64,000 nt of DNA from Actinomycetes bacterium (GTDB lineage: Bacteria > Actinomycetota > Thermoleophilia > BMS3ABIN01), in the NCBI GenBank assembly GCA_021787475.1, contig JAJYLW010000001.1, positions 124,001 to 188,000 on the forward strand, given 5' to 3'. Below the pieces are notes generated by a model that had not been told where the DNA came from, did not search any database, and saw only the letters and a program-made list of their open reading frames with translations. Shown one piece after another: positions 1 through 64,000 of this stretch (the stretch's first letter is position 1; every line of letters begins with the position of its first letter). The position numbers and the translations under genes are program-made.

Positions 1-776
1 ACGGCGGGCAGCACGACCTCCGAGCCCGGGATTATGGTGGCGGCGACAATAAAAAATGCTGCTGAGGAAAAATCAGCCGGCACGTCAACCGCTTTCAGGC
101 GCAGCCTTTCCGCCGGGTAAATCCGGGTGACAAGTCCCTGCTTCTCGACCCGCGCCCCCGCCGCTGCCAGCATGATCTCGGTATGGTCGCGGCAGGCGGA
201 TGGCTCTCTCACGATAGTCGGGCCGTCTCCGTAAAGACCGGCCAGCAGCACTGCGGATTTGACCTGGGCGCTGGCCACCGGCAGATTGTAATCGATTGCC
301 CGCACCCTGCCGCCGCAAACCCTGAGCGGCGCAAACCCGCGGCCCAGCGCTTCAATGTCAACGCCCATCAATTTAAGCGGCGCGACAATGCGGTCCATCG
401 GCCGGCGCCTGAGGCTGGCGTCGCCATCAAGCAAGAAGCAGCCGTCCTGCCCGGCCAGCACTCCCGGCAGCAGCCGCATGGTTGTGCCAGAGTTGCGTGC
501 GTCGATCGCGGTTTTGGGGAATTTTAGGCCCCGCAGGCCAGCGCCGAGAAGAACCAGGCGTCCCTGCTCCAACCGCTCAACCTTTACGCCGCAAGCCTCA
601 ATTGCAGCGAGCGTGGCCGCCGTATCATCAGAACCGAGAAAATTGCGTATTTCTACCGGAGCATCGCAAATTGAGCCAATGATTGCGGCCCGGTGAGAAA
701 TGGACTTGTCAGCCGGCAGCGGAAGCGTTCCGCGCAGCCTTTCGACAGGAGGAAATAATGCGCTGCCGCCCGGCAT
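1..776 (-). CDS. aroA: 3-phosphoshikimate 1-carboxyvinyltransferase (EPSP synthase), C-terminal part outside window
   Basis: Joins phosphoenolpyruvate to shikimate 3-phosphate, the sixth step of the shikimate pathway. Reading the minus strand from 776 gives an uninterrupted frame to the window edge, about 258 of the usual ~430 residues. Seen in it: the PEP/shikimate-binding motif DKSISHR near residues 23-29, the NSGTTMRLL motif, and a conserved ASAQVKSA segment. The ATG directly abuts the tyrA stop (TAAATG), so translation is probably coupled. It is the third gene of the aroF-tyrA-aroA operon. The missing part is only a window effect. Confidence 0.95.
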   Translation of the reverse strand, partial: MPGGSALFPPVERLRGTLPLPADKSISHRAAIIGSICDAPVEIRNFLGSDDTAATLAAIEACGVKVERLEQGRLVLLGAGLRGLKFPKTAIDARNSGTTMRLLPGVLAGQDGCFLLDGDASLRRRPMDRIVAPLKLMGVDIEALGRGFAPLRVCGGRVRAIDYNLPVASAQVKSAVLLAGLYGDGPTIVREPSACRDHTEIMLAAAGARVEKQGLVTRIYPAERLRLKAVDVPADFSSAAFFIVAATIIPGSEVVLPA

Positions 777-1901
777 TTAGCCGGCCTCAGCGCTTGAAAA
801 CGGTACCCGGACGGCGTCATAGCCAAGTTCTTTCAAGATCCCGACCGCGCGCTGGCCCGTCTCGTCACCGGAAACAACCAGCGAAAGGACGCCGCCCTGC
901 TCGATGCTGATCCGGTGAAAAGCCAGGTCATCGATATTAATGCCGGCATTTCCCAAAGCCACGGTGACGCTGCTTAACACGCCGGGCCGGTCGGGAACCG
1001 GCACCTTGACAACGAACAGATCCGCGGGCTCGAGGTACCCAGCCTCCAGCATCCGGTCGCGGTTGGCGGCTGCCGCGGCGATTGTCTGCTCGACGAAATT
1101 TACATCGTCGTCGTCAAGCGCGTCAGCGAAACGGCCGACGCCGCGGGCATGCTCTCTGAGGACTTCCGCCAGCCACCGCCGGTTCTCGATGAAAATGTCG
1201 GTCCAGACGCCGGAATTGCTCCCCGCTACTCGCGTCAAGTCACGGAAGCTTGGCCCCGCCGACAGGAGCGCCTCGCGCCCGTCCAGGTTCACGCTGCCGG
1301 CCTGGTTCATGGCGGCGTTGGCAAGCACGTGCGGCAAATGGCTGACCAGCGCCATTATCCGGTCGTGCGCGTCGGGATCAATCGCGGTCGGGCGGGCGCC
1401 AATGCCGGTGAGGAAACCGTGCAGCCGCTCATAGTTGGAAGGGTCAATTCCCCCGCCGGAGGTTAGAAAGTAAGTCGCTTTGTCAAAAAGATCCTCGCGG
1501 GCGTTGGCGACTCCGGCGGTCTCGGAACCACAAACAGGGTGGCCGCCAATAAACCGCTTTTCCTCTTCGGGCGTCAGCGCCGCCATCAGGCTGGATTTTG
1601 TGCTGCCCATATCAGTGACGATGCATCCCGGCCCTGCCGCCAGCGCCCGGCGGGCAATCTCAAGGACGGTCCTGACCGGCGTCGCCACGAAACAGAGGTC
1701 GGCCGCTTCGGCCGCCTCTTCGACGCTCGAAGCCTGGTCGGTGATGGCGCCCAGCTCCAGCGCCTGGCCAAGCGTCCGCCGGCTGCGGCTGTAGCCGAAA
1801 ACCCTCTCCACTCCGAGCCGCTCGCGGGCGGCCAGTCCCATTGAGCCCCCCATCAGGCCAACACCAAGGATAGCAATGGTGGTATTGGAAAAATCCGGCA
1901 T
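777..1901 (-). CDS. tyrA: Prephenate dehydrogenase with C-terminal ACT domain
   Basis: Converts prephenate to 4-hydroxyphenylpyruvate with NAD(P) in tyrosine synthesis. The 374-residue protein begins with a Rossmann fold containing GVGLMGGSMG at residues 13-22. It has the family motifs HPVCGSE and SHLPH in the catalytic region. An ACT domain starts near residue 295 (PVPDRPGVL), the usual allosteric module for tyrosine feedback. It lies 15 bp after aroF and directly upstream of aroA in one operon. Arogenate could be the substrate instead; sequence alone does not decide this. Confidence 0.94.
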   Translation of the reverse strand: MPDFSNTTIAILGVGLMGGSMGLAARERLGVERVFGYSRSRRTLGQALELGAITDQASSVEEAAEAADLCFVATPVRTVLEIARRALAAGPGCIVTDMGSTKSSLMAALTPEEEKRFIGGHPVCGSETAGVANAREDLFDKATYFLTSGGGIDPSNYERLHGFLTGIGARPTAIDPDAHDRIMALVSHLPHVLANAAMNQAGSVNLDGREALLSAGPSFRDLTRVAGSNSGVWTDIFIENRRWLAEVLREHARGVGRFADALDDDDVNFVEQTIAAAAANRDRMLEAGYLEPADLFVVKVPVPDRPGVLSSVTVALGNAGINIDDLAFHRISIEQGGVLSLVVSGDETGQRAVGILKELGYDAVRVPFSSAEAG

Positions 1902-1916
1902 GGAAACGGAAAGTTG

Positions 1917-2933
1917 CTATGACATCCGGCGGCCGCTCATCTCTACATAGCGGCGGATCTCAGCGGCGTAGGCGGCAAATTCGCCCACGGGCAACGACTG
2001 GGAGCCGTCGCACAAGGCCTCTTCCGGCTCCGGATGTGTCTCGACCAGGAGGCCGTCGGCGCCGACGGCGACCGAAGCCAGCGACAGCGGCAGCACCAGG
2101 TCGCGCTTACCGGTGGCATGGCTGGGATCGACCACCACCGGCAGGTGGCAGCGTTTTTTAATCACAGGAATTGCCGATAGGTCAAGGGTAAACCTGGTCG
2201 CAGTCTCAAAAGTCCTGATGCCGCGCTCACAAAGGATGACGTCCGAGTTTCCTTCCTTGAGGATGTATTCGGCCGCCATCAGCAGCTCCTCGATGGTGGC
2301 GCTCATGCCCCGCTTCAGCAACACGGGCCGCTCGACCTTGCCCACCTCGGACAGGAGCTGAAAGTTCTGCATGTTGCGGGTACCGATCTGGATAACGTTG
2401 GCATATTTCAGCACGATCTCAACATCACGGGGGTCCATCAGCTCCGTGACGATAGGGAGCCCCGTTTCCTCCCGGGCGGCCGCCATGATCTTGAGCCCGT
2501 CCTCGCCCAGCCCCTGAAAGCTGTAGGGTGAGGTGCGCGGCTTGAAGGCGCCGCCCCGGAGCATCGAGGCGCCGGCGCCCGCCGCCTGGCGGGCCGCCCT
2601 TAAATACTGATCTTCATTCTCAACCGAGCAAGGGCCGGCAATCAGGGCAAAGGCGCCGCCGCCAATCGAGCAGTTGCCAACGCGGACGACGGTGTCATCC
2701 GGATGTGTCTCGCGGCTGGCCAGCTTGTATGGCTTCAGGATGGGCATGATCCGGTCAACGCCCGGCATGGCGTCAAAAGGCAGCGCTGCGATCTGCTCGC
2801 GGTCGCCAATGGCGCCGATTATGGTGACAAACTCGCCGCGGGAGACATGGCCGCGGGCGCCGACGCGGGCGAGCCGGTCCACCACATGCTGGATCTGCTC
2901 CTCGGTCGCATCCGGCTTCATAACAATCATCAT
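1917..2933 (-). CDS. aroF: 3-deoxy-7-phosphoheptulonate (DAHP) synthase, type I-beta with N-terminal regulatory domain
   Basis: Condenses phosphoenolpyruvate and erythrose 4-phosphate, the committed step of aromatic biosynthesis. The 338-residue protein has an N-terminal ferredoxin-like regulatory domain (about residues 1-70) followed by the TIM-barrel catalytic domain. That domain contains GPCSVE at 100-105 and KPRTS at 131-135. The architecture is that of the Thermotoga/Bacillus-type I-beta enzymes, in which the extra domain senses tyrosine or a downstream product. It is the first gene of the aroF-tyrA-aroA operon. A heptanucleotide array lies 36 bp upstream of its start. Confidence 0.95.
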   Translation of the reverse strand: MMIVMKPDATEEQIQHVVDRLARVGARGHVSRGEFVTIIGAIGDREQIAALPFDAMPGVDRIMPILKPYKLASRETHPDDTVVRVGNCSIGGGAFALIAGPCSVENEDQYLRAARQAAGAGASMLRGGAFKPRTSPYSFQGLGEDGLKIMAAAREETGLPIVTELMDPRDVEIVLKYANVIQIGTRNMQNFQLLSEVGKVERPVLLKRGMSATIEELLMAAEYILKEGNSDVILCERGIRTFETATRFTLDLSAIPVIKKRCHLPVVVDPSHATGKRDLVLPLSLASVAVGADGLLVETHPEPEEALCDGSQSLPVGEFAAYAAEIRRYVEMSGRRMS

Positions 2934-2968
2934 TGCCGCAAACCTCCGCCAAAAAACAGGGAAAGAGA

Positions 2969-3008
2969 CGCGTTTAACGTTTAACGTTTCACGTTTAACG
3001 TTACACGG
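2969..3008. repeat. Heptanucleotide array, CGTTTAA type
   Basis: Five or six consecutive 7-nt units (CGTTTAA, CGTTTAA, CGTTTCA, CGTTTAA, CGTTACA, CGGAAAA) lie just upstream of aroF. This is one of many arrays in the window with the same period. Confidence 0.85.
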
Positions 3009-3268
3009 AAAACCTGGTGGTTCACGGCAACTTTGCTAAATGCGAAACGGGATCAAGTGCATGCAAATCAGGGCGGTCAAACATCCGCCGAGGTTTACAT
3101 TCTAGCATTCTTTAAGGAAAGGAAGAAAAACCCCAAGAAACCTCCAGATTTCCATTTTTCCGGTTTTTCCACAGTTCCCTGCTTCTGCAGAGCTTCTCAA
3201 CCCTGCGCCGGATAAACTTCCATCCTTGACTTCTTGGGGCAAATTAAAGATACCCGTGCGGGCAAAAA

Positions 3269-3336
3269 CTAAACCACCCGGCAAACAGCTCCCCAGCTGC
3301 CGCTGCCGGGTGGTTTAGAGCCCAACGGGCGGGCTC
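3269..3336 (-). terminator. Double hairpin terminator after the secreted-protein gene
   Basis: A 15-bp perfect inverted repeat (3269-3283 with 3304-3318, arm CTAAACCACCCGGCA) is preceded, in the minus-strand direction, by a smaller hairpin (GAGCCC at 3318-3323 with GGGCTC at 3331-3336). On the minus strand the large stem ends in TTTAGTTTTTG, a U-rich tail. It sits 19 bp after the stop of the secreted-protein gene. The stem is symmetric and might also stop plus-strand transcripts. Confidence 0.7.
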
Positions 3337-3354
3337 TCTGTAAGAGGTCAGGTT

Positions 3355-3891
3355 TTATCTGTGACCGCTGTGACCGGATGCCATTCCGCCTGCCGGTCCG
3401 GTGCTCATATGGCCGCCAGCATTGCCCGATCCTGATGTGGAAGCTGTGCTGCCCGGACTTGTCGGCGGAACCTGTGCCGGAGGGCCGGGAACCCCGGCCG
3501 GCGGCCCGGCTGGCACTGTAACCGGAGGCATGTCACCGCTCATATTCCCGTTTCCAGCCTGCTGCCGGGCGGCGTTCCTTACTGCCAGGCCGTGATTCCG
3601 AATGACCTTCCCGTTTGGAAGCGTCATTGTGCCCGTGTCGTTCTTGCCCCGGGCTACCTGGGAGACGCCGTACTGGTTTCCGGCTGCCGACTTGCCGTAC
3701 TGGTCGGCTGCGGCGCCATGCCCGTGGCCGATTGTGGTTGAAGTTCCTATTCCGTTAAGCGCCGCTACGCCATTCCCGATCACAGACGGCAGCTTGCCCA
3801 CCGGCAGGTTGCCAGTCGCATAAGCGGTCCCGCCGGCAGCAAGAACAAGAGCCCCGGCGACAACCAATGCTTTTAGCTTAAAAATAACCAC
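3355..3891 (-). CDS. Secreted Gly/Pro/Ser-rich protein of unknown function
   Basis: A 178-residue protein with a clear signal sequence: LKALVVAGALVLAAGG at residues 6-21 followed by AYAT, a plausible cleavage site near 24-25. The mature part has a histidine/glycine-rich stretch (GHGHGAA, about 56-62) and a disordered C-terminal third rich in Gly, Pro, Ser and Thr, ending GHSGHR. No catalytic motif is recognised. It is divergent from the ECF sigma factor gene, and its disordered tail resembles in composition that of the DUF5667 protein. The three genes may form one regulated cell-envelope module. Function unknown. Confidence 0.75.
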   Translation of the reverse strand: MVIFKLKALVVAGALVLAAGGTAYATGNLPVGKLPSVIGNGVAALNGIGTSTTIGHGHGAAADQYGKSAAGNQYGVSQVARGKNDTGTMTLPNGKVIRNHGLAVRNAARQQAGNGNMSGDMPPVTVPAGPPAGVPGPPAQVPPTSPGSTASTSGSGNAGGHMSTGPAGGMASGHSGHR

Positions 3892-3960
3892 GCCAAACCT
3901 TCCTTTCTGAAAGCGCCCTCAAACTATCGTTCCTGACTTGTTAGCGGTAAAGTCTGGAAA

Positions 3961-3990
3961 AAGTTACGCTAAAAGTTACGCTGTTATAAC
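3961..3990. promoter_or_regulatory. Direct repeat AAGTTACGCT in the divergent promoter region
   Basis: AAGTTACGCT occurs at 3961-3970 and again at 3973-3982, one helical turn apart (12 bp), followed by the palindrome GTTATAAC at 3983-3990. A degenerate inverted copy (TTAGCGGTAAAGT) lies just before, near 3941. The position between the divergent secreted-protein gene and the ECF sigma gene fits an operator or ECF-type promoter element. The binding protein is unknown. Confidence 0.45.
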
Positions 3991-4073
3991 AAACAAGCAG
4001 GCTTGAGCCGAAACTATTCATGAACCCGTATCCAAATGCAGTTTTTCCCGCTAGAAAAATAGGAGACCAATAA

Positions 4074-4628
4074 TTGCCAGAGAAGCGAGAGCTCTCAAAA
4101 CTGATCAGGCAGGTGCAAAAAGGAGACTTAGACGCATTCGGCAAGCTTTATGACCGTTACTACAATCCGGTCTACGCTTTCGTTCTTCATCAGGTTGCCG
4201 CAGTTGCCGACGCCGAGGACATCACGGCCGGGGTTTTTTTGGAAGCCCTGGAAAAGATCAACGGCTTCAGCTGGCGCGGCGCCGGCTTTGAAGCCTGGTT
4301 GTTTAGCATCGCCCGTCATGACGTGCTCGACCACTTCCGCCGGCGGGGGCGAAACAGGGAATCCGCAATTAATGACCGTCATATGGATATCCCGGCAGCG
4401 AAGCATGTGGAAACAACTGCTGAGGCGGCCTGGGACCGGCAGACTTTGCGGGACGCTATCTGGCAATTATCCGACGATCAGCAGCAGGTGCTGCTGCTGA
4501 AGCTGATGGTGAATTTCAGCAACGGCCAGATTGCAGCGGTGCTGTCAAAAAGCGAAGGTGCTGTCAAGGCATTGCAGCACCGGGCGCTGATAAACCTGAG
4601 GAAGATCCTGGAAGGAAATGACGATTAA
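4074..4628 (+). CDS. ECF-family RNA polymerase sigma factor
   Basis: A 184-residue extracytoplasmic-function sigma factor. Region 2 is visible around residues 20-60 (LYDRYYNPVYAF, then AEDITAGVFLEALEKI). Region 4 lies around 130-180 (LSDDQQQVLLLKL and the helix-turn-helix FSNGQIAAVLSKSEGAVKAL). The start is a TTG with an AGGAG eight nucleotides upstream (4061-4065); no ATG fits. The next gene starts 11 bp before its stop, so the two are translationally coupled. The pairing of an ECF sigma with a DUF5667 membrane protein suggests the neighbour controls its activity. Confidence 0.9.
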   Translation: MPEKRELSKLIRQVQKGDLDAFGKLYDRYYNPVYAFVLHQVAAVADAEDITAGVFLEALEKINGFSWRGAGFEAWLFSIARHDVLDHFRRRGRNRESAINDRHMDIPAAKHVETTAEAAWDRQTLRDAIWQLSDDQQQVLLLKLMVNFSNGQIAAVLSKSEGAVKALQHRALINLRKILEGNDD

Positions 4629-5730
4629 AGACAGACCTTACAATAAATCAGCCGCTCCGGCGGAACTGCTTGACCGCGGCCTTGAAGATTTGACCGGGAG
4701 CGGCGCCAGCTGCAAAAGCAGCCATGGCAACGGCAAAGCGGCCGCCGAGCTGGAACTGTTGCTGGAGCTGGCGGCGGCCTGCCGCCGGTCATTTAAAATT
4801 GAGGCCAGCCCCGCACGGCGTGCCGCCGTCAGGTCGAGGGTGATGGCTGCAGCCCAAGCCCGCCTGCGTGCGCCTGTCAACAAGCGGCAACTGCGGCGTT
4901 TCCTGCTGCGGCCGGCGATCGCGGCCGCCGCAATCCTGGCGCTTTCGGGCGCCACGGCGCTGGCGGCCAACTCCGCCGGTCCGGACAACATCCTTTATCC
5001 GTTAAAACAAAAGCTGGAAGATGCCCGCAGCTTTATCGCCTTTGGCAAGACTGGCCGCGCTGCTGTCGCTGCCGGCGATGCCGGCAAACGGCTCGACGAA
5101 ATCAAAGCGATGGTGGCCAAGGGCAAGCCCCAGTACGTTTCGGAGTTGCTGGCAAATTATGACCGGCAGATCGGCGAGGCGCAGAGCCTGGCGGCCGCCG
5201 CCGGGCGGGAAGGTGACGATGTCACGGCTGTCATAGGGATGATCGACGCTACCCGCGCCCGCCACGACGCCCTGATGAAAGAAATCTTTAACATGGTGCC
5301 CGCTAATATCCAGGCGGTAATCCGCCATGAAGAAGGTGGCGCCGGACCTGCGGGGGGCAGATCGGCTGCCGGCCAGCGGGGCAAGACGAATCCAAGCAGG
5401 CCAGCCGGCCGGGCCGGGGGCGGCAACCCCAACTCTGGCGGCTCCCAGGGCTCATCCGGCGCATCCGGAAGCGCCCCCAGCAACGGGCAGATGCCGGGCG
5501 GCTCCGTGCAGAACGGCGGACAGCAGGACATGCCTGCCCCCTACGGACCTGCGCCGCAGAGCGACGGAAATCCGGCACAGTCGCCCGGACAATTCCAGGC
5601 TCCGTCAGGAAAATCCGGTTCCAAAAGTATGCCGCAAGGCGTGGCCCGGGGCAGCCATGCGGCAGGTTACAGCGGTCAAAGCTCTGCCTCCCAGCAGCCA
5701 GAGGGCGGCATGCTCTCTGGCAGTCGCTAG
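4618..5730 (+). CDS. DUF5667 membrane protein, probable anti-sigma partner
   Basis: A 370-residue protein in three parts. The N-terminal cytoplasmic region is about 95 residues and mostly helical. One membrane segment spans about 96-117 (rich in Ala, Ile, Leu). A DUF5667 domain covers about 119-225, starting GPDNILYPLKQKLEDA. The last 130 residues are a low-complexity tail of Gly, Ser, Pro and Gln. Overlap with the upstream sigma gene and the topology suggest a membrane-anchored anti-sigma factor. No zinc-binding anti-sigma HxxxCxxC motif was seen, so that role is inference from context. The tail is probably extracellular and disordered. Confidence 0.8.
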   Translation: MTIKDRPYNKSAAPAELLDRGLEDLTGSGASCKSSHGNGKAAAELELLLELAAACRRSFKIEASPARRAAVRSRVMAAAQARLRAPVNKRQLRRFLLRPAIAAAAILALSGATALAANSAGPDNILYPLKQKLEDARSFIAFGKTGRAAVAAGDAGKRLDEIKAMVAKGKPQYVSELLANYDRQIGEAQSLAAAAGREGDDVTAVIGMIDATRARHDALMKEIFNMVPANIQAVIRHEEGGAGPAGGRSAAGQRGKTNPSRPAGRAGGGNPNSGGSQGSSGASGSAPSNGQMPGGSVQNGGQQDMPAPYGPAPQSDGNPAQSPGQFQAPSGKSGSKSMPQGVARGSHAAGYSGQSSASQQPEGGMLSGSR

Positions 5731-5771
5731 TCTGCTCCTGCAAATGCGCGGTGGCGCACTGCCGGGAATCT

Positions 5772-5801
5772 CGTTTCACGTTTAAAGTTTCACATTTCAC
5801 G
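5772..5801. repeat. Heptanucleotide array, GTTTCAC type
   Basis: Four imperfect 7-nt units (GTTTCAC, GTTTAAA, GTTTCAC, ATTTCAC) lie about 40 bp after the DUF5667 gene. Confidence 0.7.
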
Positions 5802-5873
5802 GAAAAACCTTAAAAGCACTTTTTCCAAAACTGAGAAAGCAGGCAAGGGCTGGTTTCTGGCAGCCAGTCCGGA

Positions 5874-5879
5874 TATAAT
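5874..5879 (+). promoter_or_regulatory. Possible -10 element upstream of tatA
   Basis: A perfect TATAAT lies 56 bp before the tatA start, in a spacer that otherwise holds only a repeat array. No convincing -35 hexamer is found 16-18 bp upstream, so this is a weak call. Confidence 0.35.
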
Positions 5880-5935
5880 GGGAATGGTTTTTTGCAAACA
5901 GGGGGCCGGTTTAGCAGCTCCGAAAGGAGAATGTC

Positions 5936-6148
5936 ATGTTTGACGGAGTACTTGCACCTCAACACCTGATTCTGGTTCTTATTATCGCGCTGGTAGTCTT
6001 CGGCCCCAAGCGCCTGCCGGAGATTGGGCGCGGCCTGGGAAAGGGCATCCGGGAATTCAAGGGCTCGATGAATGAGGCTATCTCCGGTGTGGCCGACGAA
6101 GCCAAGGAGAACAAAACCGAGGCGAAGAACGAGACGAAAGCACCCTAA
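5936..6148 (+). CDS. tatA: Twin-arginine translocase subunit TatA/TatE-like
   Basis: A 70-residue protein with one short N-terminal membrane helix (LILVLIIALVVFG, about 12-24), the hallmark FGPKRLPEIGRGLGKGIREFK at the hinge and amphipathic helix, and a charged acidic/basic tail. TatA forms the pore of the system exporting folded proteins. The ATG follows a good GAAAGGAG. The gene stands alone with its own terminator; tatC is not in the window. TatB cannot be excluded, but the short length favours TatA. Confidence 0.9.
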   Translation: MFDGVLAPQHLILVLIIALVVFGPKRLPEIGRGLGKGIREFKGSMNEAISGVADEAKENKTEAKNETKAP

Positions 6149-6173
6149 CTAAAGAGGGCGCTTGCAATTTTTT

Positions 6174-6203
6174 AGCCCCGCTACCGGCGGGGCTTTTCGT
6201 TTT
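6174..6203 (+). terminator. Intrinsic terminator of tatA
   Basis: An 8-bp perfect stem (AGCCCCGC / GCGGGGCT, 6174-6194) with a 5-nt loop is followed by TTTTCGTTTTG. It lies 26 bp after the tatA stop. Confidence 0.9.
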
Positions 6204-6257
6204 GTGTTTCGCGTTTCGTGTTAACCCGCGTTTCCATCAACGCAAAACGCCAAACAT

Positions 6258-7352
6258 TTATTTCAGACCCGCCAGCTTCTCCAGAAATACCGAATTCTCT
6301 GCTTCCGTGCCGACGCTGACGCGGATGTAGCCGGGGCAGGCCAGCGTCCGGCCCGGCCGGACGATGACGCCGCGTTTCATCAGCTCTTCGGGCACGTTAT
6401 CGGCCGGCGTTGACATGCCGTTGACGTCAACCAGCATGAAGTTGCTCTGCGTCTGGACGTATTTGACGCCCATGGCGGCAAGGCCGTCGTAAAGCTGGCG
6501 GCGGCCGGCATTGTTGAGGGCGCGCCTTTCCTGAAGGCGCTCTTCCAGGCCAAGCGACGCCAGCGCCGCCGCCTGCGCCGGCATGTTGACGTTGAAAGGC
6601 TGGCGCACCTTGTCAACCGCCTCCTTGACCTCAGGCGAGCAGATGCCGTAGCCGACGCGGAGGCCGCAAAGGCCGTATATCTTGGAAAAAGTCCTGAGCA
6701 CGACAACATTGGGCCGCTCTCGCCACAACTTCAGCCCGTCCTGGGAATCAGGCTCCTCGACGTATTCGTTGTAGGCCTCATCCAGCACCAGCAGGCAGTC
6801 TTCCGGAATCGTGGCCGCGAACCGGGAGATGTCCGCATATGGCAGATACGAGCCTGTCGGATTGTGCGGATTTGTCAAAAAGACAATCCGCGTCCTGCCG
6901 GTTACCGCCGCAGCCAGCGCTTCCAGGTCGTTGGCAAAATCCTTGAGCGGCGCCTTGACCGGCCTGGCGCCCCGCGCCCGGGTCGCTTCCTCGTAAACGA
7001 GAAAGGTTGGGTCCGAGAAAACCGCCTCCGCGCCCGGCTCCAGCATGACCAGGCTCAGCCAGATAAGCAGCTCGCAGGAGCCGTTGCCAACGACCAGTTC
7101 CTCCGGCGTTACGCCGTAGCGCTCCGCCAGCGCCGCCTTCAGGTCGCGGCATTCCGAATCGGGGTAACGGTTGAGGTCGTTGAACTTCCGTGTGATCACT
7201 TCAAGAACTTCCGGGAAAGGCGGCAGCGGCGACTCATTCGATGCCAGCTTTATCACTTTCTGCGGGTCAAGCCCGTAGCGCCGCGCCACCGCCTCGACCG
7301 GCGCCCCGGCGACGTAAAGTGTGACGTTTTCAAGTTGCGGTACGAATTTCAT
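6258..7352 (-). CDS. hisC: Histidinol-phosphate / aromatic aminotransferase (HisC type)
   Basis: A 364-residue fold-type I PLP aminotransferase. Seen: SNESPLPP near 38-45, NPHNPTG at 161-167, DEAY at 191-194, and the PLP lysine K224 in TFSKIYGL, followed by the phosphate-binding RVGYG. HisC converts imidazole acetol phosphate to histidinol phosphate. Here no other his genes are near, and chorismate mutase (aroH) lies next on the same strand. It may instead, or also, transaminate prephenate-derived keto acids to Phe and Tyr, as some HisC proteins do. Family assignment is firm; substrate is not. Confidence 0.9.
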   Translation of the reverse strand: MKFVPQLENVTLYVAGAPVEAVARRYGLDPQKVIKLASNESPLPPFPEVLEVITRKFNDLNRYPDSECRDLKAALAERYGVTPEELVVGNGSCELLIWLSLVMLEPGAEAVFSDPTFLVYEEATRARGARPVKAPLKDFANDLEALAAAVTGRTRIVFLTNPHNPTGSYLPYADISRFAATIPEDCLLVLDEAYNEYVEEPDSQDGLKLWRERPNVVVLRTFSKIYGLCGLRVGYGICSPEVKEAVDKVRQPFNVNMPAQAAALASLGLEERLQERRALNNAGRRQLYDGLAAMGVKYVQTQSNFMLVDVNGMSTPADNVPEELMKRGVIVRPGRTLACPGYIRVSVGTEAENSVFLEKLAGLK

Positions 7353-7365
7353 GGTCGATCATGCT

Positions 7366-7446
7366 TTCAGTTTCCTGTTTCCGGTTCCATGAATACCATG
7401 CTTAAATTATACTATCTGTCAAGTGAGTTTCGAGTTTCTGTTTTAT
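7366..7446. repeat. Heptanucleotide arrays upstream of hisC
   Basis: Two short runs with 7-nt period, AGTTTCC/TGTTTCC/GGTTCCA at 7368-7388 and GAGTTTC/GAGTTTC/TGTTTTA near 7426-7446, are separated by an AT-rich stretch. Confidence 0.6.
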
Positions 7447-7587
7447 TTTAACTGATCTTTCAATTGTCTCAGGAATGAACTCGGGGCTTGCCCCGGTCTG
7501 CCTATGTCCGGCCAGCTCCAGGCAAGCCCCTCGCATCATTATTTTTCCTGATTATCCTGAGCGAAGAGGAAGATCAGCTTATTTTAT

Positions 7588-7620
7588 CTACCATTTACCA
7601 TCCACCATCCGGGTTTTTTA
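7588..7620. repeat. Heptanucleotide array, CCATCCA type, reaching the aroH stop
   Basis: Units ACCATTT, ACCATCC, ACCATCC are followed by GGGTTTTTTA. The last bases form the aroH stop codon on the minus strand. Confidence 0.75.
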
Positions 7621-7995
7621 CTCAGGCAGGTCGGTGCGCAACTGGCGGGCGCCGTGCAGGTAGGCGTGGCGGATTTCATTCTTGGCGCTCCTTGAATAGG
7701 CGTGCATCATCACGCGGACGCAACGCTCGACGCTGCCGGCAACGGGAATCTCCTGAGAGCAGAGGAGCGGCGTGCGCGAGAGCCCCATGTTGCGGGCCGA
7801 CACCGCCGGGAAGTCGGAGACGAGATCAGGGGTTGCGGTGAAAATAAGACTGACGATATCATCCGGGGCGATGCTGTTGCGGTGCATCATCTCCTTGAGC
7901 AGTTCGCTGGTGCGCTCGCGAATCTGTTCCGGGGTGTCTGCCTCGACCGTGGTGGCGCCGCGCACCGCCACCAGTCGCCAGCCGTCCTCCTTCAC
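7618..7995 (-). CDS. aroH: Chorismate mutase, monofunctional AroH type
   Basis: Rearranges chorismate to prephenate, the branch point to Phe and Tyr. The 125-residue length and the motif VRGATTVEAD at residues 11-20 (catalytic Arg12) identify the trimeric AroH class rather than the helical AroQ class. TPEQIRERTSELL and the later SARNMGLSRTPLLCSQEI also fit the family. Its ATG overlaps the rluB stop by 4 bp. Its own stop codon falls at the edge of a heptanucleotide array. Confidence 0.93.
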   Translation of the reverse strand: MKEDGWRLVAVRGATTVEADTPEQIRERTSELLKEMMHRNSIAPDDIVSLIFTATPDLVSDFPAVSARNMGLSRTPLLCSQEIPVAGSVERCVRVMMHAYSRSAKNEIRHAYLHGARQLRTDLPE

Positions 7996-8714
7996 TGTTT
8001 TCCTGCCGTGACAAGTCTTTGCAAATCCTCAACTTCCCTTCGCGAAAGAACCCTCGACTGCCCGGGGGCCAGGTCGTCATCAGATAACATGGCGTACTTT
8101 TTGCGGTGTAACCGGACAACCGGATGGCCGACTGCCTCCAGCATTCGCCGCACCTGCCGCTTGCGGCCCTGGTGGATGGCAATCTCCACAATGCTGCCGC
8201 CGCTGTGCCTGCTTACCAGCCGCGCCCGGGCCGGCGCCGTTGGCCCGTCCTCCAGTTCAAGGCCCCGCCGCAGCTTGCGCAGCACGGCTTCCCCGACTGC
8301 GCCCTCTATTTCGGCGAGATATACTTTATCAACCTCGAAGCGGGGATGCATCAGCTTATGCGCCAGAGCGCCGTCGTTGGTGAGGATTATCAAGCCGGTT
8401 GTGTCCTGATCAAGGCGTCCGACCGGAAACAGCCGCACTCTGCTGGCAACGAGCCGCACAACCGTTCTGCCGCCGCCGGGATCGCTTACTGTGCTGACTA
8501 CCCCGGCAGGCTTGTTCAGCAGATGGTACTCCAGCGGCTCCGGCTCGACAGGGCGGCCATCAAACCAGACAATGTCGCCGGGCCCGACCGTCGTTCCCAT
8601 CTCCGTAACCGTCTCCCCGTTGACCTGGACGCGGCCGGCGGCAATGAACTCTTCGCTCTTGCGGCGCGAGGCGACGCCGGATCGGGCAAGATATTTCTGT
8701 AAGCGCTCTGACAC
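7992..8714 (-). CDS. rluB: 23S rRNA pseudouridine synthase, RsuA/RluB family
   Basis: A 240-residue protein with an N-terminal S4 RNA-binding domain (RLQKYLARSGVASRR, residues 4-18). The catalytic motif GRLDQDTTGL lies at 99-108, with the active-site Asp102. It isomerises uridines in 23S rRNA. It sits in the usual scpA-scpB-rluB order on the minus strand, about 110 bp after scpB, and overlaps aroH by 4 bp. Which uridine it modifies cannot be told from sequence. Confidence 0.93.
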   Translation of the reverse strand: MSERLQKYLARSGVASRRKSEEFIAAGRVQVNGETVTEMGTTVGPGDIVWFDGRPVEPEPLEYHLLNKPAGVVSTVSDPGGGRTVVRLVASRVRLFPVGRLDQDTTGLIILTNDGALAHKLMHPRFEVDKVYLAEIEGAVGEAVLRKLRRGLELEDGPTAPARARLVSRHSGGSIVEIAIHQGRKRQVRRMLEAVGHPVVRLHRKKYAMLSDDDLAPGQSRVLSRREVEDLQRLVTAGKQ

Positions 8715-8725
8715 TAGATTAGTAA

Positions 8726-8812
8726 ATGGCAGGCTTTCCAGCCTGCCTCTGGGAGACTTAATCTACGCACAGCCCCTCATCTGCACAGGCTAAAAGCCTG
8801 TGCCTGCCTGCC
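8726..8812. repeat. Dispersed paired-palindrome element, copy 1
   Basis: Two palindromes, GGCAGGCTTTCCAGCCTGCC at 8728-8747 and GCACAGGCT-AAA-AGCCTGTGC at 8783-8803, lie 35 bp apart between rluB and scpB. The whole ~86-bp unit recurs at 28359-28440 in the same orientation with about 85% identity by eye. It resembles REP/MITE-type elements. No transposase is nearby. Confidence 0.8.
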
Positions 8813-8826
8813 GGCTTAACATGAAG

Positions 8827-9447
8827 TTATTGCCTTCTTCCCGCCGCCTGATGCAGTTTTTCCCTCAGCTCTTCAACGTCCGCCGGTGTCGCCTCAAAGC
8901 CTTCAATCGGCGGCAGCGCTTCCAGGCCGGAAAGGCCGAACAGCTTCTCGAACACCGGCGTCGTCCGGTAGCGGATGGCCCCGGTCTCGCTGCTGCGGCC
9001 CGCCTCCATCAGCAGGCCCTTGTCGGCAAGGGTGTTAACGACGGTGTCGGCGCCGACGCCGCGAATGCGGGCGATCTCGGGGCGGGTTACCGGCTGAAGG
9101 TAGGCGATGATGGCCAGCGTTTCCATTGCCGCCGGCGAGAGCGAGTAATCAGGAGGCCGCGCGCAGAAGCGCTCGACGGCGGCGCGGGCAGAGTCGGAGG
9201 TCCTGAAAGTAAAGCCTCCGGCGACCTCGGTGAAAATGATGCCGCCGTTTTCCGGCGATAATTTTTGCCGCAGGGCCTCGATGGCTTCCTCCAGCTCCCG
9301 CCCTTCCGCGCCGGTAACCTCGGACAATGTCCGCAATGACACCGGTTCGGGAGAGATGAAAAGCACGGCTTCGATATCGCGGGCCAGCCCGGAAGTTCCG
9401 AGTTCCGAGTTCCGAGTTCCGAGTTTTTCATTTTCTTCATCCATCAA
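8827..9447 (-). CDS. scpB: Segregation and condensation protein B
   Basis: The kleisin-binding winged-helix subunit of the SMC-ScpAB condensin. The 206-residue protein has two winged-helix domains, with SPAAMETLAIIAYLQPVTRPEI and IRGVGADTVVNTLADKGLL as the family core. The conserved fold begins at GLARDIEAVLF, near residue 20. The first ~19 residues (MMDEENEKLGTRNSELGTS) are encoded by a heptanucleotide array. No ATG, GTG or TTG lies between the array and the conserved fold, so the start must be at or before the array. It precedes rluB and follows scpA. Confidence 0.92.
   Translation of the reverse strand: MMDEENEKLGTRNSELGTSGLARDIEAVLFISPEPVSLRTLSEVTGAEGRELEEAIEALRQKLSPENGGIIFTEVAGGFTFRTSDSARAAVERFCARPPDYSLSPAAMETLAIIAYLQPVTRPEIARIRGVGADTVVNTLADKGLLMEAGRSSETGAIRYRTTPVFEKLFGLSGLEALPPIEGFEATPADVEELREKLHQAAGRRQ
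9391..9427. repeat. Heptanucleotide array, GAGTTCC type, inside the 5' end of scpB
   Basis: Four near-perfect GAGTTCC units lie within the translated N-terminus of scpB, where they encode KLGTRNSELGTS. Confidence 0.85.
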
Positions 9448-9507
9448 ACTGCACCTCTATCGGTAGATCCTTTCGGTTCACTCAGGACGGTAACATTAAC
9501 AAATACC

Positions 9508-9559
9508 GGGCTCCAGGTTCCGGTTCAAAGCCTGAACTTTGAACCCGAAACTTTGAACT
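9508..9559. repeat. Heptanucleotide array between scpA and scpB
   Basis: Eight units keep a strict 7-nt period while their sequence drifts: GGCTCCA, GGTTCCG, GTTCAAA, GCCTGAA, CTTTGAA, CCCGAAA, CTTTGAA, CTATTTT. The array ends within 10 bp of the scpA stop. Confidence 0.8.
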
Positions 9560-9563
9560 ATTT

Positions 9564-10331
9564 TTACGCGATCTTCTTGTCCCTCCGTGCTTCGTAGATG
9601 AGAATTTGACCAAAAAGGTGCTCTTGCTCAACGTTCAGCTCGCCGGAATTGTACATCTCGAGGAGGGCGAAAAAAGCGACTGCCTGGGTGATCCGGTCGG
9701 CACCGCCGACAATCTCGTCAAAAGCGACCTGTGATTGCCGCCGCAACATCCCCCGGATCGCTTTCATCTGTTCCCAGACGCTGGCAGTGGCCATCATCAT
9801 GTGATCGATGTCGATCCGGGGCGGCTCGGCCAGCAGCGCCCTGACGGCCGCCGCAAGTTTTACCGGGTCGTGCCTGCGCGGCACTTCTGCTTCCGGGCGG
9901 TGCTTAAGCTGCGGCAGCGGGGCGCTGCGAAAATGCCAGTGGCGCGTGCCGTCATAGCGGCTGCGCATCCAGGCGGCGGCCTCCTTGAATTTCTTGTAGG
10001 TCACCAGCCTCAAAACCAGTTCGTCCCGCGCCTCTTCCGGAGTCAGATCTTCCAGCTCAAGCGCCTCCGGCCGGGGCAGCAGTTGCGCCGACTTGATCTC
10101 CATCAGGGCGCTTATCAGGATTAGAAACTCGCTGACGGCTTCCAGGTTTAGCTCCGCCTCTTCTTCCAGGCGCTCAAGATAAGCAATCACTATCTCTGCC
10201 AACTGCACCTCGAAGATGTTCACTTCTTCGCGCAGGATCAGCGCCAGCAGCAAGTCAAACGGACCCTGAAACACTTCCAGATCGAGGTCAAGCAGCTCGA
10301 TGTCCCAGCGGCTAGACATTATCTTCCCCAT
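9564..10331 (-). CDS. scpA: Segregation and condensation protein A (kleisin)
   Basis: The kleisin that bridges SMC heads in chromosome condensation. Family features: VFQGPFDLLLALILREEVNIFEVQLAEI near the N-terminus and the C-terminal winged helix (FFALLEMYNSGELNVEQ). The longest frame starts at 10391, but the best start is the ATG at 10331, with GGGAGG six nucleotides upstream, giving 255 residues. ATG 10319 is an alternative. The Shine-Dalgarno sequence lies in one arm of a hairpin, which could limit initiation. It is followed by scpB. Confidence 0.9.
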   Translation of the reverse strand: MGKIMSSRWDIELLDLDLEVFQGPFDLLLALILREEVNIFEVQLAEIVIAYLERLEEEAELNLEAVSEFLILISALMEIKSAQLLPRPEALELEDLTPEEARDELVLRLVTYKKFKEAAAWMRSRYDGTRHWHFRSAPLPQLKHRPEAEVPRRHDPVKLAAAVRALLAEPPRIDIDHMMMATASVWEQMKAIRGMLRRQSQVAFDEIVGGADRITQAVAFFALLEMYNSGELNVEQEHLFGQILIYEARRDKKIA

Positions 10332-10337
10332 CCTGAT

Positions 10338-10412
10338 CCTCCCTCCCAAGGGGGAGGGAAGATAGTTGACAAAGTGTTGCATGTTGTTCATCCACCCTCA
10401 TCGGGGTGGAAG
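10338..10412. repeat. Two adjacent short hairpins upstream of scpA
   Basis: The first is CCCTCCC-AAGG-GGGAGGG near 10341-10358. The second is TCCACCC-TCATC-GGGGTGGA near 10391-10411. The first covers the scpA ribosome binding site. They resemble small dispersed palindromic elements; function unknown. Confidence 0.55.
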
Positions 10413-10445
10413 GCGTTAAACGTGGAATGTTGAAAGTGAAGCGCT

Positions 10446-11447
10446 TCATAAGCCGATAGCGCCGCAAGCTTCCTCAAGCACTGACGCAGCGACATCCTGG
10501 GCCCGGGCGCGGCCCTCGTCCAGAATTGATTCGATCCGGCCAGGCTCGGCCAGCAGCGCTTCGCGTTTACCGCGGATTGGTTCCAGCGCCGCCAGAATGC
10601 GGTCGGCCAGCCGCGTTTTGCACTCGGTGCAACCGATGGTGGCGTTCCGGCATCCTTTGTCTATCTCGTCAACTTCAGCCGCGGGCGCCTCAAAAAACTT
10701 GTGGTAAGAAAAGACATTGCAGCGGTCGGGGTGGCCCTTGTCACTCAGCCGCTGACGGGCCGGATCGGTAAACATGGACATCACCTTGCTGCGGGCAATT
10801 TCCGGATCTTCGGCGATGTCAATGGTGTTGCCGTAGGACTTGCTCATCTTGCGCCCATCGAGGCCCATGAGCCGCGGCGTTTCAGTTAGAACGGCGCGGG
10901 GCTGAGGAAACACGGGGCCATACAGGCCATTGAAGCGGCGCACGATCTCGCGGGCCAGCTCCAGGTGAGAGAGTTGGTCCTCGCCCACCGGCACGCGGCT
11001 GGCCTTGTAAAGAATGATGTCGGCGGTCTGCAGGACCGGATAGCCGAGGAAGCCAAAGGTGGCGATGCGCTGGCCCAGCTCGCCAATCTGCTCCTTGTAG
11101 GAAGGGACCCGCTCCAACCAGGAAGCCGGCACAATCATGCCGAGAAGCAGCGCCAGTTCGCTGTGCTCCTTGACCTCAGACTGGCGGAAGATGACGCTGT
11201 GCCCGGGGTCGATGCCGGCCGCGATCCAGTCCGCCACCATCTCGACCCCGTCGCGTTTCATATGCTCGACATTGTCAAAACGGGTGGTGAGCGCGTGCAG
11301 GTCGGCGACGCAGTAAAAACAGTTGAACTGCTCCTGGAGCCTCACCCAGTTGGGAAGCGCGCCGAGCAGGTGGCCAAGATGCAGGCGGCCGGTGGGCCGC
11401 ATTCCGGAAAAGACTCTTTCGCGCTCAGGCAGCTTGGGCTCGGGCAT
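10446..11447 (-). CDS. trpS: Tryptophanyl-tRNA synthetase
   Basis: Charges tRNA-Trp. This is a 333-residue class I synthetase with the HIGH-type motif HLGH at residues 23-26 and KMSKS at 200-204 (in GLDGRKMSKSYGN). Length matches bacterial TrpS. It lies on the minus strand upstream of scpA. No T-box leader (no TGGNACCGCG-like sequence) was seen in the 104-bp gap before the start; that gap holds an inverted pair of heptanucleotide runs. Confidence 0.96.
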   Translation of the reverse strand: MPEPKLPERERVFSGMRPTGRLHLGHLLGALPNWVRLQEQFNCFYCVADLHALTTRFDNVEHMKRDGVEMVADWIAAGIDPGHSVIFRQSEVKEHSELALLLGMIVPASWLERVPSYKEQIGELGQRIATFGFLGYPVLQTADIILYKASRVPVGEDQLSHLELAREIVRRFNGLYGPVFPQPRAVLTETPRLMGLDGRKMSKSYGNTIDIAEDPEIARSKVMSMFTDPARQRLSDKGHPDRCNVFSYHKFFEAPAAEVDEIDKGCRNATIGCTECKTRLADRILAALEPIRGKREALLAEPGRIESILDEGRARAQDVAASVLEEACGAIGL

Positions 11448-11484
11448 GAAAGAATTCTAGTCCGAGCCGTCCTAAATATCAAAG

Positions 11485-11554
11485 AACGTTTAAGGTTTAA
11501 CGTTTAACGTTTCACGAAAATCTTTTAATCAGCCACGCTAAACGTGAAACGTCA
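11485..11554. repeat. Inverted pair of heptanucleotide runs upstream of trpS
   Basis: GTTTAAG/GTTTAAC/GTTTAAC/GTTTCAC units at 11487-11516 face a reverse-oriented run (TAAACGT, GAAACGT) at 11539-11552. The two could pair into a hairpin. The second run touches the stop of the zincin gene. Confidence 0.7.
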
Positions 11555-11920
11555 CTTCTTTGTCCGCCGAATCCGTTCTTCGTCCATGCCAAAGTAGTGC
11601 CCCAGCTCATGCATAACTGTCTCCCGCACCTGGCGGCGGATATCTTCATCGGTCGTCGACATTTCCTCGATGGGAATCCGGAAAACGGTTATCCGATCTG
11701 GCAGAACGCCATAGTAACCCCGGGGGCGCTCGGTCAGGGGAATGCCTTCGTAAAGGCCGACAAGCCGGTGGGGGTCATTTATGCCCGCCCTGTCCAGTTG
11801 CTCGCGCGTAGCCCAGTCCGCGACAATAATGGAAACATTCTCAAGGCGGGAGGCAAAGCGGTGCGGCAGCGAAGCCAGGGCTTCCTCCACCAGCTTTTCA
11901 AAGCGCTGACGCAGCATCAA
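11552..11920 (-). CDS. Minimal zincin-type metallopeptidase family protein
   Basis: A 122-residue protein with the metal-binding motif HELGHYFGMD at residues 104-113 (H104, E105, H108, with the third ligand position at D113). This is the short HExxHxxGxxD metallopeptidase family common in Actinomycetota and other bacteria, often of unknown substrate. No signal peptide is seen, so it is probably cytoplasmic. It may be monocistronic: it is flanked by arrays on both sides. Catalytic activity is inferred from the motif only. Confidence 0.85.
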   Translation of the reverse strand: MMLRQRFEKLVEEALASLPHRFASRLENVSIIVADWATREQLDRAGINDPHRLVGLYEGIPLTERPRGYYGVLPDRITVFRIPIEEMSTTDEDIRRQVRETVMHELGHYFGMDEERIRRTKK

Positions 11921-11923
11921 TAA

Positions 11924-11992
11924 CCGGATAGTGGATGGTTAAAACCGGATGCTGGATTCTGGATTCTGGACGCTGGATGCACCAAAACCGGG
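11924..11992. repeat. Heptanucleotide array, GGATTCT type
   Basis: GATGCTG, GATTCTG, GATTCTG, GACGCTG and GATGCAC units follow the string TTAAAACCGGATG, which recurs next to other arrays. It lies upstream of the zincin gene. Confidence 0.8.
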
Positions 11993-12029
11993 GCCAAAAC
12001 CCCGGCAGCTTGCGGCCGGCGCCTTAAGG

Positions 12030-12380
12030 CTACCGGCGCGGTGAAAAATGCTCAATGAGCGCGCGGCGGCATGATTCCTCACACTGCTCGCGGTTGTACG
12101 CCCTCTCCACGTTGATGCTGCAGTGATCCAGCGGTGGCCCAACGACTTTAACGGCGCCAAAACCGCCCTTGCGCTTCTCCAGCTCGTGAAAGCCGCCAAG
12201 GTCGATCTCAACGCCAAACACCTTGTAGAGGCAACCAAAGTAAGTGGAATTGCCTTCGTCGTAGGAATAAATGTACTTGCAACCGGAGTCGAAACAGTTG
12301 GCGGGGTAAATGACTTTTTCGCAAAGCACCCCGCAGGCAGTGCACTCCAACTCGCCGGAGAGTTCCAAAAATAAAGACAT
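12030..12380 (-). CDS. Nine-cysteine protein of unknown function
   Basis: A 116-residue protein with Cys at 13, 16, 20, 29, 34, 50, 87, 100 and 104. CTACGVLC (13-20) and CFDSGC (29-34) look like metal or Fe-S ligands, and the C-terminal CEESC adds a pair. No signal peptide or membrane segment is seen. ATG is followed by SLFLELSGELEC, with AAGGGAACAT just upstream as a plausible ribosome binding site. It is divergent from the ribonucleotide reductase gene. I do not recognise a named family; a small zinc or iron-sulfur protein is the best description. Confidence 0.7.
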   Translation of the reverse strand: MSLFLELSGELECTACGVLCEKVIYPANCFDSGCKYIYSYDEGNSTYFGCLYKVFGVEIDLGGFHELEKRKGGFGAVKVVGPPLDHCSINVERAYNREQCEESCRRALIEHFSPRR

Positions 12381-12540
12381 ATGTTCCCTTCCATGCTCAA
12401 GACCGTCACAGTTCTCTTCTTTCCCGCCCGCGCGAACCTGAACGGCTACTCAACTTTCCCGTTTATTTTAAGCGTTTCCGCGGGCGCGGGCAAGATGCCG
12501 CCGGTTCAGGATAACTTTTGCCGGGTAAAAGTAATTTGAA

Positions 12541-14679
12541 TTGACATTCAACCGGCTTAAAAAAACGGAAATGACAGAAAGTTCAATCAAACAGATCAGG
12601 TCGCGCAGCGGCCGGCTTGTCCCGTTTGATCCGGACAGAATCGAGCGCGCCGTTTACCAGGCGGTCACGGCTGTCGGGCAGCAGGACGGCCATGTTGCCG
12701 GGGAGCTGGCGCGGCAGGCTGTCGCCAGCCTCCAGGAACGCTACCCGGGCGGCACCCCCTCGGTGGAGGAAATCCAGGACGTGGTTGAAGAATCGCTGAT
12801 GGCAAAGGGCCCACCGGGCGTCGCCAAGGCTTACATAACCTACCGGCGGCGTCATGAGGACATCCGCGCCTCCAAGCGGTTCCTTGGGGTGACCGATGAC
12901 CTGAAGCTGCCGCTAAACGCGCTGACTGTGCTCAAGAAACGCTACCTCATCAAGGATGACGACGGCAACGTGGTCGAGACCCCCGGCCAACTCTTCCGCC
13001 GGGTCGCCCGGCACGTCGCCGCGGTTGAGACCGGCTACGGCGACGATGCAGCCGCGGCGGAAGAAATCTTTTTCAGGATTATGACCAGCGGCGAGTTTAT
13101 TCCCAATTCGCCGACGCTAATGAATGCCGGCACGGCGCTGGGCATGCTATCCGCCTGTTTTGTCCTGCCAGTGGAGGACTCGATCAATGGCATTTTTAAT
13201 TCTGTCAAGCACATGGCCCAGATCCATCAGGCCGGCGGCGGCACCGGCTTTTCATTCTCGCATCTGCGCCCCCGCGGCGACCGGGTGGGATCCACAAAGG
13301 GCATTGCCTCCGGGCCTGTGAGCTTCATCGGCGTTTTTGACGCCGGCACCGAAGTTGTCAAGCAGGGAGGGCGCCGCCGCGGCGCCAACATGGGAGTCCT
13401 GAGCGTCCACCATCCCGACATCCTTCAGTTTATCAGCGCCAAGCAGCAGGAGGGATTTCTGAGGAGCTTTAACATCTCCGTCGCCGCTTCGGACACGTTC
13501 ATGCAGGCGGTAAAGGAGGATGGCGAGTTCAAGCTGATAAATCCACGCAACGGCAAGGTGACCGGCACCCTCAGGGCAGGACCGGTAATGGAGGCCATCG
13601 CCGGCAACGCCTGGAGCGCCGGCGACCCCGGCATGATTTTCCTGGACCGCATCAATGCGGCCAATCCGACGCCGCAACTGGGGCCGATGGAGACGACCAA
13701 CCCCTGCGGCGAGCAACCGCTTCTGCCATACGAGTCCTGCAACCTTGGCTCGATCGATCTCGTCAAGCTTGTAGTCGGGAGCGACATCGACTGGCAACGC
13801 CTGGGCAGCCTCGTGGAGCAATCGGTTCACTTTCTGGACAACGTGATCGACGCCAACCGCTTTCCGCTCGAAGAGATAACCGAGATGACCAACGCCAACC
13901 GCAAGATCGGCCTGGGCGTAATGGGGTTTGCCGATGCGCTCATCCGGATGGGAATCCGCTACGACTCGGATCAAGGCCTGGCAAAGGGCGATGAGATCAT
14001 GAAGTTCATCCATGATCACGCCGTGGCCAAGTCCCGGGAAATTGGGGCGCGGCGCGGCTCATTCCCCAATTTCAAGGGCAGCCTCTGGCAGCAGCGCGGT
14101 TTTAAGTCGATGCGCAACTCGACCGTCACCACCGTTGCCCCAACAGGCACGATTAGCGTCATCGCCGGCGCCAGTAGCGGCATCGAGCCGCTGTTCGCCA
14201 TTTCTTTTGTCAGGGACGTGATGGAGGGCACGCATCTGCTGGAGACCAACGCCGAGTTTGATCGGGTGGCGCGCAAACGCGGCTTCTACAGCGACGACCT
14301 GATGATGCGGATCGCGCAGGTGGGCTCTGTACAAGGTTTTGACGAGGTTCCGGAAGACGTCAAGGCGGTCTTTCGCACCGCCCTTGACATCGATCCGCAT
14401 TGGCACGTTCGCATGCAGGCCGCTTTCCAGAAGCATGTGGACAATGCCGTCTCCAAGACTATCAACCTCCCCCGGGACGCCGGCATCGACGAAGTCAGGC
14501 AGTCCTTTCTGCTGGCTTACGACCTGGGCTGCAAGGGGATTACGGTTTTCCGTTATGGCAGCAAGGAGCAGCAGGTTCTCTACCTTGCCGGCGAGGTCGT
14601 CGAGGGCGAAAAGACCGAGTATGTGCGCGCCAGCGCCGAATTCGCCGGCGGCTGCCCGGCGGTAGACTGCGAGTTTTAA
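12541..14679 (+). CDS. nrdJ: Adenosylcobalamin-dependent (class II) ribonucleoside-diphosphate reductase
   Basis: Makes deoxyribonucleotides using a cobalamin-generated thiyl radical, with or without oxygen. The 712-residue protein has an N-terminal ATP-cone (about 15-105). It then shows FIPNSPTLMNAGT, LSACFVLPVEDS (redox Cys), GGGTGFSFS, NPCGEQPLLPYESCNLGSIDL (radical Cys in NPCGEQ) and APTGTISVIAG. The C-terminal swinging dithiol is CPAVDC. The listed start is TTG 12541; ATG 12571 is equally plausible and removes ten residues. It depends on the cofactor made by the 22-41 kb locus. Confidence 0.95.
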   Translation: MTFNRLKKTEMTESSIKQIRSRSGRLVPFDPDRIERAVYQAVTAVGQQDGHVAGELARQAVASLQERYPGGTPSVEEIQDVVEESLMAKGPPGVAKAYITYRRRHEDIRASKRFLGVTDDLKLPLNALTVLKKRYLIKDDDGNVVETPGQLFRRVARHVAAVETGYGDDAAAAEEIFFRIMTSGEFIPNSPTLMNAGTALGMLSACFVLPVEDSINGIFNSVKHMAQIHQAGGGTGFSFSHLRPRGDRVGSTKGIASGPVSFIGVFDAGTEVVKQGGRRRGANMGVLSVHHPDILQFISAKQQEGFLRSFNISVAASDTFMQAVKEDGEFKLINPRNGKVTGTLRAGPVMEAIAGNAWSAGDPGMIFLDRINAANPTPQLGPMETTNPCGEQPLLPYESCNLGSIDLVKLVVGSDIDWQRLGSLVEQSVHFLDNVIDANRFPLEEITEMTNANRKIGLGVMGFADALIRMGIRYDSDQGLAKGDEIMKFIHDHAVAKSREIGARRGSFPNFKGSLWQQRGFKSMRNSTVTTVAPTGTISVIAGASSGIEPLFAISFVRDVMEGTHLLETNAEFDRVARKRGFYSDDLMMRIAQVGSVQGFDEVPEDVKAVFRTALDIDPHWHVRMQAAFQKHVDNAVSKTINLPRDAGIDEVRQSFLLAYDLGCKGITVFRYGSKEQQVLYLAGEVVEGEKTEYVRASAEFAGGCPAVDCEF

Positions 14680-14699
14680 ACCCGGATGGTAGATGATAG

Positions 14700-14742
14700 G
14701 GGACACGATCCCAATTTCCTTCGGAAATTGGGATCGTGTCCC
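14700..14742. repeat. Perfect 20-bp inverted repeat after nrdJ
   Basis: Arms GGGACACGATCCCAATTTCC (14700-14719) and its exact complement (14723-14742) are separated by TTC. It starts 20 bp after the nrdJ stop. No U-tract follows on either strand, so it is not a standard terminator. It looks like a small mobile palindrome. Confidence 0.9.
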
Positions 14743-14762
14743 TGGTTTCCATGAAATGGGTT

Positions 14763-14799
14763 TGCGTGAAGCGTTAAACGTGAAACAAGAAACGCTAAC
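14763..14799. repeat. Heptanucleotide array before the glycosyltransferase gene
   Basis: Units such as GCGTGAA, GCGTTAA, ACGTGAA, ACAAGAA and ACGCTAA follow one another with 7-nt spacing, in reverse orientation relative to most CGTTTAA arrays. The neighbouring genes here are on the plus strand. Confidence 0.7.
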
Positions 14800-14823
14800 T
14801 TCACCACCCGCTTTGCAGGGTTA

Positions 14824-16233
14824 TTGAGAATGGACCAGAAGTATATTTTGGGTTTTCCCTGCGAGATCCCACTTTCGAAATCCCACTTAGGTCCAATGAA
14901 TGCTCCCGTAAAAACCGTCACAGGCGGCAGCGGGCTGGTGGGGGGCCTGCCTCGGATAAAACTGGCGACGCGCTTCACGCTCGCGAACCTGGGCGCGCTT
15001 GCTTTTGCCGGCATCGCCTGCTTGCTGGCCGCCGGCTGGATTGGGAATCTGGCGGGAATCGTTTCGCTGCCGGGGGCGCTCATCCTCGTTGGTTTCGTCG
15101 CTATAATTCCCGGCTATCTGAATATGTTCCTGTTGCTTAACCTGCTTGGTTACCGGCAGGCCCGGCTGGATCCGCACATCCCGCTGCCGCCTGTCTCCAT
15201 CCTGATCGCCGCCCGCAACGAGGCCGAAAACCTGCCTGAGACGCTGCGCGGAATTTACGAGCAGGATTACCCGGGAGAAGTCGAGCTCATCGTCGTCGAC
15301 GACGGCTCCACTGACGACACGCTCAATTATTTAAGATCGGTTCAGAAACCCGGTCTTAACGTTATCTCCATTCCTCACGGCGGCAAGGCGGCGGCCCTGA
15401 ATTCCGGCCTCGAGGCTGTTTCTCACCGGGTGCTGGTGACCATCGACGCCGATACCTTCATTTACAAACAAGGGCTCCGACGGATCGTGGCCCGCCTCAT
15501 CTCGAATCCGAAGTGCGCCGCCGTCGCCGGATCGGTGCTCGCCAAGAACTCGCGCGCTTCTCACTTTACCCGGTTGCAGGAATGGGATTATTTTCTCGCC
15601 ATCGGCGCCGTCAAGCGTCAGCAGGGCATGTACCGGGGAACGCTGGTGGCGCAGGGGGCGTTTAGCGCCTACCGCACCGGTGTGGTCAGGGCGGCCCGCG
15701 GCTGGCCAAACCGTATTGGCGAAGACATCATGCTCACCTGGGCGCTGCTCCGGGAGGGGCATCAAATAGACCATGAGCCCACTGCGGTGGCCTTTACCAG
15801 GGTGCCTGAAACCTACCGCCATTTCTTCCGCCAGCGACAGCGCTGGGCGCGCGGCATGATCGAGGCGCTGAAAAATCACCTTGCCATCGTCTGGAAACGC
15901 CGTGGTTTTGCCGGCTTTTTCGTCGCGCTGGACCTGCTCTTCCCGCCGCTTGATTTCTTCTTCACAACGGCCTTCCTTCCCGGCGTCATTCTGGCGCTGC
16001 TGGGCTACTATTACCTGGCCGGCTTGATGACATTGCTGGTGCTGCCAATAACAGCGCTAATCGTGATGGTGATGCTCAGGTTCCAGAAATCGGTTTTCAA
16101 CTTTCTCGGCCTGAAAATCAGGCGCAACATCGCCGGCTTCTTCGCCTACTTCCTTATCTACCAGTTTATAGTCTCCCCCATCTGTGTGATCGGGTATGCG
16201 CAGGAGCTTCTTAATCTGAAGAGGAAATGGTAG
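14824..16233 (+). CDS. Membrane-bound family 2 processive glycosyltransferase
   Basis: A 469-residue polytopic protein. Two N-terminal membrane segments (about 54-76 and 82-107) precede a GT-A domain with the processive beta-glycosyltransferase set: DDGS at 159-162, DAD at 208-210, ED at 300-301 and QRQRW at 337-341. At least three C-terminal membrane segments follow. This resembles poly-N-acetylglucosamine, cellulose or hyaluronan synthases; the polymer cannot be named. Start is TTG 14824 or ATG 14830; ATG 14896 is a shorter option. No export or deacetylase genes are adjacent. Confidence 0.9.
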   Translation: MRMDQKYILGFPCEIPLSKSHLGPMNAPVKTVTGGSGLVGGLPRIKLATRFTLANLGALAFAGIACLLAAGWIGNLAGIVSLPGALILVGFVAIIPGYLNMFLLLNLLGYRQARLDPHIPLPPVSILIAARNEAENLPETLRGIYEQDYPGEVELIVVDDGSTDDTLNYLRSVQKPGLNVISIPHGGKAAALNSGLEAVSHRVLVTIDADTFIYKQGLRRIVARLISNPKCAAVAGSVLAKNSRASHFTRLQEWDYFLAIGAVKRQQGMYRGTLVAQGAFSAYRTGVVRAARGWPNRIGEDIMLTWALLREGHQIDHEPTAVAFTRVPETYRHFFRQRQRWARGMIEALKNHLAIVWKRRGFAGFFVALDLLFPPLDFFFTTAFLPGVILALLGYYYLAGLMTLLVLPITALIVMVMLRFQKSVFNFLGLKIRRNIAGFFAYFLIYQFIVSPICVIGYAQELLNLKRKW

Positions 16234-16482
16234 CAAGGCGAGTGCTGGAACGGAGCAAAAACCAGCCCATTGGGGCAAGAAATCAATATTTGAACTCCCT
16301 CCCACCTTGTTCTTTCTTTTACAGCTAAGTCACTCTAATTAGTTAAATCGGTAACAAAAATGGGGGTTTTCCCCTATGGCGGCTGCAGTAGCCCTCGCGA
16401 TATGCTGTTTTAGCGAATATATTGGCAGCGCTGGCTATTGTCAGATGCTTCATTTCAACAATTACATTTAAAGAGGTGACAG

Positions 16483-16950
16483 ATGCAACTTACAAGGCAA
16501 GCAGATTACGCGATCAGAGCGCTTTTGCATTTATCTACCGTTGAGGTCGGCGACGTCATCCAGACGAGGGAGATTGCCTTAACCCAGGACATTCCTGAAA
16601 AGTACCTGCCGACGATCATGCGCACCCTCGCGCGGGCCGGGCTGGTCAGAACCCTGCGGGGAAACCAGGGTGGCGTCATGCTCTCCCGCGATCCCGCCGA
16701 CATTGACCTGCTCGAGGCAATCGAGGCAATTGAAGAGCCGATCCTTTTAAGCAGGTGCTTGAGGGCAAAGGGCGAATGCAGCCGTGACGAGTCCTGCCCC
16801 GTTCTCCCCGTCTGGGCCGAGATCCAGGAAGCAGTGATCAACCGGCTCAAATCCACTTCCTTTGCGGACCTTATTGCCGATGGCGGCTTCCCTCAGGAGC
16901 CTTCCAAGGGATGGCATTTAACAAAGACGCGCGATAAGGTTCCGGCATAG
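16483..16950 (+). CDS. Rrf2-family transcriptional regulator with Fe-S cysteine triad
   Basis: A 155-residue winged-helix regulator starting MQLTRQADYAIRALLHL, the signature of the IscR/NsrR/CymR family. Cys92, Cys99 and Cys105 (C-X6-C-X5-C) match the cluster-binding loop of iron-sulfur members, so it probably senses Fe-S status, NO or redox. The ATG follows AAAGAGGTGACAG. A paralogue with the same cysteine spacing is at 41306-41818. No isc or suf genes are adjacent and the target is unknown. A hairpin with a weak U-tract follows at 17090. Confidence 0.9.
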   Translation: MQLTRQADYAIRALLHLSTVEVGDVIQTREIALTQDIPEKYLPTIMRTLARAGLVRTLRGNQGGVMLSRDPADIDLLEAIEAIEEPILLSRCLRAKGECSRDESCPVLPVWAEIQEAVINRLKSTSFADLIADGGFPQEPSKGWHLTKTRDKVPA

Positions 16951-17089
16951 GAGGCCAAAAATTCTGGGCGGATGGCGCCTTGTTCTGGCGCAGTTGCTGC
17001 GGTGGCCAAAGCGGACCGCCGCTTGGGCTACGCCAGCGCCTGTCTGTCCGTCCAGCCACGCCCGCTGCCGGTGCTTTCCCAAATCCCGG

Positions 17090-17119
17090 CGGTTGGGCTT
17101 TGTCCCAAACCGTCTTTTC
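17090..17119 (+). terminator. Probable terminator after the first Rrf2 gene
   Basis: CGGTTGGG pairs with CCCAAACCG across a CTTTGT loop (one bulge), followed by TCTTTTC. It lies 140 bp after the stop of the regulator gene, and the intervening 290-bp gap shows nothing else. Confidence 0.5.
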
Positions 17120-17240
17120 ACTACAAAACATAACCCTTCGCCATTAAAACTTACATGGCTGGATTAGCCATTATCATTTCCTCTATACTGTTGAGATAGT
17201 TTCTTGTAACCTCAAATTACCGATTCTGGCGCCGATAGAT

Positions 17241-17516
17241 GTGAAAGATTATTTCAGAATTCTGGAGGTTCACCAGGATGCATCGACGGAAGTGATTGAC
17301 CGCGCCTATAAAACCCTGGTGCGCAAATATCACCCCGATGCCTATCCGCCCGAGCAGAAGCAGTGGGCCACCATAAAAATGCAAGAACTCAATGAAGCGC
17401 GCGAAGTGCTGACAGATCCCCGCCGGCGGGCGGAGTATGACCGCTGGCGGCGGCTGGAATTCTGGCGCCTCTTCTGGCGCGAAGGCTTCGCCGGCCTGTC
17501 GCGAAGATGGAAGTAA
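17241..17516 (+). CDS. Small J-domain protein
   Basis: A 91-residue protein made almost entirely of a DnaJ J-domain. KDYFRILEV starts the fold, the catalytic HPD is at residues 31-33, and the helix IV end is DPRRRAEYDRW. J-domains stimulate the ATPase of DnaK-type chaperones. It lacks the Gly/Phe-rich, zinc-finger and substrate-binding parts, so it is a dedicated co-chaperone. The GTG start is listed because no ATG fits. The next gene starts 1 bp after its stop, which ties it to the membrane GAF sensors. Confidence 0.88.
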   Translation: MKDYFRILEVHQDASTEVIDRAYKTLVRKYHPDAYPPEQKQWATIKMQELNEAREVLTDPRRRAEYDRWRRLEFWRLFWREGFAGLSRRWK

Positions 17517-17517
17517 A

Positions 17518-19779
17518 ATGTTCCGGCTGCCAACAAATTTCCCCGGCAAGCACCTGGTGCTGCTGCTATTTGTCGGCGCATTGCTGCTCGGCGCTCTAGT
17601 CGCTGACCACATCTTCGTCAACTATCAACCAGTCGATTTTGTCTACGTCATTCCGATCATTGCCGCTGCATTCCTGTTAAGCCCGCCTGAGGTTCTGGCG
17701 ACCGGCCTGGTTGCGATGGTCTTCGAGCTGGTCACTGAGATGGAGCCGCTTGCGGGAGAGGCCTGGTTGGTCTCCCCGATTGTGGGCGGCTTTGGCGCCC
17801 TGGCGGCGCTGGCATCTTTGCTTTTGCGCCAGTTCATTGGCAGAATCAGCGAAACGCGCGAGTCGCTTGAATCGTCTCCGCTCGCGTTCGCCGAGTTTCA
17901 CCTGCCCGGATATGCCATCAGCGGCCACAATGCCGCTTTCGCTCATTTTTGCACCGGCGGGAAAAAGTGTCTGGATCTCGTTGAGACGATGCCGGGGGAT
18001 ATTGCCAGGCCGCTGCTGAAACTTATCGACCGGGCGGCGGAAACAAAGTCCCGGGTGACAGCCGAAGAATTTCCGGTCCCGGAGGGGGACGGTCATAATA
18101 CTTTCTGGAATGTTAGCGTCATTCCTGCCGCTGCCCGCGGACGTTCGCATCCCGACTCTGTCAGCCTTTTTGCCGTCGACGTGACCGGCGCCGTTCACCG
18201 CAGCCGTACGCGTGACGCCGCGCTTCGTATCAGCTCTACCGTTATGTCAAGCCTGAACCTTGACGAGACGATCCGGGCGGCAATGGATAGCCTTGCTTAC
18301 GTGGCGCGCACAAACGCCGGCGGCCTCTTCCTGCTCAGGGAAAACCACTGGGTCGGCGTCGCCGGATGGGGAGAAAATACGGATGAGCAGACCCGCCAGT
18401 TCCGCTGGCGCTACGAAGATCTTCCCACCGGCGTTGACGCCGTGGAAGGCAAGCAGGCCATCGCCATCGAGGACGCATCCGCCGATCCCCGTTTCAGCAG
18501 CGAAAACCTGAAGCGGTTTAACATCAAATCCACCCTGGTCATCCCGCTAGTCACCGGCAATCGCAAGATTGGCGTCGCCTGGCTGATCCAGACCGACAGG
18601 CGGAAACAGTTTTCCGACGAACAAGTGGAGTTTGCAACGGTGATCGGCGCCCAGGCGGCGCTGGCGATTGACAACGCCTCCGCCTACGAAAGCGAGCGGG
18701 CGGTGCGCAAGTCGCTCGGAGCTATCGAATCCGTCTCCGAAGCCGGGTTGACATCGCTTAACTTGAATGAGGTATTAATCGAGCTGGTGTCCCGGACCCA
18801 GGATGCTCTGAAAATCGACGCGGCCATGATCATGCTGAAAGACGAGTACGCGGGTTGCCTGGAATCGCTGGCGGTGGCCGGCTCCGCAGGCGGCTACTGG
18901 AAGCCCGGCTTGAAATTAAAAACGGGTGAAGGCCTGGCCGGCCGCGCCTTTGAGAAAGGCGCGCTTCTGAAGATTGACGACATCAGCGGCCGCGAGAGTG
19001 AGATGTGTCCGGATGAATCCTGCCGGAACGGAACATGCCCTTCCCCTGAGAAACACGCCATCAAGTCAGTGCTGGCGGCACCGCTCAAGGCGGGCGGAAA
19101 GGTAATCGGCATTCTGCAGTTGGGCAGCCGCCAACCGGCGTTCTTTTCCGGGGAGCAAGGCAGGCTGATACCGGTCCTGGTGGATCGCGCCTCGCTGGCG
19201 ATGCAGAATTCGCTGCAGCATAATCAGACCCTGGTTGAGCTGGCCAGGGTGGCGCTGGCAAGGGACGTGGCCGCCGCCTGCGCCGGACTGCACGACATCA
19301 CCGACATTGCCAAAAGCGCCCTTAAGGCAATCTACCGTCAGCTCAACTGCCAGGCGGCCAGCCTGTTTGACTTCGATCCGTCTCAAAACTCGCTCGTCAG
19401 CATTGCCTTTCTGGGACACCCGGCCAAAGTTACCGAAAAGATAAACGCCATTCACCTTGACCAGGACACATTCCTGGCCAGGGCCGTAAAGGAGCGGCGG
19501 ATTATCACCCACGAGACGGATGCATCCGAGTCGGCTTCCGAGACGGAAGCCTTTATCCTAAGAGAGCTGGGGATCGAAAAAAGCAGCCGTGCGGCCGTGC
19601 CAATCATCTATCAGGACCAGATCGTGGGCGGGATGGCGATCGCCTTTTCGGGACGCAAGCATTTTTCCACCCCTGAAATTGACACCTTTAGAAGCATTGC
19701 CAACCAGCTTGCCCTTGCCATTCACAACTCACACGTTCAGGGGGCCGGAAAACCACCGCTGGCGGGCAGCATGCGTTGA
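17518..19779 (+). CDS. Membrane-anchored PAS/multi-GAF sensor protein without output domain (paralogue 1)
   Basis: A 753-residue protein. The N-terminus has about three membrane segments (LVLLLFVGALLLGALVA, then VYVIPIIAAAFLL, then GGFGALAALASLLL). A PAS-like region follows (about 125-235) and then three GAF-type domains (about 245-395, 400-575, 590-745). Cys497, Cys502 and Cys507 (C-X4-C-X4-C) in the second GAF could bind a metal or cluster. There is no histidine kinase, GGDEF, EAL or phosphatase domain. The ATG directly follows the J-domain stop. A longer frame opening at 17437 overlaps that gene and is unlikely. It overlaps its paralogue by 4 bp. Confidence 0.85.
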   Translation: MFRLPTNFPGKHLVLLLFVGALLLGALVADHIFVNYQPVDFVYVIPIIAAAFLLSPPEVLATGLVAMVFELVTEMEPLAGEAWLVSPIVGGFGALAALASLLLRQFIGRISETRESLESSPLAFAEFHLPGYAISGHNAAFAHFCTGGKKCLDLVETMPGDIARPLLKLIDRAAETKSRVTAEEFPVPEGDGHNTFWNVSVIPAAARGRSHPDSVSLFAVDVTGAVHRSRTRDAALRISSTVMSSLNLDETIRAAMDSLAYVARTNAGGLFLLRENHWVGVAGWGENTDEQTRQFRWRYEDLPTGVDAVEGKQAIAIEDASADPRFSSENLKRFNIKSTLVIPLVTGNRKIGVAWLIQTDRRKQFSDEQVEFATVIGAQAALAIDNASAYESERAVRKSLGAIESVSEAGLTSLNLNEVLIELVSRTQDALKIDAAMIMLKDEYAGCLESLAVAGSAGGYWKPGLKLKTGEGLAGRAFEKGALLKIDDISGRESEMCPDESCRNGTCPSPEKHAIKSVLAAPLKAGGKVIGILQLGSRQPAFFSGEQGRLIPVLVDRASLAMQNSLQHNQTLVELARVALARDVAAACAGLHDITDIAKSALKAIYRQLNCQAASLFDFDPSQNSLVSIAFLGHPAKVTEKINAIHLDQDTFLARAVKERRIITHETDASESASETEAFILRELGIEKSSRAAVPIIYQDQIVGGMAIAFSGRKHFSTPEIDTFRSIANQLALAIHNSHVQGAGKPPLAGSMR

Positions 19780-21767
19780 GCGTGTCGCCCAACATAATCG
19801 CGGCGGCGCCGGCTGCCGGCTGGTTGACCGCCGCCGCGGCTATCGCGGTGGTGCTGGCAGGCGCCTCTTTTTTCAAAGGCCGGCGTTCTATCAGACATCT
19901 CAAAAGCCCGCGCCAGGCGCTTAAAAACGCGCCGCTCGCCTACGCCCGGTTTGGCTTTCCGGGCTACAAGCTGCTTGACTGTAATCAGGCTTTTGTCCAG
20001 ATGTCGGCCCTCGCCGGGGGCAACTCGCAAACTTCGCTTGCCGAATCATTTCCGGAAGAAACCACCCGCCAGCTTTCCGAATGGATGGACACTGCCGCCG
20101 CCGAAGGCAAGCGGATTGCTTCCCAGGAGCTTTACCTGCAGACGGCGCAGGGCGGCAATGCTGTCTGGTCGATCGACATTATCCCTGCCCGCTGGCGCCG
20201 CCAGGCGATACCCATGCATGTGACCATGTTTGCCGGGGACATCACAGAGCAGGCGCTGCGCTTGCGTATCCGGCAAACAGCTTTGCGCATAAACTCCGCC
20301 GTCATGTCCAGCCTGGACGTCAATGAAACAATCAGGATTGTACTGGAGGGCCTCGCGTACATTGTCGGCGCCGATGCCGGCGTGCTGTTTTTGCTGGAAG
20401 ACGAGCAATGGGAAAGGAGAGCGCGGTACGGCGCTTACGAAAACGAGCGCGACCCTACCCGCCTGCGGGTGCCCTACGACGCTTTGAAATCAGGCGTCGA
20501 AGCAATCGAGACCCAGCAGATACTTGAAATTGAAAATGCCGCTGCTGACGGCCGCATCCGCAGCGATAGGATCAAGCAATATCAGATCAAATCCAGCCTG
20601 GTTGTGCCTTTGATTTCGGGACGCCGGCCCATCGGCGCCGCCTGGCTTAACCAGACGGCCAAAAACCGCGCCTATTCAAAGGAACAGGTGGAATTTGCCA
20701 GCGTGATTGGCTCCCACGGCGCGCTGGCAATTGAAAACGCGGCGGTTTACCAACAAGAACGTTTGGCCAGGGAATCTCTGGAGGCTATCGAGGCCATCTC
20801 CGAAGCGGGTCTGGCGTCCCTTGACATAGAGACAGTTTTGTCGGAACTCGTTGAGCGGGCGCGCCACTTTCAGAAAATGGATGCCGCCGTTATCTTTTTG
20901 CTGGACGAGAACCGCCGCTTCCTGGAGCACCGGGCTTCGTCGACCGGCTCGGTGGTTCCGGTTGAAGGCCGCCGGATAGAGATGGGCGAAGGCCTCTTGG
21001 GACGGGCGGCGGCTGAGGAAACCCCCAGGAAAATTGACGATCTTCAGCAGGATGGAAACCTGTCGCCTTTCTTCAGGAGCTTGGGCATGAGGTCGGCGCT
21101 GGCGGTGCCGCTTAAAATTTACGGCGTCGTCGAAGGGGTGCTCGGGATCGGCAACCGGAAAAGAGCCGCGTTTTCAGCCAGCGACTGGGAGCTTATCCAG
21201 GTGATTGCCGACCGCGCCTCGCTGGCGGTGCAAAACTCGATGCTGCACAGCCAGACTCTCGAGGAGCTGTCAAAAGCAACGCTGCTTCGCGATGTGGCAG
21301 CCGCCTGCGCCGGGTCCTCGGACCTTATAGAAATCTCCCGGCGGGCTCTCGAAGCAATCGCAAAGCGCCTGGGTTGCCGCATCGGCAGCATTTATTACCT
21401 TGACAAGGAGAGGCAGGCGCTTGTCAATCTGGCGTTTTCCGGTCCGATCGCGATCCACGACCACCTGCGCGTGCGCCGCCTCGATGAGGGAACCATGATC
21501 GTGCGGGCGGCGCTCGAGCGCCGGCTCATATCCCAAGAAGAGATTGAGCCCGGACAGATGCACCCTGGTGATGCTTTCATTATCAACAAGCTGAATGCAG
21601 AGGAGACACGGCTCTGCACCCTGCCTGTCATTTTCAAGGATGAAGTTGTCGGAGCGATGGCGCTCCAGTTCCCCGACCAAAAACCATTTGCGCCCTCAAT
21701 GACCTACACCATTAACAGCATCGCCAACCAGTTGGCGGTGGCTATCCACAGCTGTAAAACCGGATGA
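19776..21767 (+). CDS. Membrane-anchored PAS/multi-GAF sensor protein without output domain (paralogue 2)
   Basis: A 663-residue paralogue of the preceding protein with a single N-terminal membrane helix (about 15-33). It shares the PAS-like segment (APLAYARFGFPGY against SPLAFAEFHLPGY) and three GAF domains, and again has no catalytic output. Shared stretches such as RINSAVMSSLDVNETIR against RISSTVMSSLNLDETIR show a tandem duplication. The cysteine triad of paralogue 1 is absent. The TTG start overlaps the upstream stop by 4 bp; GTG 19782 is possible. The last residues and stop (KTG, TGA) come from a GGATGGT-type array. Confidence 0.83.
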   Translation: MSVSPNIIAAAPAAGWLTAAAAIAVVLAGASFFKGRRSIRHLKSPRQALKNAPLAYARFGFPGYKLLDCNQAFVQMSALAGGNSQTSLAESFPEETTRQLSEWMDTAAAEGKRIASQELYLQTAQGGNAVWSIDIIPARWRRQAIPMHVTMFAGDITEQALRLRIRQTALRINSAVMSSLDVNETIRIVLEGLAYIVGADAGVLFLLEDEQWERRARYGAYENERDPTRLRVPYDALKSGVEAIETQQILEIENAAADGRIRSDRIKQYQIKSSLVVPLISGRRPIGAAWLNQTAKNRAYSKEQVEFASVIGSHGALAIENAAVYQQERLARESLEAIEAISEAGLASLDIETVLSELVERARHFQKMDAAVIFLLDENRRFLEHRASSTGSVVPVEGRRIEMGEGLLGRAAAEETPRKIDDLQQDGNLSPFFRSLGMRSALAVPLKIYGVVEGVLGIGNRKRAAFSASDWELIQVIADRASLAVQNSMLHSQTLEELSKATLLRDVAAACAGSSDLIEISRRALEAIAKRLGCRIGSIYYLDKERQALVNLAFSGPIAIHDHLRVRRLDEGTMIVRAALERRLISQEEIEPGQMHPGDAFIINKLNAEETRLCTLPVIFKDEVVGAMALQFPDQKPFAPSMTYTINSIANQLAVAIHSCKTG

Positions 21768-21831
21768 TGGATGGTGGATTCGTTTTACGTTTCACGTTTA
21801 ATGTTTCACGTTTAATGTTTAACGTTTCACG
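21755..21831. repeat. Heptanucleotide array, GGATGGT then GTTTCAC type
   Basis: TAAAACCGGATG (overlapping the stop of GAF paralogue 2) is followed by GATGGTG and then six units GTTTCAC, GTTTAAT, GTTTCAC, GTTTAAT, GTTTAAC, GTTTCAC. It lies between two convergent genes. Confidence 0.85.
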
Positions 21832-21921
21832 AAACCTCCGCGGTGCCACGTTAATCGTAAAAACGTGAACCGGTATTTGAATTCTTCGACATTCCCGGAC
21901 CCGCATTCTGAATTAAATAAT

Positions 21922-22740
21922 CTACCATCTGCTTATGAGGGCCAGTAGGGCGGCCATCCGGGCAAGCTCGACGGTGGCGCCGAGCACGTCTCCACCCGCT
22001 CCTCCAAACAGGCGCTCTGCCAACACCGCTACGAGGATGGCTGTGGATACGGCGCCGCCAAGCGCCAGCACCGGACTGGTGACGCCCAGGGGCAGGGCAA
22101 GGACCGCAAGGATTAATGCCGCGGCGGCCAGGCCGCCAGCGCCCCTCCTCCCTTTTAGCGCTCCGATAAATTCGCTGCCGCTGCCGGGGTGTGACGGCCG
22201 GCTAAAAACCGCAACCAGCAGCAGGGCCGTGCGGGCGCAAACCTCAGCCGCCGCCAGTAAGCCAACCAACGCCAGGCCGCTGCGAAGCTGCGCCAGCCGG
22301 GTGAGCGCCGCCCAGGTTAACAGGTATGTGACCAGCAGCGCCCCGGCGGCGCCAATGCCCATTGATTTGTCCTTCAGTACCTCAAGGCGGCGGCGCCGGG
22401 AGCCGTGCGCCATCACTGCGTCTCCCAGATCGGCAAGCCCGTCGGCGTGATGCAGGCCGGTTAGAAGCAAGGCGGCGGCAAGCGCAACTGAGGCGGCGAC
22501 CAGCGCTCCAAACAACCGCGCTGAGCCCCAGGCGGCAAGGCCTTCCATTGCTCCCAGAACCAGGCCGACTACCGGCAGCAGCCAGGCGGAAGCGGCGATG
22601 TCCTCGATCGGCCCTGTCCCGGAAAAGGGCAGCACCGTGAAAAAGCCGAAAGCAAGCCGCAGCCGGTAAAGCGGGTTGCCGCCGTCCCTGGCCGCAGCTT
22701 TGCTCCCTGTGGCGGTGCTCACGAGGCCGTCACTTCCCAA
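21922..22740 (-). CDS. cobS: Adenosylcobinamide-GDP ribazoletransferase (cobalamin synthase)
   Basis: Joins adenosylcobinamide-GDP to alpha-ribazole (phosphate), the last assembly step of cobalamin. A 272-residue polytopic membrane protein carrying the family signature HHADGLADLGDAVMAHGSRR, followed by DKSMGIGAAG. Its start overlaps cbiJ by 22 bp. It is the last gene of the riboswitch-controlled cbiMNQO-cbiD...cobS unit. The lower-ligand activating gene cobT is not in the window. Confidence 0.93.
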   Translation of the reverse strand: MGSDGLVSTATGSKAAARDGGNPLYRLRLAFGFFTVLPFSGTGPIEDIAASAWLLPVVGLVLGAMEGLAAWGSARLFGALVAASVALAAALLLTGLHHADGLADLGDAVMAHGSRRRRLEVLKDKSMGIGAAGALLVTYLLTWAALTRLAQLRSGLALVGLLAAAEVCARTALLLVAVFSRPSHPGSGSEFIGALKGRRGAGGLAAAALILAVLALPLGVTSPVLALGGAVSTAILVAVLAERLFGGAGGDVLGATVELARMAALLALISRW

Positions 22741-23486
22741 AGCCTGCCGACAACTTCATCCAGGTCGTACACGGCTTCTTCCGGCTCAGGCGGCCTGATG
22801 ATCATCAATACCCGCACGCCTTCAGCCGCCGCTGCCTCAAGTTTTTCCGGCAGACCGCCTGCGGCGCCCGAATCCTTTGTCACCATGACGCGAGCGCGGG
22901 CGCGGCGCAGGCAGGCGCGGTTAAAATCCACGCTGAAAGGAGGATGAGCAGCGATAATACTCTCGGGGCCGACACCCGCCGCTGCGCAGGCCGCCAGTGT
23001 TTCGGGCTCTGGGAGCACCCGCGCCGTTATATCAACCCCCGTCTCAACAAAAAGGGGCAGGTTGCGGCTGCCGATAGTCAGGAGCGCCGGGCCGCCAGAT
23101 TTACGCAGGCAGGCGGCGGCCGCTTCCCAGGAGCTGAACCTGTCGGTGCGGAGGGCTCCGGATTCCATGCCTGGCGCGGCGTCCGGAGCCCTCGTATACC
23201 TCAAATATGGTATTTTTGCAAAGGCGGCCGCCTGCTTTGATTCACAGGTGGCGTGAACGGCATAGGGATGGGAGCAATCGAGGATGGCGTCGGCGCCGGC
23301 GGCATTGACGGCGGCGGCAATGGCCGCGGCATCCTTTGGCCCCGCCTCGGTAGACGCCGCCCGGGACAGGCGTGCGCCCATCTCCGTAGCCACGCTTACG
23401 ACCACGCGGCAACCCTCGGCCCCGAGCCGGTCTGCAGCGCGGTTGGCTTCAGTGGTGCCGCCGATGATGTAAACACAACGCTGCAC
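22719..23486 (-). CDS. cbiJ: Cobalt-precorrin-6A reductase
   Basis: Reduces cobalt-precorrin-6A to 6B with NAD(P)H. The 255-residue protein starts VYIIGGTTEANRAADRL (nucleotide-binding) and contains ILDCSHPYAVHATCES and NLPLFVETGVDITARVLPEP, typical of CbiJ/CobK. The GTG start is the only start codon before the first strand, and it lies at the end of a CGTTTAA-type array (AACGTGCAG on the minus strand). It overlaps cobS. Confidence 0.92.
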   Translation of the reverse strand: MQRCVYIIGGTTEANRAADRLGAEGCRVVVSVATEMGARLSRAASTEAGPKDAAAIAAAVNAAGADAILDCSHPYAVHATCESKQAAAFAKIPYLRYTRAPDAAPGMESGALRTDRFSSWEAAAACLRKSGGPALLTIGSRNLPLFVETGVDITARVLPEPETLAACAAAGVGPESIIAAHPPFSVDFNRACLRRARARVMVTKDSGAAGGLPEKLEAAAAEGVRVLMIIRPPEPEEAVYDLDEVVGRLWEVTAS

Positions 23487-23508
23487 GTTTAACGTTTAAC
23501 GTTTAACA
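23483..23508. repeat. Heptanucleotide array supplying the cbiJ start codon
   Basis: Three CGTTTAA units plus CGTTTAACAT lie between cbiGH and cbiJ. On the minus strand the array runs into CGTGCAG, whose GTG is the cbiJ start. Confidence 0.8.
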
Positions 23509-23525
23509 TAACAAGACTCATTCAA

Positions 23526-25334
23526 TCATCCTCTCTCATAGCCTCTTTTCGTAATCATCTTTCCATGTCGGAGTTCAGTTTGGGAGTTGCCGATGATAAT
23601 AATCGTCCGCATGTCAATGCCGGCCGCAGGCAGGCCGTCAAGAACGCCGGCATGAATGGATTCATTGGGGCCACCCGCGTCTCTGACCCAGCCGACCGGG
23701 GTTTCAGGCGGCCGCGCTTCAACAAACATCTTGCGTACATCTGAAAAGAGGGTCTGCCTGTTCTTGCTGGCCGGGTTGTAAAGGCAGACAACCATGTCCG
23801 ACGCGGCCGCGAGACGGGCGCGGCGGATCACCTCGGCGCGCGGGGTCAACAAATCGCTGAGGCTGAGCGTGATGTAATCGTTCATCAGCGGCGCTCCCAG
23901 CCTGGCCGCCGCGATCTGGGCGGCGGTCACTCCTGGAACAACGGCAACGCGGACACCATCCTCGCCGGCGGCCCGTTCGAGAAGCGGCCCCGCCATGCCG
24001 TACACGCCCGCGTCGCCACTGGAGACAAGGGCAACAGTGCGCCCACCGGCAGCCAGTTCAAGGGCCTGCCGGCAGCGGTCAAGCTCGGTGCCCATCGCCC
24101 CGGAGATATATTCCTTGCCGGGAAAAATCAGGCTCAGCTGTTTGACGTAAGTGCGATAACCAATGACCACCTCGGACGCCTCGATCGCCCGGCGCGCCTC
24201 TTCGGTGAGCAGCGCCGCGGTGCCGGCGCCCGCGCCAATAACAAAAATGCGGTTATCTTTTTTCCCCGGCGGCAAACCGTCCGTAGCGGCCGCCAGCGCC
24301 ACCGTCACCGGGCCGGCAATCGTCTTGCCCGCCAGCAGGTTCCCCCGTTTCCCGGCCGCCAGCAGGGCCGCCGGCTCGCAGACGGCAGCGGTTCCCACCT
24401 GTTTCTCCACGAAGGCCGACCCGGGCCGGTTCACGGCCTCCAGCTCGTCAGGCGAATAAAAGACAAGCCCGGCCTCGAGCTCAGCGGCGGCGGCGGCAAG
24501 CCCGGGTTCATTCCGCTTTGCCTCGACAGTGGCCAGCACGCCAACTGCGCGCCGGTCAACGCCGGTTTCCCGGCAAACGCTGCTGATAGCGTCGATGATG
24601 GTTTTCGCACTCGCTCCGCGGCGGCAGCCAACGCCGGCCGCCACCGACCGGCAGACCAGCCGCGCTGTCGGTATCCGTGGAAGCAGTTCGCCGGCGCGGG
24701 CTGCTTCGGATCCGTTGCCTGGTGTTTCGAAAGTGACAAGCAGCCTGGCGGCAAAGTCACCGCAATCTTCGCCGGAGGGAATCCAGTGATATCCGGGCAT
24801 TCCCGGATCCTGCGGCGCCTCGATGCACACCGGCCTGCCGTCGATCAGCAAGGAGGCAACCTTGCGCAGCTGACGGCGATCATCAACAACGGCGCCCAGG
24901 CGGCGTGCCACCTCGTCGGGCGCCACCAGGCCCCGAACATCACTGGCCGTCGTTATCACCGCCGCGGCGCCGAGAAAATCGGCAATCTCCCGGGCAAAAG
25001 CATTGGCGCCGGCGGCGTGGCCGCCGAGCAATGGCACCACGTGTCTGCCATTCTCATCAATAACGATCACAGCCGGATCATCCTGCTTGGACTTAAGACA
25101 TGGAGCCAGCACCCGAAAGACGATGCCGGCCGCCATCACGCAGACAGCTGTTTCGCCGGCCGCGAAGCTCTGCGGTAATGCCTCGCTGATGCTGTCAAAG
25201 GGATCGCAATGGCGGCAGCCCAGACTTTGGCACCGGGGCAGGTGCGCCACCCCGCCGAAGCAGTCGCGCAGCTTCAGGGCAAGCAGGGCGCCGCCGGCAG
25301 TTAGCGAGAAATAACTGATGCGGCGGCCGTTCAC
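23526..25334 (-). CDS. cbiGH: Fused cobalt-precorrin-5A hydrolase (CbiG) and precorrin-3B C17-methyltransferase (CbiH)
   Basis: A 602-residue fusion. Residues 1 to about 350 are CbiG, which opens the delta-lactone and releases acetaldehyde (AAGIVFRVLAPCLKSKQDDPAV, then PLLGGHAAGANAFA). From about 362 (RIFVIGAGAGTAALLT) to the end is CbiH, an SAM-dependent ring-contracting methyltransferase (VALVSSGDAGVYGMA, VVPGVTAAQIAAARLGAP, DMVVCLYNPASKNR). The two act close together in ring contraction. Its start overlaps cbiF by 4 bp. Fusions of these two enzymes are known elsewhere. Confidence 0.94.
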   Translation of the reverse strand: MNGRRISYFSLTAGGALLALKLRDCFGGVAHLPRCQSLGCRHCDPFDSISEALPQSFAAGETAVCVMAAGIVFRVLAPCLKSKQDDPAVIVIDENGRHVVPLLGGHAAGANAFAREIADFLGAAAVITTASDVRGLVAPDEVARRLGAVVDDRRQLRKVASLLIDGRPVCIEAPQDPGMPGYHWIPSGEDCGDFAARLLVTFETPGNGSEAARAGELLPRIPTARLVCRSVAAGVGCRRGASAKTIIDAISSVCRETGVDRRAVGVLATVEAKRNEPGLAAAAAELEAGLVFYSPDELEAVNRPGSAFVEKQVGTAAVCEPAALLAAGKRGNLLAGKTIAGPVTVALAAATDGLPPGKKDNRIFVIGAGAGTAALLTEEARRAIEASEVVIGYRTYVKQLSLIFPGKEYISGAMGTELDRCRQALELAAGGRTVALVSSGDAGVYGMAGPLLERAAGEDGVRVAVVPGVTAAQIAAARLGAPLMNDYITLSLSDLLTPRAEVIRRARLAAASDMVVCLYNPASKNRQTLFSDVRKMFVEARPPETPVGWVRDAGGPNESIHAGVLDGLPAAGIDMRTIIIIGNSQTELRHGKMITKRGYERG

Positions 25335-26170
25335 GCCTCTGCCTTCCCGTTGCGGCGTCCAGGCTCGCGGCCCTTGCGAAATCCGTGGGAAAAATCTCCC
25401 GCGTATAGCATGGATTCATCGCCTTTCTGTTCCAGAGCGGCGCCCACCAGGATAATCGCGGTGCTGTTAATGCCTTCCTTTTTCATCGCCGCCGCCAGCT
25501 GCGCCAGGCGCGTGCGGATTATCTTCTCGTCCGGCCAGCTGGCCCGTTGCACTACCGCCACCGGCGTTTCGGGAGGATAATGCCGCTCCAGCTTTGCCTG
25601 CACCTTTGCCGCCAGGCCGGCGCTTAAAAAGATTGCCATGGCCGCCTGGTGCTCTGCCAGAGAGCTGATATCTTCCCGCTCCGGCGCCGGCGTCCTGCCG
25701 GCCGCCCTGGTGATGATCACGGTCTGGGAAACACCCGGCACGGTCAATTCGACAGGAAGGGCGGCGGCGGCGGCGGCCAGCGACGAGACGCCGGGAATGA
25801 CCCGGGCGCTGACACCGGCCTGCCCAAGCCTGGCAATCTGCTCTTTTATGGCGCCAAAAAGAGAGGGGTCGCCGCTGTGGAGCCGCACCACCTTCCGCCC
25901 CCTGCGGTTTTCCTTGACCATTATCTTTATTATGTCATCGAGGCAGAGGCGTGAGCTGTCAACCAGGTCCGCCTTCCGGTTCAGCGCCAGCAGAACCGGG
26001 TTGATCAGGGAGCCGGCATATATAATCGTGTCCGCCTGCTCAAGCAGACGCATTCCTTTTAGCGTGATCAGCTCGACGTCGCCGGGACCGGCGCCGACGA
26101 AATAAACAACATTCTTCGTTCCACGTTTCGCGTCTTGCGTCTCCTCTGTGCTTTCAATCTTCTCTACCAT
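25331..26170 (-). CDS. cbiF: Cobalt-precorrin-4 C11-methyltransferase
   Basis: A 279-residue SAM-dependent tetrapyrrole methylase: VYFVGAGPGDVELITLKG near residues 22-39, YAGSLI, VRLHSGDPSLFGAI and GVSSLAAAAAAL are the CbiF/CobM landmarks. The fold begins at residue 22. Residues 10-20 (EETQDAKRGTK) are encoded by a heptanucleotide array. No ATG, GTG or TTG lies between residue 1 and the fold, so this array-derived segment must be translated. The start codon itself lies in a second array that also forms the end of cbiL. Confidence 0.93.
   Translation of the reverse strand: MVEKIESTEETQDAKRGTKNVVYFVGAGPGDVELITLKGMRLLEQADTIIYAGSLINPVLLALNRKADLVDSSRLCLDDIIKIMVKENRRGRKVVRLHSGDPSLFGAIKEQIARLGQAGVSARVIPGVSSLAAAAAALPVELTVPGVSQTVIITRAAGRTPAPEREDISSLAEHQAAMAIFLSAGLAAKVQAKLERHYPPETPVAVVQRASWPDEKIIRTRLAQLAAAMKKEGINSTAIILVGAALEQKGDESMLYAGDFSHGFRKGREPGRRNGKAEA
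26116..26145. repeat. Heptanucleotide array inside the 5' end of cbiF
   Basis: Units GTTCCAC, GTTTCGC, GTCTTGC and GTCTCCT on the plus strand are translated as part of the CbiF N-terminus on the minus strand. Confidence 0.75.
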
Positions 26171-26243
26171 CAGCCATCCGGTTTTTCGGGTTTATCCAGC
26201 ATCCAGGATCCGGCATCCGGTTTTTCACCATCCACCATCCGCT
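26167..26243. repeat. Heptanucleotide array spanning the cbiL stop and cbiF start
   Basis: Units GCATCCA, GGATCCG, GCATCCG, GTTTTTC, ACCATCC, ACCATCC keep the 7-nt period. On the minus strand they encode the last ~20 residues of CbiL, its stop, and the cbiF ATG. Confidence 0.82.
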
Positions 26244-26991
26244 CATTGGGTTGAATCCATACAATTGCAAAGTAGGGGAGCTTCTCGGCGGTGGCGCGGT
26301 CCAGCGGACTGATGATCTTCTCATCGGCGCCGCCCAGTTCGACGGCGGCGCCGGCGCGGCTCCAGGCGTCAAACTCATCAAGCAGGTCAAAAGCGGCCAG
26401 CGGCATCGCCCTCGGCTTGAGAATGACAATCGAAGCATTCATTCCGATCGCGGCTCCAAGCGACCTGACGTCGGCGCCGGTAATCACGCTGGTGGGCGTG
26501 TCTCCCGACGCCAGCGGCAGACCGGCGGCGGCGGCGGCGGCGCTCATGGCCGGGACGCCCGCCACCACCTTGACCGGCCCCGGATACCTGACAGCCAGGT
26601 AGCCAAACGTGCTGTAAAACAAGGGGTCGCCCAGCGACAGGCAGGCGATATTCCCATCCCGGCCTGCTGCCGCCAATAGCCGGGCGGCGTCCGCATGCGC
26701 CCGCTCAAGCCGCTGCCGGTTCCTGGTCATCGGCATCAGCAGTGGCAGTTCTTTTTTGCCTCCGTCCACATACCGGCGCACGGTTTCAAAGGCGCGGCTG
26801 GCGCCTCCCTGGCGGTGAATCGGAAAAGCGAGAACCGGAGCTGCGCGAATTACCTCGACCGCCCTGATGGTTACCAGGCCCGGATCGCCTGGCCCCACGC
26901 CTACTCCGAATAAAGTTCCGAGTTCCGAGCCCCGCGTTCCGAGTTTCCCGGTTTTGGGTTTGAGGCTTGTGGTTTCGGGTTTATTCGACAT
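26170..26991 (-). CDS. cbiL: Precorrin-2 / cobalt-factor II C20-methyltransferase
   Basis: A 273-residue SAM-dependent methylase adding the C20 methyl group that is later lost in ring contraction. Landmarks: LFGVGVGPGDPGLVTI (27-42), LPLLMPMTR, IACLSLGDPLFYSTFGYL and VVAGVPAMSAAAAAAGLPL. Residues 9-26 and the final ~20 residues (from about 254) are both encoded by heptanucleotide arrays. Codons 2-30 contain no ATG, GTG or TTG, so the array-derived N-terminus must be translated from the ATG at 26991. Confidence 0.93.
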   Translation of the reverse strand: MSNKPETTSLKPKTGKLGTRGSELGTLFGVGVGPGDPGLVTIRAVEVIRAAPVLAFPIHRQGGASRAFETVRRYVDGGKKELPLLMPMTRNRQRLERAHADAARLLAAAGRDGNIACLSLGDPLFYSTFGYLAVRYPGPVKVVAGVPAMSAAAAAAGLPLASGDTPTSVITGADVRSLGAAIGMNASIVILKPRAMPLAAFDLLDEFDAWSRAGAAVELGGADEKIISPLDRATAEKLPYFAIVWIQPNERMVDGEKPDAGSWMLDKPEKPDG

Positions 26992-27076
26992 TCGTCATTT
27001 GCCATCCGACATTGGGCTTTTCATTCCGTATTCCAAAATCCGCCTTCCTCATTTGAATCATCCGCCATCCGGTTAT
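26914..27076. repeat. Long heptanucleotide array between cbiET and cbiL
   Basis: Starting AGTTCCG, AGTTCCG, the units drift through AGTTTCC, GGTTTTG, GGTTTGA, GGCTTGT, GGTTTCG, CATTCGT, CATTTGC and CATCCGA to CCATCCGG. It is about 160 bp, the longest array seen. It covers the cbiL start and touches the cbiET stop. Confidence 0.8.
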
Positions 27077-28293
27077 TTGTCGCCGGTAAAGATAATCACC
27101 GGGTTGCTCTCGGTCCAGGCGTGGCCTTCGCCGTGGGCAATGGCGACCCGCGTCGCCCGACGACGCCTGAGCCCCGAGCTGGCAAACAGTTGATGAACAA
27201 CCTTTTTAGTGCTTGACAGCATCGCCGTGACGGCAACGCGGCCGCCGGTGTTGATTCTATCGATGGCGGCGTTAAAAATCTCCGCCAGCATGCCCTCGTG
27301 GCCGCCGACAATCACCAGATCAGGCCGCGGCAGCCCGCTAAAACAGGTGGGCGCGGCCGCGCACTCGATCTGAACGCCGGCGCCGAAGCGGGCGGCGTTC
27401 GCCTCGATCAAGGCGCACGCCTCTGGATTTTTGTCAATCGCGATCACGCGCGCCCGCGGAGCCATCAGCGCGCATTCAACCGCGTAGGAGCCGGTGCCAG
27501 CGCCCACATCCCAGATGACTCGCCTTAGATTCGGCTGCGCCTTGGCCATCAGCACGGCGCGGACCTCGCTCTTTGCCATCGGCACCCCTTCCGTCCGCGC
27601 CCAGAGCCGGTCGGGAATTCCCGGGGCAGCGGCCTCCCCCCCCGGCAGAACGCTTTTTTCATTACCGGTTTTTGGCAACAGCAGCAAAAGCGAATGCCCG
27701 GGGAAATCGCCGCCGGCGGCATCAGCCAGGGAACCCCGCCAGAGCCGCTCATCATCGCCGCCCAGGAGGGATCCCACTACGGCGCCAGCGGCTGCCGCCC
27801 CCTGTTTTAACAACTGCCCGGCGACGGCCTGGGGCGGCATGCGCTCATCACAGAAAAACAGCACCGGTCCCGGGCCTGCCGGCAGCCGTTCCGGGCGGTC
27901 GCGCCCGTGCAGCGAGACCATGCGCCAGTCCGTCCATGGGAGCGCCAGCCGCGCGGCCAGCAGTTGCACGGAAGAAATGCCGGCCGTTACTTTTACTTTG
28001 TCTCCGAAATGTGATTTCAGAAAAGGCATGATGCTATAGCACCCCGGATCGCCGCTGACAAGCACGGTCACATCCGACTCCACCAGCCTGGGCGCAATGA
28101 ACCGGCGCACCGCTTCCAGGTCTGCGCCAATGGCAAATTTTTCAGTCCTGGCCGGCGCCAGCCTGAGCAGGCTGCGGCCTCCGGCGACGAAACGGCTCGT
28201 CTCAATCAGCCGCCGCGCCTGCGCGGTCAGCAGCTCTTCCGTGCCCGCGCCGGTGCCAATGACGTATATGCTATGTAGCTTTGCGTTTACCAT
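27073..28293 (-). CDS. cbiET: Fused cobalt-precorrin-7 C5-methyltransferase and C15-methyltransferase/decarboxylase
   Basis: A 406-residue fusion equivalent to CobL. The N-terminal CbiE half (1 to about 205) is a tetrapyrrole methylase (SIYVIGTGAGTEELLTAQ, VLVSGDPGCYSIMPFL). The C-terminal CbiT half has a Rossmann methyltransferase fold with WDVGAGTGSYAVECAL and RVIAIDKNPEAC. Together they methylate C5 and C15 and decarboxylate the C12 acetate side chain. It lies between cbiD and cbiL on the minus strand; the paired-palindrome element separates it from cbiD. Confidence 0.93.
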   Translation of the reverse strand: MVNAKLHSIYVIGTGAGTEELLTAQARRLIETSRFVAGGRSLLRLAPARTEKFAIGADLEAVRRFIAPRLVESDVTVLVSGDPGCYSIMPFLKSHFGDKVKVTAGISSVQLLAARLALPWTDWRMVSLHGRDRPERLPAGPGPVLFFCDERMPPQAVAGQLLKQGAAAAGAVVGSLLGGDDERLWRGSLADAAGGDFPGHSLLLLLPKTGNEKSVLPGGEAAAPGIPDRLWARTEGVPMAKSEVRAVLMAKAQPNLRRVIWDVGAGTGSYAVECALMAPRARVIAIDKNPEACALIEANAARFGAGVQIECAAAPTCFSGLPRPDLVIVGGHEGMLAEIFNAAIDRINTGGRVAVTAMLSSTKKVVHQLFASSGLRRRRATRVAIAHGEGHAWTESNPVIIFTGDK

Positions 28294-28337
28294 AATTTAA
28301 CCTAGCAGACGAGGCTCAACCAGACACACACCAGGAG

Positions 28338-28440
28338 ATGGCAGGCTTACCGGTAGATGGCAGGCTTTCCAGCCTGCCTTTGGGAGACCTTATTTATGCA
28401 CAACCCTCCCGCATCTGCACAGGCTAAAAGCCTGTGCCTA
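28338..28440. repeat. Dispersed paired-palindrome element, copy 2
   Basis: The same two palindromes as at 8726-8812 occur at 28359-28378 and 28417-28437. The connecting segment is related (TGGGAGACCTTATTTATGCACA here, split as TGGGAGACCTTAT plus TTATGCACA). An extra partial first arm (ATGGCAGGCTTACC) sits at 28338-28351. It lies between cbiET and cbiD. Confidence 0.8.
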
Positions 28441-28471
28441 CCGTCACCGCATCTATCATCCCGGCCCACGC

Positions 28472-29605
28472 CTACCAATCTGCCTTCCCCACGATCGCGC
28501 CACCGCCATCCGTTAAAAAAACCTCCACCTTCAAGCCAAATTCCTTTGACGCCTTCGCCGCCGACCGCCGGGCCACCTCATCCAGAACCTCTCTCCTGCC
28601 GGCCTCAAGAAGCTTCTTGATCGCCGCCTCGGTGGTCGGCAACAGGGCCAGGGCCCGGGCCTGGCGGCCGCTTAATCCGCAGGATCCGGCTGCATCAGCC
28701 ACCACGTCAAGGGGCGCCGGCGACCGGCGCGAATGGGTGTCAAAATTGCCGCGCGCCAGTTTGGCCAGCTTGGCGGCATGGCCGAGTAGCGCCAGTCGCC
28801 GGAAGCCGCGCCCGGCGGCCGCCTCCATCATCATGCCGAGGAAATTGCCCGCCTGCACAATCGCCACCGGATCAAATCCGGCGGCAACTGCTGCTTTCTC
28901 CCCTTTCGCCCCCGGCACCAGCACCGGCACCCTAACTCCGGCCGCCCGCGCCACGTCAAGCTGAGGCAGCAACGATTCCTGGTAGGCGACCCGGGACCAG
29001 GGCTCGACGCGGCCGGTTGTCCCCAGGATGCTGAGGCCGCCGGCGATGCCAAGCTTCGGGTTAAAAGTCCGCGACGCCAGTTGTTCGCCTCCGGGAATGG
29101 AGATAATGACTTCAGCTCCGCGGGGAAGCACCCGCCGCGCCTCATCCCGGATATGCCTGAGCGGAACCGGGTTGATTGCCGGCCGCCCCGGCCTGATGGC
29201 AAGCCCTTCCCTGGTCACTCGGCCGACGCCTTCGGCCCCGTCAACGTAAAAGCGCCCGTCCTGCCGGGCAACGACACAGGCAAAAATCCGGGCGCCGCCG
29301 GTGATATCCGGGTCGCTGCCGGCGTCCTTGCGCACCGAGCAGACTCCCTCACGGTGGATGACGGCTTTAAAACCGGCTGTCTCACCGTTGGGCAGCGTTA
29401 TCTCAACCGCGCCCGGCTTCTCCGGGCTGCCGGGGTGCGTCCCGTCCTTGCCTGCCCCGCAGGAAACGCCGCCTGCCGCCACCGTCAGGGCCGCCGCCCG
29501 CGCCGCTGCCTGGGCGCAGGCGCCGGTTGTAAACCCGCGCCGCTGACCATTAACAGATTGTCTCCGGTTTCCTGTTTCGGGTTTCAAATTCGGTTCCAGG
29601 TTCAA
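28472..29605 (-). CDS. cbiD: Cobalt-precorrin-5B C1-methyltransferase
   Basis: A 377-residue enzyme of the oxygen-independent pathway. The CbiD signature RRGFTTGACAQAAARAA lies at residues 22-38. ISIPGGEQLASRTFNPKLGI, LSILGTTGRVEPWS and LLGHAAKLAKLARG follow as expected. The only usable start codons are TTGs at residues 1 and 7, both inside a heptanucleotide array that encodes the first ~16 residues. CbiD is diagnostic of the anaerobic route. It follows cbiO. Confidence 0.93.
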   Translation of the reverse strand: MNLEPNLKPETGNRRQSVNGQRRGFTTGACAQAAARAAALTVAAGGVSCGAGKDGTHPGSPEKPGAVEITLPNGETAGFKAVIHREGVCSVRKDAGSDPDITGGARIFACVVARQDGRFYVDGAEGVGRVTREGLAIRPGRPAINPVPLRHIRDEARRVLPRGAEVIISIPGGEQLASRTFNPKLGIAGGLSILGTTGRVEPWSRVAYQESLLPQLDVARAAGVRVPVLVPGAKGEKAAVAAGFDPVAIVQAGNFLGMMMEAAAGRGFRRLALLGHAAKLAKLARGNFDTHSRRSPAPLDVVADAAGSCGLSGRQARALALLPTTEAAIKKLLEAGRREVLDEVARRSAAKASKEFGLKVEVFLTDGGGAIVGKADW

Positions 29606-29612
29606 GAGTTCA
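29560..29612. repeat. Heptanucleotide array covering the cbiD start
   Basis: Units GTCTCCG, GTTTCCT, GTTTCGG, GTTTCAA, ATTCGGT, TCCAGGT, TCAAGAG are in register. On the minus strand they encode the first residues of CbiD, including its TTG start. Confidence 0.8.
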
Positions 29613-29748
29613 AAAAGATTGAAGAAAATATTAACTTGCTGTCAATTATTTGTTTTACTGCTCGTCCCATTAGCTCGGGTATCTGTCTTCCAGAATGACA
29701 TTTTGCCGGCGAGTCTGATTAAGTTGTATGAGCAGTAAGCTCAAGCGC

Positions 29749-30630
29749 TCAAAATTCTCGCATGTCAATCGTCAAACGTGAAACGTTCTCTTCGTCTCGC
29801 CTGGTCAATCGGACCGATTCCCTGTCCTCAAGCAACTCTTCCAATTTCCGCTGCGCCATGCCTACCGTCAGCGGCAGCTCGTCGAGATCAGGAAGCATGT
29901 CAAAGAGGTAAGAGATGCGCGGCAGGCGCAGGTGGCAGCGCCCGATCAGCCCCGGGTCGCGGAAAACTTCGCGCAGCGGACCTTGGGTCGCAACCGTCCC
30001 CCGGTTAAGCAGGCAGGCGGTTTCAGCATAAAGCGGCACCAGATCAACGTCATGGGTAGCCATCACGACTGTCATGCCTTGCCGGTGAAGACCGAGCAAA
30101 ATCCGCATCAGCGTCTCTTCGCCCCGCGGGTCGAGGCTGGCGGTCGGCTCGTCCAGCACCAGCACGCGCGGCTCCATCGCCAGCACGCCGGCAATGGACA
30201 GGCGCTTCTTCTGACCGTAGCTGAGATGATGAATGGGGCGCTCAAGCAGGTCGCCGATCCCCACCTGCGCCGCCGCCCGCTGCGCGCGCCTGAGTGCTTC
30301 GTTATCGCTCAGGCCCTGGTTGCGCGGCCCGTAGCAAATATCATCGAGGACCGTCGGCGCAAAAATCTGGTCGTTGGGATCCTGGAAAACAAAGCCGACG
30401 ATTCCGTTGACTTCGTCAAAGGTTTTCTTGCCCACGCCGATCCCGGCGACGCTGACGCTGCCGGCCTGAGGCTCCAGCAGTCCGTTGATGTGCTTAAGCA
30501 GGGTTGATTTGCCTGAACCGTTGGCGCCCATTAACGCCAGGAACGACCCCGCCGGAACCTCAAGGCTGACGCCGCTTAAGGCCGCGGCCCCGCCCGGATA
30601 GGAGAAATGGATGTCTTCGAGAATGATCAA
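29749..30630 (-). CDS. cbiO: Cobalt ECF/ABC transporter ATP-binding protein
   Basis: The ATPase that powers the CbiMNQO cobalt importer. Seen: Walker A GANGSGKST, Q-loop FQDPNDQIF, signature LSYGQKKRLSIAG, Walker B VLVLDEPTASLDP, and the switch His in ATHD. The best start is the TTG at 30630, overlapping the cbiQ stop (TTGA), giving 293 residues and the normal IILEDIHFSYPGG N-terminus. A longer frame from 30696 reads through cbiQ. The C-terminal residues NVSRLTIDMREF are encoded by a CGTTTCA-type array. Confidence 0.93.
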   Translation of the reverse strand: MIILEDIHFSYPGGAAALSGVSLEVPAGSFLALMGANGSGKSTLLKHINGLLEPQAGSVSVAGIGVGKKTFDEVNGIVGFVFQDPNDQIFAPTVLDDICYGPRNQGLSDNEALRRAQRAAAQVGIGDLLERPIHHLSYGQKKRLSIAGVLAMEPRVLVLDEPTASLDPRGEETLMRILLGLHRQGMTVVMATHDVDLVPLYAETACLLNRGTVATQGPLREVFRDPGLIGRCHLRLPRISYLFDMLPDLDELPLTVGMAQRKLEELLEDRESVRLTRRDEENVSRLTIDMREF

Positions 30631-31394
30631 AAGCTGCCCGCCAGTGAGAGATAGGCCAGCGCCGCCGCCAGCGCCGCCGCCGCCATGAGCGCCCACCTGT
30701 CGATCCGGCCCAGCTGTGGCAGGCTGCCGGCCGCCACCGGCCCGGCGCCGCGGCAGCGCATCGCCTCCGCCGAGCGCAGGCCGCGCTCATAAACCTCGAG
30801 AAACAGGGAGCCGCCCAGCATGCGGCTGCTTGCCAGGCCCCGCCCCCGGGATGACCATCCCAGCCGCGTCCGCTGGGCGTCGCGCATCCGCAGCAGCTGG
30901 GCTCTTAAATCAAAAATGTACCGATAAGTCAATAACACGACCTCGACGAAAATATCCGGCGTCCGGAACCATTTCATTGCCAGGCAGAGCCGATGAAGCG
31001 GCGTCGAAACGCCGAGAACGACAATCACCATGCCGCCGGCAATGATCCTGAGTGACAGGAACAAGCCGTGGAAAAGGCCGTCCCGGTGCAGGTCAAACGG
31101 CCCCAGGGAGGCAAACACCTCTCCTCCATGGAAAACGGTCTGGCTCGCGACCACGAAAATGGCAAAAGTCGAGGGAAAGGCAATCAGCAGCAGCCGCCGC
31201 CGGTAAGGCGTGCGGCCGGCCAGCAAGAGCAGACCCATCAAGGCAATGATGGCAACCTGCGCCAGCGGCGTGCGTGAAATCAGGTTAACGATCAGAAAAG
31301 CAGCCGCGGCCGAAAGCTTGACGCGCGGATCGATGCGGCCCAGAAAGCCGCTGGCGCCGGCGATAACGCTAGGGCTCTGATGCCGGCCGCTCAC
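30627..31394 (-). CDS. cbiQ: Cobalt ECF transporter transmembrane protein
   Basis: A 255-residue polytopic protein and the T component coupling CbiO to the CbiMN substrate module. It has several hydrophobic segments (AAAFLIVNLISRTPLAQVAIIALMG-like) and the EcfT motifs near the C-terminal half (AQRTRLGWSS, then LRSAEAMRCRGAG), which contact the ATPase. It overlaps cbiN by 4 bp and cbiO by about 4 bp, as expected for a stoichiometric complex. Confidence 0.92.
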   Translation of the reverse strand: MSGRHQSPSVIAGASGFLGRIDPRVKLSAAAAFLIVNLISRTPLAQVAIIALMGLLLLAGRTPYRRRLLLIAFPSTFAIFVVASQTVFHGGEVFASLGPFDLHRDGLFHGLFLSLRIIAGGMVIVVLGVSTPLHRLCLAMKWFRTPDIFVEVVLLTYRYIFDLRAQLLRMRDAQRTRLGWSSRGRGLASSRMLGGSLFLEVYERGLRSAEAMRCRGAGPVAAGSLPQLGRIDRWALMAAAALAAALAYLSLAGSF

Positions 31395-31696
31395 GATCCG
31401 GCCTGCTTCCCGCTACGGTGATCATTGGCACCGCGGCGCTCCCCTTCGCCCGGATTAAACAGGGCGCGCCAGTAATAACCGATGGCAAATCCAGCCACGG
31501 CGCCGCCGGCGCAAAAAACAAACAGCTGCAGGTCGCCGGTAAGGTTCCAGGGAAGCAGCCGTGACTGGCTGACGCCTGCTTTTTGCGCCAGGCCGCCAAC
31601 GACGGTGTCGTCGGTCCCCAGCCACCTGCCGCTGGTGGCAAACACGGCGGCAATAAAAACGAGTGCCGCGGTGGCGATTGCAAGCCGCCGCTTCAC
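31391..31696 (-). CDS. cbiN: Cobalt transporter accessory subunit, CbiN-like
   Basis: A 101-residue protein with two membrane helices (about 7-20 and 55-75) around an extracytoplasmic loop that starts WLGTDDTVVGGLA. Loop and second helix (LQLFVFCAGGAVAGFAIGYY) match the CbiN/PDGLE layout loosely. It overlaps cbiM and cbiQ by 4 bp each. Position and topology make it the small subunit needed by CbiM for metal uptake. Sequence similarity to standard CbiN is weak, so the name rests partly on context. Confidence 0.82.
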   Translation of the reverse strand: MKRRLAIATAALVFIAAVFATSGRWLGTDDTVVGGLAQKAGVSQSRLLPWNLTGDLQLFVFCAGGAVAGFAIGYYWRALFNPGEGERRGANDHRSGKQAGS

Positions 31697-32352
31697 GACT
31701 GCATCTCCTCACCACTTAGCAAGTCGGCGCGCCGGCGGTAGACAAACACTACCACTCCCGAGGTGAAGAACAGCTCGGCAATTGCCAGCGGGATCTGCGT
31801 CGGCATGAAAGAGCCGAACGCCGCCAGCCAGGTGGCGCCAATCGATTCATGGCCATGCAGGGCGAGGGCCAGCTGAAATGATGTGATCGCGTAAGTGACA
31901 AGATCTCCAGCCAGCCCTCCCAGGCCGGCGGCGATCCCGAGGCCTGCTCCCAGCCGGCGCGCCCCCCAGTAAACGCCGAAGCCGACAAAAGAGCCGCCGA
32001 CCGCCATCGAGAGGATATTGGCGCCCCAGCTGCTGATGCCGCCGTGGGCAAAGAAAAGGGCCTGCAAAAGCAAGGCCACCGCTCCCAGCGCCACTGCCGA
32101 AAAGGGACCGAGCAGGATTGCCGCCAGCGGGGTGCCGCAGGGATGCGAAACCGTTCCGAGGCCGGGGACCGGTACCGGCATCAGCGACACCACAAACACA
32201 AATGCCCCCATCAAGCCCACCAATGGCCTGGCTTGGGGCCTCTCTTTCAAGAGCCGCTTCAGCTTCGCCAACCCGGCGGCAAGAAAAGCCATCGCTGGCA
32301 CGTACCAGCCCGCGGCCTGGTCCAGCGGAAGAAGTCCCTCAGGGATGTGCAT
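31693..32352 (-). CDS. cbiM: Cobalt ECF transporter substrate-binding membrane protein
   Basis: A 219-residue polytopic S component. The N-terminus MHIPEGLLP is the metal-binding signature in which Met1, His2 and a conserved His coordinate cobalt. VSHPCGTPLAAILLGP and FFAHGGISSWGANILSMAV are also family motifs. AAAGGAA precedes the ATG. It is the first gene after the cobalamin riboswitch and terminator, so cobalt uptake and the downstream corrin genes are expected to be shut off by adenosylcobalamin. Confidence 0.94.
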   Translation of the reverse strand: MHIPEGLLPLDQAAGWYVPAMAFLAAGLAKLKRLLKERPQARPLVGLMGAFVFVVSLMPVPVPGLGTVSHPCGTPLAAILLGPFSAVALGAVALLLQALFFAHGGISSWGANILSMAVGGSFVGFGVYWGARRLGAGLGIAAGLGGLAGDLVTYAITSFQLALALHGHESIGATWLAAFGSFMPTQIPLAIAELFFTSGVVVFVYRRRADLLSGEEMQS

Positions 32353-32466
32353 TGTAATTCCTTTCTGTCATAAGCATTGCCGATCTGTCAAAGACTGATC
32401 AGCGAGCGTGATATTTTTCGATTTCGGTGCGAACGGCGAATGAAATTCAGGGATTCGGGTGAGATT

Positions 32467-32505
32467 GAAAAAAACCCTTCATCCCGGAATCGGCACAAAG
32501 GGTTT
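32467..32505 (-). terminator. Intrinsic terminator of the cbiM riboswitch
   Basis: On the minus strand AAACCCTT (5' arm) pairs with AAGGGTTT, followed by a run of T. It lies between the aptamer and the cbiM start, the usual place for an expression platform that ends transcription when cobalamin is bound. Confidence 0.85.
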
Positions 32506-32559
32506 ATGGAAACGTCATCATGATCCTGCCCCTTTCTCGCGAAGGTTCTGGAACCCAGG

Positions 32560-32695
32560 GTCAGGGGCGGGTTTTCTGGCTCGTGAGCACGATATGAACA
32601 GGCCACATCGGTGTGCGCACTTACAGTAGCGGGACTGCGCCGGTCTTGCACCGGACTTGCCCCATTTAAGCCTCCGCCAAAATAGCGGAGGCCCC
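32560..32695 (-). promoter_or_regulatory. Cobalamin riboswitch upstream of cbiM
   Basis: On the minus strand the aptamer core reads GCAAGTCCGGTGCAAGACCGGCGCAGTCCCGCTACTGTAAG (shown here as landmarks GTCCGGTGCAAG and CAGTCCCGCTACTGTAAG), at 32620-32663. The B12 box GAGCCAGAAAACCCGCC is at 32566-32583. A GC-rich hairpin (CCTCCGC/GCGGAGG, 32670-32692) flanks the 5' end. It is compact, about 135 nt, and controls cbiMNQO and the corrin genes after them. Confidence 0.92.
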
Positions 32696-32803
32696 ACTGA
32701 CCATCTTCAACAGCAAAAAGTATATGGAACCGCCAGCACGATGTCAAACGGGACGGGCCAGGCGGTTGGTTTTTACACTACAATACTGCATAATGTAAAC
32801 TGG

Positions 32804-33913
32804 TTATCGGGCTGCGCCCAGCCGCAACAGCGCATTTACGATTGCCGCAGCGATGTTGCTGCCGCCCCTGTTGCCCGGCAGGGTGATATGAGGAATGTCC
32901 GTCCCCGCCAGCGCCTGTTTGCTCTCAGCGGCACCGACGAAACCGACCGGCACGCCGATCACCAGCGCCGGCCTGAGACCCGCCTCGCGCTCCAGCCGCA
33001 GCACTTCCAGCAGCGCCGTGGGGGCGTTGCCGATAACAGCGACAGCGCCGCCCAGACCGAAGCGGCCGGCCAGCAGTCTGATGCCGGCGGCGCAGCGGCT
33101 GATACCGGCGGCGCCCGCCAGGTCCGCGGCTTCGGCTTCGGCAACGGCGCAGGCAACGGTCAGCCCCGTCCCGGCGGCGGAGGGAGTGATCCCCGCCGCG
33201 GTCATGTTGACATCACAAATAATTGGCGAGCCAAGAGCGAAGGCTTCGGCGGCCGCCGCCACCGCGCCGCGGGAAAAAACCAGCGCCGCCGCCAGCGACG
33301 GGTCGCCGCTGGCATGGATTACCCGGCGGACAACCTGGTACTCAGGATCTTCATTGTCGTCAATTCCCAATATCGCGTCGATGATGGTAAAACTCTCCTT
33401 CTCAATCTCCTCCCCCAAGGCAACGTTGCTTGCCCTGAGCGTTTTGGTCTCAATCGTTTCGCGTTTAACGTTTAACGTTTCACGCCACTGATTTACACTT
33501 TTAGCTTTATCCGCTGTCCACGACCCCGCTGCCAGAATCCGCTTTATCATCACTTCCATCAGCTGCCCGTCAATGCCTAATGGCTTTGCCAGCACCAGCT
33601 CCACCTCGGCCAGCTCCGCCCGCAGCGATGCCAGCTGGGCGGGGATGTCGCGCTGCATGTGGTTTCCCTCGTAAAGGAAATAAGGTGCAATAATGATGCG
33701 GCGAAACCCCGCCGCCGCCAGTTTGTGGCAGCAATCGGCCAGTGTCGGCTGGTTGAACTGCAGCGAGGCCGCCAGGGCCGTGCAGCCGGTGCGCTCGCTC
33801 AGCCCTGCCGCCACCCGGGCAAGCAGCCCGGCGGCCCCCGGCGCCCGGCTGCCGTGGCCGAGCACGACAATGGCGGCGGCGCCGTTGTCCTTGCCGGAAT
33901 CATTGCGCGGCAC
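32804..33913 (-). CDS. cbiXC: Fused sirohydrochlorin cobaltochelatase (CbiX) and cobalt-precorrin-8 methylmutase (CbiC)
   Basis: A 369-residue fusion of the first and a late corrin step. Residues about 14-135 are the small CbiX chelatase (VLGHGSR; RIIIAPYFLYEGNHMQRDIP with the metal-binding His). Residues about 165-369 are CbiC, which migrates the C11 methyl to C12 (VIHASGDPSLA, IICDVNMTAAGI, ALVIGVPVGFVGAAESK). The linker (about 143-160) contains RETLNVKRET, a translated heptanucleotide array. It is the last gene of the cobU unit and overlaps cbiA by 14 bp. A riboswitch for the next unit follows. Confidence 0.93.
   Translation of the reverse strand: MPRNDSGKDNGAAAIVVLGHGSRAPGAAGLLARVAAGLSERTGCTALAASLQFNQPTLADCCHKLAAAGFRRIIIAPYFLYEGNHMQRDIPAQLASLRAELAEVELVLAKPLGIDGQLMEVMIKRILAAGSWTADKAKSVNQWRETLNVKRETIETKTLRASNVALGEEIEKESFTIIDAILGIDDNEDPEYQVVRRVIHASGDPSLAAALVFSRGAVAAAAEAFALGSPIICDVNMTAAGITPSAAGTGLTVACAVAEAEAADLAGAAGISRCAAGIRLLAGRFGLGGAVAVIGNAPTALLEVLRLEREAGLRPALVIGVPVGFVGAAESKQALAGTDIPHITLPGNRGGSNIAAAIVNALLRLGAAR
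33455..33484. repeat. Heptanucleotide array inside the CbiX-CbiC linker
   Basis: Units CGTTTCG, CGTTTAA, CGTTTAA, CGTTTCA lie in frame within the cbiXC gene, exactly between its two domains. Confidence 0.85.
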
Positions 33914-35381
33914 CGGCGCTCACCTCCCCGGCGCCGGCGGCAGCCGATACAAACGCGGCGGCGGCGGCGCGGTTGCCGCCAAAATGAAGATGCACGTAGC
34001 TGGCGAGCATGCTGCCGGAACAAAACCCTTCCGGGCGGGCGCTGCCCGGGCGGCCCGAGCGGCAGTCGTAAGCATAGTCCTGCGGCTCCCATTCAACTGC
34101 GGACCAGTGGAATTCGTGGCCACGGGCGGTGGCGCCGGCCGGCATGAGGATATTGGCGCGCCTGGCGGCCGTCTCGACATAGCCCAGCGCCTGCCGGCGG
34201 CCGGTCATGCGCGCCTCCAGCGGCAGCGCCGCGGCCATCCGGTAGATCCTGCCTTCCACTTCCAGATGCCGGCAGAGGTAAACCAGCCCGCCGCACTCGG
34301 CGTAGGTGGGAAGTCCGGCGGCAATGGCGGCGGCGACCGATTCCCTCATGCTTCTGTTTGCCTCCAGCCGGGCCGCGAACATCTCCGGAAAACCGCCGCC
34401 CAGGTAGAGGCCGTCACAGGCGGGCAGCTCATCGTCAGCGAGCGGGCTGAACCGGACGATCTCGGCCCCGGCCGCAGCCAGCGTCTCGAGGCCGTCAACA
34501 TAGTAAAAGAAAAAAGCTTCGTCGCGGGCGACGGCCAGGCGGACGCGGCCGCCGGCGGACGCCGGCGCCATATCATTAGCCTGCGGCGATTTGCCGGCCG
34601 GCCGCCCCGCTGCCGCCGCTCCGACCAAGGCCAGCAAACCATCCACATCAACATTTTCCTGGACATGGTCAATAACAAGCTCAATTTTCTCTTGGAAATG
34701 CGCACCCTCGCCTGCCGGCACAAGCCCCAGGTGGCGCGACGGCAGTCCTATTTCCGGGCGCCGCGGCAAAATCCCCAGAACCGGCACGCCGGCTTCGGCG
34801 GCGGCCTCTTCCAGGGCGCGCGCGTGCGCCGCGCTGCCAGCGTTGTTGAGAATGCAGCCGGCGAGGGGAACGCTGGCATCGAAACCGGCAAACCCGGCCA
34901 GCAGCGGCGCCAGGCTGCGGGCCTGCCGGGCGCAGTCCACCACCAGTACAACGGCACCGCCAGTCAGGCTGCTGATCTCGGCAGTGCTGCCGCCGCTGCC
35001 GGCGCCAGCGCGACCGTCAAAGAGGCCCATTACCCCTTCGACCACGCTGACGTCGGCTCCGGCGGCGCCGCGCCCGTAAATGTTTTTCACCTCTTCCGGC
35101 GATGTCAACCAGGTGTCGAGATTTCGTGACGGCGCTCCGGCGGAATGAAAGTGAAACCCGGGATCGATGTAATCCGGCCCCACCTTGAACGGGGCTACGG
35201 TGAGGCCGCGCCGGCGGCAGGCGCCCATGACTCCGGCCGCCACGGTGGTCTTGCCGGCGCCGCTGGCGGCGCCGGCAATGACGAGCGGCCGCCGGCCGCC
35301 ATTGCCCTCGCTCTTGCAACTGCCTGCAACTGTGTTGACCGGCAATGTTATCCGTGATTTTTTATAAAGCTGATCGGTCAT
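33900..35381 (-). CDS. cbiA: Cobyrinate a,c-diamide synthase
   Basis: Amidates the a and c acetates of cobyrinate using glutamine and ATP. A 493-residue protein with an N-terminal dethiobiotin synthetase-like ATPase: P-loop GAASGAGKTT near 39-48, PFKVGPDYIDPGFH and VEGVMGLFDG. The C-terminal half is a class I glutamine amidotransferase with the nucleophile Cys in YAECGGLVYL. It overlaps both cobD (20 bp) and cbiXC (14 bp). Confidence 0.95.
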   Translation of the reverse strand: MTDQLYKKSRITLPVNTVAGSCKSEGNGGRRPLVIAGAASGAGKTTVAAGVMGACRRRGLTVAPFKVGPDYIDPGFHFHSAGAPSRNLDTWLTSPEEVKNIYGRGAAGADVSVVEGVMGLFDGRAGAGSGGSTAEISSLTGGAVVLVVDCARQARSLAPLLAGFAGFDASVPLAGCILNNAGSAAHARALEEAAAEAGVPVLGILPRRPEIGLPSRHLGLVPAGEGAHFQEKIELVIDHVQENVDVDGLLALVGAAAAGRPAGKSPQANDMAPASAGGRVRLAVARDEAFFFYYVDGLETLAAAGAEIVRFSPLADDELPACDGLYLGGGFPEMFAARLEANRSMRESVAAAIAAGLPTYAECGGLVYLCRHLEVEGRIYRMAAALPLEARMTGRRQALGYVETAARRANILMPAGATARGHEFHWSAVEWEPQDYAYDCRSGRPGSARPEGFCSGSMLASYVHLHFGGNRAAAAAFVSAAAGAGEVSAGAAQ

Positions 35382-36492
35382 GAAGAACTTTCCTTAGCGC
35401 CGCCACCAGTTGGTGGTTCTCCCGCTCCGGCCGGACGGCCACGCGAATGAAGCGGTCTCCCAGCCCCGGAAACGAGCGGCAATCGCGCACAAGTATGCCA
35501 AACCTGCCCAAGTTGTCAACAACTGCCGCGGCGCTGCCCTTTTTAAGGCGAAGGAGAATAAAATTCGCCGCCGAAGGCAACGGCTCGACGCCGTCAATCC
35601 GGCCCAGTTCCGCGGAAAGCCGCTCCCGCGCCCGGGATGTCGCCACCCGGGTCATTTCCTGATAGGAATGATCCGCCAGCGCCGCCGCCAGCGCCGCCGC
35701 CGCCAGCGCATTTATGTTCCAGGGGGGCAGGCGGCGCCTCATTGCCGTCGCAAATTCCGCATCCGCCGCCAGGCAGCCGATCCTCAGGCCCGCCAGGGCA
35801 AACGACTTGGTAAAAGAGCGGATCACGTAAAGCCCGCCAGCGACGCCGCCAGTCAACGCCGATTCAAGGCCGCCGCCAAATTCAACAAAGGCCTCATCCA
35901 CCGCAAGCGCGGCGCCAGCGCGGCGGCAGTTGCGCCACAGATGTTCAATCTCATCAAAAGAAGCCCGGTAACCGGTGGGATTGTTGGGGTTGCAGATGAA
36001 GACAAGGTCATAACCTTGCGGCCGGATGCTCTTGACATCCAGCGCAAACCCCGAATCCTCCGGCAGCAGCAGGCTGCCAACTTCGGCGCCTGCAGCCCGG
36101 CAGGCGCGCCGGTACTCTGAAAACGTCGGGTCAATCACCAGCACGCGGCGAGGAGACAACACAGCCGCCAGCCAGTAGATAATCTCGCTGCTGCCGTTGC
36201 CGAGCACAACCTCGCCGGGAAGCACGTCCAGATATTCCGCCACCAGCGCGGAAAGCTCACGGGAGGACTCTTCCGGGTAATGCGCTATCTCGGCGGCCGT
36301 TTTGCGAATGGCGGCGATTGCCGCCGGCGGCGGCCCCAGCAGGTTGATGCTGGCGCTGAAATCCAGCAGCTCTTCCTTGGGAATGCCGTACCGGCTCTCC
36401 GCCTCCCGGCGGCGGCCGCCGTGCGCGGGTGCCTCCGGCAGACCCCTCGCAATATCTGTCAGGTTTCCCAAAATGCGACCTTGGTCCTTCAT
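35362..36492 (-). CDS. cobD: L-threonine-O-3-phosphate decarboxylase
   Basis: A PLP enzyme that makes (R)-1-amino-2-propanol phosphate, the linker between corrin ring and nucleotide loop. The 376-residue protein has DFSASINLLGPP near 44-55, the fold-I motif CNPNNPTGY, DEAFVEF, and the PLP lysine in RSFTKSFALAGLRIG. It is HisC-like, but location among cbiA, cobO and cbiB supports CobD. It overlaps cbiA by 20 bp, and a long array separates it from cobO upstream. Confidence 0.92.
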   Translation of the reverse strand: MKDQGRILGNLTDIARGLPEAPAHGGRRREAESRYGIPKEELLDFSASINLLGPPPAAIAAIRKTAAEIAHYPEESSRELSALVAEYLDVLPGEVVLGNGSSEIIYWLAAVLSPRRVLVIDPTFSEYRRACRAAGAEVGSLLLPEDSGFALDVKSIRPQGYDLVFICNPNNPTGYRASFDEIEHLWRNCRRAGAALAVDEAFVEFGGGLESALTGGVAGGLYVIRSFTKSFALAGLRIGCLAADAEFATAMRRRLPPWNINALAAAALAAALADHSYQEMTRVATSRARERLSAELGRIDGVEPLPSAANFILLRLKKGSAAAVVDNLGRFGILVRDCRSFPGLGDRFIRVAVRPERENHQLVAALRKVLHDRSAL

Positions 36493-36562
36493 CGTCTCGG
36501 ATTTCCTATCTCAAAAAAACAGCCGGAATCAAACTGCCCAAGTCAAGCAAACTGCAGATTTT

Positions 36563-36637
36563 CTGGTTTCGGGTTTTGGGTTTTGGGTTTAGGTTTGTCC
36601 ACCATCCACCATCCACCATCCACTAAATCCGGTTTTT
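36563..36637. repeat. Heptanucleotide array between cobO and cobD
   Basis: GGTTTCG, GGTTTTG, GGTTTTG, GGTTTAG is followed by TCCACCA, TCCACCA, TCCACCA, TCCACTA, AATCCGG. Two unrelated unit sequences follow each other with the same period. Confidence 0.88.
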
Positions 36638-37229
36638 AGTACTCTGTTCCTTCGCGCGCTCTGATGCCGCGGTTGAAAGGATGCTTGATCTCTCTCATTT
36701 CAGTAACATAGTCACAGGCTTTGATCAGCGCCGGCGGCGCCTGGCGGCCGGTTAGCACCAGCTCCAGGAAGGCCGCCCTGGTTCTCACCAGCTCCAGCAG
36801 TTCCGCCAGCGGAACCTGGCCGTTTTTGACAATATGCGTAACTTCATCCAGCACCAGGAGGTCGTGTTGGCTGCTTGCCGCAAGCTCCCGGGCCAGCTGC
36901 CAGCCACGCTCGACGGTCTGCCCGCTGGCCGCCACCTTCTCCTGCTCCTCACGGGTGGCAAACCGTGAGGCGCCGAACTGGTTGATGGTGAACGACGGCG
37001 TCCCCATCTTTTCCGCGAAAACCAGCTCCCCGGTCTTGATGCTCGTCCGCTTTAAAAACTGGATGATGGCGACGCCCCGGTTCCGGCCGAACGCCCGCAG
37101 CGCCAGGCCCAGCGCTGCCGTTGTCTTTCCCTTGCCGTCGCCTGTGTAAAGGTGAGCCAGGCCCTGCTTCCGCGTCTGCTCCCAAAGCACCCTCGCCAGC
37201 GTTTCCTGGTTGGCGCCCTTGCCGGCCAT
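36636..37229 (-). CDS. cobO: Cob(I)yrinate a,c-diamide adenosyltransferase, CobA/CobO family
   Basis: Transfers the adenosyl group of ATP to Co(I), making adenosylcorrinoids. Landmarks: P-loop GDGKGKTTAALGLALRA, FLKRTSIKTGELVF, and DLLVLDEVTHIVKNGQVP with a C-terminal YVTEMREIKHPFNRGIRAREGTE. The start chosen is ATG 37229, giving 197 residues and a 22-bp gap after cbiB; the longer frame to 37292 overlaps cbiB. Located between cbiB and cobD in the same unit. Confidence 0.93.
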   Translation of the reverse strand: MAGKGANQETLARVLWEQTRKQGLAHLYTGDGKGKTTAALGLALRAFGRNRGVAIIQFLKRTSIKTGELVFAEKMGTPSFTINQFGASRFATREEQEKVAASGQTVERGWQLARELAASSQHDLLVLDEVTHIVKNGQVPLAELLELVRTRAAFLELVLTGRQAPPALIKACDYVTEMREIKHPFNRGIRAREGTEY

Positions 37230-37251
37230 CACCGCCGCCCGTCCTGGCCAC

Positions 37252-38295
37252 TCACCGCCGCCTCCAGCCGATCCACAGCCGGCGAAAAACAACGCCCGCC
37301 ACCAGCACCAGCGTGCCGGCGAAGTACATCAGGTTGGCGGCGCGGCTGATGTCGTCCCACTGCGGCTTCCGGAGGCCCCTGCCCATTGTTGACGTCCCGA
37401 CCGGCACGCCATCGTAATAATTTGTGCCGCCCAGGCGAACTCCCAGGGCGCCGGCAAACGCACCCTCGCAGATGCCTGCGTTGGGGCTGGCGTGCTGCGG
37501 CCCATCCTGATGGGATACCCGGAAAGAACCAGCAACGCTGCCGCCGACCGCCGGACTGGCCAGCGCCGCCGCCAGGGCGGTGATCCGAGCCGGGATGAAA
37601 CCGGCGGCGTCGTCCAGCCGCGCCGAGGCCCAGCCGAAGTTGCCATAGCGCATGTTGCGGTAGCCAATCATCGAGTCAAGCGTGTTTATCATCTTGTATG
37701 CCATCGCCAGCGGAGCGCCCCCGGCGAGCCCGTAGAAAACAGGCGCCACAAGGCCGTCGTTGCAGTTTTCCGCCACGCTCTCGATAGCCGCCCGCGTGAC
37801 GCCTTCATCATCAAGCGCGGCCGTGTCACGGCCAACCAGGTGAGAGGCCTGGCGCCGGCCTGCTTCAACATTTTTAGCGAGCCCTCGCTGAACGTCGCCT
37901 GCCTTCTCGTACAAAGAGCGCCCCGCCAGCGAGAACGACAGCAGCGCCACCTCCGCCGCCCCTCTGAGCGGCCGTGGCAGGCTCCTCAGGAAGCCGCCGG
38001 TGACCAGATAGGCGCCGGTGGGCAGCATCGCGGCAACCGCGATTCCCGCCATCCTCTCAGCCGCCGGCCCTTTCTCGCGGCCGGGCATGCCCCAGTCAGC
38101 CAGCTCGACTGCCTTCCCCATCCAGATGACCGGGTGCCACGGGGCAGGCGGATCGCCAAAGATGATGTCGAGTGCAAATGCCAGGCAGAGGCTAGCCCCG
38201 AGCTTGGTCCCCCGCCGGGCCGCTGATTTGACTTCGCGCCTGCGTCCGCCCGCGGCTTTCTTAGACAAGGCCGGCAATGGCGTAAACCCTCTCAA
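37252..38295 (-). CDS. cbiB: Adenosylcobinamide-phosphate synthase
   Basis: Attaches aminopropanol (phosphate) to adenosylcobyric acid. A 347-residue polytopic membrane protein: FALDIIFGDPPAPWHPVIWMG near residues 39-59, ESVAENCNDGLVAPVFYGL, and MINTLDSMIGYRN, YGNFGWASARLDD are CbiB signatures. The listed ATG overlaps cbiP by 35 bp; a TTG at 38268 would start at the cbiP stop. Part of the cobU-cbiXC unit. Confidence 0.93.
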   Translation of the reverse strand: MRGFTPLPALSKKAAGGRRREVKSAARRGTKLGASLCLAFALDIIFGDPPAPWHPVIWMGKAVELADWGMPGREKGPAAERMAGIAVAAMLPTGAYLVTGGFLRSLPRPLRGAAEVALLSFSLAGRSLYEKAGDVQRGLAKNVEAGRRQASHLVGRDTAALDDEGVTRAAIESVAENCNDGLVAPVFYGLAGGAPLAMAYKMINTLDSMIGYRNMRYGNFGWASARLDDAAGFIPARITALAAALASPAVGGSVAGSFRVSHQDGPQHASPNAGICEGAFAGALGVRLGGTNYYDGVPVGTSTMGRGLRKPQWDDISRAANLMYFAGTLVLVAGVVFRRLWIGWRRR

Positions 38296-39823
38296 TGTCC
38301 AGTGACAGGCGCAGCTCCCTCGCCAGCCTGTCGTAGTTATGCTCCTTAAGCGCAGACCGGTCCAGGAGCGGCAGGGCCGCCGGACAGCCGAAAAAACTCA
38401 GGATGCCGCTGAGAACCGCGTCACTTTCAAAGAACCCGTGCAGATAAGTGCCAAGGACGAGCCCGTTTGGATCAACAGCGCCATCGTTGCCGGCCTCGGT
38501 TGTCAACAGGGGCGCCGCCCCTGGACCCAGACTTGTACGGCCCATGTGAATCTCATACCCGCTCACCGGCGTACCCCGGGGCAGCAGCGCAGTGGCGCCG
38601 GAAACAGTTGCCCTTGTCCTCCTTGTGCTTTTGCCCGCCTCGAAAATAGTCTCAACGTCAAGTAGACCCAGAGCCTTTGCCGTTCCCGCGCCGCTGTCCA
38701 ATCCGTGCGGATCGAGAATTCTCTTGCCCAGCATCTGAAAGCCGCCACAAATGCCGATAATCGGCGTACCTGTTTCCACCAGACGGATGATCCGGGCCGC
38801 CAGGCCGCTGGACCACAGGAACCTCAAATCAGGCAGGGTGCTTTTTGTGCCCGGGATAATTATGAGGTCGGCGTCCGCCAGCGCCGCCGGCTGCTCCACG
38901 TAATGGCACTCAAAGCCGGGGCAATCCGCAATGGCGTCGAAATCGGTAAAATTGGACATGCGCGGCAGGCGGATGATCATTACCTTGACAGTCTTTCGCT
39001 CTGGAAAATCGCCGGCGTCCCGGATATCGGATGGCCAGAGCGCCTGCTGCCATTGCCGAGGCTGGCCGTCTGCGACCTGACTTCCTTCGCTGGCGGGAAG
39101 CCCGACTGAATCTTCCTCCTCGATGCGAAGATCGTCAATAAAAGGAACCACGCCCAGCACTGGCTTAAGGCAGCGCGCCTCGAGAAAATCAATGCCGGGC
39201 TCGAGGATGGCGCGGTCGCCCCGGAATTTATTGATGATGATGCCGGCGACCCGCTCCTGCTTCTCCGGCTCAAGCAGCTCCATCGTTCCCACCAGCGACG
39301 CAAAAACGCCGCCGCGCTCGATGTCTCCGATCAGGCAGACAGGCGCGTCGGCAATCTCGGCCACAGTCATATTGGCGATGTCATGGCCGCGAAAGTTTAT
39401 CTCCGCCGGGCTCCCCGCTCCTTCGATGATGACGACTTCAAAATCACGGCGGAGGCGCTCGAGTGAATCCGAGACAGCGTCCAGCAGGCCCAGCTTGTAC
39501 TTGTGGTAATCGCGAGCGGTCATCGTCCCCACCGGCCGCCCTTTGACAACGACCTGGGCGCCGGTATCGGTTGTCGGCTTCAGCAGCACCGGGTTCATGT
39601 CTACGAGCGGCTCCACCCCCGCCGCCTCCGCTTGGACCACCTGCGCCCGCCCCATCTCGCCGCCGTCGGCGCTGACAAATGAATTCAGGGACATGTTCTG
39701 AGCCTTGAACGGAGCCACCGAAAAGCCGTCCTGGGCCATGATGCGGGCGAGCCCGGCAACGATCAGGCTCTTGCCGGCATGCGAGGCGGTTCCCTGAAGC
39801 ATGATTGTCCTGGCGGTCTTCAA
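38261..39823 (-). CDS. cbiP: Cobyric acid synthase
   Basis: Amidates side chains b, d, e and g of adenosylcobyrinate a,c-diamide. Landmarks: MLQGTASHAGKSLIVAGLAR with its P-loop, PFKAQNMSLNSFV, IEGAGSPAEINF, and the C-terminal amidotransferase with Cys in GICGGFQMLG. The longest frame opens at 39988, but its first ~55 residues overlap cobU and look unrelated. TTG 39823 lies just after the cobU stop and gives a normal 520-residue protein; ATG 39802 is the alternative. Often named cobQ. Confidence 0.93.
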   Translation of the reverse strand: MKTARTIMLQGTASHAGKSLIVAGLARIMAQDGFSVAPFKAQNMSLNSFVSADGGEMGRAQVVQAEAAGVEPLVDMNPVLLKPTTDTGAQVVVKGRPVGTMTARDYHKYKLGLLDAVSDSLERLRRDFEVVIIEGAGSPAEINFRGHDIANMTVAEIADAPVCLIGDIERGGVFASLVGTMELLEPEKQERVAGIIINKFRGDRAILEPGIDFLEARCLKPVLGVVPFIDDLRIEEEDSVGLPASEGSQVADGQPRQWQQALWPSDIRDAGDFPERKTVKVMIIRLPRMSNFTDFDAIADCPGFECHYVEQPAALADADLIIIPGTKSTLPDLRFLWSSGLAARIIRLVETGTPIIGICGGFQMLGKRILDPHGLDSGAGTAKALGLLDVETIFEAGKSTRRTRATVSGATALLPRGTPVSGYEIHMGRTSLGPGAAPLLTTEAGNDGAVDPNGLVLGTYLHGFFESDAVLSGILSFFGCPAALPLLDRSALKEHNYDRLARELRLSLDIERVYAIAGLV

Positions 39824-39830
39824 GGCAGCC

Positions 39831-40472
39831 TCACGCCTGCTTCCCCCGGTCCGTGTGAAAACCGGCCGGCGCCTGAAAACCCGCCCGGTCTTGCCGCCAT
39901 GATGAACGCCGCCGGTCCTGGCCGCCGCCGGTTTTCTTCTTGATCGGCACAGGGATTCCTGATACGCACAGATAAACCTCATCCGCAACGGCAGCCAGCC
40001 GCTGGTTGGCGCGACCGGCTATATCCCGGAAAACACGGCCAAGAGCGTTTTCGGGTACGACGCCCATGCCGACCTCATTGCTGACCAGGATCACTGCAGC
40101 ATGTTCTTCATTGAAACAAATATCAATAATTCGATCAACGGAATTGTCAATGACGGCGCAACTGTCCGGGTCCGTTTCAACCAAATTTCCGGACAGGAGC
40201 AGGTTGGCAATGAAGATTGTCATGCAGTCCACCAGCACGGTACCCGATCCGTCCAGGGCCCGGCTGATGGCTCCGGGGAGGTCAATGTCCGCTTCGATGG
40301 TCGTCCAGTCCGGCGGCCGCCGCCGCCGGTGCCGCGTAATTCTCGCCCTCATCTCCGGGTCGCCCGGCCGGGCCGTGGCGATATAGGTGACCCCGCCGCC
40401 GCGCTCAAGCGCCAGCCGCTCGGCAAACCTGCTTTTGCCGCTTCGCGCCCCCCCGGTAACAAAAACCATCAT
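39831..40472 (-). CDS. cobU: Adenosylcobinamide kinase / adenosylcobinamide-phosphate guanylyltransferase
   Basis: Phosphorylates adenosylcobinamide and then transfers GMP, preparing the nucleotide loop acceptor. From ATG 40472 it is 213 residues, starting MMVFVTGGARSGKSRFAE with the P-loop. RITRHRRRRPPDW carries the active-site His region, and VLVSNEVGMGVVPEN is the family motif. An upstream in-frame extension to 40553 reaches into the riboswitch terminator and is not used. First gene of the unit behind the second riboswitch. Confidence 0.92.
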   Translation of the reverse strand: MMVFVTGGARSGKSRFAERLALERGGGVTYIATARPGDPEMRARITRHRRRRPPDWTTIEADIDLPGAISRALDGSGTVLVDCMTIFIANLLLSGNLVETDPDSCAVIDNSVDRIIDICFNEEHAAVILVSNEVGMGVVPENALGRVFRDIAGRANQRLAAVADEVYLCVSGIPVPIKKKTGGGQDRRRSSWRQDRAGFQAPAGFHTDRGKQA

Positions 40473-40552
40473 TTTGAACCGTAGCCCTTTCCTGCCGCCG
40501 GCTCCGCTCCTGCAAGAGGAGCCGCCGCATTCGACAACGCTCCAACGCGCCA

Positions 40553-40588
40553 ATAAAAAAAAGCCCCCTTCATCCTGGAAGCGGGCTG
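40553..40588 (-). terminator. Intrinsic terminator of the cobU riboswitch
   Basis: On the minus strand AGCCC-CTTC pairs with GAAG-GGGCT around the loop CAGGAT (one G/G mismatch), followed by eight or nine T. It lies between the aptamer and the cobU start, the expected expression platform. Confidence 0.85.
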
Positions 40589-40644
40589 ACCGTTAAAACA
40601 AGACAACCTAGCCACTCCTTCCGCGAAGAGTTCGCTGGCCAGAG

Positions 40645-40870
40645 CCCGTGAGCAGGTCTCCTGGCTGCTGGATTTGCGCTTCCGTCCGCCTTCCCGGGCT
40701 TAATCCGTCTAGAAATAATAAGAACGGCCTCCGAGCCCAGTGGCGTGCTCTTCTGCGGCCTCAAACCCGGGCCGATCAGGAGCAATTGCCGGAAGCTTCC
40801 AGTTACAGTGGCGGGACCGCGCCGGTTTCGCACCGGCTTCCCTCAAGCGCCGTCATGGCGACCCACAGGC
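40645..40870 (-). promoter_or_regulatory. Cobalamin riboswitch upstream of cobU
   Basis: On the minus strand GGAAGCCGGTGCGAAACCGG and CGGTCCCGCCACTGTAACT (40801-40843) form the aptamer core. The canonical B12 box AGCCAGGAGACCTGC is at 40652-40667. About 130 nt lie between core and box, much more than in the cbiM aptamer (about 40 nt), indicating a long peripheral extension. It controls cobU-cbiP-cbiB-cobO-cobD-cbiA-cbiXC. Confidence 0.95.
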
Positions 40871-41305
40871 TGAAGCTTATGTAGTGAAGCAGTATATGCC
40901 GCGCCCGGTTTTTTTTCAAGGAAAAGAATAAGGCCAGATTTTTTCTCAAATGGCAGGGCGCCGCAAGAAAGGATTAACAAATGGCACCTAAAATAATAAA
41001 TATGATAAATATGATAAATCAAGTGAAGTATTTAACCGCACTGCGAAAATTTGCTGCCGATGCTTGAGGATATGGAAAAAATTGATTGACAAATATGGCC
41101 CGTTACGCATAAACTTAAAAATCAAAGAGGGTTCGGTTTCACGTTTTTTATTGGGGGCGCATTTTTTGCCATGGCTGCCGCGGCAACGGGCGGCGGAAAA
41201 TTTCAGAAGCCCAGGACTTAGAACTATCTCAAAAGGATATGTGGTCTCTATACCGTCTTTGTTTTTTTGGGGAAGCAGGGGGGAGCCAATCATGAGCGTG
41301 CGGCA
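40871..41305. other. Divergent intergenic region, 435 bp
   Basis: It lies between the 5' end of the cobU riboswitch and the second Rrf2 gene. It is AT-richer than its surroundings (AATAAATATGATAAATATGATAAATC near 40993, a 10-bp direct repeat ATATGATAAA). No open frame or clear promoter hexamer pair was recognised, though promoters for both directions must lie here. Confidence 0.5.
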
Positions 41306-41818
41306 GTGCATCTAACCAGACAATGCGATTACGGGGTCAGGGCGGTCCTGTATCTGGCGAGCCTGGCCTACGGCACAGTTGTGCAGACCAAGGAAATTGC
41401 CACCCAGGAAGATATTCCGCGCAAATACCTGCCCTCGATCATCCGCACCCTTGCCCGGTCGGGAATAATTCGCACCTTGCGCGGTAACCAGGGGGGAGTA
41501 ATGCTCTCGCGCCCGCCAGAGGAAATTACCCTGCATGAGGTAATTGAGGCGATCGAGGGTCCGATCACCCTGGTGCAATGCCAGAGGGAGCCGGGCCATT
41601 GCTCCTTCGGAAAAAAGTGCCCGTTTCTGACCGTCTGCGAGGATGTGCAGAACTCGATGGTGTCGCAGCTGGAGGGCACCACCTTTGCCGACCTGGTGGC
41701 CGGCACATATGTCGAAGCCAAGGGCTCAAAGAGGAGGCCGGCAACCGGCGCTCGCCGGCGGCCGCTGGGGCCTCCCGTCGCCGGCAACCGGCCGCCCCGG
41801 CCGGGCTCCTCCGCATAG
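41306..41818 (+). CDS. Rrf2-family transcriptional regulator with Fe-S cysteines, paralogue 2
   Basis: A 170-residue paralogue of the regulator at 16483. The start is taken as GTG 41306 because it gives MHLTRQCDYGVRAVLYL, aligned with MQLTRQADYAIRALLHL of the first. The longer TTG frame from 41267 adds 13 unrelated residues. Cys92, Cys99 and Cys105 keep the C-X6-C-X5-C spacing, and Cys7 and Cys111 are extra. A basic, proline-rich tail of about 30 residues follows the fold. The gene precedes a two-component system; whether it regulates that or the divergent B12 unit is unknown. Confidence 0.87.
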   Translation: MHLTRQCDYGVRAVLYLASLAYGTVVQTKEIATQEDIPRKYLPSIIRTLARSGIIRTLRGNQGGVMLSRPPEEITLHEVIEAIEGPITLVQCQREPGHCSFGKKCPFLTVCEDVQNSMVSQLEGTTFADLVAGTYVEAKGSKRRPATGARRRPLGPPVAGNRPPRPGSSA

Positions 41819-41881
41819 AGCCTACCCTCCAACCTCCAAGTAGATAGCCTTCTGCGGCGGCGTCTGTTACGATGTTACATA

Positions 41882-43171
41882 GTGCTGGAGCTTGCAGGGG
41901 GCGCGGGATCTGCCCTTTTTAAACGCGCGTTTTCCTCTGCCTGTTCCAATAAACTGCTCTTGCCAAGGAAGAGAATGGAATCTGGCGGCAGAGAAGCATT
42001 CGCTCCCCCGGGATTTGGAAAAAAAACGCCTGCGTCGAGGGCCACGGGCCCGCAAGAGGATAATGGCGTCGGCGTAAAATCGCGGGCGCCGTCCCCGCCC
42101 GCTTCCGCCAAGGCACGCGCCTGGGACCTCTGCGTCTGCGATTATGTCAACCCCGTGGTCGCGCGCATCAGGCGCCGGCCGCTGTTCCAGAAAATCATAA
42201 TCGCCAACACCACATTGATTGTCCTGGTTGCTCTTGGCATCTTTTATTTTCACCAAACGTACTACCAGAGCAGCAGCTTGGAGCGGATATCCCTGTTTGT
42301 CTTCAGCGGCATCGCCATTTCCGTTCTGATCAACTTCCTGCTGGTGAGGCTGGCCTTCCATCCGCTGGATGACGTCGGCGAGGCAATTAACGCCATACGG
42401 GCGGGGCATCGTGGCATCCGCGTGCCGGAGGCGCCGGAGGATCCCCAGATCGAAAACCTCTCCCGCAGCCTCAACCAGATGCTCGACGCCATGGAGACCG
42501 CGCGCAAGCGCGCTGCCGCTTCGGTGATCACGGCGCAGGAAGAGGAGCGACGCCGTATCGCCCGTGAGCTTCACGACGAAACGAGCCAGGCGCTTACCAG
42601 CCTGATTATCGGCATCAAAATGGCAGAAGAGACAATCCCGGATGAAATGACCAATCTGCAAGAGCGCCTGAACAACCTTAAGGATCTGGCGCATCAAACG
42701 CTCAACGAGGTCCACAACATGGCCGTCCGGCTGAGGCCCAGTATTCTCGATGACCTCGGGCTGGCGGCAGCCCTGCGCTCTTACGGCAAGGAGCTGTCGG
42801 AAAACGGCGGCATTCAGATCAACATGCAGCTGATCGCCCTAGCCGAGCGCCTGTCGCCGGAAATGGAAACAGTTTTATACCGCGTTGTCCAGGAAGCCCT
42901 GACCAACGTGGCCCGCCACTCGGGCGCCAGTATGTGCCAGGTGAGAATGCGTCGCACTGATGACAGCGTCCAGTGCCTGATCGAGGACGACGGCAAGGGG
43001 TTTTACCCGGGTGAGATTTTGACATCCGCGCAGGGCCATGGGCTGGGGATGCACGGCATGCGCGAGAGGATCGAGCTCGTCGGGGGGCAGCTTGAATTTG
43101 AGTCCGAGCCCGGCAAGGGCACAAGCATCTTCCTGGAGGTTCCGATTGGCAACGAGGAGGCGATCTGGTGA
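41882..43171 (+). CDS. NarL-type sensor histidine kinase (HisKA_3)
   Basis: A 429-residue frame. Membrane helices at about 105-124 and 135-156 are followed by a HAMP-like segment. The HisKA_3 dimerisation helix has EEERRRIARELHDETSQALTSL with the phospho-acceptor His231. A HATPase_c domain follows (VVQEALTNVARHSGA, DDGKGF, GLGMHGMRERIELVGG). There is almost no extracellular loop, so it probably senses within the membrane or cytoplasm. The first ~85 residues are low-complexity without a recognisable domain, and the GTG has no ribosome binding site, so the true start is uncertain. It overlaps the response regulator by 4 bp. Confidence 0.88.
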   Translation: MLELAGGAGSALFKRAFSSACSNKLLLPRKRMESGGREAFAPPGFGKKTPASRATGPQEDNGVGVKSRAPSPPASAKARAWDLCVCDYVNPVVARIRRRPLFQKIIIANTTLIVLVALGIFYFHQTYYQSSSLERISLFVFSGIAISVLINFLLVRLAFHPLDDVGEAINAIRAGHRGIRVPEAPEDPQIENLSRSLNQMLDAMETARKRAAASVITAQEEERRRIARELHDETSQALTSLIIGIKMAEETIPDEMTNLQERLNNLKDLAHQTLNEVHNMAVRLRPSILDDLGLAAALRSYGKELSENGGIQINMQLIALAERLSPEMETVLYRVVQEALTNVARHSGASMCQVRMRRTDDSVQCLIEDDGKGFYPGEILTSAQGHGLGMHGMRERIELVGGQLEFESEPGKGTSIFLEVPIGNEEAIW

Positions 43172-43845
43172 GAAGGATCAAGGTGTTGCTTGTTGATGAC
43201 CATGCCATTTTGCGGGCCGGCCTCAACCGCCTCCTTTCCGAGCAAACGGACATCGAAGTGATTGGCGAGGCCGGGAACGGGCGCGAGGGCGTGCAAAAGG
43301 TCCACGATCTTCGTCCCGACGTGGTGCTGATGGATATCGGCATGCCGGTCATGAACGGCATGGAGGCCACCAGGCAAATCAAGAAAAGGAACCGCAACGT
43401 CAAAGTCCTGGTGCTGACAATGCATGACAATGAGGAATACCTGTTCCAGGTGCTTCAGGCGGGAGCGTCGGGTTACGTGCTCAAGAAGGCGGCAGACAGC
43501 GATTTGGTCAACGCCATTCATGTGGTCTACGACGGCGACTGCTTTCTTTACCCCTCGGCCGCCAAGCTGGTGGTGGAGGACTACCTGGAAAAACTGAAAA
43601 CCGGCCAGGAGCCAGCCAGCCGGTACGACGCGCTTACCGACAGGGAGCGAGAGATCCTGGCGCTGGTGGCGGAGGGCCATACAAACCGGGAGATTGCCGA
43701 CTCTCTCTTTATCAGCGTCAAGACGGTGGAGACGCACAAGTCAAACATCATGGAGAAGCTCAACCTGCACAAGCGCGCCGAGCTCGTCCGCTACGCAATC
43801 AACAAAGGTCTGCTGCAGATGAATTTTGGCGAAGGGCTGAAATAG
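43168..43845 (+). CDS. NarL/FixJ-family response regulator
   Basis: A 225-residue DNA-binding response regulator. The receiver domain has Asp10, Asp11 and the phospho-acceptor Asp56 (VVLMDIGMP), with the conserved Lys in VLKKA. A LuxR-type helix-turn-helix follows at about 155-215 (LTDREREILALVAEGHTNREIA, VKTVETHKSNI). The GTG start overlaps the kinase stop (GTGA). It is the cognate partner of the upstream kinase. Targets are unknown; the degraded gene just downstream may have belonged to the same unit. Confidence 0.94.
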   Translation: MRRIKVLLVDDHAILRAGLNRLLSEQTDIEVIGEAGNGREGVQKVHDLRPDVVLMDIGMPVMNGMEATRQIKKRNRNVKVLVLTMHDNEEYLFQVLQAGASGYVLKKAADSDLVNAIHVVYDGDCFLYPSAAKLVVEDYLEKLKTGQEPASRYDALTDREREILALVAEGHTNREIADSLFISVKTVETHKSNIMEKLNLHKRAELVRYAINKGLLQMNFGEGLK

Positions 43846-43850
43846 CCGGC

Positions 43851-45514
43851 ATGGCAAAGGTCTGGGTCCTGTGATTAGACGGCGGCAGTTTTAAAATTAT
43901 CGACTACCTGATTGGCCGGGGGAGAGCTTCCCCGGTTTGCCGGTTTTCTGGCCAAAGGCAGCCGGGCAACGCTTTTGTCAACGACGCCGCCGATAACTCC
44001 GGCCGCCTGGTCCTCTTTTTTTACCGGCCTGAATCCCGGCGCCCATGGCATTTTATTTTTTTTCGCCGTGATCCCGGCTCTTATCGCCTGCTGCCGGTAT
44101 GCGTGGCAACGTGGCCGGCGAGCCGTCTGGGATCTGGCGGGCGGACACGGGAAAAAGGTGTGCGTCTAGTGCGTTTATAACGTGCCCATGACTTGCCGGG
44201 CCAGGCCGGTGAACGGGATCATGATCGCTGGCATGGACACCCCTGAGCTAAATCAAAAGGCTGTCTATCCCCGCGAGTTCGGTCGGCGAATATTGTCCAA
44301 CTTTCCTGACTTTGAAATCGAGCCCACTGTCAATCATTCCTTCCTGCTAAGGCATTATTCCGATCCGATCGGGGAATTTATCAACCGGCCGCGAAAGCAG
44401 CTGGAGCTGCAGCTTGCTGTGATTCGATTCCTGAGCGAGCTTGAGGACTGGGATTTATTTGTATCGGTGGTCCGATCGCCGGACTCCTTTCAGCATGCCT
44501 TTTGGCAATCTGCGGAAAAGGCGATGGCGGGAATAAGGCAGGCGCATCGCGAGGCAAGCCAGGCCGAGGCCGTTTTTGATTGCTATAAGAGAATCGACAG
44601 CGAACCCGGCTGGTGGGCGGATGGAGAGCGAAATATTATTTTGATGTCTGACCATGGTTTTGGTGAGCTAAAAAAAGAAGTTTGCACCAACAAGGTTCTG
44701 GCGGAGGCCGGCCTCCTAAGTTTCAGGCGACATGCCGGCGCAGGTCCACCCCGGACAGGGCAGTCGTTTCTTGGCAATATTTCCCAGCGCCTGCCGCCCG
44801 GTCTGCGCGCCCAGGCAAGGGACCTGATTTATCACCGTCTCAAAGTCAGGACGCCTGGCAGCGATCCGCTGGCCGGTGTGGATTGGGACCGGACAAAGGT
44901 TTACTCTTTCAGCCAGCTCGGCTGTCTGTTCGCCAACCTGAAGGGCCGCAAGCCGGCCGACACCGTTTCCGGGGGAAAAGAGCGGTTGGCCATACTTGCC
45001 GAAGCAAAGAAAGCGTTGGCGGAACTTTCCGACCCTGAAGACGACGCCCCGGTGGTGACGGAATTCAAGGCGAGGGAAGAATTGTATAGTGGGTCAATTT
45101 GTCACACAAATGCCGGGTTTGACTTTTGTGATGAGAGATTATGCATACCGCGATTCTTACAATGCGAACGGACCTGCCGTCTGCATGCTCAGCCCGGACT
45201 GGGGTCAGCTTGTCTCGACGGGCACGCACCGCCGGGAGGGGATGCTGGCCATGGGCAGCCCGGCGGTAATCCCGGGCAATTTGGGGAAGGCAAGTATCCT
45301 CGACCTGGCGCCGACCGTGCTTGGCATCCTCGCGCTGCCGCTCTCCCCTGCTCTGGACGGCCGGCCATTGCAAGCCGCGCTTGTTGAGAAGCCCGGAAAG
45401 GTCGTCTCGGCTGCCTCCGGACAGCCCTCGCCTGCCGCGCCGGGCAAACACGGCTACAGCAATGCCGAAGAGGAAACAATCCGCTCGCGCTTGCAGGACC
45501 TGGGCTATTATTAA
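43851..45514 (+). pseudogene. Type I phosphodiesterase / nucleotide pyrophosphatase (alkaline phosphatase superfamily), decayed
   Basis: Pieces of one alkaline-phosphatase-superfamily protein are spread over frames. MAKVWVL then LDGGSFKIIDYL is interrupted by TGA at 43872. The nucleophile segment TTPPITPAAWSSFFTG is in another frame after a shift near 43918. A frame excursion begins at the T8 run near 44052 and returns by about 44120. TAG at 44167 was created by a 9-bp near-duplication (GTGCGTCTA/GTGCGTTTA). The metal-binding SDHGFGELK segment follows. A last shift lies near 45087, before LTFVMRDYAYRDSYNANG and the intact end IRSRLQDLGYY. At least five lesions argue for decay rather than sequencing error. 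Confidence 0.85.
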
Positions 45515-45678
45515 GTCAAGTTGCCCTCTTGCCAACAAGGTTTCCAAAACGTTGAGGCCAAGTCAGGCAAAATCTCTCAAACTGTATAAGCTGACAGCGC
45601 CAATATGAGATGATTAACGGAACAAAACTTTGCCGGCAAAGCGGGAGATTAGCCCATATTTCCTTTATTAAGCCCTAT

Positions 45679-45755
45679 TGGAGCCGGTGACAGGATTCGA
45701 ACCCGTGGCCTGCTGATTACAAATCAGCTGCTCTAGCCAACTGAGCTACACCGGC
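45679..45755 (-). tRNA. tRNA-Thr, anticodon TGT
   Basis: The minus strand folds as a standard tRNA: acceptor arm GCCGGTG/CACCGGC, D arm GCTC/GAGC, anticodon arm GCTGA-TTTGTAA-TCAGC with anticodon TGT, and T arm ending GGGTTCGAATCC. CCA is encoded at the 3' end (45679-45681 on the plus strand). An array begins two bases before its 5' end. Confidence 0.96.
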
Positions 45756-45756
45756 A

Positions 45757-45784
45757 AGCGGATGCTGGATTCTGGATGCTGGGA
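45757..45784. repeat. Heptanucleotide array upstream of tRNA-Thr
   Basis: GGATGCT, GGATTCT, GGATGCT, then GGGAAAAAACC, directly next to the tRNA 5' end. Confidence 0.8.
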
Positions 45785-45862
45785 AAAAACCAAAACCATT
45801 CCAACAATTATACAGGCGAAGCTTCGGGGAAAGGAATGCCGCCACAGCCACCAGGTAAAACC

Positions 45863-45899
45863 TTGAGCTGGAACCTGGAACTTTGAACTCGAAACTTAC
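45863..45899. repeat. Heptanucleotide array forming the sigH stop codon
   Basis: GAGCTGG, AACCTGG, AACTTTG, AACTCGA, AACTTAC: five units in strict register. The last contains the sigH stop (TAA on the minus strand). Confidence 0.82.
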
Positions 45900-46522
45900 A
45901 GAAAAACCTGCCGGCTCTGGAGGTGGAGGGATACCTTGCGTTTTATCCGCTGGAGGGCATTGTCGACGCTCTTTGTGTCGCAGTCCAGTTTTTCCGCGAT
46001 TTGGGCGTAGGAACGGCCCTCAAGGTGCAGTTTCAGCACGCTCGTTTCCAGCATGCTGAGCAGCTTGCCCAGGCAGCCCTTCAGGCTTGCGAGCTCTTCG
46101 GCGCTGATCACCTGGTTTAGCGGATCCTGAACAGGCGAACCGGGCAGGATATCACCGAGTGAGCACTCGCCGTCTTGCGCGGCAGGCGAATGGCTCAGCG
46201 ACAGGTAGCTGTTTAAGGGGGAGTGTTTCTGGCGCGAGGCTGTCTTGATGGCGGTTATAATCTGCCTGGTGATGCAGAGCTCGGCAAAGCTGCGAAAGGA
46301 AGCTTCGCGGTCGTCGCGGTAATCGCGAATGGCCTTGTGGAGCCCGATCAACCCTTCCTGCACGAGATCGTCGATGTCGCCGCCGGACATGAAGTAGGAA
46401 TTAGCCTTTAGCTTGACGAAGCCGTGATACTTGATGACAATGGCCTCGAAAGCCGCCAGCCTGCCGGCGCGCGCCTGCTCGATCAGCTTTAAATCCTCGT
46501 CCTGCCCTGTCGAAGGTTTCAA
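45896..46522 (-). CDS. sigH: RNA polymerase sigma factor, SigH/sigma-30 like
   Basis: A 208-residue sigma-70 family protein. Region 2 shows FEAIVIKYHGFVKLKANSYF and GGDIDDLVQEGLIGLHKAIRDY; region 4 shows LSMLETSVLKLHLEGRSYAQIAEKLDCDTKSVDNALQRIKRK. Length, lack of regions 1 and 3, and location after the yacP-like gene match SigH of Bacillota, where this order is conserved. In that group SigH acts in stationary-phase or sporulation control; its role here is not known. Confidence 0.9.
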   Translation of the reverse strand: MKPSTGQDEDLKLIEQARAGRLAAFEAIVIKYHGFVKLKANSYFMSGGDIDDLVQEGLIGLHKAIRDYRDDREASFRSFAELCITRQIITAIKTASRQKHSPLNSYLSLSHSPAAQDGECSLGDILPGSPVQDPLNQVISAEELASLKGCLGKLLSMLETSVLKLHLEGRSYAQIAEKLDCDTKSVDNALQRIKRKVSLHLQSRQVFL

Positions 46523-46559
46523 AGCTCCTCCTTCCTGGCCGCTTGCCCGGGCTACCGGG

Positions 46560-47093
46560 TTATCTTTGCCCCCTGCGCATCCTCTCCAGCTTCTTTAAAG
46601 TCTCTACGTCAACTTTATCCTCAATCTTCCAGTGCATTCTATCCATTTCTGATGATAATGCAACCCTTTTTTCAATTTTTTTCAGCTCCGCGATAAAATG
46701 CCGCGGCGGCAGCCGGGAAGCGCGGCCGTGCATCGATCCTCTCTGCACTTCCCAGTCGGCACTGACAACCACGATGCGCTCGTATTCCCGGCCGCCTCCC
46801 TTGCCGGTTTTTTTGAGCGCCTCCTGGACCAGTTTGCCGATGACAATATCGGCGCTCTCCTTCCGCGAGGCGAAGCGGATGCTCACCGGAGCGCCTGGGA
46901 CCTGACTTGCGGTTTCCTTCCGGGCTGAAGATGAATCAAATACAACAACGGCCTCGGCGCCGCCGGCGGCCGCGACGTTGACAACTTGCTCGATAAGAGA
47001 GCGACGCTTATTTTCCAGGTTGGCGGCCGTGACTGCGCCGGGCTCGAGGGCGTGCATGAGATTGTAACCGTCGATGATGTATAAATCAGCCAT
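46560..47093 (-). CDS. yacP: NYN-domain ribonuclease, YacP/Rae1 family
   Basis: A 177-residue protein starting with the PIN-like NYN fold, IDGYNLMHAL near 7-16. ADIVIGKLVQEALKK and ERIVVVSADWEVQRGS carry the further acidic residues of the active site. In Bacillus, YacP (Rae1) is a ribosome-associated endoribonuclease. It lies between cysS and sigH, the same place as in Bacillota. It starts at the edge of a heptanucleotide array. Confidence 0.9.
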   Translation of the reverse strand: MADLYIIDGYNLMHALEPGAVTAANLENKRRSLIEQVVNVAAAGGAEAVVVFDSSSARKETASQVPGAPVSIRFASRKESADIVIGKLVQEALKKTGKGGGREYERIVVVSADWEVQRGSMHGRASRLPPRHFIAELKKIEKRVALSSEMDRMHWKIEDKVDVETLKKLERMRRGQR

Positions 47094-47187
47094 TGGATAC
47101 AGGATTCTGGACGCCAGGTCCTGACGGAATCGGGAGAACCCGCGCTTTCGGTTTTATCCAATGTCTAGGATCCAAAATCCAATGTCC
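47094..47187. repeat. Two heptanucleotide runs between cysS and yacP
   Basis: GGATACA, GGATTCT, GGACGCC at 47095-47115 and ATCCAAT, GTCTAGG, ATCCAAA, ATCCAAT, GTCC at 47157-47187. The second overlaps the end of cysS and encodes its last residues (TLDFGS) and stop. Confidence 0.78.
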
Positions 47188-48601
47188 GCTTAATGAGTTT
47201 CGGCCCTTGGGGCGTGTCGCGAATTTCGTACCCAGCGGCTGCAATTTTGTCCCGGGCGGCGTCAGCGACGGCGTAGTCCTTGCTGCGCCGCGCCGTCTCC
47301 CTTTGCTCAACGAGCTCGAGCAGTTCCTTCGGTAAGGCCTTGCCCCCATAGTCGGCCTCATTAAATTCGACGCCCAGGATGCCGAGCAGCCGCTCAAGTA
47401 AGTCGCGGGCCCGGCCAAGCAGGCCGTGATCCGCACCACCGGCGGCGGATGCCTGTTCCGTGTACTCATTGATTGACTTGACCAGCCCAAAGACCGCCGC
47501 CAGGGCGCCGGCAGTGTTGATGTCATCCTGCATCTCGGCCTCGAACTGCTCGGCGGTGGTGGCGGCGGCTTCCTCAAGCGGCCGGCCATCCGGCGGCGCT
47601 CCCGTCCCGGCTTCGATCAGAACGCTGTCTGCTTTCCAGAAGCAGTTCTTGAAACGCTCGAGCTGGCTGGCGGCTTCATCCAGGTTCGCGGCGGAGAACT
47701 CCAGCGGGCTGCGGTAGTGCGAGCCAATGAAAAAGAGGATCAGCACCCGCGGATCGTAACGTTTCAAAAACTCGCGCAGCAGGAATATGTTTCCCACCGA
47801 CTTGCTCATCTTCTCTTCTTTGGTAGTAATCATGCCGACGTGCATCCAGCCGCGGGCAAACTCCGTGCCGGAAACTGCTTCCGCTTGCGCAATTTCATTT
47901 TCGTGGTGGGGAAAGACAAGATCGCGGCCGCCACCGTGGATGTCAAATCCCTCGCCGAGGTATTTAAGCGACATGGCCGTGCATTCAATGTGCCAGCCGG
48001 GGCGGCCCGGGCCCCAGGGACTCTCCCAGCTTGGTTCGCCGGGTTTGGCGGCCTTCCAGACAGCAAAGTCAAGCGGGCTTTCCTTGGCTTCGCCTTCCCG
48101 GGCCAGTTCGCAATGCTTCATCTGCCCGGTCTTCTGCCCGGACAGCTTGCCATAACCGGGAAACTTTTCAACACGGAAATAAACGCTGCCGCCGGTTTCA
48201 TAGGCCATGCCGGTGCCGACCAGCAGCCGGCAAAGATCAATTATTTCGGAAATATGCTCAGTCGCTTTGGGCTCAACGTCAGGCCGCTCCAGGCCCAGCG
48301 CCCGGGTATCATCAACGTAGGCCCGGGCATAATCAGTGGCCAACCGCCCGGCGGCTACGCCTTCCTTGCCCGCCCGCTCGATGATCTTGTCATCGACATC
48401 GGTTATATTCTCAACCAGTTTGACATCATAGCCCATACTGCGCAGGTAGCGCGCCAGGACGGCGAAGAAAACGTAAGGGCGGGCGTTGCCCACGTGGATG
48501 AAACCGTATACCGTCGGCCCGCAAACGTAGATGCCGACCTTGCCCTCGTCCCGGGGGAAGAACTCCTCTTTTTTGCGCGTTAACGTGTTATATAATTTCA
48601 C
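47165..48601 (-). CDS. cysS: Cysteinyl-tRNA synthetase
   Basis: Charges tRNA-Cys. A class I synthetase with the zinc-site Cys and HIGH-type motif in [47 protein letters not shown] and KMSKSVGN. The start chosen is GTG 48601, giving [13 protein letters not shown], the usual N-terminus, and 478 residues. The longest frame, from 48877, overlaps gltX and is not used. No T-box leader was seen in the 127-bp gap after gltX. Its last residues come from a heptanucleotide array. Confidence 0.94.
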
Positions 48602-48728
48602 GATATTTGGTTGAATGCGCTTCCGAATGGTGTGATGATTTACGCCTCTGGTAACATGGTTGCCGTTCTGGACCTCGTGCCGGTTTATTGTATCGAAGGA
48701 TCGCCGGCGCCACAAAGAGAACCCGGGC

Positions 48729-50255
48729 CTAACCAGCGAAGGCAAGCGCTGACCGCAGGCGCTCGCGGACTGTGTCGCTGCCCAGACCTGCCAGCAGGTA
48801 GACGAGCTCCGGTCCCGAGGTGCGGCCGGTGAGAGCGATGCGCAGGGTGCGGTACAGGCGCTTGGCGGGGATGCCATCCTGCTGGCAAACCTTCTTCAAT
48901 TTCCCTATCCAGTCGCGGGCGGCGGCAATATCATCCGGGGCTTTTAGAGATAAACTCATGTAATCATCACTATCCCACTCATAAGACAACGTCAGTTTAT
49001 CAAGCATTCCGATAGCCAGCTCAAGCACTTTGCGTCCCTGCTCATCCCTGATCTCTACCTCCTCGCCCTCGCCTCTCAGCGGAGCCATGCGGAAGAAGTC
49101 CTTCACCAGCGGACCTGCATCCGCCAGGGTCACCGCCGAGGTCTGCACGGCCGCCTCGGCTACCGCCAGCCGGCCGCTGCTGCTCAGGCCGGCGGCGGCG
49201 TCCTGCAGGAACGGCTCCACCGCTGCGTGAAACGCCGCTGCATCCAGACCCCTGATGTAGAGCCCGTTGAGCCAGTTGAGCTTCTGGATGTCGAAAATGG
49301 CGGGGCTCTTGGCGACCCGCGTCAGCTCGAACTGCTGCTCCATCTCCTCAAGCGAAAGCTTCTCCTTCCCTGCCACCGGGGACCAAGACAAAAGCGCCAG
49401 GTAGTTGATGATCGCCCCCGGCAGGTAGCCGAGCCGCTTAAAATCGCCCACCGATGTCGCGCCGTGGCGCTTGGAGAGCTTGCCGCCGTCCGGCCCCATA
49501 ATCAGGGAATGATGGGCAAACGATGGCGGCTCCTTCGCCAGCGCCCGGTAGATAAGCAGTTGCCGGGCCGTATTGGTTAGGTGATCCTCGCCCCTGATAA
49601 CATGGGTAATCTGCATCTCAATATCGTCAACGACTGCGGCAAAATTGTACGAGGGGGCGCCGTCGGACCTGATGATGATAAAATCGCCGATCACGCCGGA
49701 TGGAAAAACGGTGCGGCCATGAATCAGATCATCAACCGTCACGTCACCGTCCGGGACGCGGAAACGAATAGTCGCCGGCTCTCCGGCCGCCAGCTTCGCC
49801 TCCGCCTGATCCCGTGAAATGGCGGCGCAGCGGCGGTCGTATTTTGGCATCTCGTTGCGGGAGAGGCACTCCTGCTTCAGCTGTTCCAGCCGCCCCTGGG
49901 AGCAGAAGCAATGATAAGCCTTGCTCTCGTCAAGGAACCGGCCGGCATACCCGGCATACAGGCCGGCGGCGGCGCGCTCGCTCTGGCGGTAGGGGGCAAA
50001 ATCGCCGCCTTTGTCAAGCCCCTCGTCCCATTCAAGCCCGAGCCAGGCAAGATCATCAAGGATGGATTGCTCAAAATCGCGCGTCGAGCGAGCCGCGTCG
50101 GTATCCTCAATCCTGAGCACAAATATGCCATGCTGATGACGGGCACAAAGATAATTGTAAAGAGCCGTCCTCGCCGACCCGACGTGCAGGGTGCCGGTGG
50201 GGCTGGGAGCGAAGCGCACCCGCACCGGCGTGGGTAGAGAATGCCCGCTGATCAT
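48729..50255 (-). CDS. gltX: Glutamyl-tRNA synthetase
   Basis: Charges tRNA-Glu; possibly also tRNA-Gln for later amidation, which cannot be judged here. A 508-residue class I synthetase: FAPSPTGTLHVGSARTAL near 12-29 with the HIGH variant, RIEDTD, and KLSKRHGA as the KMSKS motif. The length matches bacterial GltX. Located between the ASCH gene and cysS on the minus strand. Confidence 0.96.
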   Translation of the reverse strand: MISGHSLPTPVRVRFAPSPTGTLHVGSARTALYNYLCARHQHGIFVLRIEDTDAARSTRDFEQSILDDLAWLGLEWDEGLDKGGDFAPYRQSERAAAGLYAGYAGRFLDESKAYHCFCSQGRLEQLKQECLSRNEMPKYDRRCAAISRDQAEAKLAAGEPATIRFRVPDGDVTVDDLIHGRTVFPSGVIGDFIIIRSDGAPSYNFAAVVDDIEMQITHVIRGEDHLTNTARQLLIYRALAKEPPSFAHHSLIMGPDGGKLSKRHGATSVGDFKRLGYLPGAIINYLALLSWSPVAGKEKLSLEEMEQQFELTRVAKSPAIFDIQKLNWLNGLYIRGLDAAAFHAAVEPFLQDAAAGLSSSGRLAVAEAAVQTSAVTLADAGPLVKDFFRMAPLRGEGEEVEIRDEQGRKVLELAIGMLDKLTLSYEWDSDDYMSLSLKAPDDIAAARDWIGKLKKVCQQDGIPAKRLYRTLRIALTGRTSGPELVYLLAGLGSDTVRERLRSALAFAG

Positions 50256-50271
50256 GACAGGAGAACTGCTG

Positions 50272-50619
50272 TTACTCGGTAACGTCGGAGAAATGGACGA
50301 TTGTGACAGTGTCCTGCAGCGTCACCGTCCGGTTGTAGATCTGCCCGAGCAAATGCACCACTTCATCAACGCGGCGGAATTCCGGGTTCTCACGCTCGAT
50401 GTCGCGGGGGCTGAGGTCGTCAATCGGCTTGACCTCGACGCTGTCAATGATCGCCGTAAACAATTTTTGCCGAGGACCATACTTGCGGCCAATAGTGATC
50501 CAGACAAGCTGCCCTTTCTTGTATTTGTGGCTCTTGTCGCCCAGCCGCACGGTTGCGGTTTTGCGCCGGCTCCTCAGCTGATCATCATAAAAATGGGAAT
50601 AGAAATTGATGGCGTACAC
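50272..50619 (-). CDS. ASCH-domain protein
   Basis: A 115-residue protein of the ASCH (PUA-like) fold: INFYSHFYDDQLRSRRKTATVRLGDKSHKY, then YKKGQLVWITIG and AIIDSVEVKPIDDLS. ASCH proteins bind RNA or nucleotide-like ligands, and some hydrolyse modified nucleosides. The N-terminal SRRKTATVRLGD resembles the GRKTATxR motif of the family. Located 16 bp before gltX, it is an addition to the otherwise conserved ispD-ispF-gltX order and may act in RNA metabolism. The exact role is unknown. Confidence 0.8.
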   Translation of the reverse strand: MYAINFYSHFYDDQLRSRRKTATVRLGDKSHKYKKGQLVWITIGRKYGPRQKLFTAIIDSVEVKPIDDLSPRDIERENPEFRRVDEVVHLLGQIYNRTVTLQDTVTIVHFSDVTE

Positions 50620-50693
50620 TTGACATCAGCCTCCAAATCTAATTACGTCGGATAAATGCCGCTTCGCGGCGTGCGGCAGCCGGTGCCATTACA

Positions 50694-51191
50694 TTAACCG
50701 GATTCCTTCATATTTATGCATTCTAACAAAGACACGGCCATGGCGGCGATTCCTTCGCCCCGGCCGGTAAAGCCCATCCGTTCCGAGGTGGTGGCGCCTA
50801 TTGACACCTCAGCAGTGCGGAGGTCAAGAACCGCTGCGAGGGTTTCCCGCATGCGGCTGCGATAGGGCGCCAGCAGCGGCTCCTCGGCGACAACAACCGC
50901 ATCGACATTGCCGATCCGGCAGCCGGCCGCTTCGACGAGCGCGGCAGTTTTGGTTAGGATCTTGAGGCTGGAGATATTGGCATAGGAGGGATCCGTGCCA
51001 GGAAAGTAATGACCGATATCTTCCAGGCCCGCCGCTCCCAGCAGCGCGTCGGCGATGGCGTGCGAGAGGACGTCCGCGTCCGAATGCCCGGCAAGGCCAA
51101 GCGGATAGTCAATCTCGACTCCGCCGAGGATCAAGGGGCGGCCTTCCACAAACTTATGGGCGTCAAAGCCTATGCCGACTTTAGTTCCCAC
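50694..51191 (-). CDS. ispF: 2-C-methyl-D-erythritol 2,4-cyclodiphosphate synthase
   Basis: Fifth step of the non-mevalonate (MEP) isoprenoid pathway. The 165-residue protein has the zinc-binding GIGFDAHKF (6-14), LGGVEIDYPLGLAGHSDADVLSHAIADALLGA, DIGHYFPGTDP and ERMGFTGRGEGIAAMAV, all family motifs. It is separated from ispD by 253 bp of AT-rich DNA rather than the usual tight linkage. Confidence 0.95.
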   Translation of the reverse strand: MGTKVGIGFDAHKFVEGRPLILGGVEIDYPLGLAGHSDADVLSHAIADALLGAAGLEDIGHYFPGTDPSYANISSLKILTKTAALVEAAGCRIGNVDAVVVAEEPLLAPYRSRMRETLAAVLDLRTAEVSIGATTSERMGFTGRGEGIAAMAVSLLECINMKESG

Positions 51192-51444
51192 AATTGCACC
51201 ATTTCGCGTTTAAACCTTAAAATACACCTTTTTAATTTTGAAAATACAACCAAAGTTTGATGAAAAATGACATTGATACTGATAGCATTAAATTGGGGTT
51301 CCCCCGAGGAACTTTATTTGTTGTGCTATAATCTCATTTGCAATAATTCCCTGCTTCCTTTTTTCACCTCTTTAAGCGGTTGCATCATCGTTAAATTTAA
51401 CAAGATTCTTTATCAATCCAATAGCCCAAGTCCGGCGTCGTTGT
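51192..51444. other. AT-rich spacer between ispD and ispF
   Basis: A 253-bp stretch far poorer in GC than the genes around it, with many A/T runs and a TGCTATAAT element (51332-51340 region) on the plus strand. No convincing gene; the 63-residue frame at 51267-51458 has no ribosome binding site or family features. Confidence 0.55.
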
Positions 51445-52137
51445 TCAGCGGCTTTTGAGAATTTTTTTGGCAATGAGCATATCCGTTGGCGTTGTCAGCT
51501 TTATATTTTCATAGCTTCCCATTGTCATTTTGAGTCTGCCGCCGCTTTGCTCCACCAGAACTGCGTCATCGGTTGCCTGAGCCAGCACGTCTGCTGGCGC
51601 ACGGTAGGCCCGCTCCAGCGCTTCGCGACGGAAAATCTGCGGCGTCTGCGCGAGCCAGATCCGGTTGCGGTCGAGAGTGCCCTGAACGATCCCGCCGGCA
51701 TCCGCCTCCTTGACCGTGTCGGTCGCCGGGACGCCATAAACAACGCCGTCCAGCCGCTGGCCGCCAAGCTCCGCAAGCGCCGCGTCCAGAAGGTCAGCCG
51801 GGAATAGCGGCCGCGCTCCGTCGTGAACCAGGACCGTATCGGCGGCGGGATTGATTCTTTTAAGAGCGCTGCGCACTGACGCCGCGCGGCTGCGGCCTCC
51901 CGGAACAATCGCCGCAACCTTGGCCAGTTCAAACCTTTCCACAACTTCCGCGCGGCAGCGATCAATATCGCTGGCGTCAATGGCGATGATCACCTCCCGC
52001 ACTGCCTCATGCCCGCTAAAAATGCCGGCGGTATGCGCAAGCACCGGCATGTCCCCAAGCTCCAGCAGCTGCTTGGAGCCACCAAGATTCATTCTGGTGC
52101 CGGCGCCCCCGGCGGCGACGATGACGGACAAGAACAT
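51445..52137 (-). CDS. ispD: 2-C-methyl-D-erythritol 4-phosphate cytidylyltransferase
   Basis: Third step of the MEP pathway, activating methylerythritol phosphate with CTP. The 230-residue protein has the nucleotide-binding VAAGGAGTRMNLGGSKQLLEL (8-28), VPGGRSRAASVRSAL, VLVHDGARPLF and GVPATDTVKEAD. It follows carD, the order seen in Actinomycetota, and precedes ispF. A GAGTTCC-type array ends 2 bp before its start. Confidence 0.95.
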   Translation of the reverse strand: MFLSVIVAAGGAGTRMNLGGSKQLLELGDMPVLAHTAGIFSGHEAVREVIIAIDASDIDRCRAEVVERFELAKVAAIVPGGRSRAASVRSALKRINPAADTVLVHDGARPLFPADLLDAALAELGGQRLDGVVYGVPATDTVKEADAGGIVQGTLDRNRIWLAQTPQIFRREALERAYRAPADVLAQATDDAVLVEQSGGRLKMTMGSYENIKLTTPTDMLIAKKILKSR

Positions 52138-52138
52138 A

Positions 52139-52370
52139 GTTTCGAGTTCGGAGTTCCGAGTTTTCGAGTTCCGAAAAATTATATCTAATATTTTCTATTC
52201 GTCATAATTGTAAGTTGTTACATACTGGTTTTTGGGTTGATCTTCAAGCCATCACCCACCATCCACCATCCGGTTAGTAAATCGCCGGCGAATCAGCCGG
52301 CGGCGATTGAGTCATTGGTTTCGGTTTCGGTTTCGGTTTCGGTTCTATCCAGTATCCAGAATCCGCTTTC
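52139..52370. repeat. Heptanucleotide arrays between carD and ispD
   Basis: Three runs fill most of this spacer. GTTTCGA/GTTCGGA/GTTCCGA/GTTTTCGA/GTTCCGA is at 52139-52176. CACCCAC/CATCCAC/CATCCGG is at 52252-52272. A hexamer run GGTTTC x4 at 52317-52341 continues as GGTTCTA/TCCAGTA/TCCAGAA/TCCGCTT. This is the only clear 6-nt run. Confidence 0.82.
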
Positions 52371-52892
52371 TTATTTGTCATCCAGTTTCCGCCCGGCGGC
52401 GGCTGGCCCCAGTTCCTTAAGAACATCGTCGAGGAAACGGTCGGCTTCTTCCTCGTCCATTCCGCGAGCATACATGAGCTCGCTGGCAAGGATCTTCTTG
52501 GCGCGGTTGAACATCTGTTTTTCGCCTGTTGATAAGCCTTTCTCCGTCTCCCGGATGGAAAGATTGCGCACAACCTCAGCCAGCTCAAAGATGTCTCCGG
52601 TCTTGATCTTTTCACGGTTGTGCTTGAAGCGCCGGTTCCAGTTCTTCGGCATTTTTGTCTCATCCTGGCGCAGGACGGCAATCACCTCATTAACATCGCG
52701 GGTGGCGATCACCTTGCGCAGGCCCGCCCTGTCGGCGCTGTCAACCGGCACCATCACAGTCATGTCATTGTGTAAAATTTGGATCGTCAGGTATTCGCGC
52801 CTCTTGCCCAGGATCTCACGCTTCTCCTTTTTGACAATAGTGCCAGCGCCGTGATGAGGGTATACCACTTTATCGCCAACTTCATACCCCAA
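52371..52892 (-). CDS. carD: CarD-family transcriptional regulator
   Basis: Binds the RNA polymerase beta subunit and stabilises open promoter complexes. From the TTG at 52892 it is 173 residues: GYEVGDKVVYPHHGAGTIV is the start of the RNAP-interaction domain, and the helical DNA-binding part follows (about 75-160). An AGAGGAGG seven nucleotides upstream fixes the TTG start; ATG 52910 would place the Shine-Dalgarno inside the gene. The much longer frame to 53156 overlaps disA. The neighbours ispD and disA fit the actinobacterial context. Confidence 0.92.
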   Translation of the reverse strand: MGYEVGDKVVYPHHGAGTIVKKEKREILGKRREYLTIQILHNDMTVMVPVDSADRAGLRKVIATRDVNEVIAVLRQDETKMPKNWNRRFKHNREKIKTGDIFELAEVVRNLSIRETEKGLSTGEKQMFNRAKKILASELMYARGMDEEEADRFLDDVLKELGPAAAGRKLDDK

Positions 52893-53040
52893 TGTTTCGC
52901 CTCCTCTCATTACAAACTTTATAATTGTAACAACCGGCAAAACAATCAAAAACAAAGCCGGTGCCGTGCCCGGCCCTCTCTCTAAATCTTCCAGCGGTGC
53001 ATTTGTGAGTCCAGCATCCAAGCCGCCGGCAAACGCGCCG

Positions 53041-54135
53041 CTAACGAAAACTATACTTCTCCGCCAGGGCAAGCTCCCGCAGTTGCGCCAGCCCCTCGAC
53101 AATCTCACGGGCGCGCACCCGGCCGACTCCCTCCGCCGCCACGAGGTCGTCTTCATCAGCCATCAGCAGCGACTTCAATTGACCGTACCGGGCCACGATA
53201 TTGCCAACAACCGGCGCCGGCATCCGCGGCAGCTTGGCCAGGATGCGGTAGCCGCGCGGCGAGATCCTGATATCAGCCGGCTTGGCCTTCTTCCTGCGGT
53301 AGCCCAATATCCGGGAGATAACATCAACCTCAAACAACTCATCAGCTGTCAGCATGCAAACCCGCCCCTCAACCTGGGCCGGGTTTACCACCCGTGAGCT
53401 TGAATAGTCCCGGATAAGCGCGTCCCGGTCCCGCGACACGCCCGTCATCAACTCCTCCAACTGCATCAAGATGAGGCGCCCTTCCGTCCCCAGCTCAATC
53501 AGGTACCTCTCGATCTCGCCGGCGATCCGGCCAACCATCTCAGCCCGCTGCAGCACCCCGATCACCTCATGCAGCGTGACCGCGTCCTCAAATTCCAGCG
53601 CCGTCAGGTTATCCGCCACCTGGTCAAAGCGGGAACGGTACTTCTCCAGCGTCTGCAGCGCCTGGTCCGCCTTGGCCAACAGCACCCGTATGTCTTTCAG
53701 CACATACTTCTGGTCATCAATATAAATGCTGACCAAATCCCTGGCCTGTGATATCGAGACCGCCAGCGCCTTGGTCTGCTTGGCGACGCGCTCGGCTGTC
53801 CGGTGTCGCGTGCCCGTCTCTTTCGACTCGATCTTCGCATCCGGCATCAGCTGCACGTTCGCCCGGTGGATGCGGCTGGCGTTCCTGTTCAGGATGATGG
53901 CCCCATCCATCTTTGCCAGCTCATAAACCATGTTGGGCGAGAATTCCGTTTCCAGCCTGATGCCGCCCGAAAACAGGAAAGAAATCTTTTTCTCGTCACC
54001 CAGAATTATCAGCGAGCCGGTCTTGGCGCGAATGATATTGTCGATCGCGTCCCGAAGCGGCGTCCCCGGCGACACCTTGTGCAAGGCGTCAACCAGCCGG
54101 CCGTCAAACTTCGACTCGTTTCTCGCTTCTGGCAT
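53041..54135 (-). CDS. disA: DNA integrity scanning protein, diadenylate cyclase
   Basis: Makes c-di-AMP from two ATP while scanning DNA for branched structures. A 364-residue protein: the DAC domain has KMDGAIILN (DGA motif, about 91-99) and GTRHRTAERVA (RHR motif, about 126-136). A helical linker and C-terminal helix-hairpin-helix repeats follow (GYRILAKLPRMPAPVVGNIV, AAEGVGRVRAREI). It directly follows radA, its common partner in repair signalling. Confidence 0.95.
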   Translation of the reverse strand: MPEARNESKFDGRLVDALHKVSPGTPLRDAIDNIIRAKTGSLIILGDEKKISFLFSGGIRLETEFSPNMVYELAKMDGAIILNRNASRIHRANVQLMPDAKIESKETGTRHRTAERVAKQTKALAVSISQARDLVSIYIDDQKYVLKDIRVLLAKADQALQTLEKYRSRFDQVADNLTALEFEDAVTLHEVIGVLQRAEMVGRIAGEIERYLIELGTEGRLILMQLEELMTGVSRDRDALIRDYSSSRVVNPAQVEGRVCMLTADELFEVDVISRILGYRRKKAKPADIRISPRGYRILAKLPRMPAPVVGNIVARYGQLKSLLMADEDDLVAAEGVGRVRAREIVEGLAQLRELALAEKYSFR

Positions 54136-54207
54136 GCATCTCCCTCGTCCTGGTTAACCGCTGAACACGGCGCCTGCCATCCGATGAATATCGCCCGGCC
54201 GCCCCGG

Positions 54208-55560
54208 CTATGAGAACGCCAGCGCCAAAGCCGCGGAAATGTTTCCCGCTTCAAGCAAGGCCGCCGGAAGCTTGCCCCGCCCAAGTGAGCCTGCGTTCTT
54301 GGCCGGCATGATCATCGCGTCTATGCCCATCTTGGCGGCTTCATCAAGGCGCCGCTCGGCGCCTACGGAAAATCTGAGTTCCCCGGTCAGGCTCAGCTCG
54401 CCGAAGCAGGCTGTTCTCCCCCGCATCGGCGAGTCGCGCAAGGCGGAAGCGATCGCCAGCGCCACAGCCAGATCCGCCGCCGGCTCCTCCACTCTCATCC
54501 CTCCGGCAACGTTGACGAACACGTCGCTGGCGGCCAGATTCAGGCCGGCTCGCCGCCCCAGCACCGCTACGATCATCGCCAACCTGCCCCGGTCAATGCC
54601 CGTCCCCACCAGCTTGGGATAGGCCAGCCCGCTGCCGGCAACCAGCGCCTGCACCTCAATGAGCAGCGCCCGGCTTCCTTCCAGGGCCGCCAGGATCGCA
54701 GAGCCGGAACTCCGCTCCCCTTCTTCCAAAAACAAGGCGGACGGGTCATCAACCGTTTCCAGCCCCGTTCCTGTCATCTCGAAGACGCCGATCTCGTTGG
54801 TCGACCCAAACCTGTTTTTGACCGACCGCAAGATCCTGTAGGTCAGGTTCCGGTCTCCTTCAAACTGAAGCACCGTATCAACCATATGCTCCAGCACCCG
54901 GGGCCCGGCAAGGATGCCTTCCTTGGTCACGTGGCCCACCAGGAAGACCGGGATATCTTCCTCCTTCGCCAGCCGCATGAACCGGCCGGCCGCCTCGCGC
55001 ACCTGGCTGACCGATCCGGGGACGGCGCTTAGGTCGCTGCTATACAGGGTCTGCACCGAATCAACAACAACCAGCTCCGGCTGCGCTTCCCTGATTGCCG
55101 CCAGCGATGCGTCCACATCGGTTTCGGCCAGCACTTCAACGGCGCCAACATCCTGGAGAAGACGGTCCGCCCGCAGCCTCACCTGCGCCGGCGACTCCTC
55201 CCCGGAAACAAGCATAACCCGATGATCCCGGCAGAGGTTGCCAAGCACCTGCAAAAGCAGCGTGCTCTTGCCGATTCCGGGCTCTCCTCCCACCAGCACC
55301 AGCGAGCCGGGAACGATGCCTCCGCCCAGGACGCGGTCGAGCTCGGAAACGCTCGTCCGTATGCGCGCTACTGACTGCGCCTCAATATCGCCCAGCCGCA
55401 GCGGTGCTCTGATCAGCTTTTTTCTCAGCCCCGGGGGGGCGCTTTGGATCCGTTCCTCAACGAAGCTGTTCCAGGAGCCGCAGGCCGGGCAGCGCCCCAG
55501 CCATTTGTGGGCCTCCTGGCCGCACTCGCCGCAGGTGAACAGGCTATGAGTTTTCACCAC
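54208..55560 (-). CDS. radA: DNA repair protein RadA (Sms)
   Basis: A RecA-like helicase aiding branch migration. The 450-residue protein starts with a C4 zinc finger ([19 protein letters not shown], 10-28), then Walker [11 protein letters not shown] near 91-100. The RadA-specific [11 protein letters not shown] follows, and a Lon-protease-like C-terminal domain carries [13 protein letters not shown]. It overlaps the end of clpC by 17 bp and precedes disA. Confidence 0.96.
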
Positions 55561-58054
55561 TGCCCGGCCGCAGACCTTCAGGCCTGTCGCTGGCGGCGTG
55601 GATCAGGTCCTTTTTGGGCTTGCGCTCCTTCGGCATCAGCTTCAGGAATGTTCTGTCGTCCTTGCGGTCGACCAGCACGGTGGCTCCTTCCGGCACGGCG
55701 CCGGCCAGCACCTCGTCGGCAAGCAGATCCTCAACATACTGCTGGATGGCCCGCCTGAGGGGTCTTGCTCCCAGCGTCGGATCGTATCCCTTGTCGGTGA
55801 GGAGTTCCTTTGCGGCGTCGGAAAGCCTGATCGCCACCTCGCGCTCCCGCATCTGCTCGCCGACCCGTTCGATCATCAGATCAACGATCGCTTTAATGTC
55901 CTCGCGGCTCAGCTTGTGGAACACAATCACTTCATCGACGCGATTGAGGAACTCGGGCCGGAATATCTTCTTCAGCTCGCCGGTGATGCGCGTCTTCATC
56001 TCCTCATGCGACATCCCGGTCTCTGCTTCCTGGCCAAAACCAAGCGGAACGCCCTTGGAGATCGTCTTGGCGCCGATATTGGAGGTCATTATAACAATTG
56101 TGTTACGAAAGTCAACTGTGCGCCCCTGGGCGTCGGTGAGGCGGCCGTCCTCAAGAATCTGGAGCAGGATGTTAAAGACATCCGGGTGGGCTTTCTCGAT
56201 CTCGTCGAGCAGCACCACTGAGTAAGGCTTGCGCCTGACCGCCTCGGACAGCTGACCGCCCTCTTCATAGCCGACATAACCGGGCGGCGAGCCGACCAGC
56301 CTGGAGACGGCGTGCTTTTCCATGTACTCAGACATGTCAACCTGAAGCAGAGCGTCGTCGTCGCCAAAGAGAAACTCCGCCAGCGTCCGCGCCAGCTCCG
56401 TTTTGCCGACGCCGGACGGCCCCAGGAAAATAAAAGAACCGGCGGGGCGGCGCGGATCCTTGATCCCCGCCCGCGCCCGGCGGATAGCGCGCGACACCGC
56501 CTCAACGGCCGGGTCCTGGCCGATGACGCGCTTATGCAGCTCTTCCTCCATCCTGAGCAGCTTCTGCGACTCGCCCTCGGTAAGCTTGAACACGGGAATG
56601 CCGGTCCACATCGAAACGATGTCGGCAATCTCTTCCTCGCCGATGGCCACCACTTCGCGGCCCTCGTCATTTTTCCACTGCTCCGCCAGATCCCGCTTGC
56701 GGTTGGTAAGCTTGCGCTCTTTGTCGCGCAGATTGGCGGCCTTCTCGAATTCCTGCGCCTCGATGGCGGCTTCCTTCTCCTTGCGTACGGTCTCGATCTC
56801 CGATTCCAGCTCACGGTACTTCGGCGGCGCCGTCATTGTCTTAATGCGCATCCGCGAAGCCGCCTCGTCAATAACGTCGATTGCCTTGTCCGGCAGGAAC
56901 CGGTCGGAGATGTAGCGCGCCGACAAACGGGCGGCGGCGCGGATGGCCTCATCGGTGATCTTGATGCGGTGGTGCGCTTCATAGCGGTCGCGCAGGCCCC
57001 GGAGAACCTCAACCGTCTCCTCCTCGCTCGGCTCCTCCACCCGGATCTGCTGGAAGCGCCGCTCCAGAGCGGCGTCCTTCTCCACATATTTGCGGTATTC
57101 CTCAATTGTGGTAGCGCCGATAGTCTGGAGCTCCCCCCTGGCCAGCGCCGGCTTCAGGATGCTGGCCGCGTCAATTGCGCCCTCCGCAGCTCCTGCTCCA
57201 ACAAGATTATGCAATTCATCAACAAAGAGGATGATCTCGCCATGCTCGTAAATCTCTTTCATGACCTTCTTGAGCCGCTCCTCAAACTCGCCCCGGTATT
57301 TGGAGCCGGCCACGAGCGCAGCCAGGTCGAGGGTGTAAATCTGCTTGCCTTTCAGCAGTTCGGGAACGTCGTTGCGGGAAATGCGCTGCGCCAGACCCTC
57401 GACGACAGCGGTCTTGCCCACTCCCGGCTCGCCGATCAGCACGGGATTGTTTTTGGTGCGGCGGGAGAGAATCTGCATGACCCGCTCGATCTCGATCTCG
57501 CGTCCGACCACAGGATCAAGCTTGCCGTCGGCGGCCAGCTTCGTGAGATTGCGGCCAAACTGGTCCAGCAGCTTGACCCGCTTCTTCTGCTCGCTCTGGG
57601 GAACCGGCGAGCGCCGCGCCGACCCGGTCAGCTTGCGCATGATCTCGTTGCGGATTTTTTCCGAATCGGCGTCGAACTCCAGCAGGATGCGCGCCGCCAC
57701 CCCTTCATTTTCCTTGATCAGGCCGAGCAGGATATGCTCGGTGCCAATGTAATTATGGCCCAGCGAAAGGGCCTCCCTGAGTGCAAGCTCCAGTACCTTT
57801 TTAGCCCGCGGCGTAAACGGGATCTGCCCGGCGGCGGCCTCATCGCCAGTGCCCACGATCTGCGCAACCTGGATTCTCACTTCGTCAAGGGTTACTTCCA
57901 GCGCATTGAGGACCTGGGCCGCGATGCCTTCCTCTTCCCGGAGCAGACCCAGGAGCAGGTGCTCAGTGCCGATGTAATTATGTTTAAGCGCCCTGGCTTC
58001 TTCCTGCGCCAGAACCACTACCTGACGAGCCCTTTCGGTGAATCGTTCAAACAT
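55544..58054 (-). CDS. clpC: ATP-dependent Clp protease ATP-binding subunit ClpC
   Basis: A Hsp100 unfoldase feeding ClpP. The 836-residue protein has two Clp N-repeats ([24 protein letters not shown] and its second copy), AAA domain 1 with GEPGVGKTA, a UVR-like coiled-coil M domain ([15 protein letters not shown]) and AAA domain 2 with [11 protein letters not shown]. The M domain identifies ClpC rather than ClpA or ClpB. The ctsR-mcsA-mcsB genes that precede clpC in Bacillota are absent, as in Actinomycetota. Confidence 0.97.
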
Positions 58055-58633
58055 GGTGCATCACCTTTTCTTGAGGAACCGCCCGGCCAATCATCCTGCA
58101 AGTTCCAATTCAGTTTTTCCCAGGCTGTCCCGGCTTAAAACAGCCTTGACTTTATTGCTGACCTTTCGTGATAGCCGGGTCATCGGTCTGGAAAGTCCCG
58201 GCTGCCCTGAAAGCAAACCCCCGGGAATAACCGGCCGGTTAAGCCGCCCCGCGGGCCCCGTGTATTTCTCCGGCCGCCCGCGTTTTCCTTAAAGAGGCCA
58301 ATCGGCCCCGTACGCCTTTGGCTTGAGCCTGAAACCCGGTTTCCTTGTTGAGCGCCATGGGGTTCCCGGTTAAGGCCATTGGCGGCAAGCAATGCCAGAC
58401 CGGAGCAGATTTGGCCGCTCGAAAAAAAGACAACCGGCACCCCGGCGCCGGCTGGAAGAGTTTTCAGATAGCAATTAAGTTGTTTTTACCAAGCCTTCTC
58501 CCCCGGTTGGCAATGAAATTATAGCACAAACCCCCGAGGGCTTAAAACCGGCGGCCGGCCTGAAGCATGGCTCGAGATGCAACGAAGACGCGTTGAATAT
58601 AATGTATTGTGATTACATATAAATTATTATTGT
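58055..58633. other. Divergent intergenic region, 579 bp, with GC-rich palindromes
   Basis: It lies between clpC (minus) and the propeller gene (plus). The part from 58200 to 58460 is GC-rich and full of short complementary segments (CCGGCCGGTTAAG, GCCAATCGGCCCC, AACCCGGTTTCC, GGGGTTCCCGGTT, GGCGGCAAGCAATGCC). A hairpin CCGGCGC/GTGCCGG followed on the minus strand by TTGTCTTTTTTT (58431-58456) looks like a terminator. This resembles a structured leader, but I could not match a known riboswitch. No gene is supported. Confidence 0.45.
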
Positions 58634-58662
58634 TTGACTTATTTATCCTGTTGGAGTAAAAT
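58634..58662 (+). promoter_or_regulatory. Sigma-70 type promoter before the propeller gene
   Basis: TTGACT (58634-58639), a 17-bp spacer and TAAAAT (58657-58662) form a near-consensus housekeeping promoter in an AT-rich stretch. It overlaps the 5' end of the longest frame of the propeller gene, so translation must start further down. Confidence 0.6.
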
Positions 58663-60418
58663 TTTTTTGCTTTTTGTTGAGCGAAAGCAACAAAAGCAAA
58701 AACATATTTTAACGGGGGCCAAGATTAACAGCAAACGTGCAGTCACGGGCGCAATTTCCGAAGAAAAGCTGTATCCTTTCACGCAACGTCTCCGTTTAAT
58801 TGTTCTGGCGATTCCTGTTGTTGTGCTGGCGATGTTTCTTGCCGCCACGGCCAGCGGGGCCGGCGTGATCATGAGGGCTTCCACCGATGCGGCCGGCAAC
58901 CAGGGAAACGCCGCCAGTCAGGACGCCTCCGTCTCCGCCGATGGTCGCTACGTCGCCTTTGATTCAAATGCCTCCAATCTCGTTTACGGCGACACCAACG
59001 GCACCACCGACGTTTTTGTCAAAGACACGCAAACAGGCGCCATTTCGCGGGCTTCTACGAACTCTTCCGGGGGCCAGGTGCCGGGAAACAGCACCCATCC
59101 TTCAATTTCTGCGGACGGCCGCTACGTCGCCTTTACCTCATCCGCCTGTAGCCTGGCGGCAGGTTACTGTTACCGGAACACGACCAATATTTACATCAAG
59201 GACATGAAAACGGGAGCGGTCTCCCGGGTTTCCGCTGACACATCCGGGAATCCCGGCAACGGCAGCAGCGTCTGGCCGGCGATCTCCCCTGACGGCCGCT
59301 ATGTCGCCTTCGACTCAACCGCCTCAAACCTTGTGCCCGGCGATACCAATTACACGACTGATGTCTTCGTCAAGGACACCTGGACCGGCGCGATATCGCG
59401 CGCATCTACGGACGCCGGCGGCAACCAGGGAAACAACTATAGTCAATATCCATCTATCTCCGCCGACGGGCGGTATGTTGCTTTTGAGTCGTTTGCCACA
59501 AACCTGGTGCCGGGCGACACCAACAATAATGCGGATATTTTTATCAAGGACATGTGGACAGGAGCCATCTCTCTTGCGTCCGCCGACGCCTCCGGGAACC
59601 AGGGGAATCAATGGAGCTACAATCCGTCAATCTCCGCCGACGGGCGCTATCTGGCCTTTGAGTCTGCGGCCACCAACCTGACGCCCGGCGACACCAACGG
59701 CAACATTGACGTATTTGTCAAGGACATGTGGACAGGGATGATCTGGCGGGCATCGACGGATGCGGCCGGCAACCAGGCAAACGACTGGAGCTACAACCCT
59801 TCCATTTCGGCCGATGGCGGCAACGTGACCTTTTATTCCGGAGCCAGCAATCTGGTGCCGAATGACACGAATGCTGCCAGCGATATTTTTATCAAAAATT
59901 ACCAGTCCGGAGCTATCTCACGGGCATCAACCGACTCCTCCGGCAACCAGGCAAACGGCGGCAGCGAATATCCCTCTATCTCCGCCAACAGCAGCTTTGT
60001 CGGCTTCGATTCCGTCGCCACCAACCTGGCGCCGGGCGACGCCAACGGCGCCGCTGACGTTTTTCTGGCAACCGGCTCCGGCGCCTCTTGCCCCGGCGGC
60101 AAGCCGGCCCTGGCGTTAAGCGAAGCCCGGGCCTACTGGGCCAGCCTCACCGATTACAATGCCGGTAACCTCAGTGTCGATTACGAGGTTGCCGACAGTG
60201 GCAGCATCCCCGCATACGTTGTCGAGATTACCAGCTCGACGGCAAACAACGGTGTGGCATCCCTGGCGTCAATGCCTTTGCCTCTTGGCAATATCATTGC
60301 CGGCGACTCGCACCCGTTTACGGTTAAATATACCGTCCCCGCCGGCGTCACCGCTTTCAGAACGTCAATGGCCGCCTCGGCCGAAGACGGCTGTAGCACA
60401 ACCTACAATTATCCGTAG
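58634..60418 (+). CDS. Secreted seven-bladed beta-propeller (TolB/PD40-like repeat) protein
   Basis: The frame covers up to 594 residues. A hydrophobic signal segment (LRLIVLAIPVVVLAMFLAATASGAG, about 54-78, split here LRLIVLAIPVVV plus LAMFLAATASGAG) suggests export. Seven repeats of about 58 residues follow, each with an S(I/V)SADGRYVAF strand, a NLVPGDTN loop and a D(V/I)F(V/I)KDMWTGAISRAS end, enough for one closed propeller. Repeat 7 is degenerate. The last ~140 residues form a beta-rich domain with two cysteines. The start is uncertain: TTG 58634 is inside the promoter, and TTG 58667 or a later start is more likely. Function unknown, possibly surface binding. Confidence 0.82.
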   Translation: MTYLSCWSKIFLLFVERKQQKQKHILTGAKINSKRAVTGAISEEKLYPFTQRLRLIVLAIPVVVLAMFLAATASGAGVIMRASTDAAGNQGNAASQDASVSADGRYVAFDSNASNLVYGDTNGTTDVFVKDTQTGAISRASTNSSGGQVPGNSTHPSISADGRYVAFTSSACSLAAGYCYRNTTNIYIKDMKTGAVSRVSADTSGNPGNGSSVWPAISPDGRYVAFDSTASNLVPGDTNYTTDVFVKDTWTGAISRASTDAGGNQGNNYSQYPSISADGRYVAFESFATNLVPGDTNNNADIFIKDMWTGAISLASADASGNQGNQWSYNPSISADGRYLAFESAATNLTPGDTNGNIDVFVKDMWTGMIWRASTDAAGNQANDWSYNPSISADGGNVTFYSGASNLVPNDTNAASDIFIKNYQSGAISRASTDSSGNQANGGSEYPSISANSSFVGFDSVATNLAPGDANGAADVFLATGSGASCPGGKPALALSEARAYWASLTDYNAGNLSVDYEVADSGSIPAYVVEITSSTANNGVASLASMPLPLGNIIAGDSHPFTVKYTVPAGVTAFRTSMAASAEDGCSTTYNYP

Positions 60419-60585
60419 GGAATAGACGCCGGATTTTTCCAGATGGTCACGGCAGTCAGGTGAATCCCTGCTCCAATTTTTTCAGTTTCCGAAAACAGAT
60501 TCGATGATTCAAGAAAGAGGAATTTGCCGCGGCTTGCCGCGGCCGCGGCTGGTGCAGGGCAGGCTGACGTATAAAACCGTTCAAT

Positions 60586-62064
60586 CTACATCTCCGGTCG
60601 CAGCAACGGGAAGAGTAAGGCGTCGCGAATCGATGGCGAGCCGGTAAGGATCATACAGAGGCGGTCGATGCCGAGGCCGGAGCCGCCGCTGGGCGGCATG
60701 CCGTATTCGAGCGCCGCGAGGAAGTCTTCGTCAACAAAACCGGCCTCTTCGTCCCCCGCCTGGCGCTGGGATGCCTGCTCCTCGAAGCGGCGCCGCTGGT
60801 CGATCGGATCAGTTAACTCGCTGAAGCAGTTGGCAATCTCAATGCCGCCAACGAAGCCCTCAAATCGCTCAACCAGCGCCGGATTGTCATCCTTCGGCCT
60901 GGCCAGAGGCGACAGCTCTACCGGATAATCAAGGACGAATGTCGGCTGGATCAGCTTCGGCTCGACAAAAGTCGAAAGCAGTTCGTCGACGAGCTTGCCC
61001 CAAGACCATGAACTATCAACCTTAATGCCAATGCCCTCAACCCGGGCCTTGAGCGATTTATATTCAGGATATTCCACAAAGTCAATACCACTATGCTCGC
61101 GGACCAGATCTCGCAGTGTTGCCCGCCGCCACGGCGGCGTCAGGTCGATCTCCTGACCCTTCCAGGGAACCCTGAGCGAGCCCAGCACCTCTTTGGCGAT
61201 ATAGGCCACGAGCGCCTCGACCATCTCCATGACGTCATTGTAGTCGGCGTATGCCTGCTGCGATTCCATCATCGTGAACTCGGGATTGTGCTTGGTGGAG
61301 ATTCCTTCGTTACGAAAAATCCTGCCAACTTCATATACTTTGTCAAAACTGCCCACAATCAGCCGTTTCAGATGCAGCTCCAGGGCGATTCTCAGGTAGA
61401 GGTCGATGTCGAGGGCGTTGTGATGAGTTTCAAAGGAACGAGCGGTGGCGCCGCCGGGGATCGTCTGCAGGATCGGCGTCTCCACTTCGAGGAAGCCGCG
61501 CTCGTCCATGAAGCGCCTCAGCGCCGTCAGGACCCGGCCGCGAATATAAAAAGACCGGCGCACCTCGTCGTTGACGATCAGGTCAAGATAACGTTGGCGG
61601 TAGCGGGTTTCCACGTCCGTAAGGCCGTGCCATTTTTCTGGCAGCGCATGCAGGGCCTTGGCCAGCAGCACGAAAGACTCCACCTCGATGGTGAGCTCGC
61701 CGCGGCGGGTGCGAAAGACGGGGCCAACGGCGCCGATGATGTCGCCGGCCTCGAGTCGGCGGAAATCAGCGTAGCCGTCCTCGCCGAGATTGTTGACATT
61801 GCCGTAGAGCTGAACCCTGCCGCTGGCGTCGCCGAGCACGAAGAAGGCCGCTTTGCCCATCTGCCGCTTGACCATGAGGCGCCCGGCGACACGGAATTTT
61901 TCCTCGCTCCTGTCTCCCGCCTTAAAGGCGGCAAACCGCACGAGCAGCGGCGCCACCGGGTCAGGCGCCGGAAAACGGTTTCGGTAGGGCGATCTTCCGG
62001 AGGCGAGAAGCTCGTCGAGCTTGCGGCGGCGCTCTCCGGCCTCGGACGTCGGCCCCTCGGCCAT
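60586..62064 (-). CDS. lysS: Lysyl-tRNA synthetase, class II
   Basis: Charges tRNA-Lys. A 492-residue protein with an N-terminal OB-fold anticodon domain (about 55-150, FRVAGRLMVKRQMGKAAFF) and the class II core. Motif 1 is around VETPILQTIPGGATARSF. Motif 2 is the FRNEGISTKHNPEFTMME region. Motif 3 is GSGLGIDRLCMILTG near the C-terminus. It starts 2 bp after greA, so the two are co-transcribed, as is common. Confidence 0.96.
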   Translation of the reverse strand: MAEGPTSEAGERRRKLDELLASGRSPYRNRFPAPDPVAPLLVRFAAFKAGDRSEEKFRVAGRLMVKRQMGKAAFFVLGDASGRVQLYGNVNNLGEDGYADFRRLEAGDIIGAVGPVFRTRRGELTIEVESFVLLAKALHALPEKWHGLTDVETRYRQRYLDLIVNDEVRRSFYIRGRVLTALRRFMDERGFLEVETPILQTIPGGATARSFETHHNALDIDLYLRIALELHLKRLIVGSFDKVYEVGRIFRNEGISTKHNPEFTMMESQQAYADYNDVMEMVEALVAYIAKEVLGSLRVPWKGQEIDLTPPWRRATLRDLVREHSGIDFVEYPEYKSLKARVEGIGIKVDSSWSWGKLVDELLSTFVEPKLIQPTFVLDYPVELSPLARPKDDNPALVERFEGFVGGIEIANCFSELTDPIDQRRRFEEQASQRQAGDEEAGFVDEDFLAALEYGMPPSGGSGLGIDRLCMILTGSPSIRDALLFPLLRPEM

Positions 62065-62066
62065 GA

Positions 62067-62546
62067 CTACGCCTTCTTGATAGAAACGATTTTGTACCTG
62101 TAACTGCCCCGCGGGGTTACGACTTTCACGATCTCGCCGGCCTTGTGGCCCATTATCGCCTTGCCCACCGGGGATTCGTTGGACAACCGGCTGTTGGCAG
62201 GATCAGCTTCGGCCGACCCAACGACCGTATACTGAAAAGCCTCTCCGCGCTTGACCTCTTTCAGCTTGACATTGCTGCCAATGCTTACCGTGTCGGACCT
62301 GATCTCCGAGCCTTCCAGAACGCGCGCTTTTCGCAGCTTGTGCTCCAGGTTGCTTATCCTCATCTCAAGCTTGGCCTGCTCGTTCTTGGCTTCGTTGTAT
62401 TCGCTGTTTTCGCTGATGTCGCCGAACTCGCGCGCTTCCCTGATCCGCTCCGAGATCTCCTCCCGCTTGACAGATGACAGATACTCGATTTCTTCCGAAA
62501 GACGCTTGAAGCCATCGGGCGTCAAGATTATTTCCTTGTCGGACAA
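62067..62546 (-). CDS. greA: Transcription elongation factor GreA
   Basis: Rescues backtracked RNA polymerase by stimulating transcript cleavage. The 159-residue protein has an N-terminal coiled coil (about 10-78, EDISENSEYNEAKNEQ with the acidic tip residues) and a C-terminal FKBP-like domain ending GEIVKVVTPRGSYRYKI. It is upstream of lysS by 2 bp. Confidence 0.96.
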   Translation of the reverse strand: MSDKEIILTPDGFKRLSEEIEYLSSVKREEISERIREAREFGDISENSEYNEAKNEQAKLEMRISNLEHKLRKARVLEGSEIRSDTVSIGSNVKLKEVKRGEAFQYTVVGSAEADPANSRLSNESPVGKAIMGHKAGEIVKVVTPRGSYRYKIVSIKKA

Positions 62547-62689
62547 TTCCTGCTAACCTGCCTTTCTGTTAAAAAGTGACGGTAAATTATAAGTTTTGCC
62601 CTATCCAGTTGCAAGTTAAATGCATCGGCAGGGTGGCGCGGCAAGGCGAGGCCGGCATCCGGGAAAGAATCCGGGAGCGGCTGCCGGTT

Positions 62690-64000
62690 TTATGGCTGCG
62701 CAGGCAAGGTGACAAGAAAACGGGAACCCCTGCCGGGAGTGGAGCTGACGCTGATATCGCCGCCCATGGCGAGGGCAAGCTGCCGTGAGATCGAGAGACC
62801 CAGGCCGAGCCCGCCTGAACTCGCCGCGGCGGACGCCGACTTGTAAAATCGGTCAAAAACATGAGGCAGGTCCTCAGGATTGATGCCGGCGCCGGTGTCG
62901 GCAACTTCAATCTCTGCCCGGCCCGCCGCGCTCCGGTATAACATCGTCACTTTGCCGCCGGCAGGAGTATGCACCAGGGCATTATGCACCAGGTTGGAGA
63001 TGATCTGGCGGAGCCGGTCGGGGTCCGTATTTATTTTGAGCTCCTCGCCGGCGCCGGCGATGCCGAGCTCAACCCCGGATTGGGCCGCTTCGCGCGAGAA
63101 CCGGTCCGCCACATCCGAAAGCACTTCGTCAACCTGGATTACGTCATTTCTGAGCCCGAACTGACGGGCGTCCAGCTTGGCGACGCTGAGCAGATCTTCA
63201 ATCAGGCGGCTAAGCCGCCGCGTTTCCGCCTCAATAATTTTAAGTGAAGCGGCGACCGTCTTGGGGTCTTCCGCAACTCCCTCCTTAAGCGCCTGGGTAT
63301 GGCCGGCAATGGCAGTCAGCGGCGTCCTCAGCTCGTGGCTGACATTAATGACAAACTCGCGCTGCTGTTCCTGGGATTTTTGCACCTCCTCCGACATATA
63401 TCGAAAAGCATCGGCCAGGCGGCCAATTTCATCGCGTGAATGAACGGCAAGCCTGCTCGAAAAATCCCCAGCCGCCACTGCCGTAGCCGCCTGGGTTATC
63501 TCGTGCAGCGGACGCGACAGGCGCCGCGCCAGCAGAAATGCCAGCAGCAACGATATCACCAGCGACACAACCGCCGAGACAATGAACCATCCGGCCAGCG
63601 GCCGCCAGGGCTGCAGCTGAGCAGCCGGCTTTGCCAGCACAACTGCCCCGGCCGGCCGGCCGCCGGCCTTGAAGATATGAGCGGCCATGACCATCTCGCG
63701 GCCCAGCCCGGGCAGACGGATCTGCTGCACCGTTGTCTGTCCTTTTATCAGCATATTCCAGTTCAGCAGCACACGATTGTTTGGCTGCACCTGATCGCTG
63801 CCGCCGGCGCCGGGCAACTGCGCCAGCGCCTGCGCCTGGTAGGGGACGATGATTGCCCTGACGCCGTACATCCGCTCGAGGTCGGCATTGTAGCGGCGCT
63901 GCGGCAATCCCTCTGACTCTATCTGGCCGGCAAGCGTCTCCGCCTGGGACTGAAGATCGGAAATGTTGCGGTGCTGCAGGTAGCGCTGCACCAGCCCTGC
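62690..64000 (-). CDS. Sensor histidine kinase (HisKA/HATPase_c), N-terminus outside window
   Basis: At least 436 residues to the window edge; the frame stays open upstream of the GTG at 63991, so the first membrane helix is probably missing. Seen in order: an extracytoplasmic sensor region (about 1-130); a membrane helix (WFIVSAVVSLVISLLLAFLL, about 137-156); a HAMP domain (LSRPLHEITQAATAVAAGDF); HisKA with VSHELRTPLTAIAGH; and HATPase_c with NLVHNALVHTP, VADTGAGI and GLGLGLSI. The membrane layout is that of a typical envelope sensor. Its response regulator is presumably beyond the right edge. Confidence 0.93.
   Translation of the reverse strand, partial: AGLVQRYLQHRNISDLQSQAETLAGQIESEGLPQRRYNADLERMYGVRAIIVPYQAQALAQLPGAGGSDQVQPNNRVLLNWNMLIKGQTTVQQIRLPGLGREMVMAAHIFKAGGRPAGAVVLAKPAAQLQPWRPLAGWFIVSAVVSLVISLLLAFLLARRLSRPLHEITQAATAVAAGDFSSRLAVHSRDEIGRLADAFRYMSEEVQKSQEQQREFVINVSHELRTPLTAIAGHTQALKEGVAEDPKTVAASLKIIEAETRRLSRLIEDLLSVAKLDARQFGLRNDVIQVDEVLSDVADRFSREAAQSGVELGIAGAGEELKINTDPDRLRQIISNLVHNALVHTPAGGKVTMLYRSAAGRAEIEVADTGAGINPEDLPHVFDRFYKSASAAASSGGLGLGLSISRQLALAMGGDISVSSTPGRGSRFLVTLPAQP

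Follow-up and report, generated by a model that had tools for sequence, protein, structure and literature searches.

We analyzed a 64,000-nucleotide stretch of DNA (the window) from an actinomycete metagenome bin (G000; 1.84 Mb in 36 contigs, 98.7% complete). The minus strand of the window carries an anaerobic cobalamin cluster comprising cbiX-cbiC, an ABC component, cbiD, cbiET, cbiL, cbiF, and cbiGH. CbiL and CbiF both have the tetrapyrrole methylase fold and score above their family cutoffs, and the best Foldseek matches of CbiL are CbiL structures. Arrays of degenerate heptanucleotide units lie at the ends of both genes and elsewhere in the window (Table 1). Periodicity was measured as lag-7 identity relative to dinucleotide shuffles. 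Five tested array regions in the window gave identities of 0.49–0.62 versus 0.26–0.32 in shuffled sequence (z 3.4–6.1), and core segments of cbiL and cbiF, used as controls, showed no lag-7 signal (z 0.1 and -0.7).

Table 1. Genes and array features of the window, with their positions and supporting evidence
Feature	Position	Strand	Evidence
cbiF, cobalt-precorrin-4 C11-methyltransferase	25331-26170	-	TIGR01465 326.6 bits, cutoff 259.65
cbiL, precorrin-2 / cobalt-factor II C20-methyltransferase	26170-26991	-	TIGR01467 164.4 bits, cutoff 163.25
CbiF repeat-coded N-tail, residues 1-19 (MVEKIESTEETQDAKRGTK)	26114..26170	-	lag-7 z 3.2-3.4
TGATG, cbiL stop / cbiF ATG, 1-base overlap inside array	26168..26172	-	sequence
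CbiL repeat-coded C-tail, residues 251-273 (RMVDGEKPDAGSWMLDKPEKPDG)	26173..26241	-	lag-7 z 4.5 over 26168-26250
ELGT, CbiL residues 23-26, ancestral (GAACTCG GAACT), adjoins fold	26914..26925	-	ELGT or similar in array-free family members
CbiL ATG and repeat-coded N-tail, residues 1-25 (MSNKPETTSLKPKTGKLGTRGSELG)	26917..26991	-	lag-7 z 6.1
cbiET-cbiL spacer, degenerate array of GGATG- and AATGTCG-type units	26992..27072	-	lag-7 0.49 vs 0.27 shuffled, z 4.1
CbiD array-coded N-tail, TTG start 29603-29605 (LNLEPNLKPETGNRRQ)	29558..29612	-	lag-7 z 3.9-4.5
Array-coded linker (WRETLNVKRETIETKTL) between CbiX and CbiC domains, one ORF 32804-33913	33440..33500	-	lag-7 segment 33455-33484
ScpB N-tail, GAACTCG x4.5 (MDEENEKLGTRNSELGTSGLARD)	9376..9444	-	lag-7 z 4.9

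Repeat-coded ends of CbiL and CbiF

The lag-7 identity of the CbiL N-tail is 0.62 versus 0.27 in dinucleotide shuffles, a value matched by none of 2000. Three heptamers make 21 nt, or seven codons, and the peptide therefore repeats every seven residues (..KPETTSL/KPKTGKL/GTRGSEL/GT). On the coding strand, the heptamers that run from the cbiET stop (27073) to CbiL codon 26 are ..ATGTCGG ATGGCAA ATGACGA ATGTCGA ATAAACC CGAAACC ACAAGCC TCAAACC CAAAACC GGGAAAC TCGGAAC GCGGGGC TCGGAAC TCGGAAC, and the Pfam TP_methylase domain begins at residue 26. The initial annotation had heptamers coding residues of about 9–26. The array is in fact wider, beginning with the ATG, but the ELGT at its inner edge is ancestral, and to that extent we rejected an entirely new origin of the CbiL termini.

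At the other end of the protein, the NCBIfam CbiL match stops at residue 246. Residues 251–273, coded mainly by GGATG units, together with the TGA and the cbiF ATG, have a lag-7 identity of 0.51. The coding strand from the CbiL end to the CbiF start reads GGATGGT GGATGGT GAAAAAC CGGATGC CGGATCC TGGATGC TGGATAA ACCCGAA AAACCGG ATGGCTG ATGGTAG. The last residues of CbiL (about 20 by the earlier count) and its stop are thus repeat-coded as had been proposed, except that the RM(V/L)D opening the tail is common to this bin and two genus mates (G001 and G002). The cbiF start codon likewise lies inside the heptamers. CbiF codons 1–20 have a lag-7 identity of 0.53, and the segment singled out earlier, EETQDAKRGTK, is where the array is clearest (AGACGCA AGACGCG AAACGTG GAACGAA after the start). 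Pfam TP_methylase begins at residue 22 of CbiF. AlphaFold2 pLDDT values are ~50–52 for CbiL 1–20 and 251–273 and ~50 for CbiF 1–20, versus >90 for both cores; in these models, the repeat-coded tails are probably disordered and lie outside the fold.

No standard start codon separates either array from its fold, as the initial annotation had stated. An in-frame TGA lies two codons 5' of the cbiL ATG at 26991, and the first NTG after this ATG is GTG 26898 (codon 32), which falls in β-strand 1 between the invariant Gly31 and Gly33 of the GxGPGD motif. A search of cbiF between ATG 26170 and codon 40 found no NTG. The accompanying claim that the repeat-coded residues must be translated is supported to the degree that reading frames can indicate. 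One could instead suppose that CbiL begins at GTG 26898 and CbiF at a nonstandard codon past the array, the array being only leader RNA. A GGAG lies 5 nt upstream of this GTG, with GGAGTAGGCGTG giving good Shine–Dalgarno spacing, and a codon-usage predictor selected it. Initiation there would, however, forfeit β-strand 1 and Gly31, which every homologue keeps, and we rejected the predicted start on this ground; moreover, cbiF offers no comparable codon, and a leader RNA would leave the CbiX–CbiC linker and ScpB tails described below unexplained. We therefore consider this reading very improbable. That a simple predictor miscalled CbiL indicates that gene callers can miscall starts in array-rich genomes.

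The same gene edges in relatives

We compared the CbiL and CbiF termini at the loci of 17 relatives, whose stretches were picked around genes of interest. The tails are absent from the array-free relatives, and the corresponding positions in genus mates have other heptamers, start codons, and residues. In a CbiF and CbiL tree, G000 groups with G002, then G001, G003, and G004 in turn, with the first three clustering within the genus. The CbiF starts of these three each lie in an array of different units: an ATG 20 residues from the fold in G000, a GTG 8 residues away in G002, and only TTG codons at 8–10 residues in G001. In seven relatives of genus g6, CbiF starts 5 residues before the fold (e.g., MTETK-IYFLGAGPGD), mostly with a Shine–Dalgarno sequence, and several of them start CbiL a few residues before ELGTLYG.

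The CbiL N-tail changes from MSNKPETTSL.. in G000 to MMQLAARSSQLGT, coded by CAGCTCG x4, in G001 and to MNPELG, with the array upstream, in G002; in G003, TTG-NIELGT is the sole start on offer. The cbiL/cbiF junction of G002 is TAGTG and sits within a different array from the TGATG of G000. The earlier proposal that arrays create protein termini is thus supported for the tails, which are not shared among the relatives' loci, but not for ELGT and RM(V/L)D, which are inherited. Periodicity is significant in array-bearing orthologs and mostly null in array-free ones. The exception among the latter is G010 CbiL (z 3.5), with the signal coming from the codons GAACGCA GAACTTG GAACTTT; this score suggests that ancestral ELGTL codons could seed arrays.

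Other genes show related patterns. The only starts 5' of the CbiD domain are TTG codons, all in the array, and the situation is similar in G001 and G002. For CbiET, the start lies in an array only in G002, and G000 and G001 retain MVN[AE]KLHS[IL]YVIG. In G000 PdxT (L138:12022-12066), the TTG start is in an array, and ATCCACC x4.5 leads directly into IGVLALQG, which forms β-strand 1. The distance from start to fold is 14 residues here and 28 in G002, both with arrays, though different ones; among nine other family members, most without an array, it is 9–10 residues in eight and 11–12 in G007.

Because such tails recur in cobalamin-cluster proteins (CbiD, CbiL, CbiF, and CbiX–CbiC), a conserved peptide function such as docking or scaffolding might be envisaged. 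We find this hard to credit: the tail sequences differ among sister species, are predicted with low confidence (pLDDT ~50), and also occur in the unrelated PdxT and ScpB.

Arrays enclosed by coding sequence

In the ORF at 32804–33913, conserved domains stand on either side of an array in one frame (Pfam CbiX 20–122 and CbiC 169–364). The 102-nt linker between them has a lag-7 z of 3.5, and its peptide WRETLNVKRET.. is coded by GAAACGT TAAACGT TAAACGC GAAAC. Different arrays occupy the linker in G001 (CCGGATAAACCCGAAACCCGAAACCTGAAACCCGAAAC) and G002, and the lag-7 test was null for the linkers of G003 and G004. No choice of start or stop codon would avoid translating this array, which appears close to unavoidable short of cleavage or re-initiation. 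Barring nonstandard decoding, the linker would be the strongest case for arrays read as protein, and it adds an enclosed example to the termini noted initially.

In ScpB, the SMC_ScpB domain begins at residue 25. ScpB arrays are present in G000, G001, G002, G003, G005, and G007, and tests of G004, G006, G010, and G011 were null. In G001, G002, G003, and G005, the array has units particular to each species and is preceded by a conserved VVEK-like tail motif and followed by the fold; whichever start such a tail uses, the ribosome would have to pass through the array.

That arrays form the ends of CbiL and CbiF is confirmed, and the initial annotation understated it. Very probably, degenerate heptamer arrays spanning gene junctions overwrite gene edges and yield species-specific translated termini. 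In the sequence of events we propose, arrays lying across junctions in this genome and its genus mates would change their units and lengths rapidly, perhaps by slippage or recombination, and would grow into gene edges on the 5' and 3' sides or take their place. A gene whose original start region had been overwritten would be initiated at an array-borne ATG, GTG, or TTG (as in GGATG, GTGGATG, and TTGGAAC). Counting against this, array starts showed a tendency to be without a Shine–Dalgarno sequence (3/15 vs 160/394), which was not significant (p = 0.18). As seven nucleotides are not a whole number of codons, the frame shifts from unit to unit through all three possibilities, and units without a stop in any frame therefore give an open peptide with a period of 21 nt and seven residues until the fold is reached. 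At the 3' end, a gene that had lost its original stop would be read on into the array up to an array-borne stop; the cbiL stop, a TGA overlapping the cbiF ATG, would in this way preserve the stop–start overlap. The resulting species-specific, probably disordered termini would be tolerated because they lie outside the fold and may be nearly neutral. In conserved enzymes, arrays would then rewrite start and stop codons, termini, and a linker, fast enough for sister species to differ, making noncoding repeats a source of new protein sequence.

Array classes, polarity, and known heptamer repeats

We counted arrays (lag-7 score of at least 12) in a 464-kb sample of G000, consisting of its own stretches and the window, with gene starts taken from a simple predictor. 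The sample contains 66 lag-7 arrays, compared with 1–4 at control lags of 4, 5, 8, 10, 11, and 13. By location, 52 are co-directional, 10 convergent, 1 divergent, and 5 internal, and the share in divergent spacers (1/63) is far below the expected 23% (p = 1.6e-6). With a period of exactly 7 and a mostly intergenic position between co-directional genes, the arrays qualify on both counts as heptamer repeats. A further candidate, a tail of RibBA with a seven-residue period (L134; DRRENRDRRETLDRREK), had an array score of only 10 and was left out of the counts as weak. We also noted that pyrB, just 5' of pyrC, has its stop in a CGTTTCA-type array (L125:7671-7696), giving the C-terminus ..RFTFHV.

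The unit classes are GGATNNN, RAACNNN, CAGCTCG, and others. Across the G000 sample and the G001 and G002 stretches (L119–L142), GGATNNN precedes RAACNNN within 60 nt on the same strand at 22 distinct places, and the reverse order occurs at 1; reversed-letter controls gave 0 and 1. Sense GGAT runs in co-directional spacers are closer to the upstream stop in 22/28 cases (median 13 nt), and sense RAAC runs are closer to the downstream start in 35/53 (median 39 nt). In keeping with this placement, the CbiL C-tail is mainly GGATG-coded and most array N-tails are RAAC-coded, PdxT being an exception (ATCCACC, in reverse orientation). Sense units outnumber antisense units in both classes (RAAC, 53 vs 19; GGAT, 28 vs 15), and the purine strand of the arrays shows the same sense bias (30 vs 11, p = 0.004).

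This sense-strand bias, the depletion in divergent spacers, and the placement of GGAT after stops and RAAC before starts could mean that selection maintains the arrays for a role in translation or RNA processing (start accessibility, coupling, or protein binding), their coding being incidental; indeed, a translational role has been proposed for TAACTGA repeats (MacGregor 2015, PMC4679880). Against this, the lower folding energy near array starts, taken as weaker RNA folding, was gone after GC matching, sister species have different units at the same junction, and arrays also lie within coding sequence as a linker. Selection of this kind seems unlikely, if still a serious candidate, and is compatible with the overwriting of gene edges by arrays. 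The fixed order of unit classes, which simple slippage would not predict, is a new clue to array origin. It may hint that the arrays, rather than arising independently by slippage, were all copied from a single polar composite of heptads (GGATNNT units, then a GGATAAACCC-like junction, then RAACNNN units). Such an element would preferentially sit with GGAT toward one gene's stop and RAAC toward the start of the next, and a templated or recombinational mechanism would maintain it, rewriting gene ends and linkers proteome-wide; we regard this as doubtful.

Whole-genome counts, made over complete genomes rather than selected stretches, gave 156–196 RAAC triplets in each of G000, G001, G002, G003, and G005 (controls 7–19), 33 in G013, and 1 in G004. 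GGAT triplets number 27–104 in the same five genomes, 41 in G008, and 0 in G004. Counts are near zero elsewhere across the class, and the distribution within the family is patchy. G004, although of the same genus, has neither class, G008 has GGAT only, and G013 has RAAC only (GAACCAG). An assembly or binning artefact might be suspected in a metagenome bin, repeats being hard to assemble, yet the arrays are short, their units degenerate, and their frames open, and whole-genome counts show the pattern again in four more members of the genus, where control patterns are far rarer. We consider an artefact scarcely credible.

Rickettsia palindromic elements are mobile palindromic repeats of fixed length inserted in frame in protein genes, outside the folded core. 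There too a repeat becomes part of a protein, but the arrays here are direct tandem heptamers at gene edges, with inverted pairs among only a few other arrays. Simple sequence repeats, too, reportedly concentrate near coding termini (Lin and Kussell 2012, as cited in PMC4692102), where they are discussed as phase variation, whereas the present arrays are degenerate and supply starts and stops.

Among intergenic tandem repeats of prokaryotes, heptamers are the most abundant according to the SPADE survey, which states no clue to their function (PMC6344855); they share the period and location of our arrays, but the survey does not treat coding consequences. TAACTGA direct heptamer repeats of Beggiatoaceae and Cyanobacteria are intergenic near start codons with few Shine–Dalgarno sequences, and they overlap stops or code ORF ends in 25 putative Beggiatoa proteins (PMC4679880). 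They are, however, perfect repeats of a single invariant unit that has stops in one of its orientations, and their description did not compare termini among orthologs; the arrays here belong to many classes of unit arranged in a fixed order, force the choice of start in conserved enzymes, and also code a linker. The GGAT class closely parallels the G-rich heptamers of Xanthomonas and Nostoc (GGGAATC and GGGGA(T/C)T), which lie between co-directional ORFs, are depleted between divergent ones, and occur on the sense strand within 50 bp of a stop or overlapping it, mostly transcribed (PMC4692102). Those repeats form G-quadruplexes and are under-represented in coding regions (PMC4692102), whereas our dominant units contain only GG or GA, short of the runs of at least three G in each of four units that a G-quadruplex takes, and form composites with RAAC. 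Intergenic heptamers and their overlap with ORF ends are therefore known, and ortholog-resolved turnover of termini, a linker probably translated from an array, and array polarity are new; our literature search found no paper on repeat-coded termini with ortholog comparison, and neither the linker case nor the polarity appeared in the papers searched.

Several further repeats were observed. Inverted array pairs (GGAT.. then ATCC..) at L138:8688-8731, L131:12198-12260, and L137:6053-6176 could form long hairpins, perhaps terminators. Synergistales metagenome-assembled genomes (L062 and L063) carry GGAGGTA/GGAGTTA arrays near cobalamin genes, with a unit resembling a Shine–Dalgarno sequence every 7 nt. 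Finally, at positions 59282–59814 of the window, a 174-bp unit occurs three times in tandem, and the repeat it codes looks like a β-propeller blade (ISADGRYLAFES..).
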